Assembly (NCBI GenBank): GCA_019358855.1
Contig: JAHHII010000005.1
Coordinates: 310,001-374,000, forward strand
Reading direction: 5' to 3'
Length of the DNA stretch: 64,000 nucleotides
DNA from: Timaviella obliquedivisa GSE-PSE-MK23-08B
GTDB taxonomy: Bacteria > Cyanobacteriota > Cyanobacteriia > Elainellales > Elainellaceae
Within the stretch, counting starts at the first letter, position 1, and each line of letters opens with the position of its first letter. A program made the translations under genes and the position numbers. Below are positions 1 to 64,000 of this stretch, piece by piece. The notes under the pieces are model-generated. The model did no database searches, was not told where the DNA came from, and was given only the letters and a program-made list of their open reading frames with translations.

Positions 1-2083
1 CGATATCCAGCGGCTTGTACTGCTCTAGCGCAATTTTTAGCGCATCTTCTAAGCCAATACGTTCGCCATCAATGATGTGCTGCTTCAGGCGTTCCTCAAT
101 CGGTAAATCTGCCAGTGTGGCAGTAGAACGGGCATCTTTAACCGACACGCCTTCAAACATTTTTGTCAGTTCAGTCAGCGGATCATAAACGCAAATATCG
201 CCTTCAAAACGACGGCGATCGTAAATTAAATCTCGACAGACTTGCTGCTGCTCTGGCGTAATTTTTGATATAGGCAGCAGCTTTGCCGCACTGACAATGG
301 AGCCATCCATGCCAGCAGCGATCGCCTCATGCAAAAACATCGAGTTCAGCACAATCCGAGTTGCCGGATTGAGACCAAAAGAAATGTTCGATACGCCTAA
401 CATGAAGTGACAGGATGGCAATAATTCCCGAATCCGGCGAATGGACTCGATAGTCGCTTTGCCGTTCTCCCGATCTTCCTCAATTCCGGTTGAAACAGGT
501 AACGCTAACGTATCAAAAAAAATCTCGTGAGGTGGAATACCATATTCCAGCACTGCATGATAAGCGCGTTCTGCAATCTTAACCTTCTGATCAGCAGTTC
601 GTGCCATTCCCTCTTCATCAATCGTGCCAATCACTACCCCTGCACCATAGGTTTTTGCCAGTTCTAGCACCTTCAAAAAGCGTTCATCGCCATCTTCATA
701 ATTAGTAGAATTAAGAATGCACTTACCTCCTGCAACCTTCAACCCCGCCTCCATCTTTTGCCACTCTGTCGAGTCCAGCATCAGCGGGATAGTAGCAGTA
801 GTAACTAGGCGCGATACCAACTCCTTCATATCGCGTTCGCCATCTCGCCCCACGAAGTCTACGTTCACGTCTAAAACGTGCGCTCCCTCTTTGATTTGGG
901 AACGGGCGATCGCCACCAAACCATCCCAATTCTCCTCGTTCAAAAGTTCCCGTACCTTTTTAGAACCGCTGGCGTTCAAGCGTTCACCCACAATCAAAAA
1001 CGAATTATCCTGCTCGTAAGGTTGCGCTGAATAAATCGATGCCGCAGCAGGCGTGTACCCCAAGTTAGGACGAGGAATATCAGAAGTGTAAACCGCTCCA
1101 TTTTTCCAATGTTGGCGATCGACCCGTACCGATCGCTCTTTTGGTGTTAAGGTCGCTGCTACCTCTGCCAACTGCCGAATATGCTCAGGACGAGTGCCGC
1201 AGCAACCGCCAATCACCTGCACTCCCATATCTTCAACAAAGTGCAACAACGCCATCCGCAGTTCCATTGGCGTTAACTTATAATGCGCATGTCCTCCAAT
1301 GTTTTCGGGTAGCCCTGCGTTAGGAATACATGACACCACAAAGGGCGCATTCTCCGTTAAATATTGAATATGGGGCTTCATTAAGTCGGGCCCTGTGGCA
1401 CAGTTCAACCCCAGAATATCAATGGGATAAGGCTCTAAAATTGCTAACACACCACTGATATCAGTGCCTACTAGCATGGTTCCCTGCTGTTCCATAGTGA
1501 CTGAAACCATGATGGGGCGGCGATCGCCCTTTTTCGCAAACACCTCCTCAATAGCATTCAGCGCCGCCTTAATTTGCAGTACATCCTGACAAGTTTCGAC
1601 TAAAAATAAGTCCACTCCGCCATCAAACAAGCCCTCTGCCTGCACCACAAACGCCGCTTTCAACTCGTCATAGCCCACGTGCCCCAACGTCGGTAGCTTC
1701 GTTCCAGGGCCAATGGAACCCGCCACAAATCGCGGCTTTTCGGGCGTAGAATACTCGGCGGTACAACGTTTTGCCAACTCTGCTGCCTTGCGGCTCAAGT
1801 CATAGGCTTGGTCAGCCAGATCGTACTCTACTAGCACCAATGGGCTGCTACCAAAGGTGTCTGTCTCGATTACATCGGCTCCTGCTGCCAAAAAGTCGCG
1901 GTGGACTTTGGCGATCGCCTCTGGTTTAGTCACCACCAAATACTCATTACAACCCTCGTATGCCGCTCCTCCAAAGTCCTCAGCGGTCAGGTTTTGGGAC
2001 TGAATGTTGGTTCCCATCGCGCCGTCAAAAACCAAGACAGGGCGATCGGGGCTGTGCAAGCGAGCGAGAAAGGGATGAGTCAT
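1..2083 (-). CDS. metH: Methionine synthase MetH, N-terminal two thirds (runs off left edge)
   Basis: Cobalamin-dependent methionine synthase, which moves a methyl group from 5-methyltetrahydrofolate to homocysteine. About 694 residues are visible on the minus strand and the frame stays open to base 1, so the 3' end is outside the window. Reading from the ATG at 2083 ([12 protein letters not shown]), the homocysteine-binding barrel covers about residues 1-320. It has the zinc cysteines expected in GLNCATG and GGCCGT. A pterin-binding domain follows at about 350-610 ([18 protein letters not shown]), then the start of the cobalamin cap domain. The remaining B12-binding and activation domains must lie to the left. 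Some cyanobacterial MetH proteins are long multidomain forms, and the visible part fits that. High confidence from motif order. Confidence 0.95.
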
Positions 2084-2251
2084 GGTGACGAGGGAATTGT
2101 TACGACTTATGAATTTGAGCCTAGTTTACAGATTATCAATCTTTTCCAATTCTGCGGAATTTTTGAAGAGAAGGCTTATATCCTCTTCAAACTAAATCTT
2201 CTGCTAATTATAAAGTCCTGTGATACTCTATTGACAGGTCAAATGCAGCAA

Positions 2252-2325
2252 CGGGATGTAGCGCAGCTTGGTAGCGCACCGACTTCGGGAGTCGGGGGCC
2301 GCAGGTTCAAATCCTGTCATCCCGA
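2252..2325 (+). tRNA. tRNA-Pro (anticodon CGG)
   Basis: A 74-nt cloverleaf can be drawn in full. The acceptor stem CGGGATG pairs perfectly with CATCCCG. The D arm is GCGC/GCGC, the anticodon stem is CCGAC/GTCGG with loop TTCGGGA (anticodon CGG, proline), and the T arm is GCAGG-TTCAAAT-CCTGT. The discriminator base is A and the 3' CCA is not encoded. It stands alone between metH and a Uma2 gene. Confidence 0.97.
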
Positions 2326-2361
2326 TTTTAGAAAAGTCAATCGTAGGGGAGCTTTTGGGGA

Positions 2362-2931
2362 CTATTCCTCTAGCCAACCAAACAATTGATCCACTGTAAG
2401 ACTAAAGGCTTCAGCAAAATGTGGAACGGGAAGGCGATCGCTCTTTTCCTCAAAAAGAGCGATGGTGCGATCGCTAAAGTAACCAAACACCATTTCTTCT
2501 TCTGGATCAATCAACCAGCCCATATGAGTTCCGTGAGCAAGGCAATGAAGAATGTTGCGCACAACTTTAGTTTGACTTTGATTAGGGGAAAAAATTTCGA
2601 TTGTCCAGTCGGGAGCAATCGCAAATGTATTGGACACTTTGCCATTCTCGTCGCGGGGAATGCGCTCCCAGATAAATATACTGACATCGGGCACAGTTGA
2701 TCTGCCACCAAATGTACAACGCAGTTCAGAGTAAGCACGGGCAATGCGGTTTGGTTTTAGAACTGCATTTGCGGCTGGAACAAGATCGCTTTGAACTGTG
2801 CTGTGTTTTCCCTGGGGCATAGGTTTCTGAAGAATCTGACCATTGATGAATTCGCTTGCTGGTTTGCTCTCTGGCAGTTTAAGGAACTCGTCAAGGGTGA
2901 GGGGTTTGGTAGGAGCTTGAACCATTGCCAC
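2362..2931 (-). CDS. Uma2 family (DUF820) endonuclease-like protein
   Basis: A 189-residue protein of the Uma2/DUF820 family, a PD-(D/E)XK-type nuclease fold that is strongly expanded in cyanobacteria and has no settled physiological role. The typical start is visible (PLTLDEFLKLPESKPASEF), as are the two acidic strands of the putative active site (VPDVSIF and PDWTIEIFSP) and the C-terminal LFGWLEE tail. It lies 98 bp downstream of the STAND NTPase on the same strand, so co-transcription is possible but not shown. Two other, only distantly similar Uma2 genes occur in this window (53.4 and 56.3 kb). Confidence 0.85.
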   Translation of the reverse strand: MAMVQAPTKPLTLDEFLKLPESKPASEFINGQILQKPMPQGKHSTVQSDLVPAANAVLKPNRIARAYSELRCTFGGRSTVPDVSIFIWERIPRDENGKVSNTFAIAPDWTIEIFSPNQSQTKVVRNILHCLAHGTHMGWLIDPEEEMVFGYFSDRTIALFEEKSDRLPVPHFAEAFSLTVDQLFGWLEE

Positions 2932-3029
2932 TGATGGGTTGAGTATAAGAACTATTGTATCGCTCTAGACAAGGAATTGTTTTCTGTCTATAAATCTTTT
3001 CTAACAAGTGATGGCTCTGGATTTTTATT

Positions 3030-5681
3030 CTATAAATAGCGATCGCAAACTTGTTTAACTTTCCGACCAATAGTCGTTTCAGATTTAATTAAATTTGGAT
3101 ATTCATTCAGTTGGCTACAAGCAGGTGTCAATAAACTTTCTTCTAGATCTATTACGTGGTTATAACTGCCACTGACAATTGTTTTGCCAGAAGCACTAAA
3201 GAGAACTGGAGCAGTCTGAAAAACATCTTCTTTTAATTCATTCTTAAGTTCACCTGTACTTGCATTCCATGAACGTACTGTGTTGTTATAACTTCTACTT
3301 AAAACCGTCTCACCATTGGCACTGAAGCCAACCAAGACGGGCTGAAAGTCATTCCCTTCCAGTTGTCTAATTTGCTTACCTGTTGCGGTATTCCATAAGC
3401 GAATTGTTTTGTCATCACTGCCGCTAACAATTCTGGTGCCATCGGGACTAAATGCCACTGAAACAACCGAATATTTGTGTCCTTCCAGTTGCCTAATTTG
3501 CTTACCTGTTGCGGTATCCCACAAGCGGATTGTTTTATCAACGCTGCCACTGACAATTCTGGTGCCATCGGGGCTGAATGCAACTGCTAGAACTGTTTTT
3601 TGGTGTCCCCTTAAGGGTTGCCCAATGGGTTGCTGAGTGTTGGTGTTCCACAGGCGCACTGTGTTGTCTTTACTACCACTAACAATTTTTTTGCCATCGG
3701 AACTGAACGCAATTGAAATGACTTTATCCGATAAGAGCCTTCTGCCCTGGTCTACTTGAATAGAGTGCAACAGAGTACTAGAAGCAGAGTTGGCGATCGC
3801 ATCATGGGTTAGAGGAATGAATGCCGACTGACTGAGGTCAACGGCTGCGATCGCGTTAATCTGAGCCAGAACATTATTTTCGGCATTCAAAGGTTGGTTA
3901 GAGAGTAATGTTTCTGCAAAATCTGCTAACTGTTTTACTTGCTGCACTTTTGCCTGTTGCTGTTGATAAAAAGTAAGACCCATCACACCCGGAATTAAAG
4001 TGCACAATGCCCATTTCTGAAGCCGTTGTTGCCGCTCCTTTTTCTGGTGCTGAGTTTCCTGCTGCTGGCGGATCGCTTCAGCCTTCTGAGATGCCATAAA
4101 GAATTCCATTTGCAGGTGAGTGATGATTGCCCCGACCCGCTCTTGATGCTGCCTCAGCATATCCAGTTCTGGAGGTCGCCAGAGGCAGCCTTCCGGGCGA
4201 CCATTTTGCTCCCAGTACTCGGCATCATCTTCTAAACGGCGTTGAAAGCGCAGGTCACTACGGCTTTGTTCTATCCACTGATTTAGCAATTGCCAATGGT
4301 CAAATAATGCTTCATGGGTAATTTCGGCTGTTTCAATGCCGTTATGACGGGTTGAACAAGTAATTAATCGCACCTCTGGTTCTGAAAATTGATTAATGAC
4401 CTGTTTAACCTGCTCTGGGTTGTCTTGGTGAGAAATGAGATAGTCTATTGTAACTCGACGGCGGGTATCCCTTGTGCCTTCATCCAACTGCACCAAGCCA
4501 AGGAACAAGCGGCGAGCAATGGCTTGTTCAGGTAAGCTGAGGCTGTCATACACTTCTTGGGCTTCGCCTGCCAGTGCGCCCCCAACCCCTCCAATCTGTT
4601 CTAAAGTTTGGGCTGGCGTGATGCCTTTGGCGAGTCCTTTCCAAATGCAAGTGAGGGCACACTGTAGTAGTGGTAAAGCACCTTCTCGCCCTTCGGTGTC
4701 TTCGACTAATAGGTAGATGGTAGCTTCGTCGAGGGGATGCCCTGCCAGTTCTGCGGGTTTAGCGATAATTTGCCGTAGTTCCGCTTCATTCATGGCGGGC
4801 ACCAGAAATCCTTGCCGTGAAAACAGGTGATTTAGCTCAGGATGTTTTTGAATTTCGCCTAAAAAGTCACTGCGTAACGTGATAACTATTAGAACTTGTT
4901 GGGACTCTTCTTGTGCCGCTTCTAGCAGGTTCTCAATGAAGCGATCGCGCTCTACCGATTTTTTGCAAAGGGTATAAATTTCCTCGAACTGATCGACCAA
5001 TAAAATCAGCGGTGAGACATCAGTTTCGGGCAAGACGTTGATGATTCGCCGCAGTCCGTCGTACTTCCCAGACGAGTTTGCTTGCGCCAGTTCTGCGACG
5101 AACTCACGAGTTTTGGTTACAGGAGTCAGGTCATTCGTAGCGACTCGTGCCAGTGCTATTGCTAGAGCTTCAAGAGGATACGTTCCGGGCACGAGGATTG
5201 CAACTCTAGCCCGATCGCGTCCTGGCAAGGGTTGGCGGGCGAGTTCTGGAATGAGTCCGGCTCGTGCGAGGGAGGATTTTCCTGAGCCGGAGGGCCCGAA
5301 GATGGGCAGGATGCTAGTGACAGTGGTTGCTTCATGCAGTTTGCTAAGTTTCTCCCAGAGAATGGCAATCTCTTTTTCTCGCCCAAAGAAGCGATCGCCA
5401 TCAGTTTCTTGAAATGCCAGCAGTCCTTGATAAGGATTTGCCCCGATCTTTGAGGTCGAGGGCTGGGTTTCTACTGGGCAGGGGCGATCGAGTTGAGACG
5501 GGTAGATGGTGACTTGTCCACCTGTGACATTGACGATGGTGCTGCTAACGGCTTGACCAATGATTTGATTTTGGTTGCCCTCAGATTGTTGATCAATGGG
5601 GCGATCGCTCTTGCTATCCTGCGGAATTTTCACACTCACCTCTGAAGCGTTAGGCAGCGAAGCATCAGGCTTAGTTGACAT
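3030..5681 (-). CDS. nSTAND1 NTPase with C-terminal WD40 repeats
   Basis: An 883-residue signal-transduction ATPase of the STAND class. Residues 1-80 are a low-complexity N-terminal arm holding a Gly/Asn/Gln-rich motif (GNQNQIIGQ, about residues 35-43, followed by a beta-prone stretch to 60). The nSTAND1 module begins with NPYQGLLAF and FFGREKE, has a P-loop GPSGSGKSS at about 129-137 and a Walker B strand LILLVDQFEEIY. A winged-helix/helical arm and a hydrophobic segment (CTLIPGVMGLTFY) follow. About five WD40 repeats end the protein; the last two have lost the GH and W-D signatures. It starts 3 bp after the stop of the small upstream gene, which carries a copy of the same motif at its C terminus, so the two form an operon. 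The likely role is a sensor that activates the small partner (inference). Confidence 0.9.
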   Translation of the reverse strand: MSTKPDASLPNASEVSVKIPQDSKSDRPIDQQSEGNQNQIIGQAVSSTIVNVTGGQVTIYPSQLDRPCPVETQPSTSKIGANPYQGLLAFQETDGDRFFGREKEIAILWEKLSKLHEATTVTSILPIFGPSGSGKSSLARAGLIPELARQPLPGRDRARVAILVPGTYPLEALAIALARVATNDLTPVTKTREFVAELAQANSSGKYDGLRRIINVLPETDVSPLILLVDQFEEIYTLCKKSVERDRFIENLLEAAQEESQQVLIVITLRSDFLGEIQKHPELNHLFSRQGFLVPAMNEAELRQIIAKPAELAGHPLDEATIYLLVEDTEGREGALPLLQCALTCIWKGLAKGITPAQTLEQIGGVGGALAGEAQEVYDSLSLPEQAIARRLFLGLVQLDEGTRDTRRRVTIDYLISHQDNPEQVKQVINQFSEPEVRLITCSTRHNGIETAEITHEALFDHWQLLNQWIEQSRSDLRFQRRLEDDAEYWEQNGRPEGCLWRPPELDMLRQHQERVGAIITHLQMEFFMASQKAEAIRQQQETQHQKKERQQRLQKWALCTLIPGVMGLTFYQQQQAKVQQVKQLADFAETLLSNQPLNAENNVLAQINAIAAVDLSQSAFIPLTHDAIANSASSTLLHSIQVDQGRRLLSDKVISIAFSSDGKKIVSGSKDNTVRLWNTNTQQPIGQPLRGHQKTVLAVAFSPDGTRIVSGSVDKTIRLWDTATGKQIRQLEGHKYSVVSVAFSPDGTRIVSGSDDKTIRLWNTATGKQIRQLEGNDFQPVLVGFSANGETVLSRSYNNTVRSWNASTGELKNELKEDVFQTAPVLFSASGKTIVSGSYNHVIDLEESLLTPACSQLNEYPNLIKSETTIGRKVKQVCDRYL

Positions 5682-5684
5682 AGC

Positions 5685-6146
5685 CTAAGTACCCGGAAGA
5701 TTAACATTACCTGTAATGTTGCCCAGCACCGTACCACCCGAAACTTGCCCGATTACCTGATTCTGGTTGCCCACAACATTCTGAACAATCTGGGTGCCAG
5801 AAGTACCATCGGGAGCATCGGCTTGGAGGATGTGGGCGATCGCCTCTGCCAAGTCTGGATCCGCCTCTAAAATCTTCTTCAATTGCACGCGCAATGATGC
5901 CTGTGAATCAGCATCGTCTGGGGCTTTAGCCACATCTTCAGCCGCTTCTTTTGCAGATTCCTTTACCTCCACTTTAGGGTGCAGCTTCTCCCAGATGGCT
6001 TTAGCTTTGTCCAAGGCGTTTGCAGTCAATTGAGTGCCTGCCGTTTCTCCGGCTTTAGTCGCAGCACCTGCCGCAACCTCAGCGCCTAAGTTCAGCAGAG
6101 CGGGTAGGAAAGGGGCTAGAAAAGCGGTGAGAGTAACAGGATCCAT
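5685..6146 (-). CDS. Small helical protein with C-terminal GNQNQVIGQ motif; possible STAND-linked effector
   Basis: A 153-residue protein of unknown function. Residues 5-30 are hydrophobic and Ala/Gly-rich (LTAFLAPFLPALL). Residues 40-110 are predicted amphipathic helices rich in Ala, Lys and Glu. Residues 119-150 are a beta-prone Gly/Asn/Val stretch containing GNQNQVIGQ at 126-134. The same motif occurs near the N terminus of the STAND NTPase encoded immediately downstream. A membrane-active helical domain followed by a short amyloid-type motif, next to an NLR-like protein with the matching motif, is the arrangement described for bacterial amyloid signalling sequences (BASS) with Bell-type effectors. 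The assignment to that class is inference from layout and composition. Confidence 0.7.
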   Translation of the reverse strand: MDPVTLTAFLAPFLPALLNLGAEVAAGAATKAGETAGTQLTANALDKAKAIWEKLHPKVEVKESAKEAAEDVAKAPDDADSQASLRVQLKKILEADPDLAEAIAHILQADAPDGTSGTQIVQNVVGNQNQVIGQVSGGTVLGNITGNVNLPGT

Positions 6147-6288
6147 GATTTTACCTTTGGGAAAGTACTATTTCTAAAAAAATCTGGTTAAAGGGGCTAA
6201 AAACCGGAAATTTTAGACTGAATGACATAAATAAAGTTTCGTCCAAAGCGTAACTCAGTGCGCGTTGCTATGCCAAGACCCAAAGCAG

Positions 6289-7587
6289 TTATTTTTTAGA
6301 TCCAACGCCTTCAGCCTCAACCAGGTCAGATTGAACTCGCTGATTTTGAATGGGCGAAACATAGAATTTTTCTAAACCTAGCAACAACCACATCCACCGA
6401 TACCGAATCAACAAAACCATTACCCCGATCGCCCCCAACATCACCGTTGCGCCTCGATTAAAGTCACTCAGTTGCAACGCTCCTAGGTAATGGGAACCCA
6501 CTAGAATTGTGTGCATTACACCCAGAATTAGTGCGGGGATTGATAATAGATGGAGCGATCGCCAGCCTCGTCCCAGCCATGTTTGCGCTCCATCAAAACT
6601 AGTTACGGCTAAAGGCAACATGAGCAACAAAGCAATTCCTCCCATCACAATTCCCTGTTGATGTTGAGGCAGCATAAAGAACAGTTTTTCTACTTGCCAG
6701 TTCCAGGAATGTACCACCATGTGAAACATATGGGCGATCGATAGAATGAACGCGCCTACACCCAATGATCGACGATAGCGTAACAGAAATATCCACAGGC
6801 GACTAACCGGGCGCGCAACTAATGCCAACATTAAACAAACGATCGCGGCATGACCTGTATAATCCACCATTGTGTCGGCGCTTCGCAACAGCGTTAGGAC
6901 ACCAATCATTAACGTGACCCAACCGCCCATTCGGAAGAGTTGACTACGGCGATCGCGGCTCAACATCCCAGTTGAAATACCTACCAGCAGCATCGTTGGC
7001 ACCGTTCCCAGCCCAAACGCCAACATGGTTAGTCCCCCTGCCCCAGCGCTACCTGCTCCAGCCGCTTTAATCTGCGCCGTATACAAAAAACCGCAGGGAA
7101 TTAGCCCCCAAATTGCACCCAAGAAAAAGGGTGTCCACCAGCGATCGCCAAACGATATCTTGACCATGGCGCTACTTAACCGCTCATGCAGTTTGCCTTG
7201 AAGCAACGGATGCAAAAATGGCAATCGCGGCAAAATTTCTGGACTCACCTGGGTTAAACCAAACCAAATCAGCAGGCTACCTGTTAGTAATGCCATCACC
7301 CGCCGCAACAGGCTGCCAACTCCGGCAACCTGCCCACCAGCGATCAGCACCGAACCTAATGCACCAATGCCTGCCCCAATTAAGGCATAACTCAGCAGCC
7401 GTCCTAAATTGAGTAATAGGTGGAACAGGAGCGATCTCTTCGAGATACCCGCAAGGGATCGCCCGACAGAATTCTCGCGTTGTTGCGACAGAGAAAATGC
7501 CGCTGCAATGGGGCCACACATGCCCGCACAATGCCCGAAGCTCCCTAGAAAACCCAGAACAAACAGAAGAAACAAATCAAGCATCAA
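6289..7587 (-). CDS. UreH/DsbD-like transmembrane protein fused to ferric-reductase-like domain
   Basis: A 432-residue polytopic membrane protein. The N-terminal half is a UreH-type (sulfite exporter TauE/SafE-like, DsbD_2) domain with the motif GHCAGMCGP at about residues 17-25 and six hydrophobic segments, including IPCGFLYTA. The C-terminal half has further membrane helices with histidines placed as in cytochrome b561/ferric-reductase domains (AHMFHMVVHSW; LHLLSIPALILGVMHTILVGSH). This suggests haem-linked electron transfer. UreH-type domains are linked to metal or thiol handling. Its position beside metal importers and cobalt efflux genes supports a metal-related role, but the substrate cannot be read from the sequence. 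Confidence 0.75.
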   Translation of the reverse strand: MMLDLFLLFVLGFLGSFGHCAGMCGPIAAAFSLSQQRENSVGRSLAGISKRSLLFHLLLNLGRLLSYALIGAGIGALGSVLIAGGQVAGVGSLLRRVMALLTGSLLIWFGLTQVSPEILPRLPFLHPLLQGKLHERLSSAMVKISFGDRWWTPFFLGAIWGLIPCGFLYTAQIKAAGAGSAGAGGLTMLAFGLGTVPTMLLVGISTGMLSRDRRSQLFRMGGWVTLMIGVLTLLRSADTMVDYTGHAAIVCLMLALVARPVSRLWIFLLRYRRSLGVGAFILSIAHMFHMVVHSWNWQVEKLFFMLPQHQQGIVMGGIALLLMLPLAVTSFDGAQTWLGRGWRSLHLLSIPALILGVMHTILVGSHYLGALQLSDFNRGATVMLGAIGVMVLLIRYRWMWLLLGLEKFYVSPIQNQRVQSDLVEAEGVGSKK

Positions 7588-7810
7588 GCCAACCCGTGAA
7601 GACGACCTAGTAGATCTCCTTCTATTATTACTGCAAACGAATCGCTCTAAAAACTAACGGTAATGGGCATTGCTAAATCAAGGGATGAACAGCCAAAAGC
7701 CTACCTTACCCTAGCCCTCTCCCAAAAGCAGAGAGGACAAAAGTCTGGCTCCCTCCTTCCTAAGGAGAAAAGGACAAGCAAAACTATACAGCAAATCTTT
7801 GTATTAAGTC

Positions 7811-8695
7811 CTACGATTGTTTGATTATCCCCCGCAACCGATCGACTAACTGGCGTTTAATCTCAGATTGAGTCAACACTCCCTGAGATGGACTGAACAA
7901 AAATGCTAAGAGAAATAGCCCAAACGCCACCAGCACGATCGCGGCACCTGAAGGAATGTCCAGGTAGTAGCTTAAATACATACCCAAAATACCTGATAAC
8001 GCGCCCAAGCCTGCACCCAGTATCATCATCTGGTGCAGTTCTTTGACCAACAGGAACGCCGTCATCCCTGGTGCAACCAACATCGCAATGACCAACAAAA
8101 CACCCACTGTTTGCAAATTGGCAACAACAGTCAGACTGATCGCAGTCACCACACCGAGGTAATACCATTGCACAGGCATTCCCCCAGCCTGTGCGCCAAT
8201 GGGATCAAAGGTATAAAACAAAAGTTCTTTATAAAACAGCCAAACCGCAATCAGAACCAGAATGGTGATCCCAAAGGTCAGCAGTAGGTCATTCCGAGTT
8301 ACGCCCAAAATATTGCCAAACAGAACATGGATCAAATCGATCCGGTTTGCCCCCGGCAAGATAGTCACTAACGTGGTGCCAATGGCAAGAAATGAGGCTA
8401 ACACCAGTGCCATGATAGAATCTAGCTTGAGCCGCGATTGAGATTCAATGCCAGACAAGACAATAGCACTAAGCACACCCGCTACCAGTGCGCCGATCGA
8501 GAGGGGCAGTCCTAAAAAAACCGCGACCGGCAAACCTGCCATCACTGAGTGAGAAATCATGTCTCCCATCATGCCTAGCTGTTGCACAATCATGTAGCTA
8601 CCGACCACCGCACAGAGAATGCCCAGTAATATCCCCATTGCTAGTGCATTTCGCATGAACTCAAATTGCAGGGGTTCCATCAATCCATTCAACAT
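7811..8695 (-). CDS. Metal ABC transporter permease (zinc/manganese type, first cluster)
   Basis: An integral membrane permease of the ABC-3 family (ZnuB/MntB-like), about 294 residues with 8-9 membrane helices. Family hallmarks include VVGSYMIVQQLGMMGDMISHSVMAGLP near the N terminus and LLVKELHQMMILGAGLGA near the C terminus. I place the start at the ATG at 8695 (MLNGLMEPLQFEF) because AAGGAG lies just upstream at good spacing; a start six codons earlier is possible. It is the second gene of an ATPase-permease pair divergent from its substrate-binding protein. The parallel protein at 15.9 kb is a clear paralog. Confidence 0.9.
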   Translation of the reverse strand: MLNGLMEPLQFEFMRNALAMGILLGILCAVVGSYMIVQQLGMMGDMISHSVMAGLPVAVFLGLPLSIGALVAGVLSAIVLSGIESQSRLKLDSIMALVLASFLAIGTTLVTILPGANRIDLIHVLFGNILGVTRNDLLLTFGITILVLIAVWLFYKELLFYTFDPIGAQAGGMPVQWYYLGVVTAISLTVVANLQTVGVLLVIAMLVAPGMTAFLLVKELHQMMILGAGLGALSGILGMYLSYYLDIPSGAAIVLVAFGLFLLAFLFSPSQGVLTQSEIKRQLVDRLRGIIKQS

Positions 8696-8731
8696 CAAAA
8701 CTCCTTTTGTCAATAAAACCGTTGCGCCTGG

Positions 8732-9451
8732 TTAAGCTGCCATAAAACGCATTGGGCTTTCATAAGCAGCTTGAAGGTTGTCAGTAGTCATGACTTCATG
8801 ACGAGTCCCGATCGCGATCAGGCGTTTGTTGAGCAGCATCAACCGATCGTAGTAATCTAATGTTTCGCTCAGGTCATGGCTAATCACAAGCAGTGTTTTG
8901 GCTTCAGACTTTAACTCAGCAAAAATCTCAAACATGATATCTTCTGTTTTACGGTCTACTCCTGCAAAAGGTTCATCGAAAATCAGCAGATCGGCTTGCT
9001 TCGCCAGGGCACGAGCTAGAAAAACGCGCTGCTGCTGCCCGCCAGACAATTCTCCAATGCTGCGATCGCGTAGCTCATACATGCCCACTCGCTCTAATGC
9101 CGCCTTGACCAACTCACGAGACTGACGACTAGGTTGACGAAACAATCCCGTTTGGATCGTTCGCGCCATCATTGCCACGTTCCACACCGTAATCGGGTAA
9201 TCCCAGTCAATTTGCGATCGCTGCGGCACATAAGCCACCTGAGAAAGTTGCCGAATCAGCGGCTTCCCGTGAAACAGGGTGTCTCCTTTAACAGACTGAA
9301 TCAACCCTAACATAGCTTTGATCATCGTACTCTTACCCGCACCGTTGGGTCCAAAGATGCCCACTAACTCACCCGCTCTAAAGGTGCAATCTACATTTTG
9401 AAGGGCACAAGTGCCCCGGTAGCTAACAGACAAATTTTGAACTTGCAGCAT
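8732..9451 (-). CDS. Metal ABC transporter ATP-binding protein (first cluster)
   Basis: ATPase subunit of a metal importer (ZnuC/MntA-like), about 239 residues. Walker A GPNGAGKST, Q-loop PQRSQIDWDYP, signature LSGGQQQR, Walker B LLIFDEP and switch histidine SHD are all present. The motif RSQIDWDYPITVWNV is typical of this importer class. The start is chosen at the ATG at 9451 (MLQVQNLSVSYRG), preceded by GAGAGGGG; an in-frame start at 9478 adds nine residues. It overlaps neither neighbour: the permease begins 36 bp downstream. Confidence 0.92.
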   Translation of the reverse strand: MLQVQNLSVSYRGTCALQNVDCTFRAGELVGIFGPNGAGKSTMIKAMLGLIQSVKGDTLFHGKPLIRQLSQVAYVPQRSQIDWDYPITVWNVAMMARTIQTGLFRQPSRQSRELVKAALERVGMYELRDRSIGELSGGQQQRVFLARALAKQADLLIFDEPFAGVDRKTEDIMFEIFAELKSEAKTLLVISHDLSETLDYYDRLMLLNKRLIAIGTRHEVMTTDNLQAAYESPMRFMAA

Positions 9452-9618
9452 CGCCCCTCTCGAAAAATGACTAGACAATGAAAAGAAAATGAGACAAATA
9501 TGAAAGAATCTACCGCAAGTGAGTGTCCAAATTCAACCCTCTTTAGACGGAGCAGAAGAACTGCTAGATCCTGATTCTGCCTTACTCAATCCTGTTTTAC
9601 ATTTCTGCCTTAGCTGAT

Positions 9619-9648
9619 TTAATTTGAAGCATTCATCTAATTTGGAAG
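9619..9648 (+). promoter_or_regulatory. Direct repeat upstream of the first metal-binding protein gene
   Basis: Two copies of a TTAATTTGAAG / CTAATTTGGAAG word lie 18 bp apart just before the ATG at 9655, in the 203-bp divergent region between the ATPase gene and the binding-protein gene. The second copy contains a GGAAG that can serve as ribosome binding site. A regulator site is possible. No Zur-box-like sequence is visible in this region. Confidence 0.35.
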
Positions 9649-9654
9649 TAGTGT

Positions 9655-10647
9655 ATGTTAAGCCTTTTCCGCTCCAAGTCTCGTTTCATTTGGGAAGTAA
9701 CCGTCTTGGTCTGCACCTTGGGTTTAGCCAGTTGTGGAACGCCTTCAGACACAGCCACCCAATCCGAAGGAAGTAGTGAAACAACGACTGGAGCGGAAAA
9801 TGCTCCTAGTGTTGTGGCATCTTACAGTGTGCTATGCAGCATGGTTGAACAAGTTGCTGCTAATGTTCTAAAACCCACTTGTCTAATTAGTTACGACCAA
9901 GATCCTCATACTTACGAAGCTACCCCATCCGATCGTCAGGCAATTGAGCAGGCTAGTGCTGTATTTTATGCCGGACTCAACTTTGAACCCTCCATTATTC
10001 AAATGGTTGAGGCAACTAATACTGCGGCTCCCAAGATTGCTGTGCATGAGAAAGCGGTTAACAACGTGATCGAAGTTAAGGAGGAAGGCGACGTAGAACC
10101 TGATCCGCACATTTGGCACGATGTAGAAAATGGCACCCGCATGGTGAAATTGATTGAACAAACCTTGTCAGCAAAAGACCCTGCTAATGCTAAAAAATAT
10201 GCCAGCAATGCAGCAACAATGATTCGCGAGTTGGAACAGCTAGATACCTGGATTCCAAAGCAAATTGCCACGATTCCTGTAAATCAGCGGCGGTTAGTCA
10301 CGACCCACGATGCCATGAGTTATTACGCCAGAGCCTATGGCTTGACTGTGGAAGGGACGCTGCTGGGCATTTCAACGGAAGAGGAACCGACAGCGGCTCA
10401 AGTCAAAACATTGTCAACAGGCATCAAGTCAGTGGGTGTGCCGACGGTTTTTGCAGAACTGACATCCAATGACAAGGTGTTGAGAACAGTTGCCAATGAG
10501 TCTGGGGTCAAAATATCAGATGATGTCCTGATTGCGGACGGCATCGGCAAACAGGGAACTCCAGCAGGCAGCTATCAGGGCATGTTGGAATATAACACCT
10601 GCACCATTGTTAAGGGATTAGGCGGTAAATGTACACCTTTTGAGTAG
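9655..10647 (+). CDS. Metal ABC transporter substrate-binding lipoprotein (first cluster, zinc-type ligands)
   Basis: A 330-residue periplasmic binding protein of the cluster A-I (ZnuA/MntC/TroA) family, with a lipoprotein signal ending in LASCG. Likely metal ligands are the histidines in DPHTYE, DPHIWHD and TTHDAM plus the aspartate in IADGIG. Three histidines plus a carboxylate is the zinc pattern; MntC has Glu in place of the third His. Unlike the second binding protein at 14 kb it has no His-rich loop. Cysteine pairs near the N terminus and in the last 30 residues could form disulfides. It is divergent from its ATPase and permease genes. Substrate: zinc is favoured by the ligands, but manganese cannot be excluded. 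Confidence 0.88.
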   Translation: MLSLFRSKSRFIWEVTVLVCTLGLASCGTPSDTATQSEGSSETTTGAENAPSVVASYSVLCSMVEQVAANVLKPTCLISYDQDPHTYEATPSDRQAIEQASAVFYAGLNFEPSIIQMVEATNTAAPKIAVHEKAVNNVIEVKEEGDVEPDPHIWHDVENGTRMVKLIEQTLSAKDPANAKKYASNAATMIRELEQLDTWIPKQIATIPVNQRRLVTTHDAMSYYARAYGLTVEGTLLGISTEEEPTAAQVKTLSTGIKSVGVPTVFAELTSNDKVLRTVANESGVKISDDVLIADGIGKQGTPAGSYQGMLEYNTCTIVKGLGGKCTPFE

Positions 10648-10694
10648 GACTTGCAAACTTTGTGTCTCATATTTGTAATGATTTTGCCCCAGGT

Positions 10695-10931
10695 ATGATG
10701 AGACATCAGCAACAAATGAGAAAACTACACCGTATGATGGCACCAATTGTGATGATTCTGTTATTCATCACGGTAGTCACAGGTGTGATTTATCGCATTT
10801 CCAAAGATTGACTGGGGTTATCTCGTGAGCAAGTTCATGGGTTGATGAGTTTGCAGGAAGGTGAATATTTAGGGCATGTATTCGAGTTAGATGATGTGCT
10901 GCTTCAAGGGTTTGGGTTTGCTAATTTCTGA
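10695..10931 (+). pseudogene. Small PepSY-associated membrane protein gene with in-frame stop
   Basis: From the ATG at 10695 the frame reads a basic helix and one membrane segment (RKLHRMMAPIVMILLFITVVTGVIYR) and hits TGA at 10809-10811. The same frame then continues with recognisable family sequence (LGLSREQVHGLM, EGEYLGHVFE, VLLQGFG) to a second stop at 10929. Cyanobacterial PepSY-associated small membrane proteins have a tryptophan or similar residue at the stop position, so TGG to TGA is the simplest change. The C-terminal membrane helix is also lost, because the frame ends inside the convergent coaT 3' end. This is probably a decaying gene; only a 38-residue peptide would be made without readthrough. 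Confidence 0.7.
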
Positions 10932-12831
10932 GCAATCGCAACCCACTCAAAATGACCAGCACTGTCGATCCTTCATGTCCCACGACACTGACGGGTAACG
11001 TGATATTACCTGCAAAATTAACCCCAATCAGCAACACAATAAAACCGATCGCAAACACGATATTTTGTTTAACCACTCGGTGCGATCGCCGCCCCAACTT
11101 AACGGCTGCCGCAATTTTCTCTAACCGATCTGCCACCAACACAATGTCAGCGGTTTCTAGCGCCACATCGCTTCCAGCAATGCCCATCGCAATCCCAACG
11201 GAGGCTTGAGCTAGGGCAGGAGCGTCGTTAATCCCATCGCCGACCATTGCCACCGTCTTGTATTGTTTTTGGAGTTGACGAATGAGGTGCAACTTGTCTT
11301 CTGGCAACAGTTCGGCATAAACCTGATCGACTCCGATCGCCTGAGCAATGCTTTGAGCGGTACGTGGGTTGTCGCCAGTCAGCATGATGATTTGTTCGAT
11401 GCCTAGCTTTTTGAGTTGCGCGATCGCCCGTGCTGCTTCGGGTCGCACTTGATCGGCGATCGCAATTACCCCGATCGCCTGTTGCGCCTGAGCCACCCAG
11501 ACAACGGTTTTTCCATCTTGCTCTAGCAAATTCGCAAACTGAACCAGTTCAATGGGTAAATGAGTGACGAATTGGTTCACAAAACCAGCCGTGCCCACGA
11601 ACACCGATCGCTGCTGCCAACTCCCTGCAATGCCTCGACCAGGGTATGCTTGTACCTCTGTGGCGCGTGACCAGTCTAATGCTTGCGCCGCTTGAACGAT
11701 CGCCGCCCCAATCGGATGCTCTGAGCTAGATTCTAGGGCAGCGGCGATTTGCAAAACTGCTAATTCGGAAAATTCTGCTGCCGGAATAACTTTACAAACT
11801 TGCAAATGTCCGGTGGTGAGCGTCCCTGTTTTGTCAAAGGCGATCGCCCGTACTTTGCCAATCTGCTCTAGCTGAGCGCCGTTCTTGAACAAAATTCCCT
11901 GTCTCGCGCCATTGGCAATACCCGATAGCAACGTCGGCATGATCGCCGCCATTAACGCACAGGGCGACGCAACGACGAGAAAAATCAATGCCCGATAAAT
12001 TGTTGTTTCCCAACTCCATTGCAGCAAAAAAGGCGGCAGCACTGCCAGCAATATTCCAGCCACGACAATGACGCGAGCATACCCATGTTCAAAGCGTTCA
12101 ATGAATTGCTGCGAGGGTGGTGTCTCTGTTTGTGCCTGCTCCACTAAGCGAATCACGCGCCGCAGCAGGCTACTCTCTGGCAGTTGATGGACTTTGAGTT
12201 TTAGCGCTCCATTCCCATTGAGCGTTCCAGCGAAGACTTCATCCCCGATCGTCTTTTCCACTGGAATCGATTCTCCTGTGATCGCTGCCTGATTCAATGT
12301 ACTAAATCCTTCCAGAATCAATCCATCAGTTGGGATGAGTTCTCCTGGCTTGACCACAATTTGATCACCCAACTCTAATTGGTCAATCGGCACCGATACT
12401 TCTCTGCCCGATCGCAGCACTTGTGCCGTATCAGAGGTCAGACTCATCAAACTGCGAATGCTGCGATCGGTGCGCTGCATCGCGTAATTTTCCAATGCGC
12501 CACTAATTGCAAAGATCAAAATCAACGCGGCTCCATCAATGATCAGGTAGTATTCCTGTCGCCACAAGCCCAGTCCTGCGGCTCCCAAAGCTGCCACAAT
12601 CATCAGCAGATCGACATCCAGTTCTTTTTCTTTGAAGAGCGTGGTTAAACCTTCACGGGCGCTCTCGTACCCTCCAGCCACGTAAGCCGCAGGCAGAATC
12701 AGCAACGCCAGTCCAATCCATCCTAGATGTAGCGCCATCCATCCAAGTAGCAGCAAGCAGCCACAGAGGAGAGCCGCAAAAGCCTCGGAGTGTTTTTTTG
12801 CCAGTTGGGGTAGCCGCGACGGGTAAAGCAT
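10921..12831 (-). CDS. coaT: Cobalt-exporting P1B-4-type ATPase CoaT
   Basis: A heavy-metal P-type ATPase of about 636 residues with no N-terminal HMA domain. The membrane metal motif is SPC (VVASPCALMAAI) rather than CPC. The last helix carries HEGSTVLVILSGLRLL. Together these define the P1B-4 group, which exports cobalt (and in some species zinc or iron). The phosphorylation site DKTGTLTTG, the TGES actuator loop and GDGINDAPAL are intact. Divergence from a MerR-CbiC regulator matches the coaT/coaR pair of Synechocystis. I choose the start at 12831 (MLYPSRLP): starts further upstream (TTG 12888, ATG 12873) would lie inside the operator-promoter. Confidence 0.9.
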   Translation of the reverse strand: MLYPSRLPQLAKKHSEAFAALLCGCLLLLGWMALHLGWIGLALLILPAAYVAGGYESAREGLTTLFKEKELDVDLLMIVAALGAAGLGLWRQEYYLIIDGAALILIFAISGALENYAMQRTDRSIRSLMSLTSDTAQVLRSGREVSVPIDQLELGDQIVVKPGELIPTDGLILEGFSTLNQAAITGESIPVEKTIGDEVFAGTLNGNGALKLKVHQLPESSLLRRVIRLVEQAQTETPPSQQFIERFEHGYARVIVVAGILLAVLPPFLLQWSWETTIYRALIFLVVASPCALMAAIMPTLLSGIANGARQGILFKNGAQLEQIGKVRAIAFDKTGTLTTGHLQVCKVIPAAEFSELAVLQIAAALESSSEHPIGAAIVQAAQALDWSRATEVQAYPGRGIAGSWQQRSVFVGTAGFVNQFVTHLPIELVQFANLLEQDGKTVVWVAQAQQAIGVIAIADQVRPEAARAIAQLKKLGIEQIIMLTGDNPRTAQSIAQAIGVDQVYAELLPEDKLHLIRQLQKQYKTVAMVGDGINDAPALAQASVGIAMGIAGSDVALETADIVLVADRLEKIAAAVKLGRRSHRVVKQNIVFAIGFIVLLIGVNFAGNITLPVSVVGHEGSTVLVILSGLRLLRN

Positions 12832-12864
12832 GAGCCGTGAGTGAGGAGATTTTCTTACCCTAAA

Positions 12865-12890
12865 CCTTGACATTGGTGTTAATGTCAAGG
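12865..12890 (-). promoter_or_regulatory. CoaR operator/promoter of coaT: perfect 10-bp inverted repeat
   Basis: CCTTGACATT and AATGTCAAGG form perfect arms around a 6-bp spacer. Read on the minus strand the left arm contains a consensus -35 (TTGACA). A -10-like TAGGGT follows after a 20-bp spacer, longer than the usual 17 bp. An over-long spacer bridged by a dyad is the hallmark of MerR-family activated promoters and is known for coaT in Synechocystis. Confidence 0.8.
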
Positions 12891-12895
12891 AATCG

Positions 12896-12926
12896 GCTTT
12901 TGGGACTTATCAGCTTTTGGGACTTA
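12896..12926 (+). repeat. Tandem direct repeat (17-bp period) just upstream of coaR
   Basis: The word GCTTTTGGGACTTA occurs at 12896-12909 and again, identical, at 12913-12926, immediately before the coaR start codons. It may be a local duplication or a second regulatory element for coaR. Confidence 0.8.
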
Positions 12927-12928
12927 AG

Positions 12929-14035
12929 ATGATGGGTCAAAGTTTCACCATCAAAGAACTAACGGACTCGGTTGGCAGCGACATCACACCCCGCATGGTG
13001 CGGCACTATCACCAATTGGGATTAATGCCCCAGCCAGAGCGATCGCCCAGTAACTATCGCCTTTATACTGATCAGGATGTGCAGCGACTGCAACGAATTG
13101 TGGCACTCAAACAGCAAGGCTTTCAGCTTTCCCACATTCACAAACTACTGGAAGCGGAGCCGGAAGCGGAACAAGCCACGTTGATGATTCAACTTCAGCA
13201 GCAGTACCGCACCATCATTCAGCAAATGGCGCAACTGCGGCAAACGGCATCGGCACTAGAAGGACTATTGGGGCGCGATCGCCACTGCCAAACCACCCAA
13301 GCCGAAGTTCTGTCTCAACTCAAGCTGCTAGAAGTTGAAACGCAGACAGGATTAGGCGGATTGGAGAAACTTTGGCACGGCTTGGATGCCCAAGTTCATG
13401 CCCATCCAGAAGCCTTTCAGGAATCACTCCAGCGGTTGCTGCCTGATCTGTCCGAGCGATCGGAAATTGAGGTAGATTTGCTCTCCAAGCTGGTGCTGGC
13501 AAGTGGCGATGTTAGCTTAGTCCCATTTGTACGATTGGGAAATCAAGCCATCGCGGCTAGTCGCGCTGCGTTCAGTTCGAGTTGTCATGTGGTGGTGGAT
13601 GTGCCAACGGTGAGTGCGGCGATCGATCGAACCCGACTGGCTCATTTGGGTTGTCTGATGCAAACGCTGATTGATAATCCTCACATCACTAGCGCTGCCG
13701 AAGCAGAACAAGCCTTCTGGCGAAATCATGCTTGGAAAGACCACTTGCAGCAACTGCCAACCGGGTGTGTAATTGCGATCGGCTATGCGCCATCAGTGTT
13801 ACTGGCAGTCTGTGAAGCCATTCACCAGCGCATTATTCAACCTGCCTTAGTGATTGGAATGCCGATCGGTTTCAGCCATGCCCCGGCTGCGAAGCGTCAA
13901 CTGATGCAGTCTGGCATTCCTTTTGTCACGATCGAAGGCACATTAGGGGGCGGGTTACTGGCTGCCACTGCGCTCAATGCGCTAGTAGAATCGCTCATTG
14001 AAAAGCCAGATTGCCACTGTTACTTGAATCAGTGA
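12929..14035 (+). CDS. coaR: Cobalt-responsive MerR-CbiC regulator CoaR
   Basis: A two-part regulator of about 368 residues. Residues 1-75 are a MerR winged helix (FTIKELTDSV, MVRHYHQLGLMPQPERSPSNYRLY) followed by a dimerisation coil. The rest resembles precorrin-8X methylmutase (CobH/CbiC; e.g. VVVDVPTVSAAI, AIGYAPSVLLAV, ALVIGMPIGF). It ends in Cys-His-Cys (DCHCYLNQ), the C-terminal metal motif required for cobalt sensing in Synechocystis CoaR. It is divergent from coaT across a shared dyad operator. ATG codons at 12929 and 12932 are the likely starts; an upstream TTG at 12917 is less likely. It acts on the coaT promoter, presumably activating it when cobalt is in excess. Confidence 0.93.
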   Translation: MMGQSFTIKELTDSVGSDITPRMVRHYHQLGLMPQPERSPSNYRLYTDQDVQRLQRIVALKQQGFQLSHIHKLLEAEPEAEQATLMIQLQQQYRTIIQQMAQLRQTASALEGLLGRDRHCQTTQAEVLSQLKLLEVETQTGLGGLEKLWHGLDAQVHAHPEAFQESLQRLLPDLSERSEIEVDLLSKLVLASGDVSLVPFVRLGNQAIAASRAAFSSSCHVVVDVPTVSAAIDRTRLAHLGCLMQTLIDNPHITSAAEAEQAFWRNHAWKDHLQQLPTGCVIAIGYAPSVLLAVCEAIHQRIIQPALVIGMPIGFSHAPAAKRQLMQSGIPFVTIEGTLGGGLLAATALNALVESLIEKPDCHCYLNQ

Positions 14036-14052
14036 ATCTCTGTCCAAGTGAA

Positions 14053-15099
14053 CTACTTCGGCTGAAAAGCAGTGTATTGACCACCCAACCCTTCGACGAT
14101 CGCCCTGGTATTGGCAACCAGCATTTTAGGGTAGGTATCGCCCTCAGAGCCTGCTTCTCCCAAACCATCCGCAAACAGTTCTTGCTCAGAAATTTCGACG
14201 TTTGCTTCTTTCGCAACCGTTTCTAGTAGCTTCGTGCTTTCAGTGATTTCAGCAAAAACGGTCGGCACCCCATCGGCTTTAATCTCCTCTGTCAATTCTT
14301 TCACTCGTGCGGCGGTAGGCTTTTCTTCGGTACTGATGCCCTGCAATGCCCCCTCAACCGGGATGTCGTAAGCCGCAGAGTAATACCCTAGGGCATCATG
14401 AGTTGTTACCAGTTTGCGTGAGTTTGTTGGAATGGTGGCAATCTGAGATTTAATCCAGCCATCAACCTGAGTCAGTTCTGCGGTCAGAGCTTGAGCATTT
14501 TCGGCATAGAGGTCAGAGTTTGCCGGAGCCGCTTTTGTCAAACTGTCTTGAATCACCTTCACCATCTCAATTCCATTCTGGGCATCGTGCCAAACATGGG
14601 GATCAGGTTCCTCTTCAGCGTGAGCTTCTCCCTCAGCAGATTTCTCTTCCTCGGCATGTTCTTCCTCGTGCCCATGCTCATGTTCACCCATTAGAGGCTT
14701 GGGGACCGCGACTTCACCCACAGCAATTTTAGGGGCAGGACTAGAAGAGGCTGTAATGAGCTTGATCAAACTCGGTTCAAAGTCATAGCCAGAATAAAGC
14801 ACAAGCTGGGCATCTTCGATCGCCTTGCGGTCTTCTGGAGTTGGCTCATAAACATGGGGGTCTGTTCCTGCTTTGACCAGACAAGTCAGATCAATGGTTT
14901 CGGCGGCAACGGTCTTGGTTAGATCACAGAGAACGCTACTGGTGGCAACTACTTTCAAATTTGTACTGGTAGCGGCAGTATCAGTAGAAGTCAGGGGGCT
15001 AGTTTGGCGGGTTGGCGTGGATGAGGCACAGGCGCTGAGGATGCCAAACATTAGAGCGAGGAGGCTGCTTCCCCAGGTTTGATAGCGCTGAATTTGCAT
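14053..15099 (-). CDS. znuA: Zinc ABC transporter substrate-binding lipoprotein ZnuA
   Basis: A 348-residue binding protein with lipoprotein signal (lipobox region SACAS). It carries a His/Glu-rich loop in the middle (EHEHGHEEEHAEE, continuing acidic to about residue 165), which is characteristic of ZnuA. Ligands are visible in DPHVYE, DPHVWHD and TTHDALGYY, with the fourth position near FADGLG. It is divergent from znuC; the 66-bp gap holds a Zur box, so zinc-starvation induction is expected. It is a paralog of the binding protein at 9.7 kb. Its 3' end faces that of coaR, 17 bp away. Confidence 0.93.
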   Translation of the reverse strand: MQIQRYQTWGSSLLALMFGILSACASSTPTRQTSPLTSTDTAATSTNLKVVATSSVLCDLTKTVAAETIDLTCLVKAGTDPHVYEPTPEDRKAIEDAQLVLYSGYDFEPSLIKLITASSSPAPKIAVGEVAVPKPLMGEHEHGHEEEHAEEEKSAEGEAHAEEEPDPHVWHDAQNGIEMVKVIQDSLTKAAPANSDLYAENAQALTAELTQVDGWIKSQIATIPTNSRKLVTTHDALGYYSAAYDIPVEGALQGISTEEKPTAARVKELTEEIKADGVPTVFAEITESTKLLETVAKEANVEISEQELFADGLGEAGSEGDTYPKMLVANTRAIVEGLGGQYTAFQPK

Positions 15100-15138
15100 G
15101 ATGTTCTAAGTTCTGAATTGAGGGAGTTAAGCTTATAA

Positions 15139-15153
15139 TGATAACCGTTCTCA
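15139..15153. promoter_or_regulatory. Zur box between znuA and znuC
   Basis: TGATAACCGTTCTCA is a 7-1-7 dyad with one arm mismatch and fits the cyanobacterial Zur consensus (TGATAATNATTATCA-like). It sits 12 bp before the znuC ATG and 39 bp before znuA, so one site can control both directions. Confidence 0.8.
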
Positions 15154-15165
15154 TCTTAGGGTTTC

Positions 15166-15912
15166 ATGTTAGAGGTTCAGCGGCTTGCTGTCAATTATCG
15201 AGGTGTGCGGGGGCTAGAGCCAGTGAGTTTCCAGGTGAATCCGGGGCAACTGGTGGGCATCATTGGTCCTAACGGGGCAGGCAAAAGTACGTTACTCAAA
15301 GCTCTGCTAGGCTTGGTGCCTAAGTCGGGCGGGGTAGTTCACTATTGCACCTGTCCGCTGCACCAGCAGTTAGAGCGGGTGGCGTATATTCCACAGCGAT
15401 CGCAAATCGACTGGGATTATCCGATCACAGTTTGGAATGTGGTGATGATGGCACGGACTCGTCAGCTTGGATGGTTTCGTAGTCCGGGTCGGGCGGCAAA
15501 AGAAATTGTTAAAGCGGCGCTGGAACGAGTCGAAATGCTCAATCTGCGCGATCGCCGCATTGGGGAGCTTTCAGGCGGACAACAGCAGCGGGTGTTTCTC
15601 GCACGAGCTTTGGCACAACAGGCAGATTTATTCCTGTTTGATGAACCCTTTACAGGTGTGGATAAAAAAACCGAAGCCGTCATGCTAGAAGTGTTTGAGG
15701 AGTTGCGATCGCAGGGCAAAATTTTGCTCCTGAGTACCCATGAATGGGGACAGTCGCTCAATAAACTCGATCGATTACTGTTACTCAATCAATGCCTGAT
15801 TGCCGATGGTTCACCGCAACAAGTGATGACTCCCAAAAATTTGCATCAAGCTTACGGCACCCATTTAGGAAACCCACTCCATCAAGATTTAGAGACATCT
15901 TTTTTCTGCTAA
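15166..15912 (+). CDS. znuC: Zinc ABC transporter ATP-binding protein ZnuC
   Basis: A 248-residue ATPase. Walker A GPNGAGKST, Q-loop PQRSQIDWDYP, signature LSGGQQQR, Walker B LFLFDEP and a His switch (STHEWG) are all present. It is closely similar to the ATPase at 8.7 kb through the core, diverging in the last 60 residues. The start at 15166 follows directly after the Zur box. The permease gene starts 20 bp after its stop, so znuC-znuB form an operon. Confidence 0.93.
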   Translation: MLEVQRLAVNYRGVRGLEPVSFQVNPGQLVGIIGPNGAGKSTLLKALLGLVPKSGGVVHYCTCPLHQQLERVAYIPQRSQIDWDYPITVWNVVMMARTRQLGWFRSPGRAAKEIVKAALERVEMLNLRDRRIGELSGGQQQRVFLARALAQQADLFLFDEPFTGVDKKTEAVMLEVFEELRSQGKILLLSTHEWGQSLNKLDRLLLLNQCLIADGSPQQVMTPKNLHQAYGTHLGNPLHQDLETSFFC

Positions 15913-15932
15913 CTCCCTACTTCCCGGTCCCC

Positions 15933-16820
15933 ATGCTCAACCTCTTGCTAGAACCGCTTGGCTACGAATTCATGCGCAACGCGATCGCCATTGGCGTACT
16001 GGTTGGCATTCTTTGTCCTGTGGTGGGTAGTTATTTAATTGTGCAACGCATGGCGTTACTGGGAGACGTGATCGCCCACTGCGTTTTACCAGGGTTATCA
16101 ATCTCTTTCTTTTTCGGGGTTGATATTCTGATTGGTGCTTTTAGCACTGGCATTTTGGGTTCTTTGTTAATTGCCTGGATTCGTTCTCAAACCCGAGTCA
16201 AAGTTGATGCGGCAATGGCGTTGACTTTTTCGACTTTCTTCGCGCTAGGCGTGACGCTAATTACCGTGCTAAAGAACAAGCTTGACCTGGATAGTTTTCT
16301 GTTTGGCGACATTTTGGGCGTGACACCACACGACATTCAGAGAACCTTTGTAATTGCTGCATTAATTCTGTTCGTAGTCAAACTATTTTACAAGGAATTA
16401 CTGTTCTATACCTTTGACAAAACGGGTGCTCAGGCGATCGGCTTACCGATTAACATGCTTTACTTCGGCTTTATGGCAGCTATTACACTAACTATCATTG
16501 CTAGTATGCAAGCAGTAGGCGTAATTCTGGTAATTTCTCTATTAATTGGACCAGCGTTAACTGCTTATTTGTTGGTCAAAGAATTGCATCAGATGATGAT
16601 TTTGGGCGCAATTCTGGGTGCGATCGCCAGTATCTCTGGGGTTTACCTCAGCTATTATCAAAACTTACCTTCGGGGCCAGCGATCGTGCTGGTGTCGTCT
16701 AGTTTATTTCTGCTGGCATTGCTCCTTAGCCCGTCTCAAGGGATTTTGACTCAACCTAACCCGACTGGAAGTACAGCTAGGGCTATGCGTCGCCTAGGTC
16801 TGTTCAAACGAAGCGAATAG
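15933..16820 (+). CDS. znuB: Zinc ABC transporter permease ZnuB
   Basis: A 295-residue ABC-3 family permease with about eight membrane helices. Family segments are VVGSYLIVQRMALLGDVIAHCVLPGL and LLVKELHQMMILGAILGAIASISGVYLSYY. The start is put at the ATG at 15933 (MLNLLLEPLGYEFMRN), because an earlier in-frame start would lie inside znuC. A 41-bp relic highly similar to part of this gene lies 2.5 kb downstream (19131-19171). Confidence 0.93.
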   Translation: MLNLLLEPLGYEFMRNAIAIGVLVGILCPVVGSYLIVQRMALLGDVIAHCVLPGLSISFFFGVDILIGAFSTGILGSLLIAWIRSQTRVKVDAAMALTFSTFFALGVTLITVLKNKLDLDSFLFGDILGVTPHDIQRTFVIAALILFVVKLFYKELLFYTFDKTGAQAIGLPINMLYFGFMAAITLTIIASMQAVGVILVISLLIGPALTAYLLVKELHQMMILGAILGAIASISGVYLSYYQNLPSGPAIVLVSSSLFLLALLLSPSQGILTQPNPTGSTARAMRRLGLFKRSE

Positions 16821-16888
16821 CTCATTAATTCGACTTTTACCCAGCGATCGTTACACATTTACATGAGACACTTGCGTGATTCCTGATT

Positions 16889-18028
16889 TCAAGTCTTCTC
16901 ACGTTGTCCAAAACCCTTTCCCCGCAACACCTTTGCCCAAATGAGTAGTTCTCCGTTCTGTCCGCCCACTGCAAGTTGATGTCCTTTAGGGTGCCAAGCC
17001 AAGCAAGAAAACCCATTGGGGGCACCGTTCAGCACTTGGGCTAAATGCTGGGCTTTCTGCCACAAACAAACCCGTCCATCTGCTGCTGCCGAGGCAAATA
17101 AAAGAGCATCAGGTTGGAATTGAATCGACTGCACTGTGCCTTCGTGTCCTGCTAAAACGCGACCTTCCCAACCCAATGACAGATCCTCCTGCTTTTCCCA
17201 AACTACAATGCCCTCAGCACTGGCAGAAGCAAGCAACGATGCACCCGCTTTTGTCATCACATTTGACCAGGCGAGTTGACGAATTTTACCGGGGAAGCCG
17301 CGCATCACCCAAGGATGAGGATTCTCCCACTCCAGTACCGTCATAGTTCGATCGAGATTGCCGGATGCAATATATTTTCCATCGGGCGACCAAGCGATCG
17401 CCACACTTGCTGAAGGAATAGTCAGGAAATACGGATCATCATCCCAATCTTCTGCTGTCCAGATTTTTACACCTTGATAACCACTAACGCTCAACCGCTG
17501 TCCATCTGGATGCCAAGCAAGATCCAAAGCGGAGGAGGTGTCAAAGTTTAGGGTGGTGGCAACGTCTCCTAACTTAGCATCCCAAACCTGCACATATTTT
17601 CCTAGGCTAAATGCCAGTAGATTTTGAGTGGGACTCCATGCCATGCGATCGACCCAAGCTGCTGTTTTTCCGACTGTAGCGACCAATTTAGGCGCGATCA
17701 ATTCTGGCAAGTTTGACTGCACCTGCCAAATATGAACCTGTCCGTTTTGTCCGCCAGCCGCCAAGAATTGCCCATCATGAGAGAAGGCAAGGCAATCTAC
17801 CGAGTCCCCATTCATCACTTGTAAAGGCACTCCTTGAAAAGGCATTGCCTGGAATGTTTTAGTCTCTTGATATAGAACCACTTCACCCGCAGCAGAACTC
17901 GTTGCCAGAGTCTTGCCATCGGGCGACCAAGCGATCGCCATCACATAATCCGACAGCGTCCCTTGCCAATGAAGATCGAATTCACCTTGTTTCTTTGTCT
18001 TTAAACCCTTTGTTTTTAAACTAGACAT
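16889..18028 (-). CDS. WD40 repeat protein co-transcribed with cobW
   Basis: A 379-residue protein made almost wholly of WD40-type repeats (AIAWSPDGKTLATSSAAGEV, LAFSHDGQFLAAGGQNGQVHIW, LAWHPDGQRLSVSG, and so on), enough for one seven-bladed propeller. No enzyme domain or signal peptide is seen. Its ATG lies 13 bp inside the 3' end of cobW, so the two are translationally coupled and share the Zur-box promoter upstream. A scaffold role in zinc metallation is inference; no function is known to me. Confidence 0.88.
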   Translation of the reverse strand: MSSLKTKGLKTKKQGEFDLHWQGTLSDYVMAIAWSPDGKTLATSSAAGEVVLYQETKTFQAMPFQGVPLQVMNGDSVDCLAFSHDGQFLAAGGQNGQVHIWQVQSNLPELIAPKLVATVGKTAAWVDRMAWSPTQNLLAFSLGKYVQVWDAKLGDVATTLNFDTSSALDLAWHPDGQRLSVSGYQGVKIWTAEDWDDDPYFLTIPSASVAIAWSPDGKYIASGNLDRTMTVLEWENPHPWVMRGFPGKIRQLAWSNVMTKAGASLLASASAEGIVVWEKQEDLSLGWEGRVLAGHEGTVQSIQFQPDALLFASAAADGRVCLWQKAQHLAQVLNGAPNGFSCLAWHPKGHQLAVGGQNGELLIWAKVLRGKGFGQREKT

Positions 18029-18987
18029 GCCCGGAAATCCTCTCTCAGTTGAGCCTCATCTAGGTTGCGACCAATGAAAACCAGTTCGTTCTTGCGCGTT
18101 TCGTTTGGCTTCCAGGGGCGATCGGCTCTGCCATCAAACAGCATATGAACACCCTGAAACACAAAGCGCTGATCTTCTCCGGCGATCGTCAGAATTCCTT
18201 TCATCCGAAAAATATCCGGTCCCTGAGTTTGCAGCAAGTGACCCAGCCATTCGTTGAGCCTATTGCCATCCAATTCACCCGGTTCTACGATCGCCACAGA
18301 ACCTACCGTTTCATCATGCTCATGAGCGGTTTCATTCAGAAACTCCGGATCAATTTCCAATGCCCGATTCAAGTCAAAAGCACCGATGCCCAGGAGCGCA
18401 TCCATTGCCAGTTCGGCGTTGCGGGTGCGGTAGATTTTAGCAAGTGCATTCATGCTCCGAATCCGTCGCTCCAGTTCATCTAACTCCTCTGGCGTAACCA
18501 GATCGGTCTTGTTAAGCAGCACGACATCGGCAAAGGCAATTTGCTCCTGCGCCTCTTCTGCTTCCCAGTGTTGCCAAATGTGCTTGGCATCCACGACCGT
18601 TACGACTGAATCAAGATTAGTTTGCGCCTGCACATCCTCATCCATGAAGAAAGTTTGGATCACCGGAGCCGGGTCAGCCAGTCCCGTCGTTTCAATCACC
18701 AGATGATCAAATTTGTCGCGGCGCTTCATCAAGTTGCCGATGATCCGAATCAGATCACCTCGCACTGTGCAACAGATACAGCCGTTATTCATCTCAAAGA
18801 TTTCTTCGTCTGCGTTGATAATTAGCTGGTGATCAATGCCCACGTCGCCAAACTCGTTGACGATCACCGCGACCTTTTTGCCATGTTCGTAGGTGAGGAT
18901 GCGATTTAGCAGCGTAGTCTTGCCTGCACCCAAGTAGCCTGTGAGCAGAGTCACAGGAACTGAATCGACTGTTGCCATGTTGACCAT
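18016..18987 (-). CDS. CobW/COG0523 family zinc-chaperone-type GTPase
   Basis: A G3E GTPase of about 323 residues. It has P-loop GYLGAGKTTLLNRIL, the metal motif NNGCICCTVRGDL (CXCC), switch ETTGLADPAP and the NKTD guanine-specificity motif, then the C-terminal CobW domain with FQGVHMLFDGRADRPW. COG0523 proteins under Zur control deliver zinc to client enzymes when zinc is scarce. The start is placed at 18987 (or 18978, MATVDSVPVTLLTG); the longer reading from 19023 would run through the Zur box and is rejected. It is followed by the overlapping WD40 gene. Confidence 0.92.
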   Translation of the reverse strand: MVNMATVDSVPVTLLTGYLGAGKTTLLNRILTYEHGKKVAVIVNEFGDVGIDHQLIINADEEIFEMNNGCICCTVRGDLIRIIGNLMKRRDKFDHLVIETTGLADPAPVIQTFFMDEDVQAQTNLDSVVTVVDAKHIWQHWEAEEAQEQIAFADVVLLNKTDLVTPEELDELERRIRSMNALAKIYRTRNAELAMDALLGIGAFDLNRALEIDPEFLNETAHEHDETVGSVAIVEPGELDGNRLNEWLGHLLQTQGPDIFRMKGILTIAGEDQRFVFQGVHMLFDGRADRPWKPNETRKNELVFIGRNLDEAQLREDFRACLV

Positions 18988-19013
18988 ATTTTGAATGCTC
19001 ACTATATTACGAA

Positions 19014-19028
19014 TGATAATCATTATCG
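19014..19028 (-). promoter_or_regulatory. Zur box upstream of cobW
   Basis: TGATAATCATTATCG is an almost perfect 7-1-7 dyad matching the cyanobacterial Zur consensus, 27 bp before the cobW ATG at 18987. It predicts that the cobW-WD40 operon is de-repressed in zinc deficiency together with znuA and znuCB. Confidence 0.85.
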
Positions 19029-19130
19029 CTTATAACTTGTCGTCTGGCTAAAAATGCTGACTGCTTTGGAGAACTTAATAGCCTTGAAGAGCTTATATAA
19101 TTCAGGTTGAGTAAGTTTGTGGGCGCAATT

Positions 19131-19171
19131 CATTAGATGATGATTGTGGGCGTAATTCTGGGTGCGATCGC
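19131..19171 (+). pseudogene. Relic of a znuB-like permease gene
   Basis: These 41 bp match the znuB segment coding for HQMMILGAILGAIA with only about four differences; the relic has TAG where znuB has CAG. No flanking permease sequence is recognisable. It suggests that a partial duplication of the permease once lay next to cobW. Confidence 0.55.
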
Positions 19172-19239
19172 GGGATATAGCAAACTTTCTCCCCTGTCAA
19201 TGAGCAGGTTCAGTATTCCAGGCTTGAAGTTTGCCTGGG

Positions 19240-19875
19240 TTAGGATGTTTGAGCATCTAAGCAGCGTCGCACGATCGCATCCACACCCAAACTCGCGATG
19301 CCCTGCTCTTGTAATAATGAGTTGCTGGAACTATCAAAGGTAACCACAGATTTTCCTGCCTTGGTCAGACGTTGGGCAAAGGCTAAAGTTTTGCTGTTGG
19401 GGGCGGCATAGGCAACAAAGAGGGTGTGAGCGATCGCCCCAATCATTTCATTCCTTTTTTTAGCCAGTTCAGCCGTGGCACGGGCATAGCTGGCACTAAA
19501 GGGCGAGATCAGGAGTAAACGATTTTCGTCCATTGCCTGTTTTTGCTTGGCGGAGAAGCGAATGTTATGAATGCTGCGGGCAGGACAGTAGATAAGCGGT
19601 TGGGTGCCACGCAGCAGAATTTTGAGGCAGTCCTGTTCGATTGGGGTGTGGAAACCGCTGATGACTGGAATGTCTGCATCTCGCAGGGCTTGGACAAGGT
19701 CATAGGTTTTGAGGATGAGGTCGCCAGGGCATTTCATAGAACAGAAGAGGGCAATCGCAGGTTTTTGAATCAGGCTAAGATTGCCGATCGCGCTCAATGT
19801 GGGGAGGCTTTTGAAGGCAATGCAGTTTGTGAGTGCTACCGGATAAGCAGAATCATTGGGTGTGATGGTTTGCAA
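19240..19875 (-). CDS. DprA-like Rossmann-fold protein
   Basis: A 211-residue protein resembling the Rossmann core of the DNA-processing protein DprA/Smf: a start like YPVALTNCIAF, then VISGFHTPIEQDCLKILLRG and QPLIYCPAR, and a final nucleotide-fold strand SVVTFDSSSN. It is shorter than canonical DprA (about 360 residues) and lacks the SAM and winged-helix parts. Stand-alone DprA-like domains of this size occur in bacteria outside competence. The function here is unknown. It lies 40 bp upstream of the 3' end of xisI on the same strand. Confidence 0.65.
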   Translation of the reverse strand: MQTITPNDSAYPVALTNCIAFKSLPTLSAIGNLSLIQKPAIALFCSMKCPGDLILKTYDLVQALRDADIPVISGFHTPIEQDCLKILLRGTQPLIYCPARSIHNIRFSAKQKQAMDENRLLLISPFSASYARATAELAKKRNEMIGAIAHTLFVAYAAPNSKTLAFAQRLTKAGKSVVTFDSSSNSLLQEQGIASLGVDAIVRRCLDAQTS

Positions 19876-19915
19876 CTTTAGAGCCGTGACGGATTATTCA
19901 TGTCAAGGATAGGGC

Positions 19916-20260
19916 TTAGACTGCTGCATAGCCTGAGTATTGGCGTAAATAAGGCGGTTGAAACCCAATGACAATATCTTCTTTGGGGATACCTGTTTCA
20001 ACCAGATCTTGACCAATATCTAATTCAGTGTTGTTAATCTGAATCCAAATTTTCTCATTTTTAATGTCTAGATGAATTGAACAGCCGTAGATTCTTTCTT
20101 TTTTGTCCCAGCCGATCGCAACTACCTGGTAATGATCGTGTTCGGTGTCAAAAACGGTTTGAATCTCAATATCACCATAGGATGGTTTGTAAGCAGCATA
20201 TTGCTTAAGCAGTTGCTTAATTGTGGTTCGATAAATTTGGAGTGTTTCTAGACTTGCCAT
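19916..20260 (-). CDS. XisI-like protein
   Basis: A 114-residue protein of the XisI family (fdxN element excision controlling factor). Conserved segments are YGDIEIQTVFDTEHDHYQVVAIGWD, RIYGCSIHLDI and IWIQINNTE, with the C-terminal DIVIGFQPPYLRQYS. XisI normally acts or travels with XisH, whose gene lies just upstream but is broken here. In most cyanobacteria xisHI pairs are not linked to any fdxN element and their role is unclear. Confidence 0.92.
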   Translation of the reverse strand: MASLETLQIYRTTIKQLLKQYAAYKPSYGDIEIQTVFDTEHDHYQVVAIGWDKKERIYGCSIHLDIKNEKIWIQINNTELDIGQDLVETGIPKEDIVIGFQPPYLRQYSGYAAV

Positions 20261-20589
20261 AAGATGATCACCTCATTTTCAATGTCATAAACGAAGAGTT
20301 CAAGTTCATACTGTTGAATAGCTATGCGCGGAAATTCTTTTTGAAAGAATGTTTTATAGGCGATATCTGGAACAGCAAGAAATAGTTTTCGTTCTGGATC
20401 TGCTACTTTTTATGCCACACGGTAGTTAAATAAATTGCCCGATCGCGAGATAGAAATCAGCAACGGTAGAGGTGTTAATAAAGCTTTTAATTTCGACGGC
20501 GATTTTTTTGCCATCGCGTTCGGCGTGAATAGGGGCTCAAAATCAAACGTCTGGAGATACTTCTGGGCGTGATCGCGGTTGAGTGGCAT
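20248..20589 (-). pseudogene. xisH-like gene, frameshifted
   Basis: On the minus strand XisH family sequence is spread over more than one frame. One frame gives HAERDGKKIAVEIKSFINTS and YLAIGQFI and then a stop. Another gives NYRVA, a stop, then DPERKLFLAVPDIAYKTFF and QYELELFVYDIENEVIILW. The normal N terminus (the first 40 or so residues of XisH) is not recognisable. At least one frameshift and one nonsense change separate it from an intact gene. The 3' end overlaps the xisI start, as in intact xisHI pairs. Confidence 0.8.
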
Positions 20590-20600
20590 GGTCTTTCAAC

Positions 20601-21047
20601 TCAGGTCGGGTTTAAATTAGCAGGAAAGTCAGGATCAAACAGCTGCTCTAATGTATAAGGGCAATTTTCAGGCAGATCCCCATAATCTAAAGGGGTTTCC
20701 TTGACCACTAAATCCAAACCAGATTCGTGAGCAGAGGCGATCGCCTCTGCCAAATAGGGATTAAGGCTAGGATTTTCCTGCAAAAGTCGCAAAACTTCTC
20801 GTCGTTGCTCTCGAATAGTTGCCCGCCAGCTTTTGCTTCGCTTTTCTGACTGAGAGTCCCACTTTAGAAGATGTCCTATCAAGACACCAAGTCGATTTCG
20901 TAATTCCTGCCGCTGTTGTTTGCCCAAAGATTCAAGCTCCTCCACCAAATTCACAATGTCTAATCCCTTAAAATCACCCACTTGCAGTAACTTAGCTTGT
21001 TCCAAAGTCCAAGCATAAAAATCTGTTTCATAGAGATTGGATGACAT
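20601..21047 (-). CDS. DUF29 family protein (copy 1)
   Basis: A 148-residue DUF29 protein starting at the ATG at 21047 (MSSNLYETDFYAWTLEQAKLL). Family marks are DIVNLVEELESLGKQQRQELRNRLGVLIGHLLKW and the terminal LEQLFDPDFPANL. DUF29 proteins are small, helical, widespread in cyanobacteria and of unknown function. A longer reading with 39 extra residues exists but would overlap the upstream paralog. It lies 4 bp downstream of the second DUF29 gene. Confidence 0.88.
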   Translation of the reverse strand: MSSNLYETDFYAWTLEQAKLLQVGDFKGLDIVNLVEELESLGKQQRQELRNRLGVLIGHLLKWDSQSEKRSKSWRATIREQRREVLRLLQENPSLNPYLAEAIASAHESGLDLVVKETPLDYGDLPENCPYTLEQLFDPDFPANLNPT

Positions 21048-21051
21048 ACAG

Positions 21052-21519
21052 TTACTCCTCAGAAAATAGTTCAAGCCAAAAATCTCGATCGAGCATCTTT
21101 TCGGGTGAGCGATCGTAGCTCCATATATCAGGAAAGGGGATTTGAGGGTATTCCTTACGCACACTTTTTAGCGCAATTGACCAAGCCTTATCAAAACTGG
21201 TTTTCCAGCGGGTACTGAGGCTGAGAACTATGCCCAACAAAACTTCTAGCTCTCCCCGCTGAGCCCGAATCGTTCGCTCCCAACCGTTGTAGTCATTGGG
21301 TGAGTTGACATATAACCGTTTTAATAAATGCTCCAATAAAACAATCAAACGACTAATCAATTCCTTCTTTTGAGAAATCCCCAGCGCCTCTACCTCTTCG
21401 ATCAAATTCGCAATATCTAGATGGTCAAACTCCCGCGCCTTGAGCTTGGCAACTGTATCTTCTGACCACAACAAAATATCCTGTTCGTAGAGGGAGGTTA
21501 AATTCTTGATTTGAGACAC
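21052..21519 (-). CDS. DUF29 family protein (copy 2)
   Basis: A 155-residue DUF29 protein (SLYEQDILLWSEDTVAKLKAREF, DIANLIEEVEALGISQKKELISRL, HLLKRLY). It is a diverged tandem paralog of the gene immediately downstream; both have the same helix order but clearly different C termini. Function unknown. Confidence 0.88.
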   Translation of the reverse strand: MSQIKNLTSLYEQDILLWSEDTVAKLKAREFDHLDIANLIEEVEALGISQKKELISRLIVLLEHLLKRLYVNSPNDYNGWERTIRAQRGELEVLLGIVLSLSTRWKTSFDKAWSIALKSVRKEYPQIPFPDIWSYDRSPEKMLDRDFWLELFSEE

Positions 21520-21561
21520 CAGGTTTTCTCCTTGAAAGCATCAAATAACGAACACGATCTC

Positions 21562-21712
21562 AGAGGATGTCTGAGAAGTATCAAAGATTCTTACACTTGC
21601 CCCCCAACCCCTCACTCTGGGGGACTTCCGAATCAATGCTCCTTCAAAGTCCCCCAGAATGGGGGATTTAGGAGGCGGATCGGAAGCAATTTAAACTTCT
21701 CAGACATCCTCT
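21562..21712. mobile_element. MITE-like element with perfect 18-bp terminal inverted repeats
   Basis: The 151-bp segment begins with AGAGGATGTCTGAGAAGT and ends with its exact reverse complement. It has no coding capacity. Inside is a palindromic module built on GGGGGACTTCC and AAAGTCCCCCAGAATGGGGG. The same inner module occurs in a second, differently bordered element at 24.2 kb. No clear target-site duplication is seen. Confidence 0.8.
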
Positions 21713-21802
21713 CAAGCCTTACCTACCTGCCTCTACTTTAGTCCTGGAATAACCCCATCGAACAGATAATCTGCGCCCCATCTCGTCTTTCCTCTGGGTT
21801 AA

Positions 21803-22006
21803 TCACACACAGTGATACGCCATTTTTAGATAGACAAAATAGGGCTTGAGCGATCGCCCTGCCCAACTTTCATCAATAATTTCTGCCAGTTGCTCAGAAA
21901 TATCCAGGCAAAAGTTATCCTCCCAACGATTTTCAAACCATTGCTCTAGTTTTTGGGCATCATCCCGATTCACCACTTCTACATTTAGCTCACCCTGAGA
22001 TCTCAA
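21803..22006 (-). pseudogene. Fragment of a large helicase gene
   Basis: These 67 codons ([53 protein letters not shown]) match the region between the PLD-like N-terminal domain and the helicase core of long cyanobacterial SNF2/DEAD-type helicases of about 1000 residues. Nothing of the rest is present on either side. The fragment abuts a transposase fragment. Confidence 0.65.
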
Positions 22007-22068
22007 TCCAGATGGGGATTATCAAATGTATTATTAGACACACTGTATATTGTTCCTCAATACTCTCT

Positions 22069-22227
22069 ATGCAAAAGCGTTTAAAGCCTCCGGCAAAGCC
22101 GGAAGTTGTGACTGAGTCGGTGATTGACCAGTTAAAGAACATTGCCCAGATTGAGCATCCGAGGCATCGTAGTCCCATCAACTTTGCAGTCAATCTAATG
22201 GCGGGCTTAATTGCCTACTGTCACTAG
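22069..22227 (+). pseudogene. Transposase C-terminal fragment
   Basis: The reading frame ([44 protein letters not shown]) resembles the C terminus of DDE transposases, most like IS982-type. Family members continue with QPKKP; here a TAG replaces that glutamine codon and PQKQA follows in frame. The N-terminal three quarters are absent. Family assignment is tentative. Confidence 0.65.
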
Positions 22228-22396
22228 CCCCAAAAGCAGGCATTGCTGAATGATGTAGCTTTCCTGCTTAACGCGAACTCACGTTAAGTTAAGTTGTATG
22301 ACTTTTTTATTAGACTAAAGCGAATAATGCCCCCCATGACCGTATGATGATTGATAAATTTGTAAGAATCCATATGAAAAGGGAGCTTTTGTAAGC

Positions 22397-23146
22397 GTGG
22401 CAATTCCTCTTTTAGAATATTCTCCTTCTTCTCAAAACCAGCGTGTAGCTGGCTATGAGGTCGGGAGCGATGAGCAGCCCAGAATTTATTCGACTGAAAA
22501 CTTGCTCGACGACAGTGACATTGGGGACTTGATTGAAGCGGCATACCGCCAAATCTTCTTCCATGCCTTTGCAGTCGATCGCGAGCGTTTCTTGGAGTCC
22601 CAACTCCGGAGCGGTCAGATTACCGTTCGAGACTTTGTTCGCGGTTTGGTGTTGTCTGACACCTACAGACGTAGCTTCTACGATCTCAACAGCAACTATC
22701 GCTTTGTTGAGCAAACCGTACAACGGGTGCTCGGTCGCGATGTGTATAACAACCAAGAGAAACTCGCTTGGTCAATTACCGTTGCTACTAAGGGCATTGT
22801 TGGGTTTATCGATCAACTTCTCGATAGCCCAGAGTACATTGAGGCTTTTGGGTATGACATTTTGCCCTATCAGCGTCGTCGGGTACTGCCCGGTCGAACT
22901 GAAGGCGAAAGACCCTTCAACATCAAGTCTCCTCGTTACGATGAGTACACTCGCCGCAAGCTTGGGTTCCCTCAAGTTATTTGGCAGTCTACTGTTCGCA
23001 GCTATGTTCCTCAAGACCAGAAAGCCAAAACGGGCAGCCCATCGCTGTTCCTTGATATGGCGCGGAGCCTTAATGCACGCGGAAATACCCCTCAAAAGCT
23101 ATCAACCGCCAACATTGATATCTATGGATCGGTTCCTCGTCGTTAA
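22397..23146 (+). CDS. cpcG: Phycobilisome rod-core linker CpcG
   Basis: A 249-residue linker that attaches phycocyanin rods to the allophycocyanin core. It begins with GTG ([22 protein letters not shown], the usual CpcG N terminus). It contains one phycobilisome linker domain at about residues 25-160 ([74 protein letters not shown]). A basic C-terminal tail follows. It is not next to other phycobilisome genes and is flanked by transposon debris. A good terminator follows. Confidence 0.96.
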
Positions 23147-23188
23147 AGATAACCTGTAAATTATCTCTAGATTTATCTCTAGATTAAT

Positions 23189-23226
23189 AAGGAGGAGAGA
23201 AGCAAAATGTTTCTCCCTCCTTTTTT
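23189..23226 (+). terminator. Rho-independent terminator of cpcG
   Basis: AAGGAGGAGAGAA and TTTCTCCCTCCTT form a stem with an 8-nt loop followed by a T run, about 40 bp after the cpcG stop. Confidence 0.85.
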
Positions 23227-23273
23227 ATAGTTCAATTTTTTGTAGTTTAATTTCGGAGTTTGGTTTCTATCAC

Positions 23274-23717
23274 TTAGGCAGAGTCTTCATTTTCTAAAAG
23301 GCGCGTCGCTTGATGCTCTGGTTGAAATCCTAGGTCGATCAAAGCTTTACGAATTTTGGTTTTAGAAGGACGTACTTGAGGGGCATTAAGTCCTAGTTCT
23401 CTTGCTGTTTCAAACAGTTCCCGCATGAGTAAATCTAAAGAAGTATCTTGAGCATCTTCGGGCAAGTTTTCAATTCTGCCTTCATATGCCAGCGTGTAAA
23501 GCTCTAGATGATGTATGCCCATGCCCCGCGACAGTTTTCTTAGGGTTTCGGGGGTGGGGCAAGTGCCCTTAAAACAAGCTCCCCGCAGACGAGGCTGGGG
23601 AATGCCTGATAATTCTGCCAAATGATTCATGCTGATGGATTGTTCTTCAAGGTATTGCAAAATCAATCGTCCTAAGGGCGAGCAATCTTCAGATTTAATT
23701 TGCAACCTTGCTGGCAT
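23274..23717 (-). CDS. XRE-type helix-turn-helix protein
   Basis: A 147-residue protein with an N-terminal HTH of the XRE/Cro type (LGRLILQYLEEQSISMNHLAELSGIPQPRLRGACFKGTCPTPETLRKLSRGMGI, about residues 14-67). A helical C-terminal part of unknown kind follows (MRELFETARELGL). No partner toxin gene is seen nearby. Target and role unknown. It is convergent with cpcG. Confidence 0.8.
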   Translation of the reverse strand: MPARLQIKSEDCSPLGRLILQYLEEQSISMNHLAELSGIPQPRLRGACFKGTCPTPETLRKLSRGMGIHHLELYTLAYEGRIENLPEDAQDTSLDLLMRELFETARELGLNAPQVRPSKTKIRKALIDLGFQPEHQATRLLENEDSA

Positions 23718-24039
23718 AATCAGATGTTAAGGGGATTAGGGTATTTATAGAATAGCGGTTGAAGGGCGATCGCGTCTTAAACCTGCTTCATTGACATTCT
23801 AGACAAAGACAATCTTTAAACAAAAACTAGTATTAATGGGCTAGCCATTCAGTAGCTTGGATCAATAGCTTGGGCAACGAATAACTTACTCCAGTTACCT
23901 CATAAATCTACAGCTTTGTCAAGCGTTCTCAGTCGTTAGCCTAGCTCCTCTGTCAATGTTGTTGATCAAAAATTGGGTGGCATCAGCTTTTGTCGTCGCT
24001 TGAGAGAAAAGAGTAGTCAATCCTTGGTGTTGCTGCTAA
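23718..24039. other. Intergenic stretch without recognisable genes
   Basis: About 320 bp between the XRE-type gene and the second MITE-like element. I see no coding region or RNA structure that I can name here. Confidence 0.5.
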
Positions 24040-24320
24040 GGGAGTTGCAATTAAATAACGCCCCGAACCGCCCCCTAAATCCCCCATTCTGGGTAGGGAC
24101 GATTCTCTAAGAAGAGAAAAACTGCTTGAATCCCATAATCTCGTTAGCCATCAAAATAGGAGCAACGTAACAATGCGGGATTTAAGTTTTTTCTCCAACT
24201 AACGAATCAGCCCTACCCATTCTGGGGGACTTCCGAACCTTTCAAAGTCCCCAGAATGGGGGATTCAGGAGGCTGAAAAGTCAATGCATTTCACTGGTGT
24301 TTTATTTTCACGCAACTCCC
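24040..24320. mobile_element. MITE-like element with TAA target duplication
   Basis: The 281-bp element begins GGGAGTTGC and ends GCAACTCCC. The inner flanks extend the repeat imperfectly (AAATAA / TTATTT). It is bordered on both sides by TAA, consistent with a 3-bp target duplication as made by some IS5-group elements. It contains CCCCCATTCTGG blocks in inverted orientation and the same inner palindrome as the 21.6-kb element. No transposase gene is present. Confidence 0.7.
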
Positions 24321-24838
24321 TAACAGTAAAAGAAACGCTCAATGACAAAAATAAAGCTGTTGGAGCAGAAGATTTAGTTAAAACTGTCTATGGGTTGGGA
24401 TATCGCCTAAACCATGTTATTAAGGAGTTTAAGCCAGAGCCAATACTTGATTTAGGTAAGCAGCAGGATATTTTGAATGCGCAGGAAACGCAATTTTAGG
24501 AACGCTTAGCAAATGCCAACTGTAATGTTCCAACTCAAGTTTTAAGCTGCCCTTTGGTAATGAAACAAGGAACAGATTTTTCATAGCAAAATCGGCTCTA
24601 ACGCAAATTTTAACAATTGATCGAAATCAAGATTTTATCGATCGCTTTGTGACTGAAGTTGGAACGCGAGATATACAAACAGCGATCGCTCTGACTAAGC
24701 CCTGCTCAAAAATCGATTTAACGGATACGCCCCGATGGTGTAGTCATCGATCGATCTCAGTTTGATCAGGCAGAAGGATTGAAGTTACTGGAGGATTTAG
24801 GTTTAGCAGTGTTGGCGATCGTGTCGAGCATGGCATTG
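24321..24838 (+). pseudogene. Remnant of a multidomain response regulator
   Basis: Immediately after the MITE border the plus strand reads KAVGAEDLVKTVYGLGYRLNHV, the C-terminal end of an OmpR-type winged helix. After a TAG it continues with LTIDRNQDFIDRFVTEVG, and in another frame GVVIDRSQFDQAEGLKLLEDLGLAVLAIVSSM, resembling the start of a receiver domain. The order winged helix then receiver fits a known class of large cyanobacterial hybrid regulators. Several stops and shifts are present and the N-terminal receiver domain is missing. Confidence 0.6.
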
Positions 24839-25163
24839 AGGTCACAAAACGGGTCGACTTTGATGGCAGTACCCTTTGCGACCAGGGACTGTAACCGATC
24901 TAAGTATTGGTATAACAATCTATGGATGTAGTAAATTGTTGGCAAAGTTAAAGCTCTTTTGTCCTGCAACATCGAAGTAGAAGTAAGTTTTGAGCCAGGG
25001 GCAGTCGTTGATGTCCTTCTTTTTGATAACGCTAACGCTGTCGTTCAGCTTGTAATGCAACCTTGACTTGCTGGTAGGCAGCGATCGCGGTGGCTGTTTT
25101 TTCTACCGCTCCTGCTAAAATACCCTGCCCTTAGTTCTAAATCTTTACAAATTCCTACCAGCG
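24839..25163. other. Intergenic debris between two pseudogenes
   Basis: No intact gene is seen. Minus-strand pieces such as TATAIAAYQQVKVALQAERQR look like signalling-protein coil sequence and may belong to the phosphatase remnant on the right. An open minus-strand reading at 24766-24972 has no recognisable family. Confidence 0.4.
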
Positions 25164-25412
25164 TCATGGCTCCCAATTGCGATCGCAACACGTTTTGCCC
25201 TGATACGGAAAATAGTGCTGCCCCAATCCATGTCCTGATACATCCAATAGGTAAATTACAAATTGATCTGCATCCAGCCAGTAATAATCAAAGCGATCGC
25301 CCCCTAAATATTTACTGGGCAGAAACTGAAAATCTACTGCAATCGGTGCATCGCACAGCTTGGGAAGGAGCGATCGTACGTAAGTTGCTGCTTCTTGTAG
25401 CTCCGCCTCCAA
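25164..25412 (-). pseudogene. Remnant of a SpoIIE/PP2C-type phosphatase
   Basis: The minus strand reads ELQEAATYVRSLLPKLCDAPIAVDFQFLPSKYLGGDRFDYYWLD and FVIYLLDVSGHGLG, the typical start of a PP2C-like serine phosphatase output domain of response regulators. At GHGLG the frame shifts: the continuing family sequence (AALFSVSGQNVLRSQ) is in another frame. The rest of the catalytic domain is absent. Confidence 0.75.
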
Positions 25413-25435
25413 GATGAATCTTCAATCAATTGGTT

Positions 25436-26308
25436 CTATTTCTCAGCCTTTTTCCCCACTCCTAATTCTTTAAGAGTTCCATTGGGTAACTGATGTAAAT
25501 CATCGACCCTTGAAAGCGGACGAATATGATTCAGTTGCGCCAACGCCCAGATTGCAGTTTCTTGCACTTCTGGGTCTGGATCACTGGTCGCATGGTGCAA
25601 AAGCTGGCTAACCTGCCCCACTAACTCATAGAGCCGGGTAATGTCCCGAATTCCGTTCTTCCGTACATCCGAGCTGTTATCTTGCAGCGACAACATCAGT
25701 GCCCGATTCATGGGCTGCAAAGTCTTCATGCTAACTTCTGACACCGCTGCCAAAATCAAGCTGCGCTGACCAGAATCCGAGTCTCTCATCAAATCCACCA
25801 GAGGCTGCACTGCCCGTGAGTCCGCTTGCTGCCCCAATTCCCAAATTGCTTTTCGACGTTTGCTCGGATCTGGGTTTTGCAAATCCTCAATTAGCTCCAA
25901 TACCACATCCATCTTTGCCAGACGAGTTGTATCTGAAACGGTCGTTTCTACAGACGTTTCTACAGACATGGAGCCAACCTGAGAAAGGTCAGATTGCTTC
26001 TGTAGCTCAAGTTCGATGCTGTCGGAAAGAACAGGTACAAGCGGCACAGAAGACTGCGAGGGCGACAACTCTAAATTCAAATCTTCGTTTAAAGCCCCAC
26101 TTGAAGATTTAGTACGCCCTTGACCGTAACCCCAGTTGTAAGCAATTCCCCCAACGGTGCTGGTAACCACCAATGCCGTCATAATCATCCCTGTCCAGTT
26201 CCTGGGAGCAGGAGGAGCCGAGATTTGAGTAGCATAGACAGGAGATGGCAAGACTAGGCTGAGACAGAATGCACCAGTCAGAAGCGATCGCTTGGAGCAA
26301 TGAGACAT
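25436..26308 (-). CDS. HEAT-repeat protein with N-terminal membrane anchor
   Basis: A 290-residue protein with a signal-like start (KRSLLTGAFCLSLVLPSPVYA) and a second hydrophobic segment (GMIMTALVVTSTVGGIAYNW, about residues 39-58). A Ser-rich linker follows, then a HEAT-repeat region from about residue 130 to the end (PDPSKRRKAIWELGQQADSRAVQPLVDLM; DPEVQETAIWALAQL). It is probably a membrane-tethered protein-binding module facing the periplasm or lumen. It is downstream of ndhB on the same strand, about 100 bp away. Specific role unknown. Confidence 0.8.
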   Translation of the reverse strand: MSHCSKRSLLTGAFCLSLVLPSPVYATQISAPPAPRNWTGMIMTALVVTSTVGGIAYNWGYGQGRTKSSSGALNEDLNLELSPSQSSVPLVPVLSDSIELELQKQSDLSQVGSMSVETSVETTVSDTTRLAKMDVVLELIEDLQNPDPSKRRKAIWELGQQADSRAVQPLVDLMRDSDSGQRSLILAAVSEVSMKTLQPMNRALMLSLQDNSSDVRKNGIRDITRLYELVGQVSQLLHHATSDPDPEVQETAIWALAQLNHIRPLSRVDDLHQLPNGTLKELGVGKKAEK

Positions 26309-26410
26309 AGCAAGAAAAGAGTTCGGGGTTGAGTACAGGGTTCCCCAAGCGGCTGCGAAAGTTAATCTCGTTGCGCCATCATTTTAGAACCCTATACTCT
26401 CTGCCCTTTT

Positions 26411-27985
26411 CTAGAGAGAAGGAGTTCGGGGAAGGGACGAATGAGACATGCTGGCAAGAGGACGCTCTATTTTCACAACTGTAGATTGAAGAAATTCTGT
26501 GCTTGTTACTGAGTTATTGGATAGCTCAAACAACGGATTAGACAAAATTCCTGCTAGAGAAGTCCCAATTAAACAAATGATCAAACCCACCTGTAAGGGG
26601 CGCATTCCAGGCAAATCCCAACGAATTTCAGGATAATTTTGAACGGCTTCGGACATCTCTTCCGGCTCTTTTACCACCATCATTTTGACGACACGAATGT
26701 AGTAATAGATGGAAATAACACTAGTTAGTAAACCAATGAGTACCAGCCAATAGGCACCTGCTTGCCAGCCCGCCCAAAACAGATAAATTTTTCCAAAGAA
26801 TCCAGCTAGAGGGGGAATGCCACCCAATGATAAAAGGCAAAGACTGAGACAAAGCGTTAAGAGCGGATCTTTTTGGTACAAACCGCTATATGCCGTAATT
26901 TCATCGGTGCCTGTGCGTAGCGTAAACAAAATGACACAGGCAAAGCCGCCTAAGTTCATAAATAAATAAACCATTAGGTAAAACATCATGCTGGCGTATC
27001 CGGCATCAGTGTCTACGATCAACCCAATCATTAAAAAGCCTGCTTGAGCGATCGAAGAGTACGCTAACATCCGCTTCATGCTGCCTTGTGCCAGGGCAAC
27101 AACGTTGCCTAACACCATGCTAAGTACGGCTAGGGCAGTCATAACGAAGTGCCATTCATCGGACACCATGGGAAATCCATTGACTAGCAGACGAATCGCG
27201 AGGGCAAAGCCTGCTGCTTTAGAACCCACCGATAGGAACGCTACTACCGGAGTAGGCGAACCCTCGTAAACGTCTGGAGTCCATTGGTGAAAGGGCACAG
27301 CAGCAATTTTGAAGGCGATCCCAGCGATCACAAATACTAGGGCAATGACAACGCCAATAGAGGGCTCACCGCTAGTTATCAACAAATTAGTCGTGATGAT
27401 GCTAAGCCGAGTTTCGCCTCCTGACAGCCCGTATAGCAGCGATATGCCATATAGAAAAATGGCTGAACTGGCTGCGCCAATGAGTAAGTACTTGAGCGCT
27501 GCCTCATTGGAGCGAGGATCGCGCTTCATGTAGCCCGTTAATAGGTAGGAAGAAATACTGAGGGTTTCTAGTGAGACGAAAATCATGACCAGTTCGTCTG
27601 CCCCTGAGAGAAACATGCCGCCCAGAGTTGCGGTTAGGAGAATAGCGAGAAACTCAGCGAGGGCAGTTCCGGCTTGCTCAACGTAGCGCACTGACATGAG
27701 CACGGTGATGGCTGCGCCTAGAGCAATGATGCCTCGGAAGATGACGCTCAGGTCGTCGCCCATGAAGCTGCCGAGAAAAGATTCTGGGATAGCGCTGTGC
27801 CATTGGAAGTAGAGGGCACCGATCGCCCCCAATAATCCAGCGATCGCGACGTAGGGTGTCCAACGAGAGGACGATCGCCCTACAATTAGGTCTCCAATCA
27901 AAACCACCATAATGGTAATGATGACAATTCCTTCCGGCAGGATGGTTCCTACATTCAATTGAGCAGCAAGGTTTGCAAAATCCAT
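26411..27985 (-). CDS. ndhB: NAD(P)H-quinone oxidoreductase subunit 2 NdhB
   Basis: A 524-residue core membrane subunit of NDH-1, which serves in cyclic electron flow, respiration and CO2 uptake in thylakoids. It has about 14 membrane helices; the start [22 protein letters not shown] is the usual NdhB N terminus. Conserved parts include [68 protein letters not shown] and [20 protein letters not shown]. Length is normal. Confidence 0.97.
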
Positions 27986-28207
27986 AAGATTCTAGCCAGC
28001 AGTATCGACAAGTAACGCTTTAAGGTCAGGCTTTTAGTCAGACGTTCTATAAAGCTTAGCGGGGGAATGGAAAATTTACCGTCGCCTGAGCAACTTGTAA
28101 AAATTCCTTAACTCTGAAAATCATACCTTGTGAACTCCCAAACCTCTTCAAATTGTAGGGTCGGCATGGGATTCAGTCTAAAATTTCCCTCTAGCTTTCA
28201 TTGACAA

Positions 28208-28228
28208 AGATCTATATTAAGTAGATCT
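28208..28228. promoter_or_regulatory. Inverted repeat in the ndhB-topA divergent region
   Basis: The 377-bp gap between ndhB and topA (27986-28362) holds no gene. AGATCTA and TAGATCT form a 7-bp dyad with a 7-bp spacer, starting 2 bp after a TTGACA word at 28201 that could be a -35 box for topA. Function unproven. Confidence 0.4.
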
Positions 28229-28362
28229 AGGTGTTGCAATAAATTCTTTGTCTCGTTAGTTTGGATTGCATTAGGAGCAGTTATAAGTTTAAGCATAGGT
28301 TTAATTACCTTCAACATTTCAGTCTTTTCTTTTTACCGACCGTTCCACCGAGCCATAAGCCC

Positions 28363-31080
28363 ATGTCAACTCTTGTCATTGTTGAATCTCCAACCAAAGC
28401 CAAAACTATTCGTAATTATCTCCCTCAGGGATACCAAGTTGAGGCATCAATGGGGCATATCCGTGACTTGCCACAGTCGGCAGGGGATATTCCAGCCTCG
28501 GTTAAGGCTCAAGAATGGGCGAAGATTGGGGTCAATGTAGAGGCAGATTTTGAGCCGCTTTATATTATCCCACAAGATAAAAAAAAGGTCGTCAAGATGC
28601 TGAAAGAGGCCCTGGCGGGTGCCGATGAACTTGTGTTAGCGACTGACGAAGACCGAGAAGGAGAGAGTATTAGCTGGCACTTGCTACAGGTTTTAAAGCC
28701 GAAGGTGCCGATTAAGCGCATGGTGTTCCACGAAATTACTGAAGAAGCGATTCAATTGGCGATCGCGAATTGCCGCACTGTCGATGAGCATGTGGTGCGG
28801 GCGCAAGAAACCCGACGCATTTTAGACCGATTGGTAGGGTATACCCTATCGCCTCTGCTCTGGAAGAAAATTGCCTGGGGGTTATCTGCTGGACGAGTTC
28901 AATCGGTTGCGGTGCGCCTTCTCGTTAACAAGGAGCAACAACGTCGAGCTTTCCGTCGCGGCAGCTATTGGGACTTGAAAGCTAGTTTGAGCAAAGACAA
29001 GGTGCCTTTTGAAGCCAAGTTGATTAGCCTGGGGGGTACGCGCATTGCTAATGGCGGTGACTTTGATGAGGCGACGGGGCAGGTGATGGCAGGACGCGAG
29101 GTGCTGCTGCTGGGTGAAGAGGAGGCACTGGCACTTCAGGCGCGCTTGCAAGCTCAGCCTTGGACAGTGGCTAACCTTGAAGAGCGGTCTTCTACTCGCA
29201 AGCCTTCGGCTCCGTTTACAACTTCTACCCTTCAGCAAGAATCTAACCGGAAGCTGAGACTTTCGGCTCGAGACACGATGCGGACGGCGCAAAGCCTTTA
29301 CGAGCAAGGCTACATTACCTACATGAGAACGGATTCGGTGAATTTGTCGCAACAGGCGATCGCGGCTGCCCGTGAATGCGTTGAAAATATGTACGGTGCT
29401 AGCTACCTCAGCCCTCAACCTCGCCAGTATTCTAGTAAGAGCAAGGGCGCTCAGGAAGCTCACGAAGCCATTCGTCCTGCGGGTAATACCTTTCGTACGC
29501 CCCAGGAGACAGGTTTGAGCGGTCGGGAACTGAAGCTGTACGAGTTGATCTGGAAGCGGACGGTGGCGACTCAGATGGCTGAGGCACGGCAGACCCATGT
29601 GACGATTCAAATTCAGGCGGATGATGCAGGTTTTCGGGCAACCGGGAAACGGATTGATTTTGCGGGGTTCTTTCGGGCGTATGTGGAAGGGTCGGATGAC
29701 CCGGATGCAGCGATCGAGGATCAGGAAGTTGTGCTGCCCACGCTACGAGTTGGGGATGTGCCGAACTGTGAGGCTTTAGAAGCGATCGCCCACGAAACGC
29801 AGCCGCCTGCCCGCTACACCGAAGCCTCTTTAGTCAAAACCCTGGAAAGTGAAGGCATCGGTCGCCCCAGTACCTACGCCAGCATTATCGGCACTATTAT
29901 TGACCGAGGCTATGCCCAGATGACTAATAACAGCCTGGTGCCGACTTTTACCGCGTTTGCAGTTACGGCTCTTTTGGAAAAACATTTTCCAGAATTGGTT
30001 GATCCCCGCTTTACTGCCCGCATGGAGCAAACCCTAGATGAGATTTCTACGGGCGAAGCGCAATGGCTGCCCTACCTAAAAAAATTCTATTCCGGTGAAC
30101 AGGGGTTAGATACTCAGGTCAAGCAACAAGAGAGCTTAATTGATCCTACAGAAGCCCGCACAATTGAGTTAGAGGGACTGGATGCCAAAATTCGGATTGG
30201 GCGCTATGGCGCTTACATTGAGGCTAGTAACGGCGAAGAAATTGTCAAGGCCTCAATTCCCCAAGATCTAACCCCGGCTGATCTTGATCCAGAGCAGGTT
30301 CAACTCTTACTTCGTCAAAAGACTGAAGGCCCTGATAAGGTTGGATTTCATCCTGAAACAGGCGAACCGATCTACCAAATGATTGGTCCTTATGGCCCTT
30401 ACGTTCAACTGGGCGATAAAACTGAAGAGAACCCCAAACCTAAAATGGCATCTTTGCCCAAAGGAATGACGTTTCAGAACGTTACTTTAGATATTGCCGT
30501 AGGTTTGCTGGCGTTGCCTCGTAACTTGGGTGTACACCCCGAAACCGGAGCGAAAATTCAGGCAAATTTAGGGCGTTTTGGTCCTTATGTGGTTCATGAC
30601 CAAGGTAAGGCAGGCAAAGATTATCGCTCGCTTAAAAAGGAAGATGACGTTTTGTTAATCAGCTTAGGTCGGGCGATCGAGCTATTGGCAGAACCTAAGG
30701 CAGGTCGTGGACGTAGTAAAGCCGCTGCTACGCCCCTGAGAGAGCTAGGAACCCATCCTGAAGATGGCGAACCTGTCAATATCTATGATGGACCTTACGG
30801 GGCTTACATCAAGCATGGCAAGGTGAATGCCTCTATTCCTGAAGGACAAACGGTTGAAGCTATTCCTATAGATATTGCAGTGAAAGCGTTAGCGGAAAAG
30901 GCTGGGACAAAGAAAAAGACTCGGGGTTCAGCGAAGGCTGGCTCTAGTGACAAAGCAGATAGCACGAAAAAGACTGCAGCAAAGACCACCCCAAAGAAAA
31001 CCTCGACTAAGACTGCGACTAAAAGTGCGGCAAAGTCGAAGACCACTAAAACTACTAAAACAACCCCGTCAAAGTCGTGA
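28363..31080 (+). CDS. topA: DNA topoisomerase I
   Basis: A type IA topoisomerase of 905 residues that relaxes negative supercoils. The start is the ATG at 28363 ([16 protein letters not shown]). The Toprim domain ([17 protein letters not shown]), the catalytic tyrosine region ([13 protein letters not shown]), [11 protein letters not shown] and [15 protein letters not shown] are all present. In place of zinc fingers, the C-terminal third has several repeats of the cyanobacterial type ([34 protein letters not shown]). A Lys/Thr/Ala-rich histone-H1-like tail of about 55 residues ends the protein. Confidence 0.96.
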
Positions 31081-31103
31081 ACCGATGGCATCATGCAAAG
31101 CAA

Positions 31104-31135
31104 ATGATAAGAGGAGCAATTGCTCCTCTTATCAT
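31104..31135. repeat. Perfect 32-bp palindrome between topA and the dehydratase gene
   Basis: ATGATAAGAGGAGCAA is followed at once by its exact reverse complement, so the dyad has no spacer. It begins 23 bp after the topA stop. No T run follows, so it is not a standard terminator; it may stop or stabilise transcripts in both directions, or bind a protein. Confidence 0.9.
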
Positions 31136-31232
31136 CCTGCTTATCCTTGTATTGCTTCAACGCCCTCTACCTGGTTTGCTTGCAAGCCCATCTCAACCTG
31201 CTTTTGCTCAATTCCCTATTCAGGAGGAAACG

Positions 31233-31523
31233 ATGCCCGCTCCTACACTTTTGTCGCCTCAGGATTTAGAAAAAGCTTTGGGTGAATTACCCAATTGGAA
31301 CATTCAAAATCAAAAGCTCCATCGTCAGTTTCAATTTCCATCCTTTGTAGAAGCTTTTGGTTTTATGTCTAGCGTTGCTTTGGTTGCCGAGTCTATGGGA
31401 CATCATCCGGAGTGGTTTAATGTGTACAACAAGGTCACGGTAGACCTAACGACCCACGATGCAAAAGGTATTAGCCATTTGGATATTGACCTCGCAAAGC
31501 GAATGGATCTGTTGGCACCGTAG
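31233..31523 (+). CDS. Pterin-4a-carbinolamine dehydratase
   Basis: A 96-residue protein of the PCD/DCoH family, which dehydrates 4a-hydroxytetrahydropterins in pterin recycling. Active-site and family motifs are GHHPEWFNVYNKVTVDLTTHDAKGIS. I choose the ATG at 31233 because AGGAGG lies 5 bp upstream (31222-31227). The frame is open back to a GTG overlapping the topA stop, and that extension reads like a signal peptide (IILLILVLLQRP ... AFAQF). An exported form is therefore conceivable but is not favoured by the ribosome binding site. Confidence 0.88.
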   Translation: MPAPTLLSPQDLEKALGELPNWNIQNQKLHRQFQFPSFVEAFGFMSSVALVAESMGHHPEWFNVYNKVTVDLTTHDAKGISHLDIDLAKRMDLLAP

Positions 31524-31624
31524 CCTAGAGCTTTATAAGGAAAAAGTTTTGAAAACATGACTTAATCCAACAGTTTTTCTATTTCCAAACCGCTAGACTC
31601 TGAGAGAGTTTTAATCCTGCGATC

Positions 31625-32332
31625 GTGAGAAAAATTCTTCTAGTTGTTCATCAAGTTACTTCTGAACCGGGCTTAATTGGTCAAGTTCTTCAAGATCTAC
31701 AGTACGACTTAGAAATCTGCTGTCCAGCCGCCGCTCAGTCTCTTCCCACTACAATGGATGAGTATGATGGGGCGATCGTTTTTGGAGGGCCCATGAGCGC
31801 CAATGACGATACTACTCTCCCTTTTATTCGAGATGAATTAAACTGGATACCCTCAGTTTTAGACTCTGGAACGCCTTATCTAGGAGTTTGTTTAGGTGCT
31901 CAGCTTTTGGCTCGGGTTTTAGGTGGACAGGTTTCGCTCCATCCTGAGGGGGTCAAAGAGATTGGTTATTCTAAAATTCAGCCTGTGTCAGAATACACTG
32001 ATTTATCGGGGTTGACCCACGTCTATCACTGGCATGAAGAAGGGTTTGAGATTCCGCGAGAGGCTATTTTACTGGCAGAAGGGCAAGTGTTTCCGAACCA
32101 GGCTTTCCGATATGACAATGCTTATGGCATTCAGTTTCATCCAGAGATTACTCATAACATGATTCGTCGCTGGGTCGCTGCTGCGCCAAATTATCATGTT
32201 CAGCCAGGTGCCCCCAGCGTTGAAGCACAGCTTCACCAGCATTTGCAGCACGCGACTACGGTTGAGAACTGGCTCCGGGGCTTTCTTAGGCAATGGCTTC
32301 GCTCTGCAAAGGTGTCGTTAGATGTGGCTTAG
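31625..32332 (+). CDS. Class I glutamine amidotransferase-like protein
   Basis: A 235-residue protein of the GMP-synthase-like amidotransferase family, starting with GTG. The nucleophile elbow GVCLGAQLLARVLGG gives the cysteine. The His-Glu pair follows in YGIQFHPEIT. The partner synthetase is not encoded nearby. Such stand-alone proteins hydrolyse gamma-glutamyl bonds or work with unlinked synthetases. Specific substrate unknown. Confidence 0.88.
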   Translation: MRKILLVVHQVTSEPGLIGQVLQDLQYDLEICCPAAAQSLPTTMDEYDGAIVFGGPMSANDDTTLPFIRDELNWIPSVLDSGTPYLGVCLGAQLLARVLGGQVSLHPEGVKEIGYSKIQPVSEYTDLSGLTHVYHWHEEGFEIPREAILLAEGQVFPNQAFRYDNAYGIQFHPEITHNMIRRWVAAAPNYHVQPGAPSVEAQLHQHLQHATTVENWLRGFLRQWLRSAKVSLDVA

Positions 32333-32354
32333 ACTCAATATGTTGTAGAAGGCG

Positions 32355-33710
32355 CTAGCTACGATTAATGGTGATGGTCATGAGAAGTTCATCACTACGG
32401 ATCGTCTGTCTTTGGGTTCCTTCTGCATTTAGGATGGTTGCAGGCTCGAAAACCCACTGCTCTCTAACTAGACAAGCCGCTAGCTCGTCATAGTCGAAGC
32501 TGCCGCTGGACTGGTAAACTTTGACATCAATTGGTTTATCAGGCTGATTCTCTGTCGTAATCGTAAGGGCGATCGGGGTGCCTACACGGTTTAATACCTC
32601 AGGGGTGACTTGGCACGCAGAAGCAGACGGGTCTGGTAAAAAAGTGCTGCTATTGTTAACAGGTCGGGCAAGCTCTAAGGTTTCGTCTGCTGTCCCTGCT
32701 CCGGGAGCACCTCGGCTAGAGCTAAAGAGCGTAAGCGTGACTCCTAAGGGGGCTGCTTCACTGTTGGCTGAATTGAGGTTGTCAGAATCTACGGTGCTGG
32801 GAGCTACTGCGATCGATTCTGAAACATCGGGTACAGGGGTGTCAATCGCTGTGGTTTGCAGATCTGGTTCGCTGGGCAGGTTCTGAGGTGGAGGATCGGG
32901 TAGATCGGGTGGCGGCAGCGTCGTAGCGGGTAGATCGGCGGGAAAAGACTCAGGTTGAGGGCGATCGCCGCTTGTATCTAGCGGAGCCTCGGGTAAAGAA
33001 GATTCAGGAGCGATCGCTTCTGAATCTGGAGTTTCGGGAATCGGGGCTTCAGGCGTTGCTTCTAAAGCTCCTAGCGGTTGCGGTGGCTCAGAAGAGGGCT
33101 GGACGGGAGTCACTGAAGGAAGGACTGGCAGCGGTAAGGAGTCAGGTTGAGGAGGGATAGCTGCCGTCTCAAAAGGAGTTTCTGCAAAGACAGGAGAAGG
33201 AGAAATTTCGGGAACAGGTTCAGAAGAAGACTCTGGTGAAGGTAAAACTTCAGGAGATGGGGTAGGTGATGGCAAAATTGTCGGGGAAGGTTCTGGCGCA
33301 AAACTGATGTCACTGGGAGGAATGCTTTCACTGAACGCGGGCTGTGTGGGTACCAGATCTGCGGGCACAGGTTCTTGGGAAGCAGGTTCCTGAGAAATCG
33401 GTTCCTGAGAAGGAGGCGCAGCAAACTCCGTAGATGGCTGGCTGAGGGCAACTTCAGGAAATGGCTCAGATAACTCTACAAATTCTACAGGAGTCGGAGA
33501 GCCGGACTGGGATGCTGCTGACAGACGCGCAGCTAAGGGGAGGGCGATCGCCAACAAAGCCCCATGCAACAGCAGCGATCCGCCTACTAACGGCACCCAA
33601 AACCCAGGAGACTCTGCTCTTCGCTTTCGAGGCATCCGTAAACCCGTCAGGTCATAGCTTTGAGTATTTTCTTCAGGATTATCTGTGAGTGGTTTCATCG
33701 CATTTATCAA
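32355..33710 (-). CDS. TonB-like protein with long Pro/Ser/Glu linker
   Basis: A 451-residue envelope protein. A cytoplasmic N terminus is followed by one membrane helix (FWVPLVGGSLLLHGALLAIALPLAARL, about residues 37-63). A linker of about 280 residues is very rich in Pro, Ser and Glu. The C-terminal domain of about 100 residues looks TonB-like (VYQSSGSFDYDELAACLVREQWVFEPATILNAEG). It probably spans the periplasm to energise outer-membrane receptors or to hold the envelope. ExbB/ExbD partners are not in the window. Confidence 0.75.
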   Translation of the reverse strand: MINAMKPLTDNPEENTQSYDLTGLRMPRKRRAESPGFWVPLVGGSLLLHGALLAIALPLAARLSAASQSGSPTPVEFVELSEPFPEVALSQPSTEFAAPPSQEPISQEPASQEPVPADLVPTQPAFSESIPPSDISFAPEPSPTILPSPTPSPEVLPSPESSSEPVPEISPSPVFAETPFETAAIPPQPDSLPLPVLPSVTPVQPSSEPPQPLGALEATPEAPIPETPDSEAIAPESSLPEAPLDTSGDRPQPESFPADLPATTLPPPDLPDPPPQNLPSEPDLQTTAIDTPVPDVSESIAVAPSTVDSDNLNSANSEAAPLGVTLTLFSSSRGAPGAGTADETLELARPVNNSSTFLPDPSASACQVTPEVLNRVGTPIALTITTENQPDKPIDVKVYQSSGSFDYDELAACLVREQWVFEPATILNAEGTQRQTIRSDELLMTITINRS

Positions 33711-33769
33711 TACCTAAGCCGCAACCTGATCATAAGACGAAAGTAAGAGAAGGTTTTCTCCTGCTAGTT

Positions 33770-34231
33770 TTACTCCACTACTACAGAGTCTGGGCTAGAT
33801 TCTGTCACTTTTTTCCAAAAAAGATTAGTGATCCCCTGGGTGAGAATATGGCTTAGCAAGCCTAGGGGACCTGCAAATAAGCAAAACACTAAAGAGTGAA
33901 CTGTCCAAACGCCCGTTCGTTGCCCTTCCCAGTAAATCCAACGCCCTACAAATAAGTCCATCACCAAAAAGTGTATCCATCCAGTTGCCATGACTCGCTC
34001 ATCGGCAAAAAGCTGCGCTAAATCAGACAACTGAGGGTTCGCAAACGCTTGAGCAGAGTCTGGATCAAGGCTGTTAATAAACAGGTAGATGTATAAACCT
34101 GATAAAGCCACAAAAGGTAAAAGTGAACCCATGACTCTGCGCGTCCAACCCCAGTTCGGCAGCAAGATCATTAGCGCCCAGAAAGGCAATACAAAAACAT
34201 TAGAAATATCAAACAATGCGCTTAGAGTCAT
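33770..34231 (-). CDS. ABA4-like (DUF4281) membrane protein
   Basis: A 153-residue protein with four membrane helices of the ABA4-like family. Features: FDISNVFVLPFWALMILLPNW, the LFADERVMATGWIHFLVMDLFVGRWIYWEG core, and FAGPLGLLSHILT. The plant relative is needed for neoxanthin formation. In cyanobacteria the function is not settled, but carotenoid chemistry is plausible. Confidence 0.85.
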   Translation of the reverse strand: MTLSALFDISNVFVLPFWALMILLPNWGWTRRVMGSLLPFVALSGLYIYLFINSLDPDSAQAFANPQLSDLAQLFADERVMATGWIHFLVMDLFVGRWIYWEGQRTGVWTVHSLVFCLFAGPLGLLSHILTQGITNLFWKKVTESSPDSVVVE

Positions 34232-34369
34232 AACTATGCAAAGAAAAAAGGTTTTTTGACACCTCTTTATTATGTTGACGAAGCTGAAATATAAGCTTGT
34301 TTGTTGGCTATTTTTTCTAACTGGGGAAATCTAGCCTAAATTGACAGTGCCATTTATCCAATCAAAACT

Positions 34370-35425
34370 ATGCATTTAGAGGCGATCGCCACCTTATTTC
34401 TAGGTGGGTTAGCATTTTGGTGGGGAACGCGCCTGGGTCAAATGCTGCTTCAGCAAGGTGCCACTGCTAACAACCTATTTAAGGGAAACTCAGCTTCTCT
34501 GTTGTTCTTAGGGATATATATGGGGTTGCTGATGTTGGCGCTTTACGTGCCGCAGTGGCAGGCATTGCCCCTAGAGTGGCGAATATCGGGGATGCGGATC
34601 ACGTGGACGTTGATTCGGGTCATTTTACTAGGATTTTGTGGCGTTACTTTTGCGGTTAGTTGGCAAACTGCCCGCCTGCAAATTGTGGCGATCGCGCTCT
34701 TGGGCATTCTGGGCATCAGCAGTTTCAACGCTACCGAAGCTTATTTTCTCGCCCCTATCTACACTGAACTCAAAGATAACCTCAACGCCAATGGCATTTT
34801 TGAGCAAACCTCTCCGAGCAGTTGCGCTCCTTCTGCCCTTGCAACAATTCTGCACCGCTGGGGGCTAAAAGAAACCGAGTCAAGCCTAGCGCGCCTTGCC
34901 GGAACTAGCTCACTCGGAACTTCTATGCCTCAGCTTGTGGCAGCGTTGGCAGCGATCGATATGGGAGCGATCGAACTTTCGCCCACTTGGGAGCAGATGC
35001 AGAAAATCAATCGTCCTGGAGTTTTGGCAACCTGGCTTTATTCCGAAGGTCGGCGCGATCCCCATGCTGTTGCACTGGTGGGGCTAAGTGATACGATCGC
35101 CACGATTGCTGACCCCGCATTTGGTAAGTATTTTCAAGTTTCTAAAGAACAATTTGAGCGCATCTGGCGCAAAGAATATCTCCCTGTTTTTCGCCCCCAA
35201 GATGTGACTCTGACGGCTGTCGAAACTGCTGATTATTTGCATCGTTTGGGTTATCTTCAACAAAATGCTGCTCAACAAAATACTTCGGTGGATCGCGCAG
35301 TTTTAGAACCCGTAGTCCGTCAATTTCAAAAAGCGATGGGAATCGCTGAAACGGGGATCGTTACTCCCCAAACGGCACTGATGCTAACAGGCTCTTTTTT
35401 GTCGGACGTGCCCACCTTGAATTAG
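34370..35425 (+). CDS. Membrane-anchored C39-like peptidase with peptidoglycan-binding domain
   Basis: A 351-residue protein with three domains. Residues 1-115 hold three or four membrane helices. Residues 140-290 resemble a C39-type cysteine peptidase: TSPSSCAPSALATILHRWG gives the Cys, PHAVALVGL the His and IADPAFGKYF the Asp. The C-terminal 70 residues are a peptidoglycan-binding type repeat (YLHRLGYLQQN, VVRQFQKAMGIAETGIVTPQTALML). It probably acts at the cell wall. C39 domains usually process double-glycine leaders, but no leader peptide gene is visible next to it. Confidence 0.8.
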   Translation: MHLEAIATLFLGGLAFWWGTRLGQMLLQQGATANNLFKGNSASLLFLGIYMGLLMLALYVPQWQALPLEWRISGMRITWTLIRVILLGFCGVTFAVSWQTARLQIVAIALLGILGISSFNATEAYFLAPIYTELKDNLNANGIFEQTSPSSCAPSALATILHRWGLKETESSLARLAGTSSLGTSMPQLVAALAAIDMGAIELSPTWEQMQKINRPGVLATWLYSEGRRDPHAVALVGLSDTIATIADPAFGKYFQVSKEQFERIWRKEYLPVFRPQDVTLTAVETADYLHRLGYLQQNAAQQNTSVDRAVLEPVVRQFQKAMGIAETGIVTPQTALMLTGSFLSDVPTLN

Positions 35426-35440
35426 CGAATTGATCAATTG

Positions 35441-35491
35441 TCCTTGAGTCGAGATAGTCCTTGATTTGAGATTATCCTTGAGTCCAGACTG
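35441..35491. repeat. Three tandem 17-bp repeats upstream of cytochrome c6
   Basis: TCCTTGAGTCGAGATAG, TCCTTGATTTGAGATTA and TCCTTGAGTCCAGACTG follow one another without gaps, ending 38 bp before the cytochrome c6 start codon. They could be local slippage products or an iterated protein-binding site. Confidence 0.8.
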
Positions 35492-35529
35492 AACGGTGTA
35501 GGGTGGAGAAGACCCTCGCAATTGTTTCT

Positions 35530-35919
35530 ATGAAATTTCTTAGCTTCTCCGTCTCAAGGTTAGCTGCGATCGCCTTGACGCTTCTTCTCAGCTTCTTCCT
35601 CTGCATTGAACCTGCGATCGCTTCGAATGACCTCCAAGGAGTTGCCCCTTCTGATAGCGTAGTGCCCAATGGCGCAGTCGTCTTTGAGAATAATTGTGCA
35701 GGCTGTCACGTCAATGGCGGCAACATTGTGCGGCGTGGCAAGAACCTAAAGCTGAAGACCTTGCAAAAAAATGGTGTCGATTCTGTAGAAGCGATCGCCC
35801 AGTTGGTGACCCATGGTAGAGGTTTAATGTCGGCGTACGGCGATCGCTTAAGCATCGAGGAAATTACAACGGTCGCCAAGTATGTGACGGAGCAAGCAAA
35901 GCAAGATTGGAAGAATTGA
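35530..35919 (+). CDS. petJ: Cytochrome c6-like protein
   Basis: A 129-residue soluble c-type cytochrome. It has a signal peptide for the lumen (LAAIALTLLLSFFLCIEPAIAS), haem motif CAGCH, and an axial methionine in GRGLMSAYGDRLS. Cytochrome c6 carries electrons from cytochrome b6f to photosystem I or the terminal oxidase. The insertion GGNIVRRGKNLKLKTLQKNGVDS is typical of the family. The methionine loop differs from the usual AMPAF, so a c6B/c6C-like variant is possible. The start is placed at the ATG at 35530, which gives a normal signal peptide. Confidence 0.9.
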   Translation: MKFLSFSVSRLAAIALTLLLSFFLCIEPAIASNDLQGVAPSDSVVPNGAVVFENNCAGCHVNGGNIVRRGKNLKLKTLQKNGVDSVEAIAQLVTHGRGLMSAYGDRLSIEEITTVAKYVTEQAKQDWKN

Positions 35920-35922
35920 GGA

Positions 35923-36696
35923 TCAAAATACATCCTTCATTCCTCGGAGCCTCCCAAAGGTTTGAATTGGATTTTGACTCTTGACCCGGGCTTGCAACCC
36001 AGGTTGATCCCACCGCAAGAACGGATTCGTTGCTTTTTCCTCACCTAGTACAGAAGGAACAGTGGCTTCCGATCGTTGTCGCATTGCCTTGACCTGCTCT
36101 AGTCGCGCTTGTAGTATCTTATTTTGCTCTTCTACCGTGACTGCAAAGCGCAGATTGCCAAGGGTGTACTCATGAGCGCACCAGACTCTTGTTGAGTCGG
36201 GCAGAGCGCGAATTTTGCTGAGAGAATCGACCATTTGAGCAGGTGTGCCTTCAAATAATCTGCCGCAGCCTCCGGCAAACAAGGTATCACCGCAAAATAG
36301 TTCGCCTAGGTTATGGGGATCTGATGGTGAAAAGTAGTAGGCGATATGAGCTTTTGTGTGTCCGGGAACAAACAGAACTTGGGCTTCACGATTGGCAAAG
36401 GAGACGCGATCGCCCTCTTGCAAAAAAACTTGCTGCCCCGGAATTCTGCCCCGATCTTCGGCTCCGCCATACACGATCGCTTGAGGAAAGTGGCGCAAAA
36501 GTTGAGTATTGCCACCGACATGATCTCCGTGATGATGAGTATTAAAAACTGCCACCAACTCCACTTTGAGCTCTTGAACAAGTTGTAAAACTGGCTCTGC
36601 TATTGCTGGATCAACGACTGCCGCCGTGCCTGTCTCAGCATCAACCATTAGGAAAATATAGTTATCTGAAAGAACTGGAATACGATGGATTTTCAT
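35923..36696 (-). CDS. gloB: Hydroxyacylglutathione hydrolase (glyoxalase II)
   Basis: A 257-residue metallo-beta-lactamase-fold enzyme that hydrolyses S-D-lactoylglutathione in methylglyoxal detoxification. The metal site [11 protein letters not shown] is intact, as are [26 protein letters not shown] and [12 protein letters not shown]. The glyoxalase II C-terminal substrate domain is present ([15 protein letters not shown]). It is convergent with the cytochrome c6 gene, only 3 bp apart. Confidence 0.95.
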
Positions 36697-36947
36697 TTAC
36701 GTAATTCTCCTCTGAGTTCTGTAGCAAAAGAGCAATAGGCTAAGAACATGGCGAGGCGAGCGATCGCGATGGCGCTGCAGCGAAGCCAAGATTTTCATCA
36801 ACTCTTTACAGAGTTATGTCCTAGCTTCGCCTACAACGCGGTACAACGCTAGAGAATGAGGAAATTATTTCCCAGAAGCATATCCCTGTCCTGATCTCAC
36901 TAGGGCACTCAATCTGGGTTCATACGCAAAGCACAGGAGTAGATTGT

Positions 36948-37157
36948 ATGGTACGGCTTGCTCAAGGCAAAACTCGGTTGCAAATCATCAAGCCCACTGT
37001 AGAGCAAATTTTAGAGAAGGGGAAAATGAACCGTCAGGAACATATCCACCTCACATCCGCTATGCTCTCCGACCATCAGATGACTGATGAAGAACGCCGT
37101 CAAATTAATCGCGTGTTCGATTATCTCCAGATTGGTCGTTTGAAACTAGAGGATTAG
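36948..37157 (+). CDS. Small conserved hypothetical protein
   Basis: A 69-residue soluble protein (TRLQIIKPTVEQILEKGKMNRQEHIHLTSAMLSDHQMTDEERRQINRVFDYLQIGRLKLED) with charged, helical character. Similar short proteins are common in cyanobacteria as far as I recall, but no function is known. A terminator follows, supporting that it is a real single-gene unit. Confidence 0.75.
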   Translation: MVRLAQGKTRLQIIKPTVEQILEKGKMNRQEHIHLTSAMLSDHQMTDEERRQINRVFDYLQIGRLKLED

Positions 37158-37218
37158 CTGCTCAACAGATTTTTATTGATTTTTGTTAAATATTTATAAG
37201 CTTTGCGTGGATAGTGTT

Positions 37219-37248
37219 GCGTCATTCGCTTGAGAGTGGCGCTTTTTT
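37219..37248 (+). terminator. Rho-independent terminator
   Basis: GCGTCATTC pairs with GAGTGGCGC (9 bp including G-U pairs, 6-nt loop), followed by six T. It lies 60 bp after the stop of the 69-residue gene. Confidence 0.7.
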
Positions 37249-37350
37249 AGCACATTTTTTTATTAGAGATCAAGATCATTAGATTGCGGGGAATGATATG
37301 GCGACTTGACCCCTACGGCTTTCCTATCGTGAACTCTGCTGAATTCTCTA

Positions 37351-38562
37351 ATGCCAATGCTTAAAATCTCGCCGCCTAAAATTTCACTAATTGTTAGCGA
37401 TTTATCCAAAAGTGGGGCGGGGCGATGGGGTGGGGCGGTGCGTCCGTTTCTATTAGCTCAGGCACTGCGGCAGTTAGGGTGTGAGGTGAAGATTTTTGGG
37501 TTTACCCAGGGAGATGATTTGGCGATCGCTTCTACTTCAGAGCTATCGATTGTTTCGACCCCTGGCGGTCACTACCCGCAGTTTGTCAAGTCGGCGCGAT
37601 CGCTGCTCAGCCAGATAGACGGCGATATTCTCTACGCCTACAAGCCGAAACCTTCCAGTTTTGGCTTGTCGCTCCTGGGCAAGCTGACCAAAGGTCGTCC
37701 GTTAATCTTAGATATTGATGATTGGGAACTGAGTTGGCACGGAGGAGACAGTTGGAAGTATAACTCCACGCCCAAACAGCTTGCGAAGGATATCTTCAAA
37801 GCCGACGGCGCTTTGAGAAATCCTGACCATCGCCTGTACTTAGGTTGGATGGAGAGACTCGTGCCTCGGGCGACTGCCGTCACCGTTCATACGCAGTTCC
37901 TCCAGCAACGCTTTGGAGGAGTTTATGTGCCTAATGGCAAAGATGTTGCGCTGTTTAACCCAGACTTGTACGATGTGCCTGCCTTGAAAGCCCACTACGG
38001 TCTATCAAATTATCGAGTGCTGATGTTTCCGGGTGCGCCCCGTCCTTATAAAGGCGTTGAGGATGTTTTAAAAGCATTGGATTTACTGGAGCAGCCTGAT
38101 TTGCGATTGGTGATTGTGGGTGGCAGTCCTTACGATGACTATGACCAACAACTGATGGAAAGTTGGGGACGTTGGATCATTAAACTGCCTAAAACGTCCT
38201 ACAACGAAATGCCAGCGGTAATTGCAGCGGCAGATGTGATTGTCGTGCCTCAGCGCGATACGCCAGCGGCTCAGGCGCAGTTTCCCTTAAAGCTAACCGA
38301 TGGGATGGCGATGGCAAAGCCGATTTTATCAACTCGGGTGGGCGATATTCCTAAGATTTTGGGAGATACAGGCTATTTGGTAGATGCAGATGCACCAGAG
38401 CAGGTGGCAATGGCAATTCGGCAAATTTTTGCAGAGCCGGAAGTGGCGATCGCTCAAGGCAAAAAAGCGCGATCGCGATGCATTGAACATTACAGCATTG
38501 ATGCGATGTCTCATCAGCTTGCGCCTGTGATTAATCAGCTTGTTCCTTCGCCCAAGTTCTAG
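37351..38562 (+). CDS. Glycosyltransferase family 4 protein
   Basis: A 403-residue GT-B fold glycosyltransferase. N-terminal half: GWGGAVRPFLLAQAL and LDIDDWELSWHGGDSW. C-terminal GT4 domain: VLMFPGAPRPYKGVEDVLKALDLL, the nucleotide-sugar region AAADVIVVPQRDTPAAQAQFPLKLTDGMAMAKPILSTRVGDIP. The acceptor is unknown. It is followed 55 bp later by an ABC exporter on the same strand, suggesting surface glycan or glycolipid synthesis and export. Confidence 0.88.
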   Translation: MPMLKISPPKISLIVSDLSKSGAGRWGGAVRPFLLAQALRQLGCEVKIFGFTQGDDLAIASTSELSIVSTPGGHYPQFVKSARSLLSQIDGDILYAYKPKPSSFGLSLLGKLTKGRPLILDIDDWELSWHGGDSWKYNSTPKQLAKDIFKADGALRNPDHRLYLGWMERLVPRATAVTVHTQFLQQRFGGVYVPNGKDVALFNPDLYDVPALKAHYGLSNYRVLMFPGAPRPYKGVEDVLKALDLLEQPDLRLVIVGGSPYDDYDQQLMESWGRWIIKLPKTSYNEMPAVIAAADVIVVPQRDTPAAQAQFPLKLTDGMAMAKPILSTRVGDIPKILGDTGYLVDADAPEQVAMAIRQIFAEPEVAIAQGKKARSRCIEHYSIDAMSHQLAPVINQLVPSPKF

Positions 38563-38617
38563 GGCATCCTACGTTCGACTTCGTTTATTGTCTGTTTCAC
38601 GTTAGCTGGAATCCTAA

Positions 38618-40639
38618 ATGTCCTCTGGAAAAATCCTCTTTAGCCTGTCCCGGCAATATCCCAAACTGTTCACGTTAAGTGTCGTGTTGGGATTTTCGGG
38701 AGCCGTGTTTAATGGAATTGGCACAACGCTGATCATTCCGGTCTTGCTGGGTTTTTTGGGACAGCCCATGACAATGAAGGGTGCTCCGCCCCTGTTGCAG
38801 GGATTATTAGCACCGTTTCAGCAGGGCATAGGCGAGTACAACCTAGCGCTCATGACAGGGGCGATTTTAGCGCTAATTCTATTGAAAAATTTGGCGAATT
38901 ATGCAAACTCTCTGGTTTCGGGAGCGCTTAAGCGATCGCTCTCCAGCGGCTTGCAAGAACAAGGGCTGAGGCTGTTATTAGAAGTTGATGTAGATTTCTT
39001 TGTTAAGAATGGCATCGGCAATATTGTTAATAATCTCAATAACGAAATTTATCGAGCGGGTCGAGCCGTCGCGACGATCGCTAAAGCCATCTCGGTGAGC
39101 ATTACTACGCTGGTGTTTGGGGGAATGCTGCTGTGGACTTCCTGGCAGATTACCATCGTCTCGACTGCGTTGATGGCGATCGTGGTGTTGATGAATCAGA
39201 TGACAGTTGGGCGCTCTAAAATTTACGGGATGCAGCTATCGGCAATTTCTAAGCAGTACTCCACCATTTTTCTCGATATGTTGGGGGGAATGCGGCTGGT
39301 GCGATCTTCGGCGGCAGAGGATTTTGAATATGACAGAATTAGTCAGTTAATTCGATCGCGGGAGCAAGCCGATTTCAAATCTCAGGCAAATTCGGCGTTA
39401 ATAGAACCTGTCAGTGAAATGACGGGGATGGTGGCTCTGGTTTGCATTGTGCTGGTGGGTCGAGCGTTTTTGGGGGGTGAAGTCGAGGCATTAACGACGG
39501 TTTTGCTCGTGTATTTGTTTATTTTGTTTCGCACTTTGCCCCTGATTACTCAACTCAATTCAGCGCGGAATCAGCTTGCTAACTTGTCTTCGAGCCTGGA
39601 GATTGTTCATGATTTTTTACGACGCGATCGCAAGCCATTTATGAGCAAGGGTTCCATTCCCTACACCTCGCTTCAAGAAGGAATTCACTTTAACCATATT
39701 TCACTGTCCTATCCCGGTCACGAAAAAGTGGTTTTGAATGACGTTGATCTTTATCTACCGCGCAATACAACGCTGGCTTTAGTCGGTTCTTCGGGCGCAG
39801 GCAAGTCTACGATGGCAGATTTATTACCGCGTTTCTATGACCCAACCCAGGGCTGCATTTTGGTGGATGGCGTTGATCTGCGAGAATTGGATGCGCGAAG
39901 TTTGCGGCGATCGATGGGCATTGTGAGTCAAGATACGTTCCTGTTTAACACATCAGTGCGCAACAACATTGCCTATGGGTGTCCTAATGCAACGGATACA
40001 GAAATCTTTGAGGCGGCAAAACGGGCGAACGCCTACGAGTTTATTACCCAATTGCCTAATGGCTGGGAAACTCAGCTTGGCGATCGCGGCGTATTGCTCT
40101 CTGGCGGGCAACGTCAACGGATTGCGATCGCCCGTGCCTTGTTGCAAGATCCTGAAATTCTGATTCTTGATGAAGCAACAAGTGCGTTGGATACAGTTTC
40201 AGAGCGATTGGTACAGGAGGCGATCGATCGCCTGAGCCGCGATCGCACGACGTTAGTCATCGCTCACCGTCTTTCCACGGTTCAAAAGGCAGATCAGATT
40301 GCTGTGCTGGATCGGGGCAGAGTCGTTGAGCTAGGTTCCCATGAAGAACTTTTGGCAAAGAAGGGTTACTATGCCGACCTTTGTAAAATGCAACTGGCTG
40401 CAAAGACAGATCCTGACCGGACACCCACGAAGACTGCTCAGAGCGAACTGGCTCACACCTCTTACGAAATTCGCAACCGCTTAAACCGCTTGGTGGGTTC
40501 TTTAAGCTTAATGATGGATGACACTTTTGATACGCCCAATGAGCAACGGGAATGGACAGAGGAAGCTTACTATTCGGCGCTGAACTTGGTGAAGAGCTTG
40601 GAGATGGTAGAAGGGGATGTGAAAACGAAAGTTTCGTAG
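38618..40639 (+). CDS. ABC exporter (HepA/MsbA-like) with histidine-kinase-like C-terminal tail
   Basis: A 673-residue fused permease-ATPase. Residues 1-330 are a six-helix exporter domain. Residues 350-590 are the nucleotide-binding domain with Walker A GSSGAGKST, signature LLSGGQRQR, Walker B ILILDEAT and switch AHRLST. It resembles the cyanobacterial HepA-type exporters of envelope glycolipid or polysaccharide. The last 75 residues form an extra domain (SYEIRNRLNRLVGSLSLMMDD, EQREWTEEAYYSALNLVKSLE). It looks like the dimerisation helix pair of a histidine kinase, with Tyr where the phosphorylated His would be. Function of that tail unknown. Confidence 0.88.
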   Translation: MSSGKILFSLSRQYPKLFTLSVVLGFSGAVFNGIGTTLIIPVLLGFLGQPMTMKGAPPLLQGLLAPFQQGIGEYNLALMTGAILALILLKNLANYANSLVSGALKRSLSSGLQEQGLRLLLEVDVDFFVKNGIGNIVNNLNNEIYRAGRAVATIAKAISVSITTLVFGGMLLWTSWQITIVSTALMAIVVLMNQMTVGRSKIYGMQLSAISKQYSTIFLDMLGGMRLVRSSAAEDFEYDRISQLIRSREQADFKSQANSALIEPVSEMTGMVALVCIVLVGRAFLGGEVEALTTVLLVYLFILFRTLPLITQLNSARNQLANLSSSLEIVHDFLRRDRKPFMSKGSIPYTSLQEGIHFNHISLSYPGHEKVVLNDVDLYLPRNTTLALVGSSGAGKSTMADLLPRFYDPTQGCILVDGVDLRELDARSLRRSMGIVSQDTFLFNTSVRNNIAYGCPNATDTEIFEAAKRANAYEFITQLPNGWETQLGDRGVLLSGGQRQRIAIARALLQDPEILILDEATSALDTVSERLVQEAIDRLSRDRTTLVIAHRLSTVQKADQIAVLDRGRVVELGSHEELLAKKGYYADLCKMQLAAKTDPDRTPTKTAQSELAHTSYEIRNRLNRLVGSLSLMMDDTFDTPNEQREWTEEAYYSALNLVKSLEMVEGDVKTKVS

Positions 40640-40676
40640 CGTAAAGCCGCTCCCTGAAACTGCCTACTGAAATTGC

Positions 40677-43600
40677 CTATTGAGGAATAAAGCCAGATGC
40701 CTTAGGGGAATAAGTGCCGAATTTAGAGCCATTGGCGTTGTACAAATCGATCGGGACTTGAGCCGTTTGGCTAATGAGCGCAAGTTCCTGTAAAAAAGTG
40801 TTGACCTGACTGACCACGCCCGCTTGAACAGCAGAATTTCCTTGGAGTTGGGCACTTGCCATAGCACCTTCAACCATTTGGTCATAGCCATAGGTGATTT
40901 GCACCCGAATGGCTGTAGGGGCGGCATCGTATTGACAGACCTTAGGTGTGCCGCCACAAGAGCGATCGAGGGCAGGTTTTGCGGCTTGAATCGCTTCTGA
41001 AACTTGTAAGCCGCTCTCAGCTTGAGCTAAGGCAGCTTGGTAAGTGGCAATGAGAGGCTGGGCTTGGGTGTAAGGAGTTGTGCCTGGAGCCACTTTTTGA
41101 AGATTGGCAAAGGCACTTTCCCAGGCGGCGATCGCATTCTGCCACTGATTTTTTTGCTGAAAACTTTGGGCTTGATCGGATTGGGTAATGGCTTCGGTAT
41201 AAGCTGCAAGAGCAGTATTTTCTTGATCACGCCGGGTGCCAGCAGCAGCTAGCTTGCCTTGATAAATTCTCAGTAGTTCTTCTGCCTCAAGACGAGCAGC
41301 AGAGCCATTAGGAACGTTGTTCAAGAGATTAACCGCAGCCTGCCAAGAAGTATAAACTTCCTGCCAGCCTTGCGCAGAGGTCGCGATTCCAGTGCGAGTT
41401 TCAGCAAGTTGAGCCGTTTTCTTAGCGTTCTCAACTTCTTCTTGAGCCTGTTGTTCTACAACAACACGCTTGTTAATGCCCTCTAGGTTGGCGCGGTATT
41501 CGGCGATTTTACGCTGGGCAACGGGATAAATCGCAGTGTTGTTCGGAATTTTTTCGAGGGCGACGATCGATTCTCGCCAGAGTCGTTGGATTTCTCGCCA
41601 TTCGGGAAGAGGATGGGGAGGATTTTGCGATCGATTAGCGGCTTCGTTTCCTTTTCTCAAGGTTCTAACCAATTGTCCAATGACAGCGCTTTTAGCATTG
41701 TTATCTGCTATTAGCGTTTGGGCTGCTTGGTGCTGACCTGACCAGCCTGGAATAGATTTGAGTAGTTTGTTGGCAGTGCCCAGGTCATCGTAGGCTTTGG
41801 CGATGGCGATCGCAGACTCGGTTGATTGAACGGCTTGAAACGCTGTTTGGCTCATTTGCTGCGCTTTTTCCAAGGGTTCGCAAGTACTGCCTAGCACGCA
41901 AGGACGACTGAGAATGTACCACCATCCCAAAAGACCAAAAAGCGCGATCGCTGTTCCTAACATGATGTTGGAGGAAGATGGCTTAGGAGCATGGACGGGC
42001 GGACTAGGAGGTGGCGTGCTCCGATCTCCTGGGTCTAGTGCATCAGCAGAGATTGGGGTGATTGGGGCATCAAGGTGGGTATAAGGCTCGTTAGTGTAGG
42101 GCTCGTCTGCGATCGCTGATTCTGCAACGGCTATTTCTTTTAAAGGAAAACTATAGTCTAGGGCTAGATTCTCGGGTTCAGGGGCTTCTTGGGGTATGGA
42201 AGCTATGTCTGACTCGGGTGGAGCCGTGTCGAGGTCTAGCAAGTTGAAGACTTCGATAGTTTCGGCTTCATTGGTTATTTCAACTTCTTCTACGTCTTCT
42301 ACCTCTGCAAGTCTTGCAGGAGGGATTAAATCAGCATCTGTTAGCCTCAAGGATGCCAGGAAGCGGTCTTGTGTCGTTGGTTGTGTGGTAGGGGTACTGA
42401 TGTATGAAGGCAAGGTGGGTTGGAAAAATGTGGCAGATTGAATTGGCTCTGCTCCGGTTGGTTCTTCCTGCGCACCAGATACCTCAGGTTCATCCTGAAT
42501 CGCGATCGGGTCTTCTATGATCGGGTCTTCTACAATCGGGTCTTCTACAATCGCGTCTTTTAGGCTGATAGATTCCTCTACGAGCAGATCTGTCAGAATA
42601 ATGACTGGCTCAGGTTGATCCTGGATTTCGTTAGGGTCGAGGCTAACTTGAGCCGCTGTCACAGAACCATCGTCTGTTATGGGAGCGATCGCTGCTGGCA
42701 CAACTGTAGCTTCTTGCGGCAGAGGAGTTGCTTCTGAAGCAGACGAAACTTCCTCTAAATGCCACACGTTTTCGATCGCTTCAGGTTTGACGGGTGGGTC
42801 TTCGAGGTTAATGGTCGGGGGTTCTTCGATCGCGTCTTCTTCGATCGGCGGCTCTGCAATTCTTGCCAGAATTGGATCTTCTAAAGCAGGTACAGGTAAC
42901 TGTGCAACATCAACGTTTTCTATGAAAACAGGCTCATTTAAAGTAGTCTCGGATAGGGTAGGTTCTGACTGAGCAATTTCAACAAAACTAACTTCAGCGG
43001 TCGGGCTATCAAAAGCCTGGTCTGGCTGTAGATTACTCGTTTCTATTGCAGAAGTAGGTTCTGTCACGGACTCAATTTGGGCGATCGAGTCATCTAAAAG
43101 TTCAGGTGGCTCTTCAGCAATCTCGATTTCTGCGACTGGTTCGACTTCTACAAAAGGTTCGACTTCCGCAACAGGTGCAATTTCTTCGGTTAGCAGAATT
43201 TCTTGGGATAGTTCAATTTCTTCGAGTGGCGCAACTTCAGTACTTTCTGGTTCGACACTTTCTGGTTCGACCGCAGGTTCTATTGCAGACTCAATCGGGG
43301 CAATCGAGTAGTCTGAGGGTTCAGGTGGCTCTTCAGCTAGTTCAGGTTGTTCCTCAGATAGCTCAACTTCTGCAACAGGTTCAACTTTGACAGTCTCTGG
43401 CTCAACCTGGATTTGCAATAGAGTCGCAGGCTCTGGAAGCTTAACGACAATAGGAGGAACAAAAGTAGAGATTGGAGGATTTGTAGAAGCAGGCGGCGCT
43501 GATGGCTTGAGCGAGAAAACAAAGGAGTCATAGGGCTGTTGATATCCAGCAACTCGTAAATAGATTCGCACAGGTAAGAACTTTGTCCCACCAATGCCGC

Positions 43601-43829
43601 TTCTGACTAAGCCCGACTTCATTAGCTCAGGCGTATAGTCTTGCAGCACATCGGCGATCGTGGCGAAGACTTGCCGAGGGGAGGGTTCAACGTGGAGAAG
43701 ATGTTCTACTAACACCAGCAGCGCTTCTTCGCGAAAGGCACACCGAACACGAAGCCGAATAGGGCTGGGAAGCTGTTGCAGTTTTGCCTGAATATGTTGT
43801 CCTAACGCTTGCAGTTCGCTCTGTTGCAT
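40677..43829 (-). CDS. Large acidic single-pass membrane protein
   Basis: A protein of about 1050 residues with no recognised enzymatic domain. An N-terminal folded part of about 120 residues (IRLRVRCAFREEALLVLVEH, LRVAGYQQPYDSFVFSLK) is followed by about 480 residues of very acidic Glu/Pro/Val/Ile repeats. One membrane helix (IMLGTAIALFGLLGWWYIL) follows. The C-terminal region of about 380 residues is rich in Ala/Gln helices arranged as repeats (WREIQRLWRESIVALEKIPNNT; WQEVYTSWQAAVNLLNNVPNGS; WQNAIAAWESAFANLQKVAPGT). The start is uncertain: ATG at 43829 (MQQSELQALG) is favoured, ATG at 43931 is possible. Possibly a periplasmic scaffold; not known. Confidence 0.75.
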   Translation of the reverse strand: MQQSELQALGQHIQAKLQQLPSPIRLRVRCAFREEALLVLVEHLLHVEPSPRQVFATIADVLQDYTPELMKSGLVRSGIGGTKFLPVRIYLRVAGYQQPYDSFVFSLKPSAPPASTNPPISTFVPPIVVKLPEPATLLQIQVEPETVKVEPVAEVELSEEQPELAEEPPEPSDYSIAPIESAIEPAVEPESVEPESTEVAPLEEIELSQEILLTEEIAPVAEVEPFVEVEPVAEIEIAEEPPELLDDSIAQIESVTEPTSAIETSNLQPDQAFDSPTAEVSFVEIAQSEPTLSETTLNEPVFIENVDVAQLPVPALEDPILARIAEPPIEEDAIEEPPTINLEDPPVKPEAIENVWHLEEVSSASEATPLPQEATVVPAAIAPITDDGSVTAAQVSLDPNEIQDQPEPVIILTDLLVEESISLKDAIVEDPIVEDPIIEDPIAIQDEPEVSGAQEEPTGAEPIQSATFFQPTLPSYISTPTTQPTTQDRFLASLRLTDADLIPPARLAEVEDVEEVEITNEAETIEVFNLLDLDTAPPESDIASIPQEAPEPENLALDYSFPLKEIAVAESAIADEPYTNEPYTHLDAPITPISADALDPGDRSTPPPSPPVHAPKPSSSNIMLGTAIALFGLLGWWYILSRPCVLGSTCEPLEKAQQMSQTAFQAVQSTESAIAIAKAYDDLGTANKLLKSIPGWSGQHQAAQTLIADNNAKSAVIGQLVRTLRKGNEAANRSQNPPHPLPEWREIQRLWRESIVALEKIPNNTAIYPVAQRKIAEYRANLEGINKRVVVEQQAQEEVENAKKTAQLAETRTGIATSAQGWQEVYTSWQAAVNLLNNVPNGSAARLEAEELLRIYQGKLAAAGTRRDQENTALAAYTEAITQSDQAQSFQQKNQWQNAIAAWESAFANLQKVAPGTTPYTQAQPLIATYQAALAQAESGLQVSEAIQAAKPALDRSCGGTPKVCQYDAAPTAIRVQITYGYDQMVEGAMASAQLQGNSAVQAGVVSQVNTFLQELALISQTAQVPIDLYNANGSKFGTYSPKASGFIPQ

Positions 43830-44120
43830 AGTTTCATCTAACAACCTGATTGTCGATTTTGAGTCAATATCTAGGTCAACACAATTGCCGTTTGTTTTAC
43901 CATACTGTTCCGGGATAGTGATATCCGGCATCTCTAGCTTAAAAAATTGTGACTTGGTGCTTGGCTAATGCTGGTCGTCTCTAAGTATGGCGTGGGCTGA
44001 CTGGGTTGGAACAAGAATGATCTAAATTTAGGTAACTTTATGGACTGATGAGGTGCGGGTTTCTGGGTGCTAGACAAAAGACTGGGGAAATTAGGGGCTT
44101 GCGATCGCTCCTGCAATCGT

Positions 44121-44126
44121 TACAAT
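44121..44126 (+). promoter_or_regulatory. Putative promoter of the 6S RNA gene
   Basis: TACAAT at 44121-44126 with TTGCGA 16 bp upstream gives a plausible sigma-70-type promoter; transcription would begin near 44132. Confidence 0.5.
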
Positions 44127-44130
44127 AGGC

Positions 44131-44322
44131 AACAGGTTCTACTGCGGCGTTGGTGACTGCCAACAAAGTTTTTTGATCTTGCTTTGTGAATAAGGGAACC
44201 CCACTAAGCTTCAATGGCAGTATACCGAGCTTGTACTCGGAAACTTTATATTGAGGCAGAGGTACCCACCTGGAGTCTTCCAGGTCGAAAACTGAGGTAA
44301 AACGGCGCTGCGGGGAACCCCC
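44131..44322 (+). ncRNA. ssaA: Probable 6S RNA (SsaA)
   Basis: About 190 nt that fold as one long interrupted rod, the 6S layout. Closing stem: GGTTC with GAACC and GCGGCGTT with AACGGCGC (one mismatch). Apical part: CTTCAAT with ATTGAGG, ending in CCGAG-CTTGTA-CTCGG. Between them lies an open central region, whose 3' side holds a small hairpin ACCTGG-AGTCTT-CCAGGT. Size and shape match cyanobacterial 6S RNA, which binds RNA polymerase holoenzyme. A strong terminator follows 20 nt later. No coding frame is present. The identification rests on structure, not on a search. Confidence 0.7.
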
Positions 44323-44341
44323 AATATTTTTGAGCTTCTAG

Positions 44342-44370
44342 AAACCTTTGTCTGGAGACAAAGGTTTTTT
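44342..44370 (+). terminator. Rho-independent terminator of the 6S RNA gene
   Basis: AAACCTTTGTCT-GG-AGACAAAGGTTTTTT: a near-perfect 11-bp stem with a T run. Confidence 0.92.
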
Positions 44371-44769
44371 GTTAGGAGGCGATGACTGATGGGGATAAAA
44401 TTCAAGAGTTTCTACCGCGCAGTGATTCAACGCCGTCTCTTAAGTCTTTTTGTTGAGGTTTTGAAATAGCTATGAGAAAAGGAGATAAGCGATCGCCAGA
44501 CTTATAACCCCTTGCATTTTTAAAAAGTCACGATAGAATCTCCTAGAAATAAGGCTACCAAAAGTAGTTCATTCCTGTCAGGCGCTGGAAACCGGGCTAA
44601 AAGTCAGTCATTAGAATCTGAGTTGACGATCTGCTTAGCTTTTTGAAGCAATTTGGCAGTAAGCGTTGAGAAGGGTTTTTGGTTGTATAATAGCGAGGTT
44701 TTCCCGTCTATCTGGTGGTTTCTAACTACCAACTTCTGACGTTGATCACAATTTACCAAAGGGAATTCT
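44371..44769. other. Intergenic region before the small lipoprotein gene
   Basis: About 400 bp without a gene. A TATAAT at 44686-44691 is a likely -10 element for the lipoprotein gene, giving a leader of about 75 nt. No matching -35 at standard spacing is obvious. Confidence 0.4.
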
Positions 44770-44913
44770 ATGAATAAGAAAGCGATCAGTTTGCTCTTGG
44801 CTTTAGGTATGGCAGCTAGCTTGGCAGCTTGTGGTGGTGGTGATACAACGACTCCTACTACTGGCGAGTCTCCTGCAATGTCTCCTACTGTTTCTCCTAC
44901 AACTTCTCCTTAG
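44770..44913 (+). CDS. Tiny lipoprotein
   Basis: A 47-residue peptide with a textbook lipoprotein signal (MNKKAISLLLALGMAASLAACGGG). Only about 27 residues remain after the lipidated cysteine, rich in Thr, Ser and Pro (TPTTGESPAMSPTVSPTTSP). It has its own start with an AAAGGGA upstream and a -10 box, and is isolated between 6S RNA and a GST gene. Size and composition recall entericidin-like or small cyanobacterial lipoproteins. Function unknown. Confidence 0.75.
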   Translation: MNKKAISLLLALGMAASLAACGGGDTTTPTTGESPAMSPTVSPTTSP

Positions 44914-45057
44914 TTTAGGAGCACATCGTTCAGGCTTGCTTTCACATCTCTGAAACTGAGCCTTGAATGTCTATTGGAGTAGATAGTTCAGCCTACAGAA
45001 GTTTTGTCAAAATTAAAGATGGCTTGCTCTATCTTTGTTTTTGCTAGCATGGCATCT

Positions 45058-45108
45058 GTAGGCTGTTTAGATTAGTAGGCTGTTTAGATTAGTAGGCTGT
45101 TTAGATTA
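45058..45108. repeat. Three perfect 17-bp tandem repeats
   Basis: GTAGGCTGTTTAGATTA occurs three times head to tail without a mismatch, followed by the partial unit GTAAATTA. It ends about 40 bp before the GST start codon. Confidence 0.95.
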
Positions 45109-45147
45109 GTAAATTACGTCTTTGGGCTGTTTTATTTTTGAGCTTAG

Positions 45148-45834
45148 ATGCTAATTTTGCAGTTTAGTACGTCTCACTATTGTCGCAAAGCTCGTCTGGG
45201 GTTGGGATATAAGCGTCTAGAATACCAGGTGAAAAACCTCACCCCAGGGCTACATGCTCTTAAGCTCAAGCCGTTGACAGGGATGACGACTATGCCGGTG
45301 TTGCTGCCTCAGCAGCCAGGATACCCGGAAGCCGTAAGCGACTCGACCCGGATTTTTCATTTTCTAGATCGATATCAGCCTGAACGGGCTTTGGGTTTGA
45401 TAGATGCCAAGCAGAACGCTGAAGTTTGGGCGATCGAAGATTGGTTTGATGAAAGTATTGGGGTGGCGGCACGCTTTGTTTACTACGATTTCCGGACGGG
45501 TGAGGGCAAGCAGGTTGATCCGTCGCTGTCGAGCCAAGCCATGATTCGGGTGGTACGCTGGCAGTATGGTATTAATCAAGTCAGCGTAGAATTGGCGAGG
45601 GAACGGCTGGAAGGGGCGATCGCTTTTCTGAGTCATCGCTGGAGCTATCAGGGGGCTGCCGTAGAAAAATACCTGGTTGGCGATCGGCTGACTGCTGCCG
45701 ACCTGACTGCCGCTGCCTTGCTTAGCCCTCTAGCCTTAATTCCGACCTACTGTCAGCAGTATCCGTGGCTGTTTGACCGCATTCGCCAAATTCACGAATT
45801 GTGCCAAGAACCACTCCCTCCAGGATTGCTGTAA
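45148..45834 (+). CDS. Glutathione S-transferase family protein
   Basis: A 228-residue protein with a thioredoxin-fold N-terminal domain (LILQFSTSHYCRKARLGLGYKRLEYQV; cis-proline region TTMPVLLPQ; DSTRIFHFLDRYQP). The C-terminal domain is helical (FLVGDRLTAADLTAAALLSPLALIP). The Ser-His-Tyr-Cys start of helix 1 suggests a cysteine- or serine-type GST. Substrate unknown. The next gene starts 2 bp after its stop. Confidence 0.9.
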   Translation: MLILQFSTSHYCRKARLGLGYKRLEYQVKNLTPGLHALKLKPLTGMTTMPVLLPQQPGYPEAVSDSTRIFHFLDRYQPERALGLIDAKQNAEVWAIEDWFDESIGVAARFVYYDFRTGEGKQVDPSLSSQAMIRVVRWQYGINQVSVELARERLEGAIAFLSHRWSYQGAAVEKYLVGDRLTAADLTAAALLSPLALIPTYCQQYPWLFDRIRQIHELCQEPLPPGLL

Positions 45835-45836
45835 AG

Positions 45837-46157
45837 ATGCAACAAACAAAAGCGATCGCAACGTGGGTGACGCTGTTATTTGGGGCTAGTCTATTGGAGA
45901 TCAGCATTGCTCCTGTTCTAGCGCTGCCACCACCCGAAGACAAGCCCGAAGAAATTCAACGGACTGAAATTATTACAGAAGCGCGATCGCCCCTTGATGG
46001 TAAACCTTTGACAGCGGCAGAATACGCCGAACTGCAAGTTCAACTCCAGGCACGTCGGCAAACCACTGCGATTCTCAATCCTGAGTTACGACGACTAATC
46101 ACCTTGATTCGTTTACGACAGGGGATTCGTAGCGTCTTTCCTTTTTTACTGCGCTGA
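45837..46157 (+). CDS. Exported hypothetical protein
   Basis: A 106-residue protein with a signal peptide (ATWVTLLFGASLLEISIAPVLALP). A short mature part follows (RTEIITEARSPLDGKPLTAAEYAELQVQLQ and LRRLITLIRLRQGIRSVFPFLLR). It follows the GST gene by 2 bp and is probably in the same transcript. I do not recognise a characterised family. Confidence 0.75.
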   Translation: MQQTKAIATWVTLLFGASLLEISIAPVLALPPPEDKPEEIQRTEIITEARSPLDGKPLTAAEYAELQVQLQARRQTTAILNPELRRLITLIRLRQGIRSVFPFLLR

Positions 46158-46196
46158 ATCGGCGCTAATTTTAAGTTCTTTCTCTCCTCATGTTTC

Positions 46197-46721
46197 ATGC
46201 TTATTCATCGCGCGGCGATCGCCCTGGGTAGTAACCTTGGCGACTCTTGCCAAATTCTCACGTCTGCCTTGGAAACTTTGGATTGTCTTCCTAGCATCAG
46301 GGTGGAGGCAGTTTCAGATCTTTATCAAACCGTAGCTGTGGGACCCCCTCAGCCCGATTACCTGAATGCCTGCGCTGTGCTTTCTACAAGTTTGGAGCCA
46401 CAGGGATTGCTCGATACCCTACTTGAGGTGGAGGCACAGTTTGGACGGGTGCGCCGAGAGCGATGGGGCGCTCGGTTACTTGACCTAGACTTATTGCTGT
46501 TTGAGGATTGGGTGGTGGAGCAGACTGGTCTACAGATTCCCCATCCACGGATGGTAGAGCGGGCATTTGTGCTGATACCATTAGCAGATGTTGCCGCTAA
46601 TTGGGTTGAACCTATTTCGGGCAAAGCGATCGCTTTTTTAGTTCAGCAATTAGACTGCTCCGGTGTTCAAAAAATCCCCCTTCTCCTATGCCCCTCGGTC
46701 AAGAGCCACCCCAACTTTTAA
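46197..46721 (+). CDS. folK: 2-amino-4-hydroxy-6-hydroxymethyldihydropteridine pyrophosphokinase
   Basis: A 174-residue folate-pathway enzyme (HPPK). It has AALGSNLGD at the N terminus, the signature RWGARLLDLDLLLFED, and PHPRMVERAFVLIPLADV. It transfers pyrophosphate to the pterin before coupling with p-aminobenzoate. Its last 34 bp overlap the start of the nudix gene in another frame, so the two are translationally linked. Confidence 0.95.
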   Translation: MLIHRAAIALGSNLGDSCQILTSALETLDCLPSIRVEAVSDLYQTVAVGPPQPDYLNACAVLSTSLEPQGLLDTLLEVEAQFGRVRRERWGARLLDLDLLLFEDWVVEQTGLQIPHPRMVERAFVLIPLADVAANWVEPISGKAIAFLVQQLDCSGVQKIPLLLCPSVKSHPNF

Positions 46722-47236
46722 AGCAAAAACTATTTTATAAAGGTCGAAAATTTGACTTCGAGGTCAATCGTTTACGCTTGCCCAACCAAGCCGAGGGTGA
46801 CTGGGAATGCGTTCGCCATCCGGGTGGTGCCTTGGCAGTGCCGATAACCCCTGATGGACATTTGGTGTTAACGCGACAGTACCGTTTTGCAGCCTCAGGA
46901 CGACTCTTAGAGTTTCCAGCCGGAACACTAGAAGTTGATGAAGAGCCAGCAGAAACGATTCGGCGTGAACTTGAAGAAGAAACGGGTTATCGATCTCATC
47001 AGTGGCGGAGTTTAGGGAAGTTTTTCTTGGCTCCGGGTTACTCAGACGAGGTCATCTATGCATTTTTGGCACAGGATTTAGAAAAGCTAAAAACACCGCC
47101 GATGCAGGACGAAGATGAGGATATTGAAGTGGTACTCATGACTCCGCAAGCATTAGAAAATGCTATTCACCAGGGCGAATCTGTAGATGCAAAAACCATT
47201 GCCAGCTTTATGTTGGCGCGTCCGTTTTTAACCTAA
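46688..47236 (+). CDS. Nudix hydrolase, ADP-ribose pyrophosphatase type
   Basis: A 182-residue Nudix enzyme. The Nudix box runs GTLEVDEEPAETIRRELEEETGY (GX5EX7REUXEEXGU fulfilled). RQYRFAASGRLLEFPAG upstream is characteristic of ADP-ribose or nucleoside-diphosphate-sugar hydrolases. The start overlaps the 3' end of folK. Length is normal for the family. Confidence 0.92.
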   Translation: MPLGQEPPQLLKQKLFYKGRKFDFEVNRLRLPNQAEGDWECVRHPGGALAVPITPDGHLVLTRQYRFAASGRLLEFPAGTLEVDEEPAETIRRELEEETGYRSHQWRSLGKFFLAPGYSDEVIYAFLAQDLEKLKTPPMQDEDEDIEVVLMTPQALENAIHQGESVDAKTIASFMLARPFLT

Positions 47237-47331
47237 ATCCCTTGCTGAATGAGAAAGCATTAATTGGCAGTACGAATCATGCTATCATCCTTTGCCAGTG
47301 GGGTCTGGGGCGATCAATGGAGGATGGGTAA

Positions 47332-48156
47332 ATGCAGATGAAGAGGCTACGAATTTTTTTTGCGTTAGGGATAGGGTTGATAGGGATAACCCCTTGTGAG
47401 GCGATCGAAGCGATCGCTTTCTCTACTTCAACTCAGGCTGTTCAGGCAGATCTAACAAGCCGTGTTCCCAGGGATGCTCTGCTCCGTCATCGTTCAGCAC
47501 AGTTGGTATTTGCCCAAAGTACGGAGCTAGCACAAAATGCAGAACTAGGCTGCCGTCAAACCAATGTCTCGACCGGAGTCTATGTTCAGCCTAACTTAGA
47601 CAGTGCCTCACAAGGAATACTGCCCCCCGCTCAAACTGTTCGGCTAGAAAGTAAGGGCGAAGGCTGGGCAAGAATTAATCAGCCGCTAATTGGGTGGGTG
47701 CAGTCTAGATATTTAACGCCATCAGTTTCTTGTGATCCTCTGAATGGTGCAGCTAGCAATGACACAGCTGGCAATAGCGCAGCTAGTAATGGCACAGGTA
47801 ACGGCACAACCACCATTCAAAATTCACCAAGGCAACAAATTATTGCATTGCCCCCGACATCGCCTGCTTCACCTCCCCAGCCAGATTTAGCGAACAGCGC
47901 TCCTGTCAAAGTCACCTGTGATGTTTTGCCTGCCAATGGTTTAGTGGTGCGGAGCGAACCCACTGTATCAGAACAAACCTACTTGACCACTCTCGCACCT
48001 GGAACCCACGAGTTTCAGTTTACGCGCGATGCTAGAATCACACAGTCGGAGGCTGGCGATCGGCGTTGGGTCTACATCACGGCTCCTGCAACAGGTTGGA
48101 TCACGTTGGGGCTGGAAGGTGCGCCTACTAACTTGGGTGGACAGGAATGTGGATAG
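47332..48156 (+). CDS. Exported SH3-domain protein
   Basis: A 274-residue protein with a signal peptide (RIFFALGIGLIGITPCEA). Two bacterial SH3-type modules follow: about residues 80-140 (TGVYVQPNLDSASQGILPPAQTVRLESKGEGWARINQPLIGWVQSRYL) and 200-265 (GLVVRSEPTVSEQTYLTTLAPGT ... RRWVYITAPATGWITLG). They are joined by an Asn/Ser/Thr-rich linker with short repeats. It probably binds cell wall or other envelope polymers. Confidence 0.82.
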   Translation: MQMKRLRIFFALGIGLIGITPCEAIEAIAFSTSTQAVQADLTSRVPRDALLRHRSAQLVFAQSTELAQNAELGCRQTNVSTGVYVQPNLDSASQGILPPAQTVRLESKGEGWARINQPLIGWVQSRYLTPSVSCDPLNGAASNDTAGNSAASNGTGNGTTTIQNSPRQQIIALPPTSPASPPQPDLANSAPVKVTCDVLPANGLVVRSEPTVSEQTYLTTLAPGTHEFQFTRDARITQSEAGDRRWVYITAPATGWITLGLEGAPTNLGGQECG

Positions 48157-48208
48157 CTTCGATCAGCCTGAAGCCGATTTAGGGGTCGATGCGATAGGAT
48201 AACTCAAT

Positions 48209-48226
48209 GCATTTCTCTAGAAATGC
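48209..48226. promoter_or_regulatory. 18-bp inverted repeat upstream of the S9 peptidase
   Basis: GCATTTCT-CT-AGAAATGC, an 8-bp dyad with 2-bp centre, 38 bp before the start codon. It is too tight for a hairpin, so a dimeric regulator site is possible. Confidence 0.4.
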
Positions 48227-48264
48227 TCAAAATGTATTGTTTTGGAAAATAGTCTAAATTAAAC

Positions 48265-50298
48265 GTGTTCTTCCCTAAAGCTGAAAAAATTCCCTATGTT
48301 CATTCCTTGCATGGTGATGAACGCATTGATCCTTATTTTTGGATGCGCGATCGCCAGAACCCGGCTGTCATCGCCTATCTAGAGGCTGAAAACGCCTACA
48401 CTGAGGCGACCATGCAGCACACTCAGCTGCTACAAACTACCCTGTACAAAGAGATGCTGTCGCGCATTCAAGAAACCGATTTGTCAGTGCCTTACCGAGA
48501 TGGCGACTATTATTACTACTCGCGGACAGAAGCCGGACAGGCTTACGCTATTCATTGTCGTAAAAAAGGTAGCCTAGATGCCGCCGAAGAAATTCTGCTT
48601 GACGAAAACCTACTAGCAGCAGGATACGAATTTTTTGAACTAGGGACGTTTGAAATCAGCCCCGACCATCGGCTTCTAGCCTACTCTGTGGATACCAGCG
48701 GTGCAGAACTCTATACGCTGTTTTTCCTCGACCTCAACACCCGCGAACTCTATTCCGAAACCATTCCCGAGACTTATTATTCATTTGCATGGGGCAATGA
48801 TTGCCAAACAGTGTTTTACACTCAAGTAGACGCGGCTCATCGCCCCTTTAAGCTGTTCCGGCATCAGTTAAATACTGCCATTGAAGCAGACACGTTGGTC
48901 TATCACGAGCCAGATGATTCCTATTATTTGGACATAGACAAGACGCGCAGCGAAGCGTATCTGATCATGAGCTTGAGTAGTAAAATTACGTCTGAAATTC
49001 ATTATCTAGAGGCTGATCATCCGACAGGAGAGTTTCAAATTGTTCGTCCGCGTACTGTGGGTGTGGAGTATGACGTTGAACATCACAATGATGTGTTTTA
49101 TATCGTTACTAATGATGACGCGATCAACTTTAAGTTAATGAGTGCGCCCGTGCGATCGCCCGGTCTAGAGAATTGGCAAACTGTCATTCCTCATCGTCCG
49201 GATGTGATGCTTTTAGATGTGAGTGCGTTTATTGATCATCTGGTAATTTATGAGCGAGCCGCAGGATTGCCACAGATTCGGGTTCGTAAGCTTTCGACAG
49301 AGCAAGAACATTACATGACGTTTCCAGAACCTACCTATGAAGTGGGCGAAGGAGCGAACCCAGACTTTAATACTAAAACGCTGCGGTTTAGTTACACCTC
49401 CTTGGTTACGCCTGCCTCGGTATTTGATTATGACTTGGACACGCAGGCGCGCGAACTGAAAAAAGAAACTCCAGTATTGGGTGGGTATGACCGGACGCAA
49501 TATGTGAGTGAACGAGTACAAGCGATCGCTCCTGATGGTACTGCTATTCCTCTCTCTCTAATTTACAAAAAAGGCACTGCTCAAAACGGTGAAAATCCGC
49601 TGTTGATGAGTGGCTACGGTTCCTACGGCTATACCTATCCCGATAATTTTTCATCGGTCAGGCTCTCGTTATTAGACCGGGGTGTGGTGTTGGCGATCGC
49701 CCATATTCGAGGAGGCTCGGAACTAGGGCGTAAATGGTATGAGGATGGCAAATTCCTTCAGAAAAAGAACACTTTTACTGACTTCATTGCCTGTGCCGAA
49801 TACTTGATTCAACAGCAGTGGACTTCGGCAAAACACTTGGCAATTTCGGGCGGCAGCGCTGGCGGATTGCTGATGGGTGCAGTGGTCAATGCGCGTCCCG
49901 ACCTGTTCAAAGCGGTTGTGGCACAAGTCCCTTTTGTGGATGTGGTGTCGACCATTTTAGATACCTCATTACCGTTGTCGGCAATGGAATGGGAAGAGTG
50001 GGGCAACCCTAATGACAAAGAATATTATGACTACATGAAGTCTTACTCGCCCTACGACAATGTAGAGGCAAAAGACTATCCGGCAATGTTGATTACAGCG
50101 GGTTTGAATGATCCGCGAGTGTCGTACTGGGAACCTGCCAAGTGGACGGCGAAGCTGCGCGATTTGAAGACCGATCACAATGTGCTGTTACTTAAAATCA
50201 ACATGGGTGCAGGACATGCGGGCGTGTCGGGAAGGTATGAGCAGTTGAAGGAAGTTGCGTTCGAGTATGCGTTTTTGTTAGAGCAGTGGGAAAAGTAA
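48265..50298 (+). CDS. Prolyl oligopeptidase family peptidase (oligopeptidase B type)
   Basis: A 677-residue S9A serine peptidase starting with GTG. The N-terminal beta-propeller starts with DERIDPYFWMRDRQNPAVIAYLEAEN, typical of oligopeptidase B (PtrB). The alpha/beta-hydrolase domain has the nucleophile in AISGGSAGGLLMG, the aspartate in GLNDPRVSYWEPAKW and the histidine in GAGHAGVSGR. It cleaves short peptides after basic residues (family knowledge). It is presumably cytoplasmic, because no signal peptide is seen. Confidence 0.93.
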   Translation: MFFPKAEKIPYVHSLHGDERIDPYFWMRDRQNPAVIAYLEAENAYTEATMQHTQLLQTTLYKEMLSRIQETDLSVPYRDGDYYYYSRTEAGQAYAIHCRKKGSLDAAEEILLDENLLAAGYEFFELGTFEISPDHRLLAYSVDTSGAELYTLFFLDLNTRELYSETIPETYYSFAWGNDCQTVFYTQVDAAHRPFKLFRHQLNTAIEADTLVYHEPDDSYYLDIDKTRSEAYLIMSLSSKITSEIHYLEADHPTGEFQIVRPRTVGVEYDVEHHNDVFYIVTNDDAINFKLMSAPVRSPGLENWQTVIPHRPDVMLLDVSAFIDHLVIYERAAGLPQIRVRKLSTEQEHYMTFPEPTYEVGEGANPDFNTKTLRFSYTSLVTPASVFDYDLDTQARELKKETPVLGGYDRTQYVSERVQAIAPDGTAIPLSLIYKKGTAQNGENPLLMSGYGSYGYTYPDNFSSVRLSLLDRGVVLAIAHIRGGSELGRKWYEDGKFLQKKNTFTDFIACAEYLIQQQWTSAKHLAISGGSAGGLLMGAVVNARPDLFKAVVAQVPFVDVVSTILDTSLPLSAMEWEEWGNPNDKEYYDYMKSYSPYDNVEAKDYPAMLITAGLNDPRVSYWEPAKWTAKLRDLKTDHNVLLLKINMGAGHAGVSGRYEQLKEVAFEYAFLLEQWEK

Positions 50299-50477
50299 AG
50301 CAGGTCAACCTTTCAAAGTCCCTTTTCTTGAGGAGAGGGATTTAGAGAGAGGTTTCTCTAGCAATATTGACTACTGAATCTAACTTTCAGTCTCTTCTCT
50401 AAGAGAACCAGGGTTTGTGTTATGACTTGGCAATGCCAAAATTCAGCCACACCCATTTTCAGATGCAATAGTCCTTA

Positions 50478-51185
50478 TTGAAACTATTTAGACTTTTCAA
50501 GATACCAGGGAACGCTAAAGTAAAGAAAATTGCGATCGGGGCTTATGTAGGCGTTCCAATTGTTTATGACGATGGTGCTTTATTTGGTACTCTCTGTGCG
50601 ATTCATCCTACGTCTCAGCCTGAAGCAATTGTGGCAGAACTTCCCTTGATTGAATTGTTAGCAAAATTGCTCAGTAGTTTACTTAATGCTGATCTAAAGT
50701 CCTCTGAACAAGCTCGTTGTGCTGAACAAGCCCGAGTCGAAGCCTTGACTGATATCTTGAGTGGACTATACAACCGTCGGGGGTGGGATCAACTGCTAGT
50801 CAATGAAGAAAAGCGATGTCGGCAGTATGGACATCCGGCTTGTATTATTGCAATTGACTTGGATGGCTTGAAGCAAGTCAATGACACACAGGGTCATGCA
50901 AAAGGCGATGAATTAATACACAAAGCGGGTCAAACTGTACGGCAAGCCATCCGCAAGCAAGATATTGCTGCTCGTGTGGGTGGGGATGAGTTTGCTATTC
51001 TGTGCGTAGAATGTAGTCTTATTAATGGTGAGGCGCTAATGGAGCGAATTAAGACTACTCTTGCTTTACATCCGGTTGATGCTTCTTTGGGAATTGCTGT
51101 ACGAAAACCAAACGAAGGACTATTTGAAACTTGGGAAGAAGCTGATCGAGCGATGTATTTTTGCAAAAGAAGTCGCAGACTATAG
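50478..51185 (+). CDS. Diguanylate cyclase with truncated GAF domain
   Basis: A 235-residue protein. Residues 20-75 are only the second half of a GAF domain (IGAYVGVPIVYDDGALFGTLCAIHP). A GGDEF domain follows (LTDILSGLYNRRGWDQLL, IIAIDLDGLKQVNDTQGHAKGDELI, intact signature RVGGDEFAIL), so the cyclase part looks functional. The frame is closed by TAG three codons before the only plausible start, a TTG at 50478. No ATG or ribosome binding site is present. It is probably the 3' remnant of a longer sensor gene. Confidence 0.7.
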   Translation: MKLFRLFKIPGNAKVKKIAIGAYVGVPIVYDDGALFGTLCAIHPTSQPEAIVAELPLIELLAKLLSSLLNADLKSSEQARCAEQARVEALTDILSGLYNRRGWDQLLVNEEKRCRQYGHPACIIAIDLDGLKQVNDTQGHAKGDELIHKAGQTVRQAIRKQDIAARVGGDEFAILCVECSLINGEALMERIKTTLALHPVDASLGIAVRKPNEGLFETWEEADRAMYFCKRSRRL

Positions 51186-51493
51186 TTTCCGTAACTCAAC
51201 TTCAGGTACTCAATTCTCTTCTTGAGATTGAAAGCTTTGCTGGCATCCTTTGGAATTATTCAGTTTTACTAGAATTAACGAGAATATAGTCAAGACTTCA
51301 GAGGCTCTATGCCTTGGATAACTTGAATGTGAAAGTTGTCGGCAATTAGAAAAAATTTAATATCAACAGATACGCTACACGGTTGAAGGAAACCGTACGG
51401 TTCTACAATGCCGGATCGATCGCCAACACAGTATCCTAAAGGGAGTGAGTACATGAGTCCTCCTAACGCCCCCTAAAGTCTACACGTTTATCT
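51186..51493. other. Intergenic region before uvrC
   Basis: 308 bp without a gene. At 51371-51403 a short hairpin (ACGGTT-GAAGGA-AACCGT) is followed by ACGGTTCT. The arrangement resembles the GTACGGTTCT ends seen near group II intron sequences, but no intron-encoded protein or domain V is present. Confidence 0.3.
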
Positions 51494-53404
51494 GTGACGA
51501 CTACCTCTTCTAAACCCCAACCTTTCTTTAAAGATCCCGATCGCCTTGAAGCTCGCCTCAAAGAGATTCCCCCAGAGCCGGGGGTTTACTTCATGCGGGA
51601 TGCGACTGACCATATTTTATACATTGGTAAATCTAAAAAGCTGCGATCGCGGGTTCGCTCCTATTTTCGCGAATGCAATGACCATAACCCTCGTATTGCC
51701 TTGATGGTGATGCAGGTGGTTGATATCGAGTTTATCGTCACTGATACTGAAGCTGAGGCTTTGGCGCTAGAAGCCAATTTGATTAAACAGCATCAGCCTC
51801 ACTTTAATGTGCTGCTGAAGGATGATAAAAAGTATCCTTATCTCTGTATTACCTGGTCGGAGGAATACCCTCGGATTTTTATCACGCGCAAACGCAAGTT
51901 AGGAAAACAGCGCGATCGCTATTATGGGCCTTATGTCGATGTTCACACGTTGCGCAGCACCTTACACTTAGTGCGACGAATTTTTCCGTTACGCCAACGC
52001 CCGCAGCCATTATTTAAAGACCGTCCCTGCTTAAACTATGACATTGGGCGCTGTCCTGGCGTGTGTCAAAAACTGGTTACGCCTGAAGACTACCGCAAAA
52101 TTATTGCGCGTATTGCGATGATTTTTCAGGGAAGAACGACCGAACTGGAAGATATTTTGATGGCGCAGATGGAGAAAGCCTCGGAGGAGTTGAACTTCGA
52201 GGTGGCAGCACGATTGCGTGATCAAATTCGGGGCATTCAATCATTGGGGGCTGATCAGAAAGTGGCATTGCCAGATGATACGGTGTCGCGGGATGCGATC
52301 GCCCTCATGGCAGATGAACATCATGCCTGTATCCAGCTTTTCCAAATTCGCGCAGGTAAGTTAGTGGGGCGGCTGGGCTTTGTTGCCGATGCGCAGTCGG
52401 GTACGCCGGGCGCAATTTTGCAACGAGTGTTAGAAGAACATTATCAGTCGGTTGAAGGAGTCGAAATTCCGTTAGAAATTATGGTGCAGCATGAGCTACC
52501 TGAGACAGAAATTTTGACGGAATTTTTATCAGAGCGGAAGGGGCGGAAGGTTAGTATTTATATGCCTCAGCGCCAGACTAAGGCAGACTTGATTGATATG
52601 GTAGAGCGCAATGCCGGGTTTGAGTTAGCCCGGACTCAACGGTTTGCCGATCGCAACAACCAAGCTTTACTAGACTTGGCAGACGTGCTGGATATGCCCG
52701 ACTTGCCGCACCGCATTGAGGGCTACGATATCTCTCATATTCAAGGGTCGGATGCGGTGGCTTCGCAGGTGGTATTTGTCGATGGCATTCCCGCAAAGCA
52801 GCACTATCGCCATTACAAAATTAAAGATCCAACGGTGCGATCGGGACATTCTGATGACTTTGCAAGTATGGCAGAGGTGATTGGTCGGCGCTTCCGGCGG
52901 TATGCCAAAGATCCATTGTTGAAGCGGGTAGGCAATCCTGACTTTCCTGATTTGGTGATGATTGATGGCGGTAAAGGGCAGTTGTCGGCGGTAGTGGAAG
53001 TGCTGCGCGAAATGAATTTGATGGAAGATATTCGCGTGGTCAGTTTGGCGAAGCAGCGGGAAGAGATTTTTCTGCCGGGTGAATCACTGCCGCTGAAGAC
53101 AGAGGCGGAACAGTCGGGAGTTCAGCTTTTGCGGCGGCTCCGAGATGAGGCGCACCGATTTGCCGTTAGCTTCCATCGGCAACAGCGCAGCGATCGCATG
53201 AAGCGATCGCGTCTGGAAGAAATTTCAGGATTAGGTCACCATCGCCAAAAGCAATTGCTCGCCCATTTCCGGTCGATCGATTATTTACGAGAAGCTTCGG
53301 TAAAACAAATTGCTGAGGTGCAGGGAATTGGGGCGAAAATGGCGCAACAAATTTATGATTATTTTCATCCACAGATGACCGATCAAGAGGAGAACAAAAC
53401 ATGA
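51494..53404 (+). CDS. uvrC: Excinuclease ABC subunit C
   Basis: A 636-residue nucleotide-excision-repair nuclease that makes both incisions. It starts with GTG. Domains in order: GIY-YIG ([22 protein letters not shown]), a Cys-containing linker ([13 protein letters not shown]), UVR motif ([20 protein letters not shown]), RNase H-like endonuclease ([29 protein letters not shown]) and C-terminal helix-hairpin-helix pair ([38 protein letters not shown]). The Uma2 gene overlaps its stop by 4 bp. Confidence 0.97.
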
Positions 53405-54042
53405 CGATTACTCTACTCTCAGGTGCAAGACAGCAAACCCAACATATCATTATGAGAGGCATAACTTGGGAGACTTACCAAAGACTGCTGAAAGATTTGG
53501 GCGATCATCGGTCTTCTCGACTTGCTTATGACCAAGAAGTTTTAGAAATTATTATGCCCTCCAGCTTACACGAGACTCTGAATCGGCTACTCGCTTTAAT
53601 AATTACAACCTTAGTTGATGAACTTGACCTAAGAATCAAGAATTATGGTTCAACGACGCTAGACCGTGAAGACTTGGAAAAAGGCGCTGAACCTGATTCT
53701 TGCTTTTACATTCAAAATGTCGATCGCATCCTTGGCAAAAAGCTAAATCTGGAAACCGATCCACCACCAGATTTGGCAGTTGAGATTGATCTAGCCAGTT
53801 CTTCCCGTCGTCGCTTTGGCATTTACCTACAACTCCAAATCCCCGAAGTTTGGCGCTACACGCAACGGCAAGGCATCACCATTTATCAGCTTGTAGATGG
53901 GGACTACCAGGAGTGCGAATTTAGTCCAACGTTCTCGATGGTTTCTGGAGCAGCGTTAATGCAGTTTATACAACTTGCTGAAGAGGAAGATGACATTAGC
54001 GTCATTCGGGCACTACGTCAGTGGATTAAGGACAAGATCTAG
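53401..54042 (+). CDS. Uma2 family endonuclease-like protein
   Basis: A 213-residue Uma2/DUF820 protein. Family features: [56 protein letters not shown] and [14 protein letters not shown], with the acidic residues of a PD-(D/E)XK-like site. Its ATG overlaps the uvrC stop codon (ATGA), so it is translationally coupled to a DNA-repair nuclease gene, which is unusual context for this family. It ends at a hairpin shared with the convergent agrE gene. Confidence 0.88.
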
Positions 54043-54072
54043 ATTCCGGACTTTTGGAACAGTCCGGAATCT
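54041..54072. terminator. Bidirectional hairpin between Uma2 and agrE
   Basis: AGATTCCGGACT and AGTCCGGAATCT form a perfect 12-bp stem with an 8-nt loop between two convergent genes. T runs are poor, so termination strength is uncertain. Confidence 0.6.
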
Positions 54073-54081
54073 AACGATCGC

Positions 54082-56193
54082 CTATACCATTTGGTTCACC
54101 TGGTAAGGGCTGGTCAGTTTACTCAACTGTTGCACCAGCAAGCTGAGAAACAATCCTACGTCTGTGACCACTCCGATCGACTCGACAGAACCGCGATCGC
54201 TGAGTTTAGTGACCACAGCCGGGTTGATATCGACACATACCATTTTTACACCTGCCGGAGTCATATTACCCACGCCAATGGAATGCAGCATAGAAGACAG
54301 CATGAGAATCATATCTGCGCCTTGAATCAGACGTGCATAATCGGCTTGCGCTTCCAATAAATCCATTTTTGTATCGGGCAGGGGACCATCATCTCGAATG
54401 GAACCTGCCAAAGAGAAAGGAATACTCTTCTGAATGCATTCGTAGAAAATGCCCGTCGTCAGCACACCTTGTTCAACTGCGTTCGCAATGCTGCCACAGC
54501 GACAAATGGTGTTAATGGCTTTAAGATGATGCCGATGACCGCCGCGCACCGAAACGCCCCGCTTCATATCCATGCCGAGAGACGTTCCCATTAAAGATTG
54601 CTCGATGTCATGCACCGCGATCGCATTCCCTCCCAGCAACGCTTGCACATAGCCTTCCCGAATCAAGCGCGCTAAGTGATCGCCCCCGCCTGTATGAATA
54701 GCGACAGGCCCAGATACGACAACAACTTTGCCGCCCTGATCCCGAATTCGGCGCAAATCCCAAGCAATTTGCTCAACCACTAATTCTACGCGGCGTTCGC
54801 TAGAAACCCCCGCTCCCATAAAGCTAAACTCTTGACGTTGCTCCCGCGCTTCAGGCTTGCGAATGGCGCGGATGCCTTCTACGCCGACAACGACATGTTC
54901 GCCGACCTGAACATCGCGCAATAGCTTACATTGGGCGATCGCTTTCCCAGCGTTATCAGAAACGACGATCGCCCCATCCATCCGCTGATTCTCTAGCCGC
55001 ACCCATTGACTATTCACCCGTACCTCAGTCGGATAAATCGTAGTGACGTAGAAATCATCGGGAGCAACGCCCCTTAAAGTAACGGGTTCTAGTAAACAAT
55101 CGCAAATCTCCTGCGGCAGACCCATTGCGCCCATGTCAATTAACTGTGACATGATGGTTTCCATCACCTCATGGGAAGGCGCTGTCACTTTGACCTCTGC
55201 CAAGGAAGGACTTTGCCGTTGCTCGCCCAAATTAAAGTTCAAAACCTGAAAGCTACCACTGCCTTCCACAATGAGATCAAGCGCCCGATTAATTAATCCA
55301 TGATCTAACAACTGACCTTCTAATCGAATGGTGCGGCTCTCGGTTTTTTCAACCACGGGGTGAGCATGAATGACCGATTCTGTAGAGCGTAACGTCAGGC
55401 ATTTAGCGGCTCCGCCTGCTTTCAAAAACTCTGTTAGCGGCGTTTCAATGATGCGAAAGCCAGCGTCTCCCAACTGTTCCTTCAAAGCATCACTGGCTTT
55501 GTTCATCACAATCAGCCTATCGATATTGACTGCGTTGCACGCAAAGTTTACGGCATCAAGTTCAGTAACAGCAATACGTTTCTCGGGCGGTACGTGCATT
55601 TCAATTCGCCGATTGGAGTATGAGTCGAAGGCGGGCGGATAATACAGCAAGTAGCCATCGGTCAGCGGACAAAAGCAAGTATCAAGATGATAAAAGCGTT
55701 CATCCATTAACCGCAAAGACAGGACTTCAATATCCAGCCATTTTGCTAAGTAAGGATGAGAATCTAACTCAGAGCGGAATCCGTAGCCTGCCCATAACCA
55801 ACGTCCTTCCCGATCAAGCAAAGCATCGCCTGCCCCTTCAAACGGCAAGTCTTTAGGCAAAACATGAACTGTAAAGCCGTTTTCTTCAAACCATTGTTGA
55901 AAGTAAGGCTCTTCGCCTTGGCGTTCTTTGTGGAAAAAGCGACTGAGAACGGCAGTTTTTTCCAATACTAAGCCTGCATTGGCGGTAAATACTAAGTCGG
56001 GCACACCCTTCTGAGGCTGGATTAAATCGACTGTAGCATTGTCTTTCAAAATGCCGTAAAGCTTTTGCCATTGCTCAACAGCGCGATCGCGGGATGACTT
56101 ATGAATGTTTCCCTCCATCCAAGGGTTAATAACGTAATCCACATCGTAGTGGTCAGGCGCGCACATCATGAACCGAATTGAAGAAGCACTCAT
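54082..56193 (-). CDS. argZ: Arginine dihydrolase / ornithine-processing bifunctional enzyme (AgrE/ArgZ)
   Basis: A 703-residue two-domain enzyme matching the cyanobacterial arginine-guanidine-removing enzyme. It degrades arginine to ornithine, CO2 and ammonia; in Anabaena the C-terminal part makes proline from ornithine. N-terminal catalytic residues of the amidinotransferase fold are visible: INPWM (Asn), FTANAG (Asn), FEGAGDAL (Glu), FYHLDTCF (His), GGAAKCLTL (Cys). From about residue 285 follows the LOR/SDH-type domain, including VVVVSGPVAIHTGGGDHLARLI and GSIANAVEQGVLTTG. It is important for nitrogen storage turnover. A 9-bp inverted repeat lies 34 bp upstream. Confidence 0.93.
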   Translation of the reverse strand: MSASSIRFMMCAPDHYDVDYVINPWMEGNIHKSSRDRAVEQWQKLYGILKDNATVDLIQPQKGVPDLVFTANAGLVLEKTAVLSRFFHKERQGEEPYFQQWFEENGFTVHVLPKDLPFEGAGDALLDREGRWLWAGYGFRSELDSHPYLAKWLDIEVLSLRLMDERFYHLDTCFCPLTDGYLLYYPPAFDSYSNRRIEMHVPPEKRIAVTELDAVNFACNAVNIDRLIVMNKASDALKEQLGDAGFRIIETPLTEFLKAGGAAKCLTLRSTESVIHAHPVVEKTESRTIRLEGQLLDHGLINRALDLIVEGSGSFQVLNFNLGEQRQSPSLAEVKVTAPSHEVMETIMSQLIDMGAMGLPQEICDCLLEPVTLRGVAPDDFYVTTIYPTEVRVNSQWVRLENQRMDGAIVVSDNAGKAIAQCKLLRDVQVGEHVVVGVEGIRAIRKPEAREQRQEFSFMGAGVSSERRVELVVEQIAWDLRRIRDQGGKVVVVSGPVAIHTGGGDHLARLIREGYVQALLGGNAIAVHDIEQSLMGTSLGMDMKRGVSVRGGHRHHLKAINTICRCGSIANAVEQGVLTTGIFYECIQKSIPFSLAGSIRDDGPLPDTKMDLLEAQADYARLIQGADMILMLSSMLHSIGVGNMTPAGVKMVCVDINPAVVTKLSDRGSVESIGVVTDVGLFLSLLVQQLSKLTSPYQVNQMV

Positions 56194-56226
56194 AAAAAAC
56201 CTTGGACGTAATGGGTTGAGATTGTT

Positions 56227-56255
56227 GTAATAAAACCAACTCTCTATTTTATTAC
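56227..56255. promoter_or_regulatory. Inverted repeat upstream of the arginine dihydrolase gene
   Basis: GTAATAAAA and TTTTATTAC are perfect 9-bp arms separated by 11 bp, in the divergent region between argZ and a Uma2 gene. Candidate regulator site; it does not fit the NtcA spacing GTAN8TAC. Confidence 0.5.
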
Positions 56256-56347
56256 GCGAATGGGCTTAGTTGAGGCAGCAAAAACGACAATGTAGATTAG
56301 ATTGCTTTTACAATAAAGAAGAGATTTTATCAAAGGTTTGATTGTCC

Positions 56348-56947
56348 ATGAATTCTCAAATGCTGACACAATCAGATATTCAGCCAGCCGAACAGCGACT
56401 GGTGTTAGAGGGAATCAGTTGGCAGCAATATGAAATACTTTTAGCAACCTTGGGTGATGATTTCCCCAATCTTCGGTTGAATTACCTGAAAGGTACTTTA
56501 GAAATTATGACCAATTCTCCAGAGCATGAAGAACTTAAAAAAGTTATCGGAATGCTTTTAGAGGCTTACTTTCAAGAAACTCGTACTCGCTTTCACGCAC
56601 TCGGATCTACGACCTTTCGTAAAGCCATGAAACTTCGGGGTTTAGAGCCAGACGAATGTTACTGTTTGGGAACAAAAAAGGAATTCCCTGATTTGGCGAT
56701 CGAGGTCGTTTTGACCAGTGGCATTGTCAACAAATTAGAGATTTACCAGGGTTTGGGCGTAGCAGAAATTTGGCAGTGGCAAGAGGGACAATTTGTAATT
56801 TTTCATTTACGCTCAACTGGGTATGAACAGATTCCTAATAGTGAACTTGTTCCGAGTCTTGATATTCAACTTTTAGCCAGTTATGTGAATCCAACTGAAC
56901 AGTTTGATACAGTAATGGCGTTCCGAGATATCATTCGATGCCTTTAA
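56348..56947 (+). CDS. Uma2 family endonuclease-like protein
   Basis: A 199-residue Uma2/DUF820 protein (RLVLEGISWQQYEILLATLGDDFPNLRLNYLKGTLEIMTNSPEHEELKK, GLEPDECYCLGTKKEFPDLAIEVVLTSG, LEIYQGLGVAEIWQW). The putative catalytic Asp, Glu and following polar residues are in place. The start is set at the ATG at 56348; a TTG two codons earlier is possible. Function unknown. Confidence 0.88.
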   Translation: MNSQMLTQSDIQPAEQRLVLEGISWQQYEILLATLGDDFPNLRLNYLKGTLEIMTNSPEHEELKKVIGMLLEAYFQETRTRFHALGSTTFRKAMKLRGLEPDECYCLGTKKEFPDLAIEVVLTSGIVNKLEIYQGLGVAEIWQWQEGQFVIFHLRSTGYEQIPNSELVPSLDIQLLASYVNPTEQFDTVMAFRDIIRCL

Positions 56948-57080
56948 GTTTTGACAGGAAAATCGAAGGAAATGCCTCGGCGTAGTAGTAGACGAGTTTG
57001 GGTTGCAAAATCGTCTACTACTAGGGTAGTCATCGATTCGTGATGTCGCAGTACTACAACGGGTAGTTATGCTGCTCAAG

Positions 57081-57662
57081 TTATTGGTTGGGAACTGCTT
57101 CAAGATTATTTATTTGAGTCAAAATGGTGTGAACGAGTCTGATTTCTGTTAAACGTTCTGTTGACTGGCTTGACGATGCCATCACAAACCAACCCAGCCT
57201 TACAGAGTAAACAATTTGGGCACGCACTTTGGCATCTATTTCGGAAAAGCCAAGCTGTAAGAACAAATTTTGGAGATAATCTAGTCGCTGTTGATCAATC
57301 TGATTGATCGCTGCTGCTGCTCTATCATCATTTACCGACCAAATGCGGACAGCTTTCTCTAGTCGATTGTCATCTTGGGCAGCAATCTCGAACAAACTCA
57401 ATAATTTGGAGCTAGGAGAACTGTTTAACTCTTCAATCTGTGCAATTACGCTCTTGGTATTTCGGGCTTCCCACTCGTGCAATATTTCTGCCAATAGATC
57501 ATCCCGATTTTTAAAGTGCCAATAAAAACTACCTCTGGTCACGTTTAGCAGCTTGGCTAAAGGGTCAATCTTAACCGCCTCAATTCCTTTGTCGATCAAG
57601 GTTTGGATGGCAATTGTCAGCCAATCTTGCCGACCTAGTTTGGATGCTAGCTCTTTTTCCAT
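57081..57662 (-). CDS. TetR family transcriptional regulator
   Basis: A 193-residue TetR-type repressor. The N-terminal HTH is clear (WLTIAIQTLIDKGIEAVKIDPLAKLLNVTRGSFYWHFKNRDDLLAEIL). The C-terminal ligand domain is poorly conserved, as usual. It is divergent from a SnoaL-like gene. The 82-bp gap between the chosen starts holds two copies of the dyad ATACA-N4-TGTAT, one overlapping each gene start; these are its likely operators. ATG at 57662 is chosen; 57680 would run through the operator. Confidence 0.9.
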   Translation of the reverse strand: MEKELASKLGRQDWLTIAIQTLIDKGIEAVKIDPLAKLLNVTRGSFYWHFKNRDDLLAEILHEWEARNTKSVIAQIEELNSSPSSKLLSLFEIAAQDDNRLEKAVRIWSVNDDRAAAAINQIDQQRLDYLQNLFLQLGFSEIDAKVRAQIVYSVRLGWFVMASSSQSTERLTEIRLVHTILTQINNLEAVPNQ

Positions 57663-57674
57663 ACAGTAGTGTAT
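57661..57674. promoter_or_regulatory. TetR operator copy 1
   Basis: ATACAGTAGTGTAT, a dyad with arms ATACA/TGTAT, at the start of the tetR gene. Copy 2 at 57709 is its exact reverse complement. Confidence 0.75.
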
Positions 57675-57708
57675 TGACATTCCAAAATGAGATTGCTACA
57701 GTCTTGCC

Positions 57709-57722
57709 ATACACTACTGTAT
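57709..57722. promoter_or_regulatory. TetR operator copy 2
   Basis: ATACACTACTGTAT, the exact reverse complement of copy 1, 22 bp before the chosen start of the SnoaL-like gene. The centres of the two sites are 48 bp apart. Confidence 0.75.
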
Positions 57723-57744
57723 GTTGGATCAAAAGAAAAGTATT

Positions 57745-58173
57745 ATGACTCAAGTAGAACAAAACAAATCGATCGCTCTACGCTTTGCCCAAGATGGGTG
57801 GGGCACAAATTCCAATTGGAAAAAGATTTGGGATGAGTTGATGAGTACTAATGTCATCTATCATTTCAATAGTTCCCTAGAGCCAATTGTTGGGCTGGAA
57901 GCCAACAAAGCATTCAACGCTAACCTCTTTCAAGGATTTCCTGACATTCATCACCAGATCGAGGATACGATCGCTGAAGGTGACAGAGTTGTCTATCGCA
58001 CAACCCTACAGGGAACCCACACAGGCGAATTCCTAGGAATTCCACCTACGGGTAAATGTGTCAAGATCAATGACTTTACCTTACTCCGAATATCTGAAGA
58101 TAAGATTTCGGAGTGGTGGTATGAGTGCAATTTATTGGCAGTGATGCAGCAACTTGGGTTGATGCCAGCCTAA
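57745..58173 (+). CDS. SnoaL-like (NTF2-fold) protein
   Basis: A 142-residue protein of the SnoaL-like ester cyclase/polyketide cyclase family: HHQIEDTIAEGDRVVYRTTLQGTHTGEFLGIPPTGKCVKI and FTLLRISEDKISEWWYECN. Such proteins are NTF2-fold enzymes or binding proteins with varied substrates. It is probably the target of the divergent TetR regulator. The start could also be the ATG at 57721, which overlaps the operator. Confidence 0.85.
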   Translation: MTQVEQNKSIALRFAQDGWGTNSNWKKIWDELMSTNVIYHFNSSLEPIVGLEANKAFNANLFQGFPDIHHQIEDTIAEGDRVVYRTTLQGTHTGEFLGIPPTGKCVKINDFTLLRISEDKISEWWYECNLLAVMQQLGLMPA

Positions 58174-58298
58174 GTCTAGATAACTAACAGCCAGCTAAAA
58201 TTTTGGCGTTAGCATCTCGCTTGCACCACTTGTTTTTATAAGACTCCTTAGTATTGCCTTACCTATGGAGAGCGATCGAATTATGGGATCATGAAGTC

Positions 58299-59090
58299 AT
58301 GAAAATTTGGCAAGCCGATTTCTATCGCCGTCCTCTCCAAACCGAGCCGAGTGGTCAACTATGGGAACTCCTAATTTGTGATGCAGAAGGACAGCAAATT
58401 CTGAGCGCCTTCTGTCCTCAACGCGAAGCCAATTCCCTATGGCTGACTCAGCAGATACAGAAAATTGCCGATCTTCCCGATCGCATTCAAGTCTTTCGTC
58501 CCCAATGTTTGAGCCTGCTGCAAGCCGCCTGTCAGCCTTCAGGAATTCTTGTTGAGCCAACCCGTCGTACGTTTGCACTCAAGCAGTTAATTGAGAAAAG
58601 ATATGGCGTGATCGAGCTAGAGAAACCGCCGCCTGTGCCGTTGCCTGAAAATCTGTGGGGAGAACAGTGGCGTTTCGGAGCGATCGCTGCCCAAGATCTG
58701 GTTCCTATTTTTAGCAACCGCATCATTCCAGTCCGAGAAATGCCAGAAAGCCTGTTACCTAAAAATCTCAACCTTCCTTCTACGACTGCAATTCCTGGCG
58801 TAATCATTGATGGAGGACGACAGGCGATGCCGTTAGCAAGATGGGTAGAGCGATCGCGCCCCTACGCCCTGCAATCTATTCCCGGTGATCCAGATGGCTT
58901 AATTTTAGAGGCAGGATTAAGCGATCGCTGGATTCTAACCACGTTCGATGATACGGACGTAATGATTGCTGCTCAAACATTTCGGCAACGGCAACAAGCT
59001 GCTAAGGGACTTCATTTTTTATTGGTGCAACCGGATGATTCAGGGATGACCTATAGCGGGTTCTGGTTATTGAAGGGGGATGATTCTTGA
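58299..59090 (+). CDS. Tab2/Atab2 family RNA-binding protein
   Basis: A 263-residue protein of the Tab2 family. In algae and plants it supports translation of photosystem I and II mRNAs. Features: MKIWQADFYRRP at the start, WELLICDAEGQQIL, PPPVPLPENLWGEQWRFGAI, and the conserved C terminus (TFRQRQQAAKGLHFLLVQPDDSGMTYSGFWLL). The ATG at 58299 matches the family start; an in-frame TTG 15 codons earlier is less likely. Its 3' end overlaps that of the convergent Ycf66 gene by 40 bp. Confidence 0.93.
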   Translation: MKIWQADFYRRPLQTEPSGQLWELLICDAEGQQILSAFCPQREANSLWLTQQIQKIADLPDRIQVFRPQCLSLLQAACQPSGILVEPTRRTFALKQLIEKRYGVIELEKPPPVPLPENLWGEQWRFGAIAAQDLVPIFSNRIIPVREMPESLLPKNLNLPSTTAIPGVIIDGGRQAMPLARWVERSRPYALQSIPGDPDGLILEAGLSDRWILTTFDDTDVMIAAQTFRQRQQAAKGLHFLLVQPDDSGMTYSGFWLLKGDDS

Positions 59091-59641
59091 ACAGTTTTGG
59101 GAGGAGATTCTACTGATTCAGGAGATTCAGGGGGTGTGGGTTCAGATGGCGGAACGGGCTGTTCCCAAGATTTTACATCCCAGGATTTCACCGTCGTGCC
59201 GATTAATGCCGCACTCCAATCAAACAGCGCAATCATTAAACGCACCGATTTTTCGGCAAACTGGGTCACTTGATTGAGAGAAGACGATCGCCAGGAACTT
59301 TGTTGCAGATTAATCTGAAGTTGGCGAGCGCGATCGCGCAACACTCCGAGCAACAACGCTGGAGAGTGGGGCAAAGCTGCCCGTTGCGGCAAAGGAATTT
59401 GTTCCCACCGCATCTCCAGGACCTGCCAACCTAACCACCCTAGCAAAGAGACTGCCGCCATTTGTCCCAACAACACACCGCCAGTAATTCGTCCGGCACA
59501 CACCCAAAGCACGAGGGCATAAAACATGCCAACGCCACTCCAAATTAAATCAGACTTCCGATGCACTTCCTCAAACAAAAAAGCAGCCAGGTAAAGCCCT
59601 AGACTGCCTAATCCCACAATTAATGCCAAAAGATAGGTCAT
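59051..59641 (-). CDS. ycf66: Ycf66 family membrane protein
   Basis: A 196-residue protein. Three membrane helices lie in the first 85 residues (MTYLLALIVGLGSLGLYLAAFLFEEVHRKSDLIWSGVGMFYALVLWVC, MAAVSLLGWLGWQVLEMRWEQIPLP), the Ycf66 hallmark. A soluble Pro/Ser/Glu-rich tail follows. Ycf66 is found in cyanobacteria and some plastids; its function is unknown. The start at 59641 is chosen over 59707 because it gives the standard N terminus. It is convergent with and overlaps the Tab2 gene. Confidence 0.9.
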   Translation of the reverse strand: MTYLLALIVGLGSLGLYLAAFLFEEVHRKSDLIWSGVGMFYALVLWVCAGRITGGVLLGQMAAVSLLGWLGWQVLEMRWEQIPLPQRAALPHSPALLLGVLRDRARQLQINLQQSSWRSSSLNQVTQFAEKSVRLMIALFDWSAALIGTTVKSWDVKSWEQPVPPSEPTPPESPESVESPPKTVQESSPFNNQNPL

Positions 59642-59764
59642 AGTTTTTCCTGGGGCGAAGGAACTGACCTCCCAGTTGTATCGCAATCCTTCTAATCTTG
59701 GAATCAAAAGATCCCTAGCTGAGCCAGAGATCTTTTGGCAAATTAGCGATCGCTTTCCATCGGT

Positions 59765-60967
59765 CTACCGCGTCCGAATCGGGGTTCCGCAAGGATATGT
59801 CGCTACAGGTTCACGAGGCGCTTTCACTTCTATGGGCTGCTCTTCCGACCGAGGCTGTTCCGCTGAGTAAGATAGGGCTGCCAAGTAGTCCTGACGCAGC
59901 TTCTCGACTAATTCATCCCGGCGATCGTACAGCCGCTTGAGCGGACGGGGCGCACATTGGTTGATGACATACGCTGTCATGATGGGTAGGGCGATCGTGC
60001 TGTCGGTGTAGCAAACAACTGTGCTGGGCAGTTCTTCAGGGTCTACCTTGCCCCAGCTTACCGCTTCGGCTGGCGTTGCTCCAGACAATCCACCCGTGTC
60101 AGGGCGAGCATCGGTAACTTGGATGAAGTAATCATGACCGCGCTCTTCTAGCCCCAGCACCTCATGGATTTGGGGTTGAGTTTGCAGCAGGAAGTTTTTA
60201 GGACTGCCGCCGCCGATGATTAAGGCAGCGCTTTTACCTTCTACACCAGGCAACCCAGAATCACGGGCAGAATAGGCGATCGCCGCCGTTTCGTTAACAT
60301 CCATCGACGGGTCAAGAATCAGCTTCGAGCCTTCTAATGCCAGCGCCGCCACGTTCATGCCAATGGAGCTATCTCCAGGCGAGGAAGTGTAAATAGGAAC
60401 GCCACATTGATACGCCATGGACAGCAGGGAAGGATTTTCCACTCCTAATTGCTGCTCCACTTCGTAAACATACTTGCCCAGCAGATAATGAAACTCCGCC
60501 GTTCCCATCCGCTTTTGAAATGCCTCTGCCCGCAGCAATTCTCGAATAAATGCATCGGTTTCTAGCAATACATCGTAGCCAAACACAATGTCATAAATCC
60601 GAATTCGACCTTCTTGCCGCAGTTTCACATCATCAACAAATGGGTTGCTGGCATACAAATCTAGTCCTAAACCATAGTGCAGATCGTGGTAAAGATTTGC
60701 ACCTGTACTGATGATCCAATCAACAAAGCCGTTGCGAATTAGCGGAGCCAAAACCGAAACCCCAAAACCTGCCGGAGTCATCGCCCCCGATAAACTGAGA
60801 CCCACAGTCACGCCTGCTTGCATGACTTCGCGAGTTAGAAGCTGGCAGATTTCTCGTAAACGGGCAGAGTTGTAGGCAGTAAAGTAGCTGTCGATTAGGT
60901 CTACGACGCTAATTTCGGCGGGCATGGGTGAAGGCGCAATTTTACGGCTGAGGATTTTTTGAGACAT
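59765..60967 (-). CDS. Deoxyhypusine-synthase-like protein
   Basis: A 400-residue homolog of deoxyhypusine synthase. Bacterial members act on polyamines (homospermidine-type chemistry) rather than on eIF5A. Seen: [63 protein letters not shown], and [16 protein letters not shown] with the catalytic lysine. The last 30 residues are a family-poor charged tail. It is 3.6 kb from the arginine dihydrolase gene, the other polyamine/arginine-related gene of the window. Confidence 0.9.
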
Positions 60968-61585
60968 GGTGATACTCCGAAGTTGAGAGAAGTGGACGGA
61001 AGACTAGGTGGAAGGGAGGAATCTAGATTTTGGAACACGTCTTGAAATCTAAAGTTCCCATTTAGACGCACTTAAGAATGACAAGACAAGCGGCTGAAGT
61101 GGCTTATCAACTCAGCATTCTTTGCTGAATTCCACCCATCTGCAACAGTCAAATTAGAGGTTCAACAAAAGCTTGTAGAATGCATTAAACAAAATGCACT
61201 CTACGTTAGTAATCAGATAATCAAAGTTATCGGTAAATTGCTTAAAGCTCGGGGATGAGCTTGCGATCGATCCAGTCTACGGAGATTAGCTACCTCGTAA
61301 ACCTTAAGTTACAGATCGATCAGCCGATACTGGGCCCTTCGCAGCGCACTGCCCAGGACAGAGCCGGGTCAGTCAAGCGCTTCCGTTGTAATTTGACTTC
61401 TAGGTGCCAGAGTGGCATCCAGGAGCACGCAGTTGAGGAGAAAAGTTTCAACGTTCCGTAATCCTTTGCAACATCAGACTGATATAGCATAGCACTTGTG
61501 ATTTAGGGTTCATCAGAATGATTACCGAACCCCTCTTTCCGGCTAACATGACACTGTTGCTTGCAAATGCCTTTAAAGGTGATTT
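60968..61585. other. Long intergenic region with inverted repeats
   Basis: 618 bp without a convincing gene. At 61175-61204, GTAGA-A-TGCATT pairs with AATGCA-C-TCTAC (11 of 12 positions, 6-nt loop). Around 61330-61350, CTGGGC and GCCCAG can pair. An open reading at 61255-61461 has no family resemblance. An unrecognised structured RNA is possible. Confidence 0.4.
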
Positions 61586-62863
61586 ATGCGATCGTTTCGC
61601 TCTGATCCTTATCTGTGGGTTCACTTGGCAGGGGTAGCGGCAGTCCCCATTTTTCTAGAACTGTGCCTCCTGGGTTTAGGGATGGGCAGATCTTTGATGC
61701 CAGTTTGGTTTGAGCTACTGTTTGTGGGTGGTTTGGGGATTGCGCCGATTCTTTGGATGCAGTGGCAGAAGCCATTCTGCATTTTTAGCTTGTTGCTGTT
61801 CTCTCTGCGACCAGATCATCTGAGTGAAGATCAGCGGAAGCTTTTAGGACTTTTTAAGAGTCCGGTTAATCAATTTTTGTCGGTAGGCGTAGCGGTCGTC
61901 ATGGCGGGGGTGCTATGGCGGTTTTACCAGGTAGCCCCGATCGCCAATGGTCTAATTTTTCCGATGGCAACGCGCGGTACTGGGTTATTGGTGGCGGCGA
62001 TCGCGTTCTTTTTTGCCAACCTTTTTCTCCAGGTGCCTGTCAGCGTAGGGCGGGTGCTTTTAATTGGCGATCGGACTTTTACGGCGACGCAGCCTTATCC
62101 AGTGGAGCAGGTGCCTACAGATTTTACGCTGTTGGGTTTTCGGGTGAATAGCATTTTGCCGACTTTGATTCCCAAGCCTTCTAAGCCTGTGATTATTCGT
62201 CCGGTGGAGCCAGTTAAGCCGAAGGTGACTGTAGTGGAGGAGACGGTGGTTGAGGAGGAACCGATCGTCGCTGTTGTGGAAGAGAGGGTTGGAGAAGCGA
62301 TCGAGAGCATGGAAGAACGGGTTGAGAGTGTTGATGAGGCGATCGAGAGCGTGGAAAAACGGGTTGAGAGTGTTGATGAGGCGATCGAGAGCGCTGATCA
62401 GATGCTCCCTATTGAGATTGAACCTGCTCCAATGGAGGAGCAACCTGCTTTGATGGAAGGTGATTCTACTTCAGCGCCTTCAGAACATGATCAGGAAGGA
62501 GTAGAAGGGGTAGATGTAGAAGTAATTGCGTTGAGGGAAGAGATTGAGGGGGCGATCGCGGCAGTTGTTGAAGAGCCTGAAACGATCCTAGCGGAGGGAG
62601 TATTTGAGGAAGCGATCGCCCAGCAGGAGCCTGAAGTCGTTGGTTCAGAAATCATAGAGCTAGAAATCATCGAGTTAGACGGCGTTGCCTTGGTGGAGAC
62701 GGATGCCTTCGCTGGTGTTGATGAAATTATTGAAGCTGTCGAGATTAAAGTGGTTGAGGTTGAGGTTAAAGTTGGTGAAACCGTTGGTGAAGAGGAAAGG
62801 GCGATCGCCCCTGAGCCTGTAGGGGAAGACTGGGGCGATGACGAAGATCTGGATGATTTATAA
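61586..62863 (+). CDS. Low-complexity-tail membrane protein
   Basis: A 425-residue protein. Residues 1-150 contain four to five membrane helices (PYLWVHLAGVAAVPIFLELCLLGLG; PVWFELLFVGGLGIAPILWM; FLSVGVAVVMAGVLWRFY; GTGLLVAAIAFFFANLFLQVPVSVGRVLL). From about residue 205 the chain is an acidic Glu/Val/Ile tail of over 200 residues. The tail includes two 14-residue units encoded by a near-perfect 42-bp tandem duplication at 62294-62377 (EAIESxExRVESVD). This architecture is known in cyanobacteria without an assigned function. Confidence 0.82.
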   Translation: MRSFRSDPYLWVHLAGVAAVPIFLELCLLGLGMGRSLMPVWFELLFVGGLGIAPILWMQWQKPFCIFSLLLFSLRPDHLSEDQRKLLGLFKSPVNQFLSVGVAVVMAGVLWRFYQVAPIANGLIFPMATRGTGLLVAAIAFFFANLFLQVPVSVGRVLLIGDRTFTATQPYPVEQVPTDFTLLGFRVNSILPTLIPKPSKPVIIRPVEPVKPKVTVVEETVVEEEPIVAVVEERVGEAIESMEERVESVDEAIESVEKRVESVDEAIESADQMLPIEIEPAPMEEQPALMEGDSTSAPSEHDQEGVEGVDVEVIALREEIEGAIAAVVEEPETILAEGVFEEAIAQQEPEVVGSEIIELEIIELDGVALVETDAFAGVDEIIEAVEIKVVEVEVKVGETVGEEERAIAPEPVGEDWGDDEDLDDL

Positions 62864-62887
62864 GTGATTGGATTTTAGGTGAAAAGT

Positions 62888-64000
62888 TTACTGATAGCCT
62901 GCTGCCTGCAACTCAAACAACCGGGCATATCCTCCCCCCGATTGCACCAAATCCTCATGCGTTCCGCTTTCTGTAATGCGACCGTTCTCCATCACCATAA
63001 TCTGATCCGCCATCCGAACGGTCGAAAAGCGATGGGAGATGAGGATTGCCATTTGGTTTTGAGTCACGGCTCTAAAGTGATTAAAGATCTCGACTTCCGC
63101 TTCTGCGTCCATGGCTGAGGTGGGTTCATCAAGCACCAAAATATCGGCTTTGGTTCGCATAAATGCTCGTGACAATGCAATTTTCTGCCATTGCCCGCCC
63201 GATAGCTCTCGTCCACCCTTAAACCATTTGCCTAGACGGGTTTGAAACTTATCGGGCATGGATTCAATAAAAGGTCGAGCTGTCGCAATATCTGTGGCTT
63301 CTTCCCAGCGGGGCTGGTCTTCCAAATGATCGACATCGCCTACTCCAACGTTTTCGCCTACGGTAAATTGGTAGCGGACAAAGTTTTGAAAAATTACCCC
63401 AATGCGACGCTGCAACACGTTCACATCCCACTGGGCTAAGTCTAAGCCATCCAGCAAAATGCGCCCCGAATCGGGGCTATACAGGCGTGTTAGCAGCTTA
63501 ATCAGCGTGGTTTTGCCGGAGCCATTCTTGCCAACGATCGCCAACTTTTCCCCCGGACGTAAGTGGAAGGAAATTTTGTAAAGGGCTGGCTCGTTGTTGC
63601 CTGGATAGGTGAACGATACGTTTTCAAAACGAATGCCATCGCCAGGAAGGGTGCCTCGCTGGGCATATCCGAGGGGAAGCGAAATTTCTTGTTCTAGAAA
63701 TTCGTAAAGGTTAGATAAGTAGAGGCTGTCTTCGTACATCCCACCCACTGAAGTCAGGATAGATGAGAAGGTCGATTGTCCTTGACGGAAAACGACAAGA
63801 TACATGGTCAGATCGCCTAGAGAAATGCGTCCGGCGATCGCCTCCCACACAATCCAAACATAGGTAGCGTAAAAGGTTGCAGTGCTGACTAAGCCTAGAA
63901 AATAGCTCCAAGTGCTTCGCTGCACCGTTAGATCCCGATCTTCAACGTAAAGGCGATTGAACGTGTTTCGATAGCGGTTCAGCAAAGTTTCACCCAATTG
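62888..64000 (-). CDS. ABC exporter (permease-ATPase), C-terminal part, runs off right edge
   Basis: About 370 residues are visible and the frame is open to the window edge, so the N-terminal membrane helices are outside. Seen: end of the exporter membrane domain (YFLGLVSTATFYATYVWIVWEAI, GDLTMYLVVFRQGQSTFSSIL), then the ATPase with Walker A GKNGSGKTT, signature LSGGQWQK, Walker B ILVLDEPT and SHRFST. It is a half-size exporter of lipid, peptide or drug type. Substrate unknown. Confidence 0.9.
   Translation of the reverse strand, partial: QLGETLLNRYRNTFNRLYVEDRDLTVQRSTWSYFLGLVSTATFYATYVWIVWEAIAGRISLGDLTMYLVVFRQGQSTFSSILTSVGGMYEDSLYLSNLYEFLEQEISLPLGYAQRGTLPGDGIRFENVSFTYPGNNEPALYKISFHLRPGEKLAIVGKNGSGKTTLIKLLTRLYSPDSGRILLDGLDLAQWDVNVLQRRIGVIFQNFVRYQFTVGENVGVGDVDHLEDQPRWEEATDIATARPFIESMPDKFQTRLGKWFKGGRELSGGQWQKIALSRAFMRTKADILVLDEPTSAMDAEAEVEIFNHFRAVTQNQMAILISHRFSTVRMADQIMVMENGRITESGTHEDLVQSGGGYARLFELQAAGYQ

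Follow-up and report, generated by a model that had tools for sequence, protein, structure and literature searches.

Short G/C-rich hairpin repeats occur by the hundred in many bacterial genomes, and where a RAYT is absent their origin is unclear. Among described systems, the REP, REPIN and BIME sequences and their RAYT come closest to the repeat considered here; both consist of high-copy hairpins of ~30 bp set in head-to-head pairs, represented here by 257 half-arm matches and 127 arm pairs, and REPtrons, as outlined in part of one report (PMC3733652), provide a comparison for a single gene copy flanked by the same hairpins. Unlike REPIN/RAYT systems, the partner gene here encodes a DUF559 nuclease and the hairpin modules lie inside MITEs; inspection of the module consensus by eye showed neither a GTAG nor a CGTC tag at the foot of the hairpin. 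The EDxHD (Vsr-like) homing endonucleases, e.g. I-Bth0305I, form a second group for comparison, as the DUF559 protein is predicted to have the same fold. However, its gene lies outside introns and inteins, is flanked by its own hairpins and is accompanied by many gene-free hairpin copies. The host elements resemble MITEs that generate 3-bp TNA duplications, having terminal inverted repeats and lengths of ~149-150 bp, but they differ from typical members in that two families share a core derived from neither family's ends. The small dispersed repeats of Nostoc are also small mobile repeats, embedded in cyanobacterial minitransposons; at 21-27 nt and with sequences that differ from the module, they are set apart by their description. 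Our preferred reading, which we hold to be probable rather than secure, sees in the module a REPIN-like palindrome that is associated with a Vsr-like DUF559 nuclease, not with a RAYT, and that spreads as MITE cargo with homing-like copying.

The locus under study lies at 24040-24320 on the forward strand of the window (the whole 64,000-nucleotide stretch of DNA that was analysed). The preliminary description had recognised it as a MITE with a TAA duplication and ends unlike those of a second element at 21.6 kb, and had noted an inner module common to both; all of this holds. The element is a copy of a family, designated A, that has copies across the whole genome; its termini are GGGAGTTGC and GCAACTCCC, and TAA flanks it on both sides (24037-24039 and 24321-24323). 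The 21.6-kb element (21563-21711, forward strand) belongs to a different family, B, with GAGGATGTCTGAGAAG ends in place of GGGAGTTGC and TCA (21560-21562 and 21712-21714) in place of TAA. The module consists of two 30-bp hairpin arms, GCCCCCTAAATCCCCCATTCTGGGGGACTT, arranged head to head with a short loop between them, and the sequence GGGGGACTTCCGAA within it is an exact match at 21619 and 24224; when up to two mismatches are allowed, shuffled sequences average 0.30 matches to GGGGGACTTCCGAA and contain two in 3/100 cases. The half-arm CCCCCAGAATGGGGGATT, at up to three mismatches, is matched four times, compared with an expectation of 0.05, and the 12-bp core CCCATTCTGGGG/CCCCAGAATGGG forms an inverted repeat free of mismatches. 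Within the family B copy the module occupies 21599-21676 (forward strand), its left arm being partly decayed. In the family A copy it is split (24070-24273, forward strand) by a separate 122-bp insertion, TAGGGACGATTC...GAATCAGCCCTA, in the left hairpin (24094-24215, forward strand), which the preliminary description overlooked and which, from its target and ends, appears to be of ISAs1 type. An 11-bp duplication, CCCATTCTGGG, borders this insert (24083-24093 and 24216-24226), so that the left arm runs from 24070 to 24093 and resumes past the second duplication copy, followed by the loop ACTTCCGAACCTTTCAAAGT at 24229-24248 and a right arm that extends to 24273. The nested element accounts for the length of this copy, 281 bp, relative to its relatives; given the 122-bp insert and the 11-bp duplication, a plain family A element is ~149 bp.

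Across the 4.91-Mb genome from which the window comes (G000), the 18-mer CCCCCAGAATGGGGGATT has 257 matches at up to two mismatches, and the reversed pattern, used as a control, has none. A covariance search, in which 150 of 2027 first-look candidates were scored, placed modules at a minimum of 132 distinct sites; this census is partial and its module counts are lower bounds, from which diverged stand-alone modules may be missing. The ~404 kb of sequence retrieved contain 127 facing arm pairs and 18 single arms, and the exclusion of six 37-bp arm pairs and the single arms leaves 121 modules. Both sides are clear in 66 modules within family B and 46 within family A; two further modules lie in symmetric A elements (one with two long sides, the other with two short), six are one-sided, and in one, a DUF559 cassette, neither MITE side is recognisable. 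Families A and B have the hallmarks of MITEs, with terminal inverted repeats and target duplications of fixed short length: identical 3-bp flanks border 29/40 family A elements (TNA in 26) and 54/65 family B elements (TNA in all). In this genome the module is thus carried along as the shared core of two MITE families, each of which makes 3-bp TNA duplications on moving. No parent insertion sequence of family A was present at the end matches inspected.

The nesting of the module in MITEs, anticipated from the window, extends beyond these two families to at least two more types in other genomes. A survey of 40 stretches from two related genomes, G005 and G015, found modules in B-like MITEs and a third type with GGCGTTGCTGAAT ends in the former and modules adjoining MITE D-like sequences in the latter, this fourth type being shared by G015 and the sister genome G033. 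The suggestion that the module is a structure that elements acquire also fits. The preliminary description had also asked whether the module occurs alone with precise borders, and here the answer differs: none of the 121 arm pairs in the partial G000 census is a stand-alone, gene-free module, since all except the DUF559 cassette have at least one MITE side. A short motif, GGWTCGG, recurs in several MITE families (G000, G005 and G033), both in the loop, beside one arm, and immediately outside one arm. The reading of the GGTTCGG direct repeat, in the loop and beside one arm, as a duplication from the insertion of a single hairpin was dropped because, from their orientations, the two copies in family B flank different hairpins.

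The one module with neither MITE side, C2:178000-178498, is a 499-bp cassette in which the same arms (here 38 bp, perfectly inverted and identical to the module arm) enclose one DUF559 gene. This gene encodes 134 amino acids from its first start codon, matches PF04480 (DUF559) with an E-value of 1.4e-39, and is the sole PF04480 match to its genome in a profile search. The same layout is found in Phormidium, Phormidesmis, Acaryochloris and other named cyanobacteria. When 20 arms from 10 cassettes of this and related genomes (arm-to-arm spans of 496-671 bp) are aligned, the first G of GCCCCC divides nearly complete conservation on the inner side from low conservation beyond; the alignment was anchored on a 17-mer containing that G, and its inner part and the outside sequence constitute the fair test. 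The arms bound the cassette as well as the gene-free module, and their outer edge is sharply defined at that G.

Comparison with the sister genome G033 relates the cassette to the gene-free module. G033 has its own cassette on a different contig (L074, the same locus as L095), and its locus matching the G000 cassette site, which is decayed, is without one. Five G033 copies of MITE D (ends near TACCGTGTACACA), each with a gene-free module, align across the right border of the G000 cassette, the flank of their module junction, GGTTCGC.AGGGACTT, being the right flank of that cassette; in one copy, L363, the left flank, ending TTTTTC, matches as well. Module and cassette thus stand beside one and the same flank of a single MITE family in the two sister genomes, as alternative fillings of one MITE-family site. 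Mobility of the module itself is indicated only indirectly, by arms that bound a sharp-edged nuclease cassette and by the lack of that cassette at the corresponding locus in G033. The cassette showed no target duplication of its own. One end of the gene-free modules retains ACTTCCGA, whereas ACTTTGA is found at both ends of cassettes, and the modules are therefore not simple internal deletions of the observed cassette. The G000 cassette sits within GGCGTTGCTGAAT ends 748 bp apart. A third MITE type, with GGYGTTGCTGAAT ends, occupies the same site in L274 (G033 C203) and L062 (G000 C2:177400-178700), with differing insides; the G000 copy contains a further MITE and the DUF559 cassette.

The cassette protein is assigned to the PD-(D/E)XK nucleases with the Vsr/EDxHD homing-endonuclease fold, as judged from profile and modelled-structure comparisons, and has conserved acidic and histidine residues. 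An AlphaFold model of a close relative, L063 (pLDDT 83.5), matches 3hrl, I-Bth0305I and, more weakly, Vsr; the match to an EDxHD homing endonuclease fold such as that of I-Bth0305I has a Foldseek E-value of 1e-4 and a profile E-value of 1.3e-6. Residues E26, E66, D68, H72 and D79 are invariant in 21 proteins, including that of the cassette (alignment A2), and D55 is nearly so in the same set. Placement of a DUF559 gene in the EDxHD family also appears in a portion of one published study (PMC9403480). According to an excerpt of a review, the target of I-Bth0305I is nearly 60 bp and is bound by a dimer (PMC3943268), and part of another account describes a Caulobacter DUF559 protein, VsrA, that acts in DNA damage, possibly via double-strand breaks (PMC12907096).

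The pairing of DUF559 genes with inverted repeats extends to other bacterial groups. The comparison covered 109 DUF559 loci, drawn from cyanobacteria, a second class-level lineage of the phylum, Chloroflexi, Bacillota and other groups. In 66 of them an inverted repeat scoring at least 15 links the two 300-bp flanks, compared with 0/143 other genes of the same loci, 0/73 genes that have 80 bp or more of intergenic sequence to either side and 0/2180 two-base-block shuffles; the remaining 43 have no inverted pair at that score. This test leaves out the weaker or edge-cut loci L100-L111 as well as L095 (= L074) and L307 (= L322). A class-level set, retrieved after the pattern was noticed, gave 21/40 DUF559 loci against 0/50 controls. 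The repeat types vary between loci, e.g. CCCTCACCC..CTCTCCC, CCCCCCTT and CCCTCCCC, and many follow a common plan, with a G-run tag after a hairpin. In a tree built from 108 of the 113 DUF559 proteins (short rows, L070, L307 and L095 being left out), arm type is clustered, requiring 34 changes compared with a shuffled mean of 56.8, a value as low being reached in 0/200 shuffles. The AAATCCCC arm type falls mainly in a single clade of 13 rows, starred on the tree, and its close neighbours; two members, L067 and L089, carry other labels from a crude motif count, yet their sequences show a AAATCCCC-type arm. This arm type, which is that of the module, accompanies one DUF559 clade. G005 and G015 each have two DUF559 genes, each gene with a different arm type. 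In the literature searched, which was mostly without subscription papers, no published link between DUF559 and hairpin repeats was found.

Several further DUF559 genes lie beside G/C-rich hairpins. The ycjD gene of Escherichia coli K-12 is a DUF559 gene, and one E. coli copy (L221) has no inverted pair across the gene, with G/C-run hairpins on its 3' side only. In E. coli BW25113 (L226), ycjD lies between sapF and fabI, again with G/C-run hairpins 3' of the gene, and a 41-bp stretch of these is matched elsewhere in E. coli genomes. As an empty-site test ycjD was not clean, because the ycjD-less genomes examined have other genes next to fabI. DUF559 genes are also found beside high-G/C hairpins on plasmids of Sinorhizobium K101 (L224) and Azospirillum (L225), the former hairpins presumably resembling RIME elements.

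Arm matches are present in 23 of 36 genomes of the family, counts that are lower bounds as the search pattern carried a loop one base longer than that of the arms in G000. All eight genomes with this DUF559 clade have between 11 and 79 matches, compared with 7/28 genomes without it that reach 10 or more, these being raw counts that ignore relatedness. Absences in the PF04480 search are not absolute, since it gave no match in the E. coli control genome, even though ycjD of K-12 encodes a DUF559 protein, and G026, G027 and G029 were therefore searched again with the protein. By neither profile nor protein search was this nuclease found in the three (G026 being 100% complete), and they contain 87, 45 and 135 arm matches, respectively. 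Unless the nuclease was lost there, these genomes constitute the main evidence against a simple requirement for it; loss, another mover or spread as MITE cargo only are the options for their arms.

The rival explanation that survives best is also encouraged by these three genomes. It treats the double hairpin as a structural or regulatory piece, e.g. a two-way terminator or an insulator, that is favoured in MITEs, and proposes that DUF559 is not its mover, the genes merely inserting into, or persisting beside, such hairpins. Consistent with this, every gene-free module of the retrieved set lies in a MITE or the remains of one, and the consensus module folds much better than its shuffles (z -11.7). 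Nevertheless, passive carriage does not predict that arm type should track a nuclease clade, that one genome can hold two nuclease-arm pairs, that cassette borders should be sharp at the arms, or that the association should recur in other phyla with different arm sequences, and we judge it unlikely, if still deserving of serious consideration.

A second rival holds that simple recombination, in which one MITE family handed the module to the other at shared sequence, is sufficient alone. Exchange of this kind has a tangible trace: one of the one-sided modules, C3:448167-448238, is a hybrid element with a B-like left part and a right part of family A that meet at the module, and because of it recombination at the arms probably did move the module between the two families. 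The loop ACTTCCGAACC...TTCAAAGT is common to both families, one element has two long A sides (Al/Al) and another two short ones (As/As), and the loop is inverted relative to the outer ends in 18/46 A copies and 3/66 B copies, one further B copy being ambiguous. Such frequent inversion marks the arms as sites of frequent DNA rearrangement. As a complete account, however, recombination between A and B leaves unexplained both the further MITE types in other genera and the nuclease cassette with the same arms, and its sufficiency is improbable; restriction of the module to one MITE family, which together with simple recombination the preliminary description had named as the contrary outcome, is contradicted by these data, while the hybrid lends the recombination half some substance. 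A classical REP/REPIN mobilised by a RAYT (Y1, or HUH, tyrosine transposase) has the same overall form, of high-copy short palindromes in inverse pairs, but is rejected for this genome as very improbable, there being no PF01797 match among seven candidates scored in a search whose control was positive in 5/14 known genomes.

If the palindrome is indeed tied to the DUF559 nuclease, the enzyme would recognise the arms and cut or nick the DNA there or in the stretch between them. A second copy would then serve as repair template, with homology supplied by the arms, so that the cassette is copied in a homing-like manner, and arm-based repair may exchange or invert the DNA between the arms, such that unrelated MITEs come to share the module. 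Once the module is in a MITE, most of its multiplication would be performed by the MITE transposase. From the arrangement of the sequences we infer both the cutting at the arms and the homing-like, nuclease-driven repair copying. The hairpin-DUF559 pairing would in this way explain how unrelated MITEs share a core, offers a concrete candidate for the maker and mover of such repeats, and gives a testable role to DUF559, which is listed in Pfam as of unknown function. Whether bacteria possess, alongside RAYT/REPIN, a second major class of REP-like mobile elements that is made up of DUF559 nucleases and their hairpins and spans several phyla is a more tentative matter that we would sooner doubt than assert. 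The accompanying idea, that a homing-type nuclease cuts at the hairpins and thereby spreads through genomes both the gene that encodes it and double hairpins without a gene, is likewise put forward as speculative. If true, such a class would account for families of G/C-run hairpin repeats, such as those of the CCCTCACCC..CTCTCCC kind, for which no mover is known.

The module is in turn a target for other elements. Insertion sequences that target REPs are known (PMC1525189); the insertions described here are alike in that ISAs1-type elements lie inside a hairpin, and differ in that the target is the module and not a described REP. In a whole-genome search, the 122-bp TAGGGACGATTC...GAATCAGCCCTA element occurs at four places, all inside a module hairpin: 24094-24215 of the window and, elsewhere in G000, C7:63425, C13:76810 and C18:68878. 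A frameshifted ISAs1-family copy (L359, C4:389407-390560; NF033564) lies inside a module hairpin at the same spot as the 122-bp element, its ends, CAGGGCTGATC, being related to but not identical with TAGGGACGATTC. This copy and seven short elements occupy module hairpins, their insertion point being CC(C)ATTCTGGG(G) or variants, and nested inserts have 10-11 bp duplications in the copies examined; only the count for the 122-bp element is unbiased, because the other loci were retrieved for carrying modules. Some family A copies, among them L016, L026, L027, L029 and L041, have modules of 75-76 bp with an extra CAGG or GCAGGG at the hairpin; this addition corresponds to one end of the CAGGGCTGATC element and looks like a trace of that element's loss.
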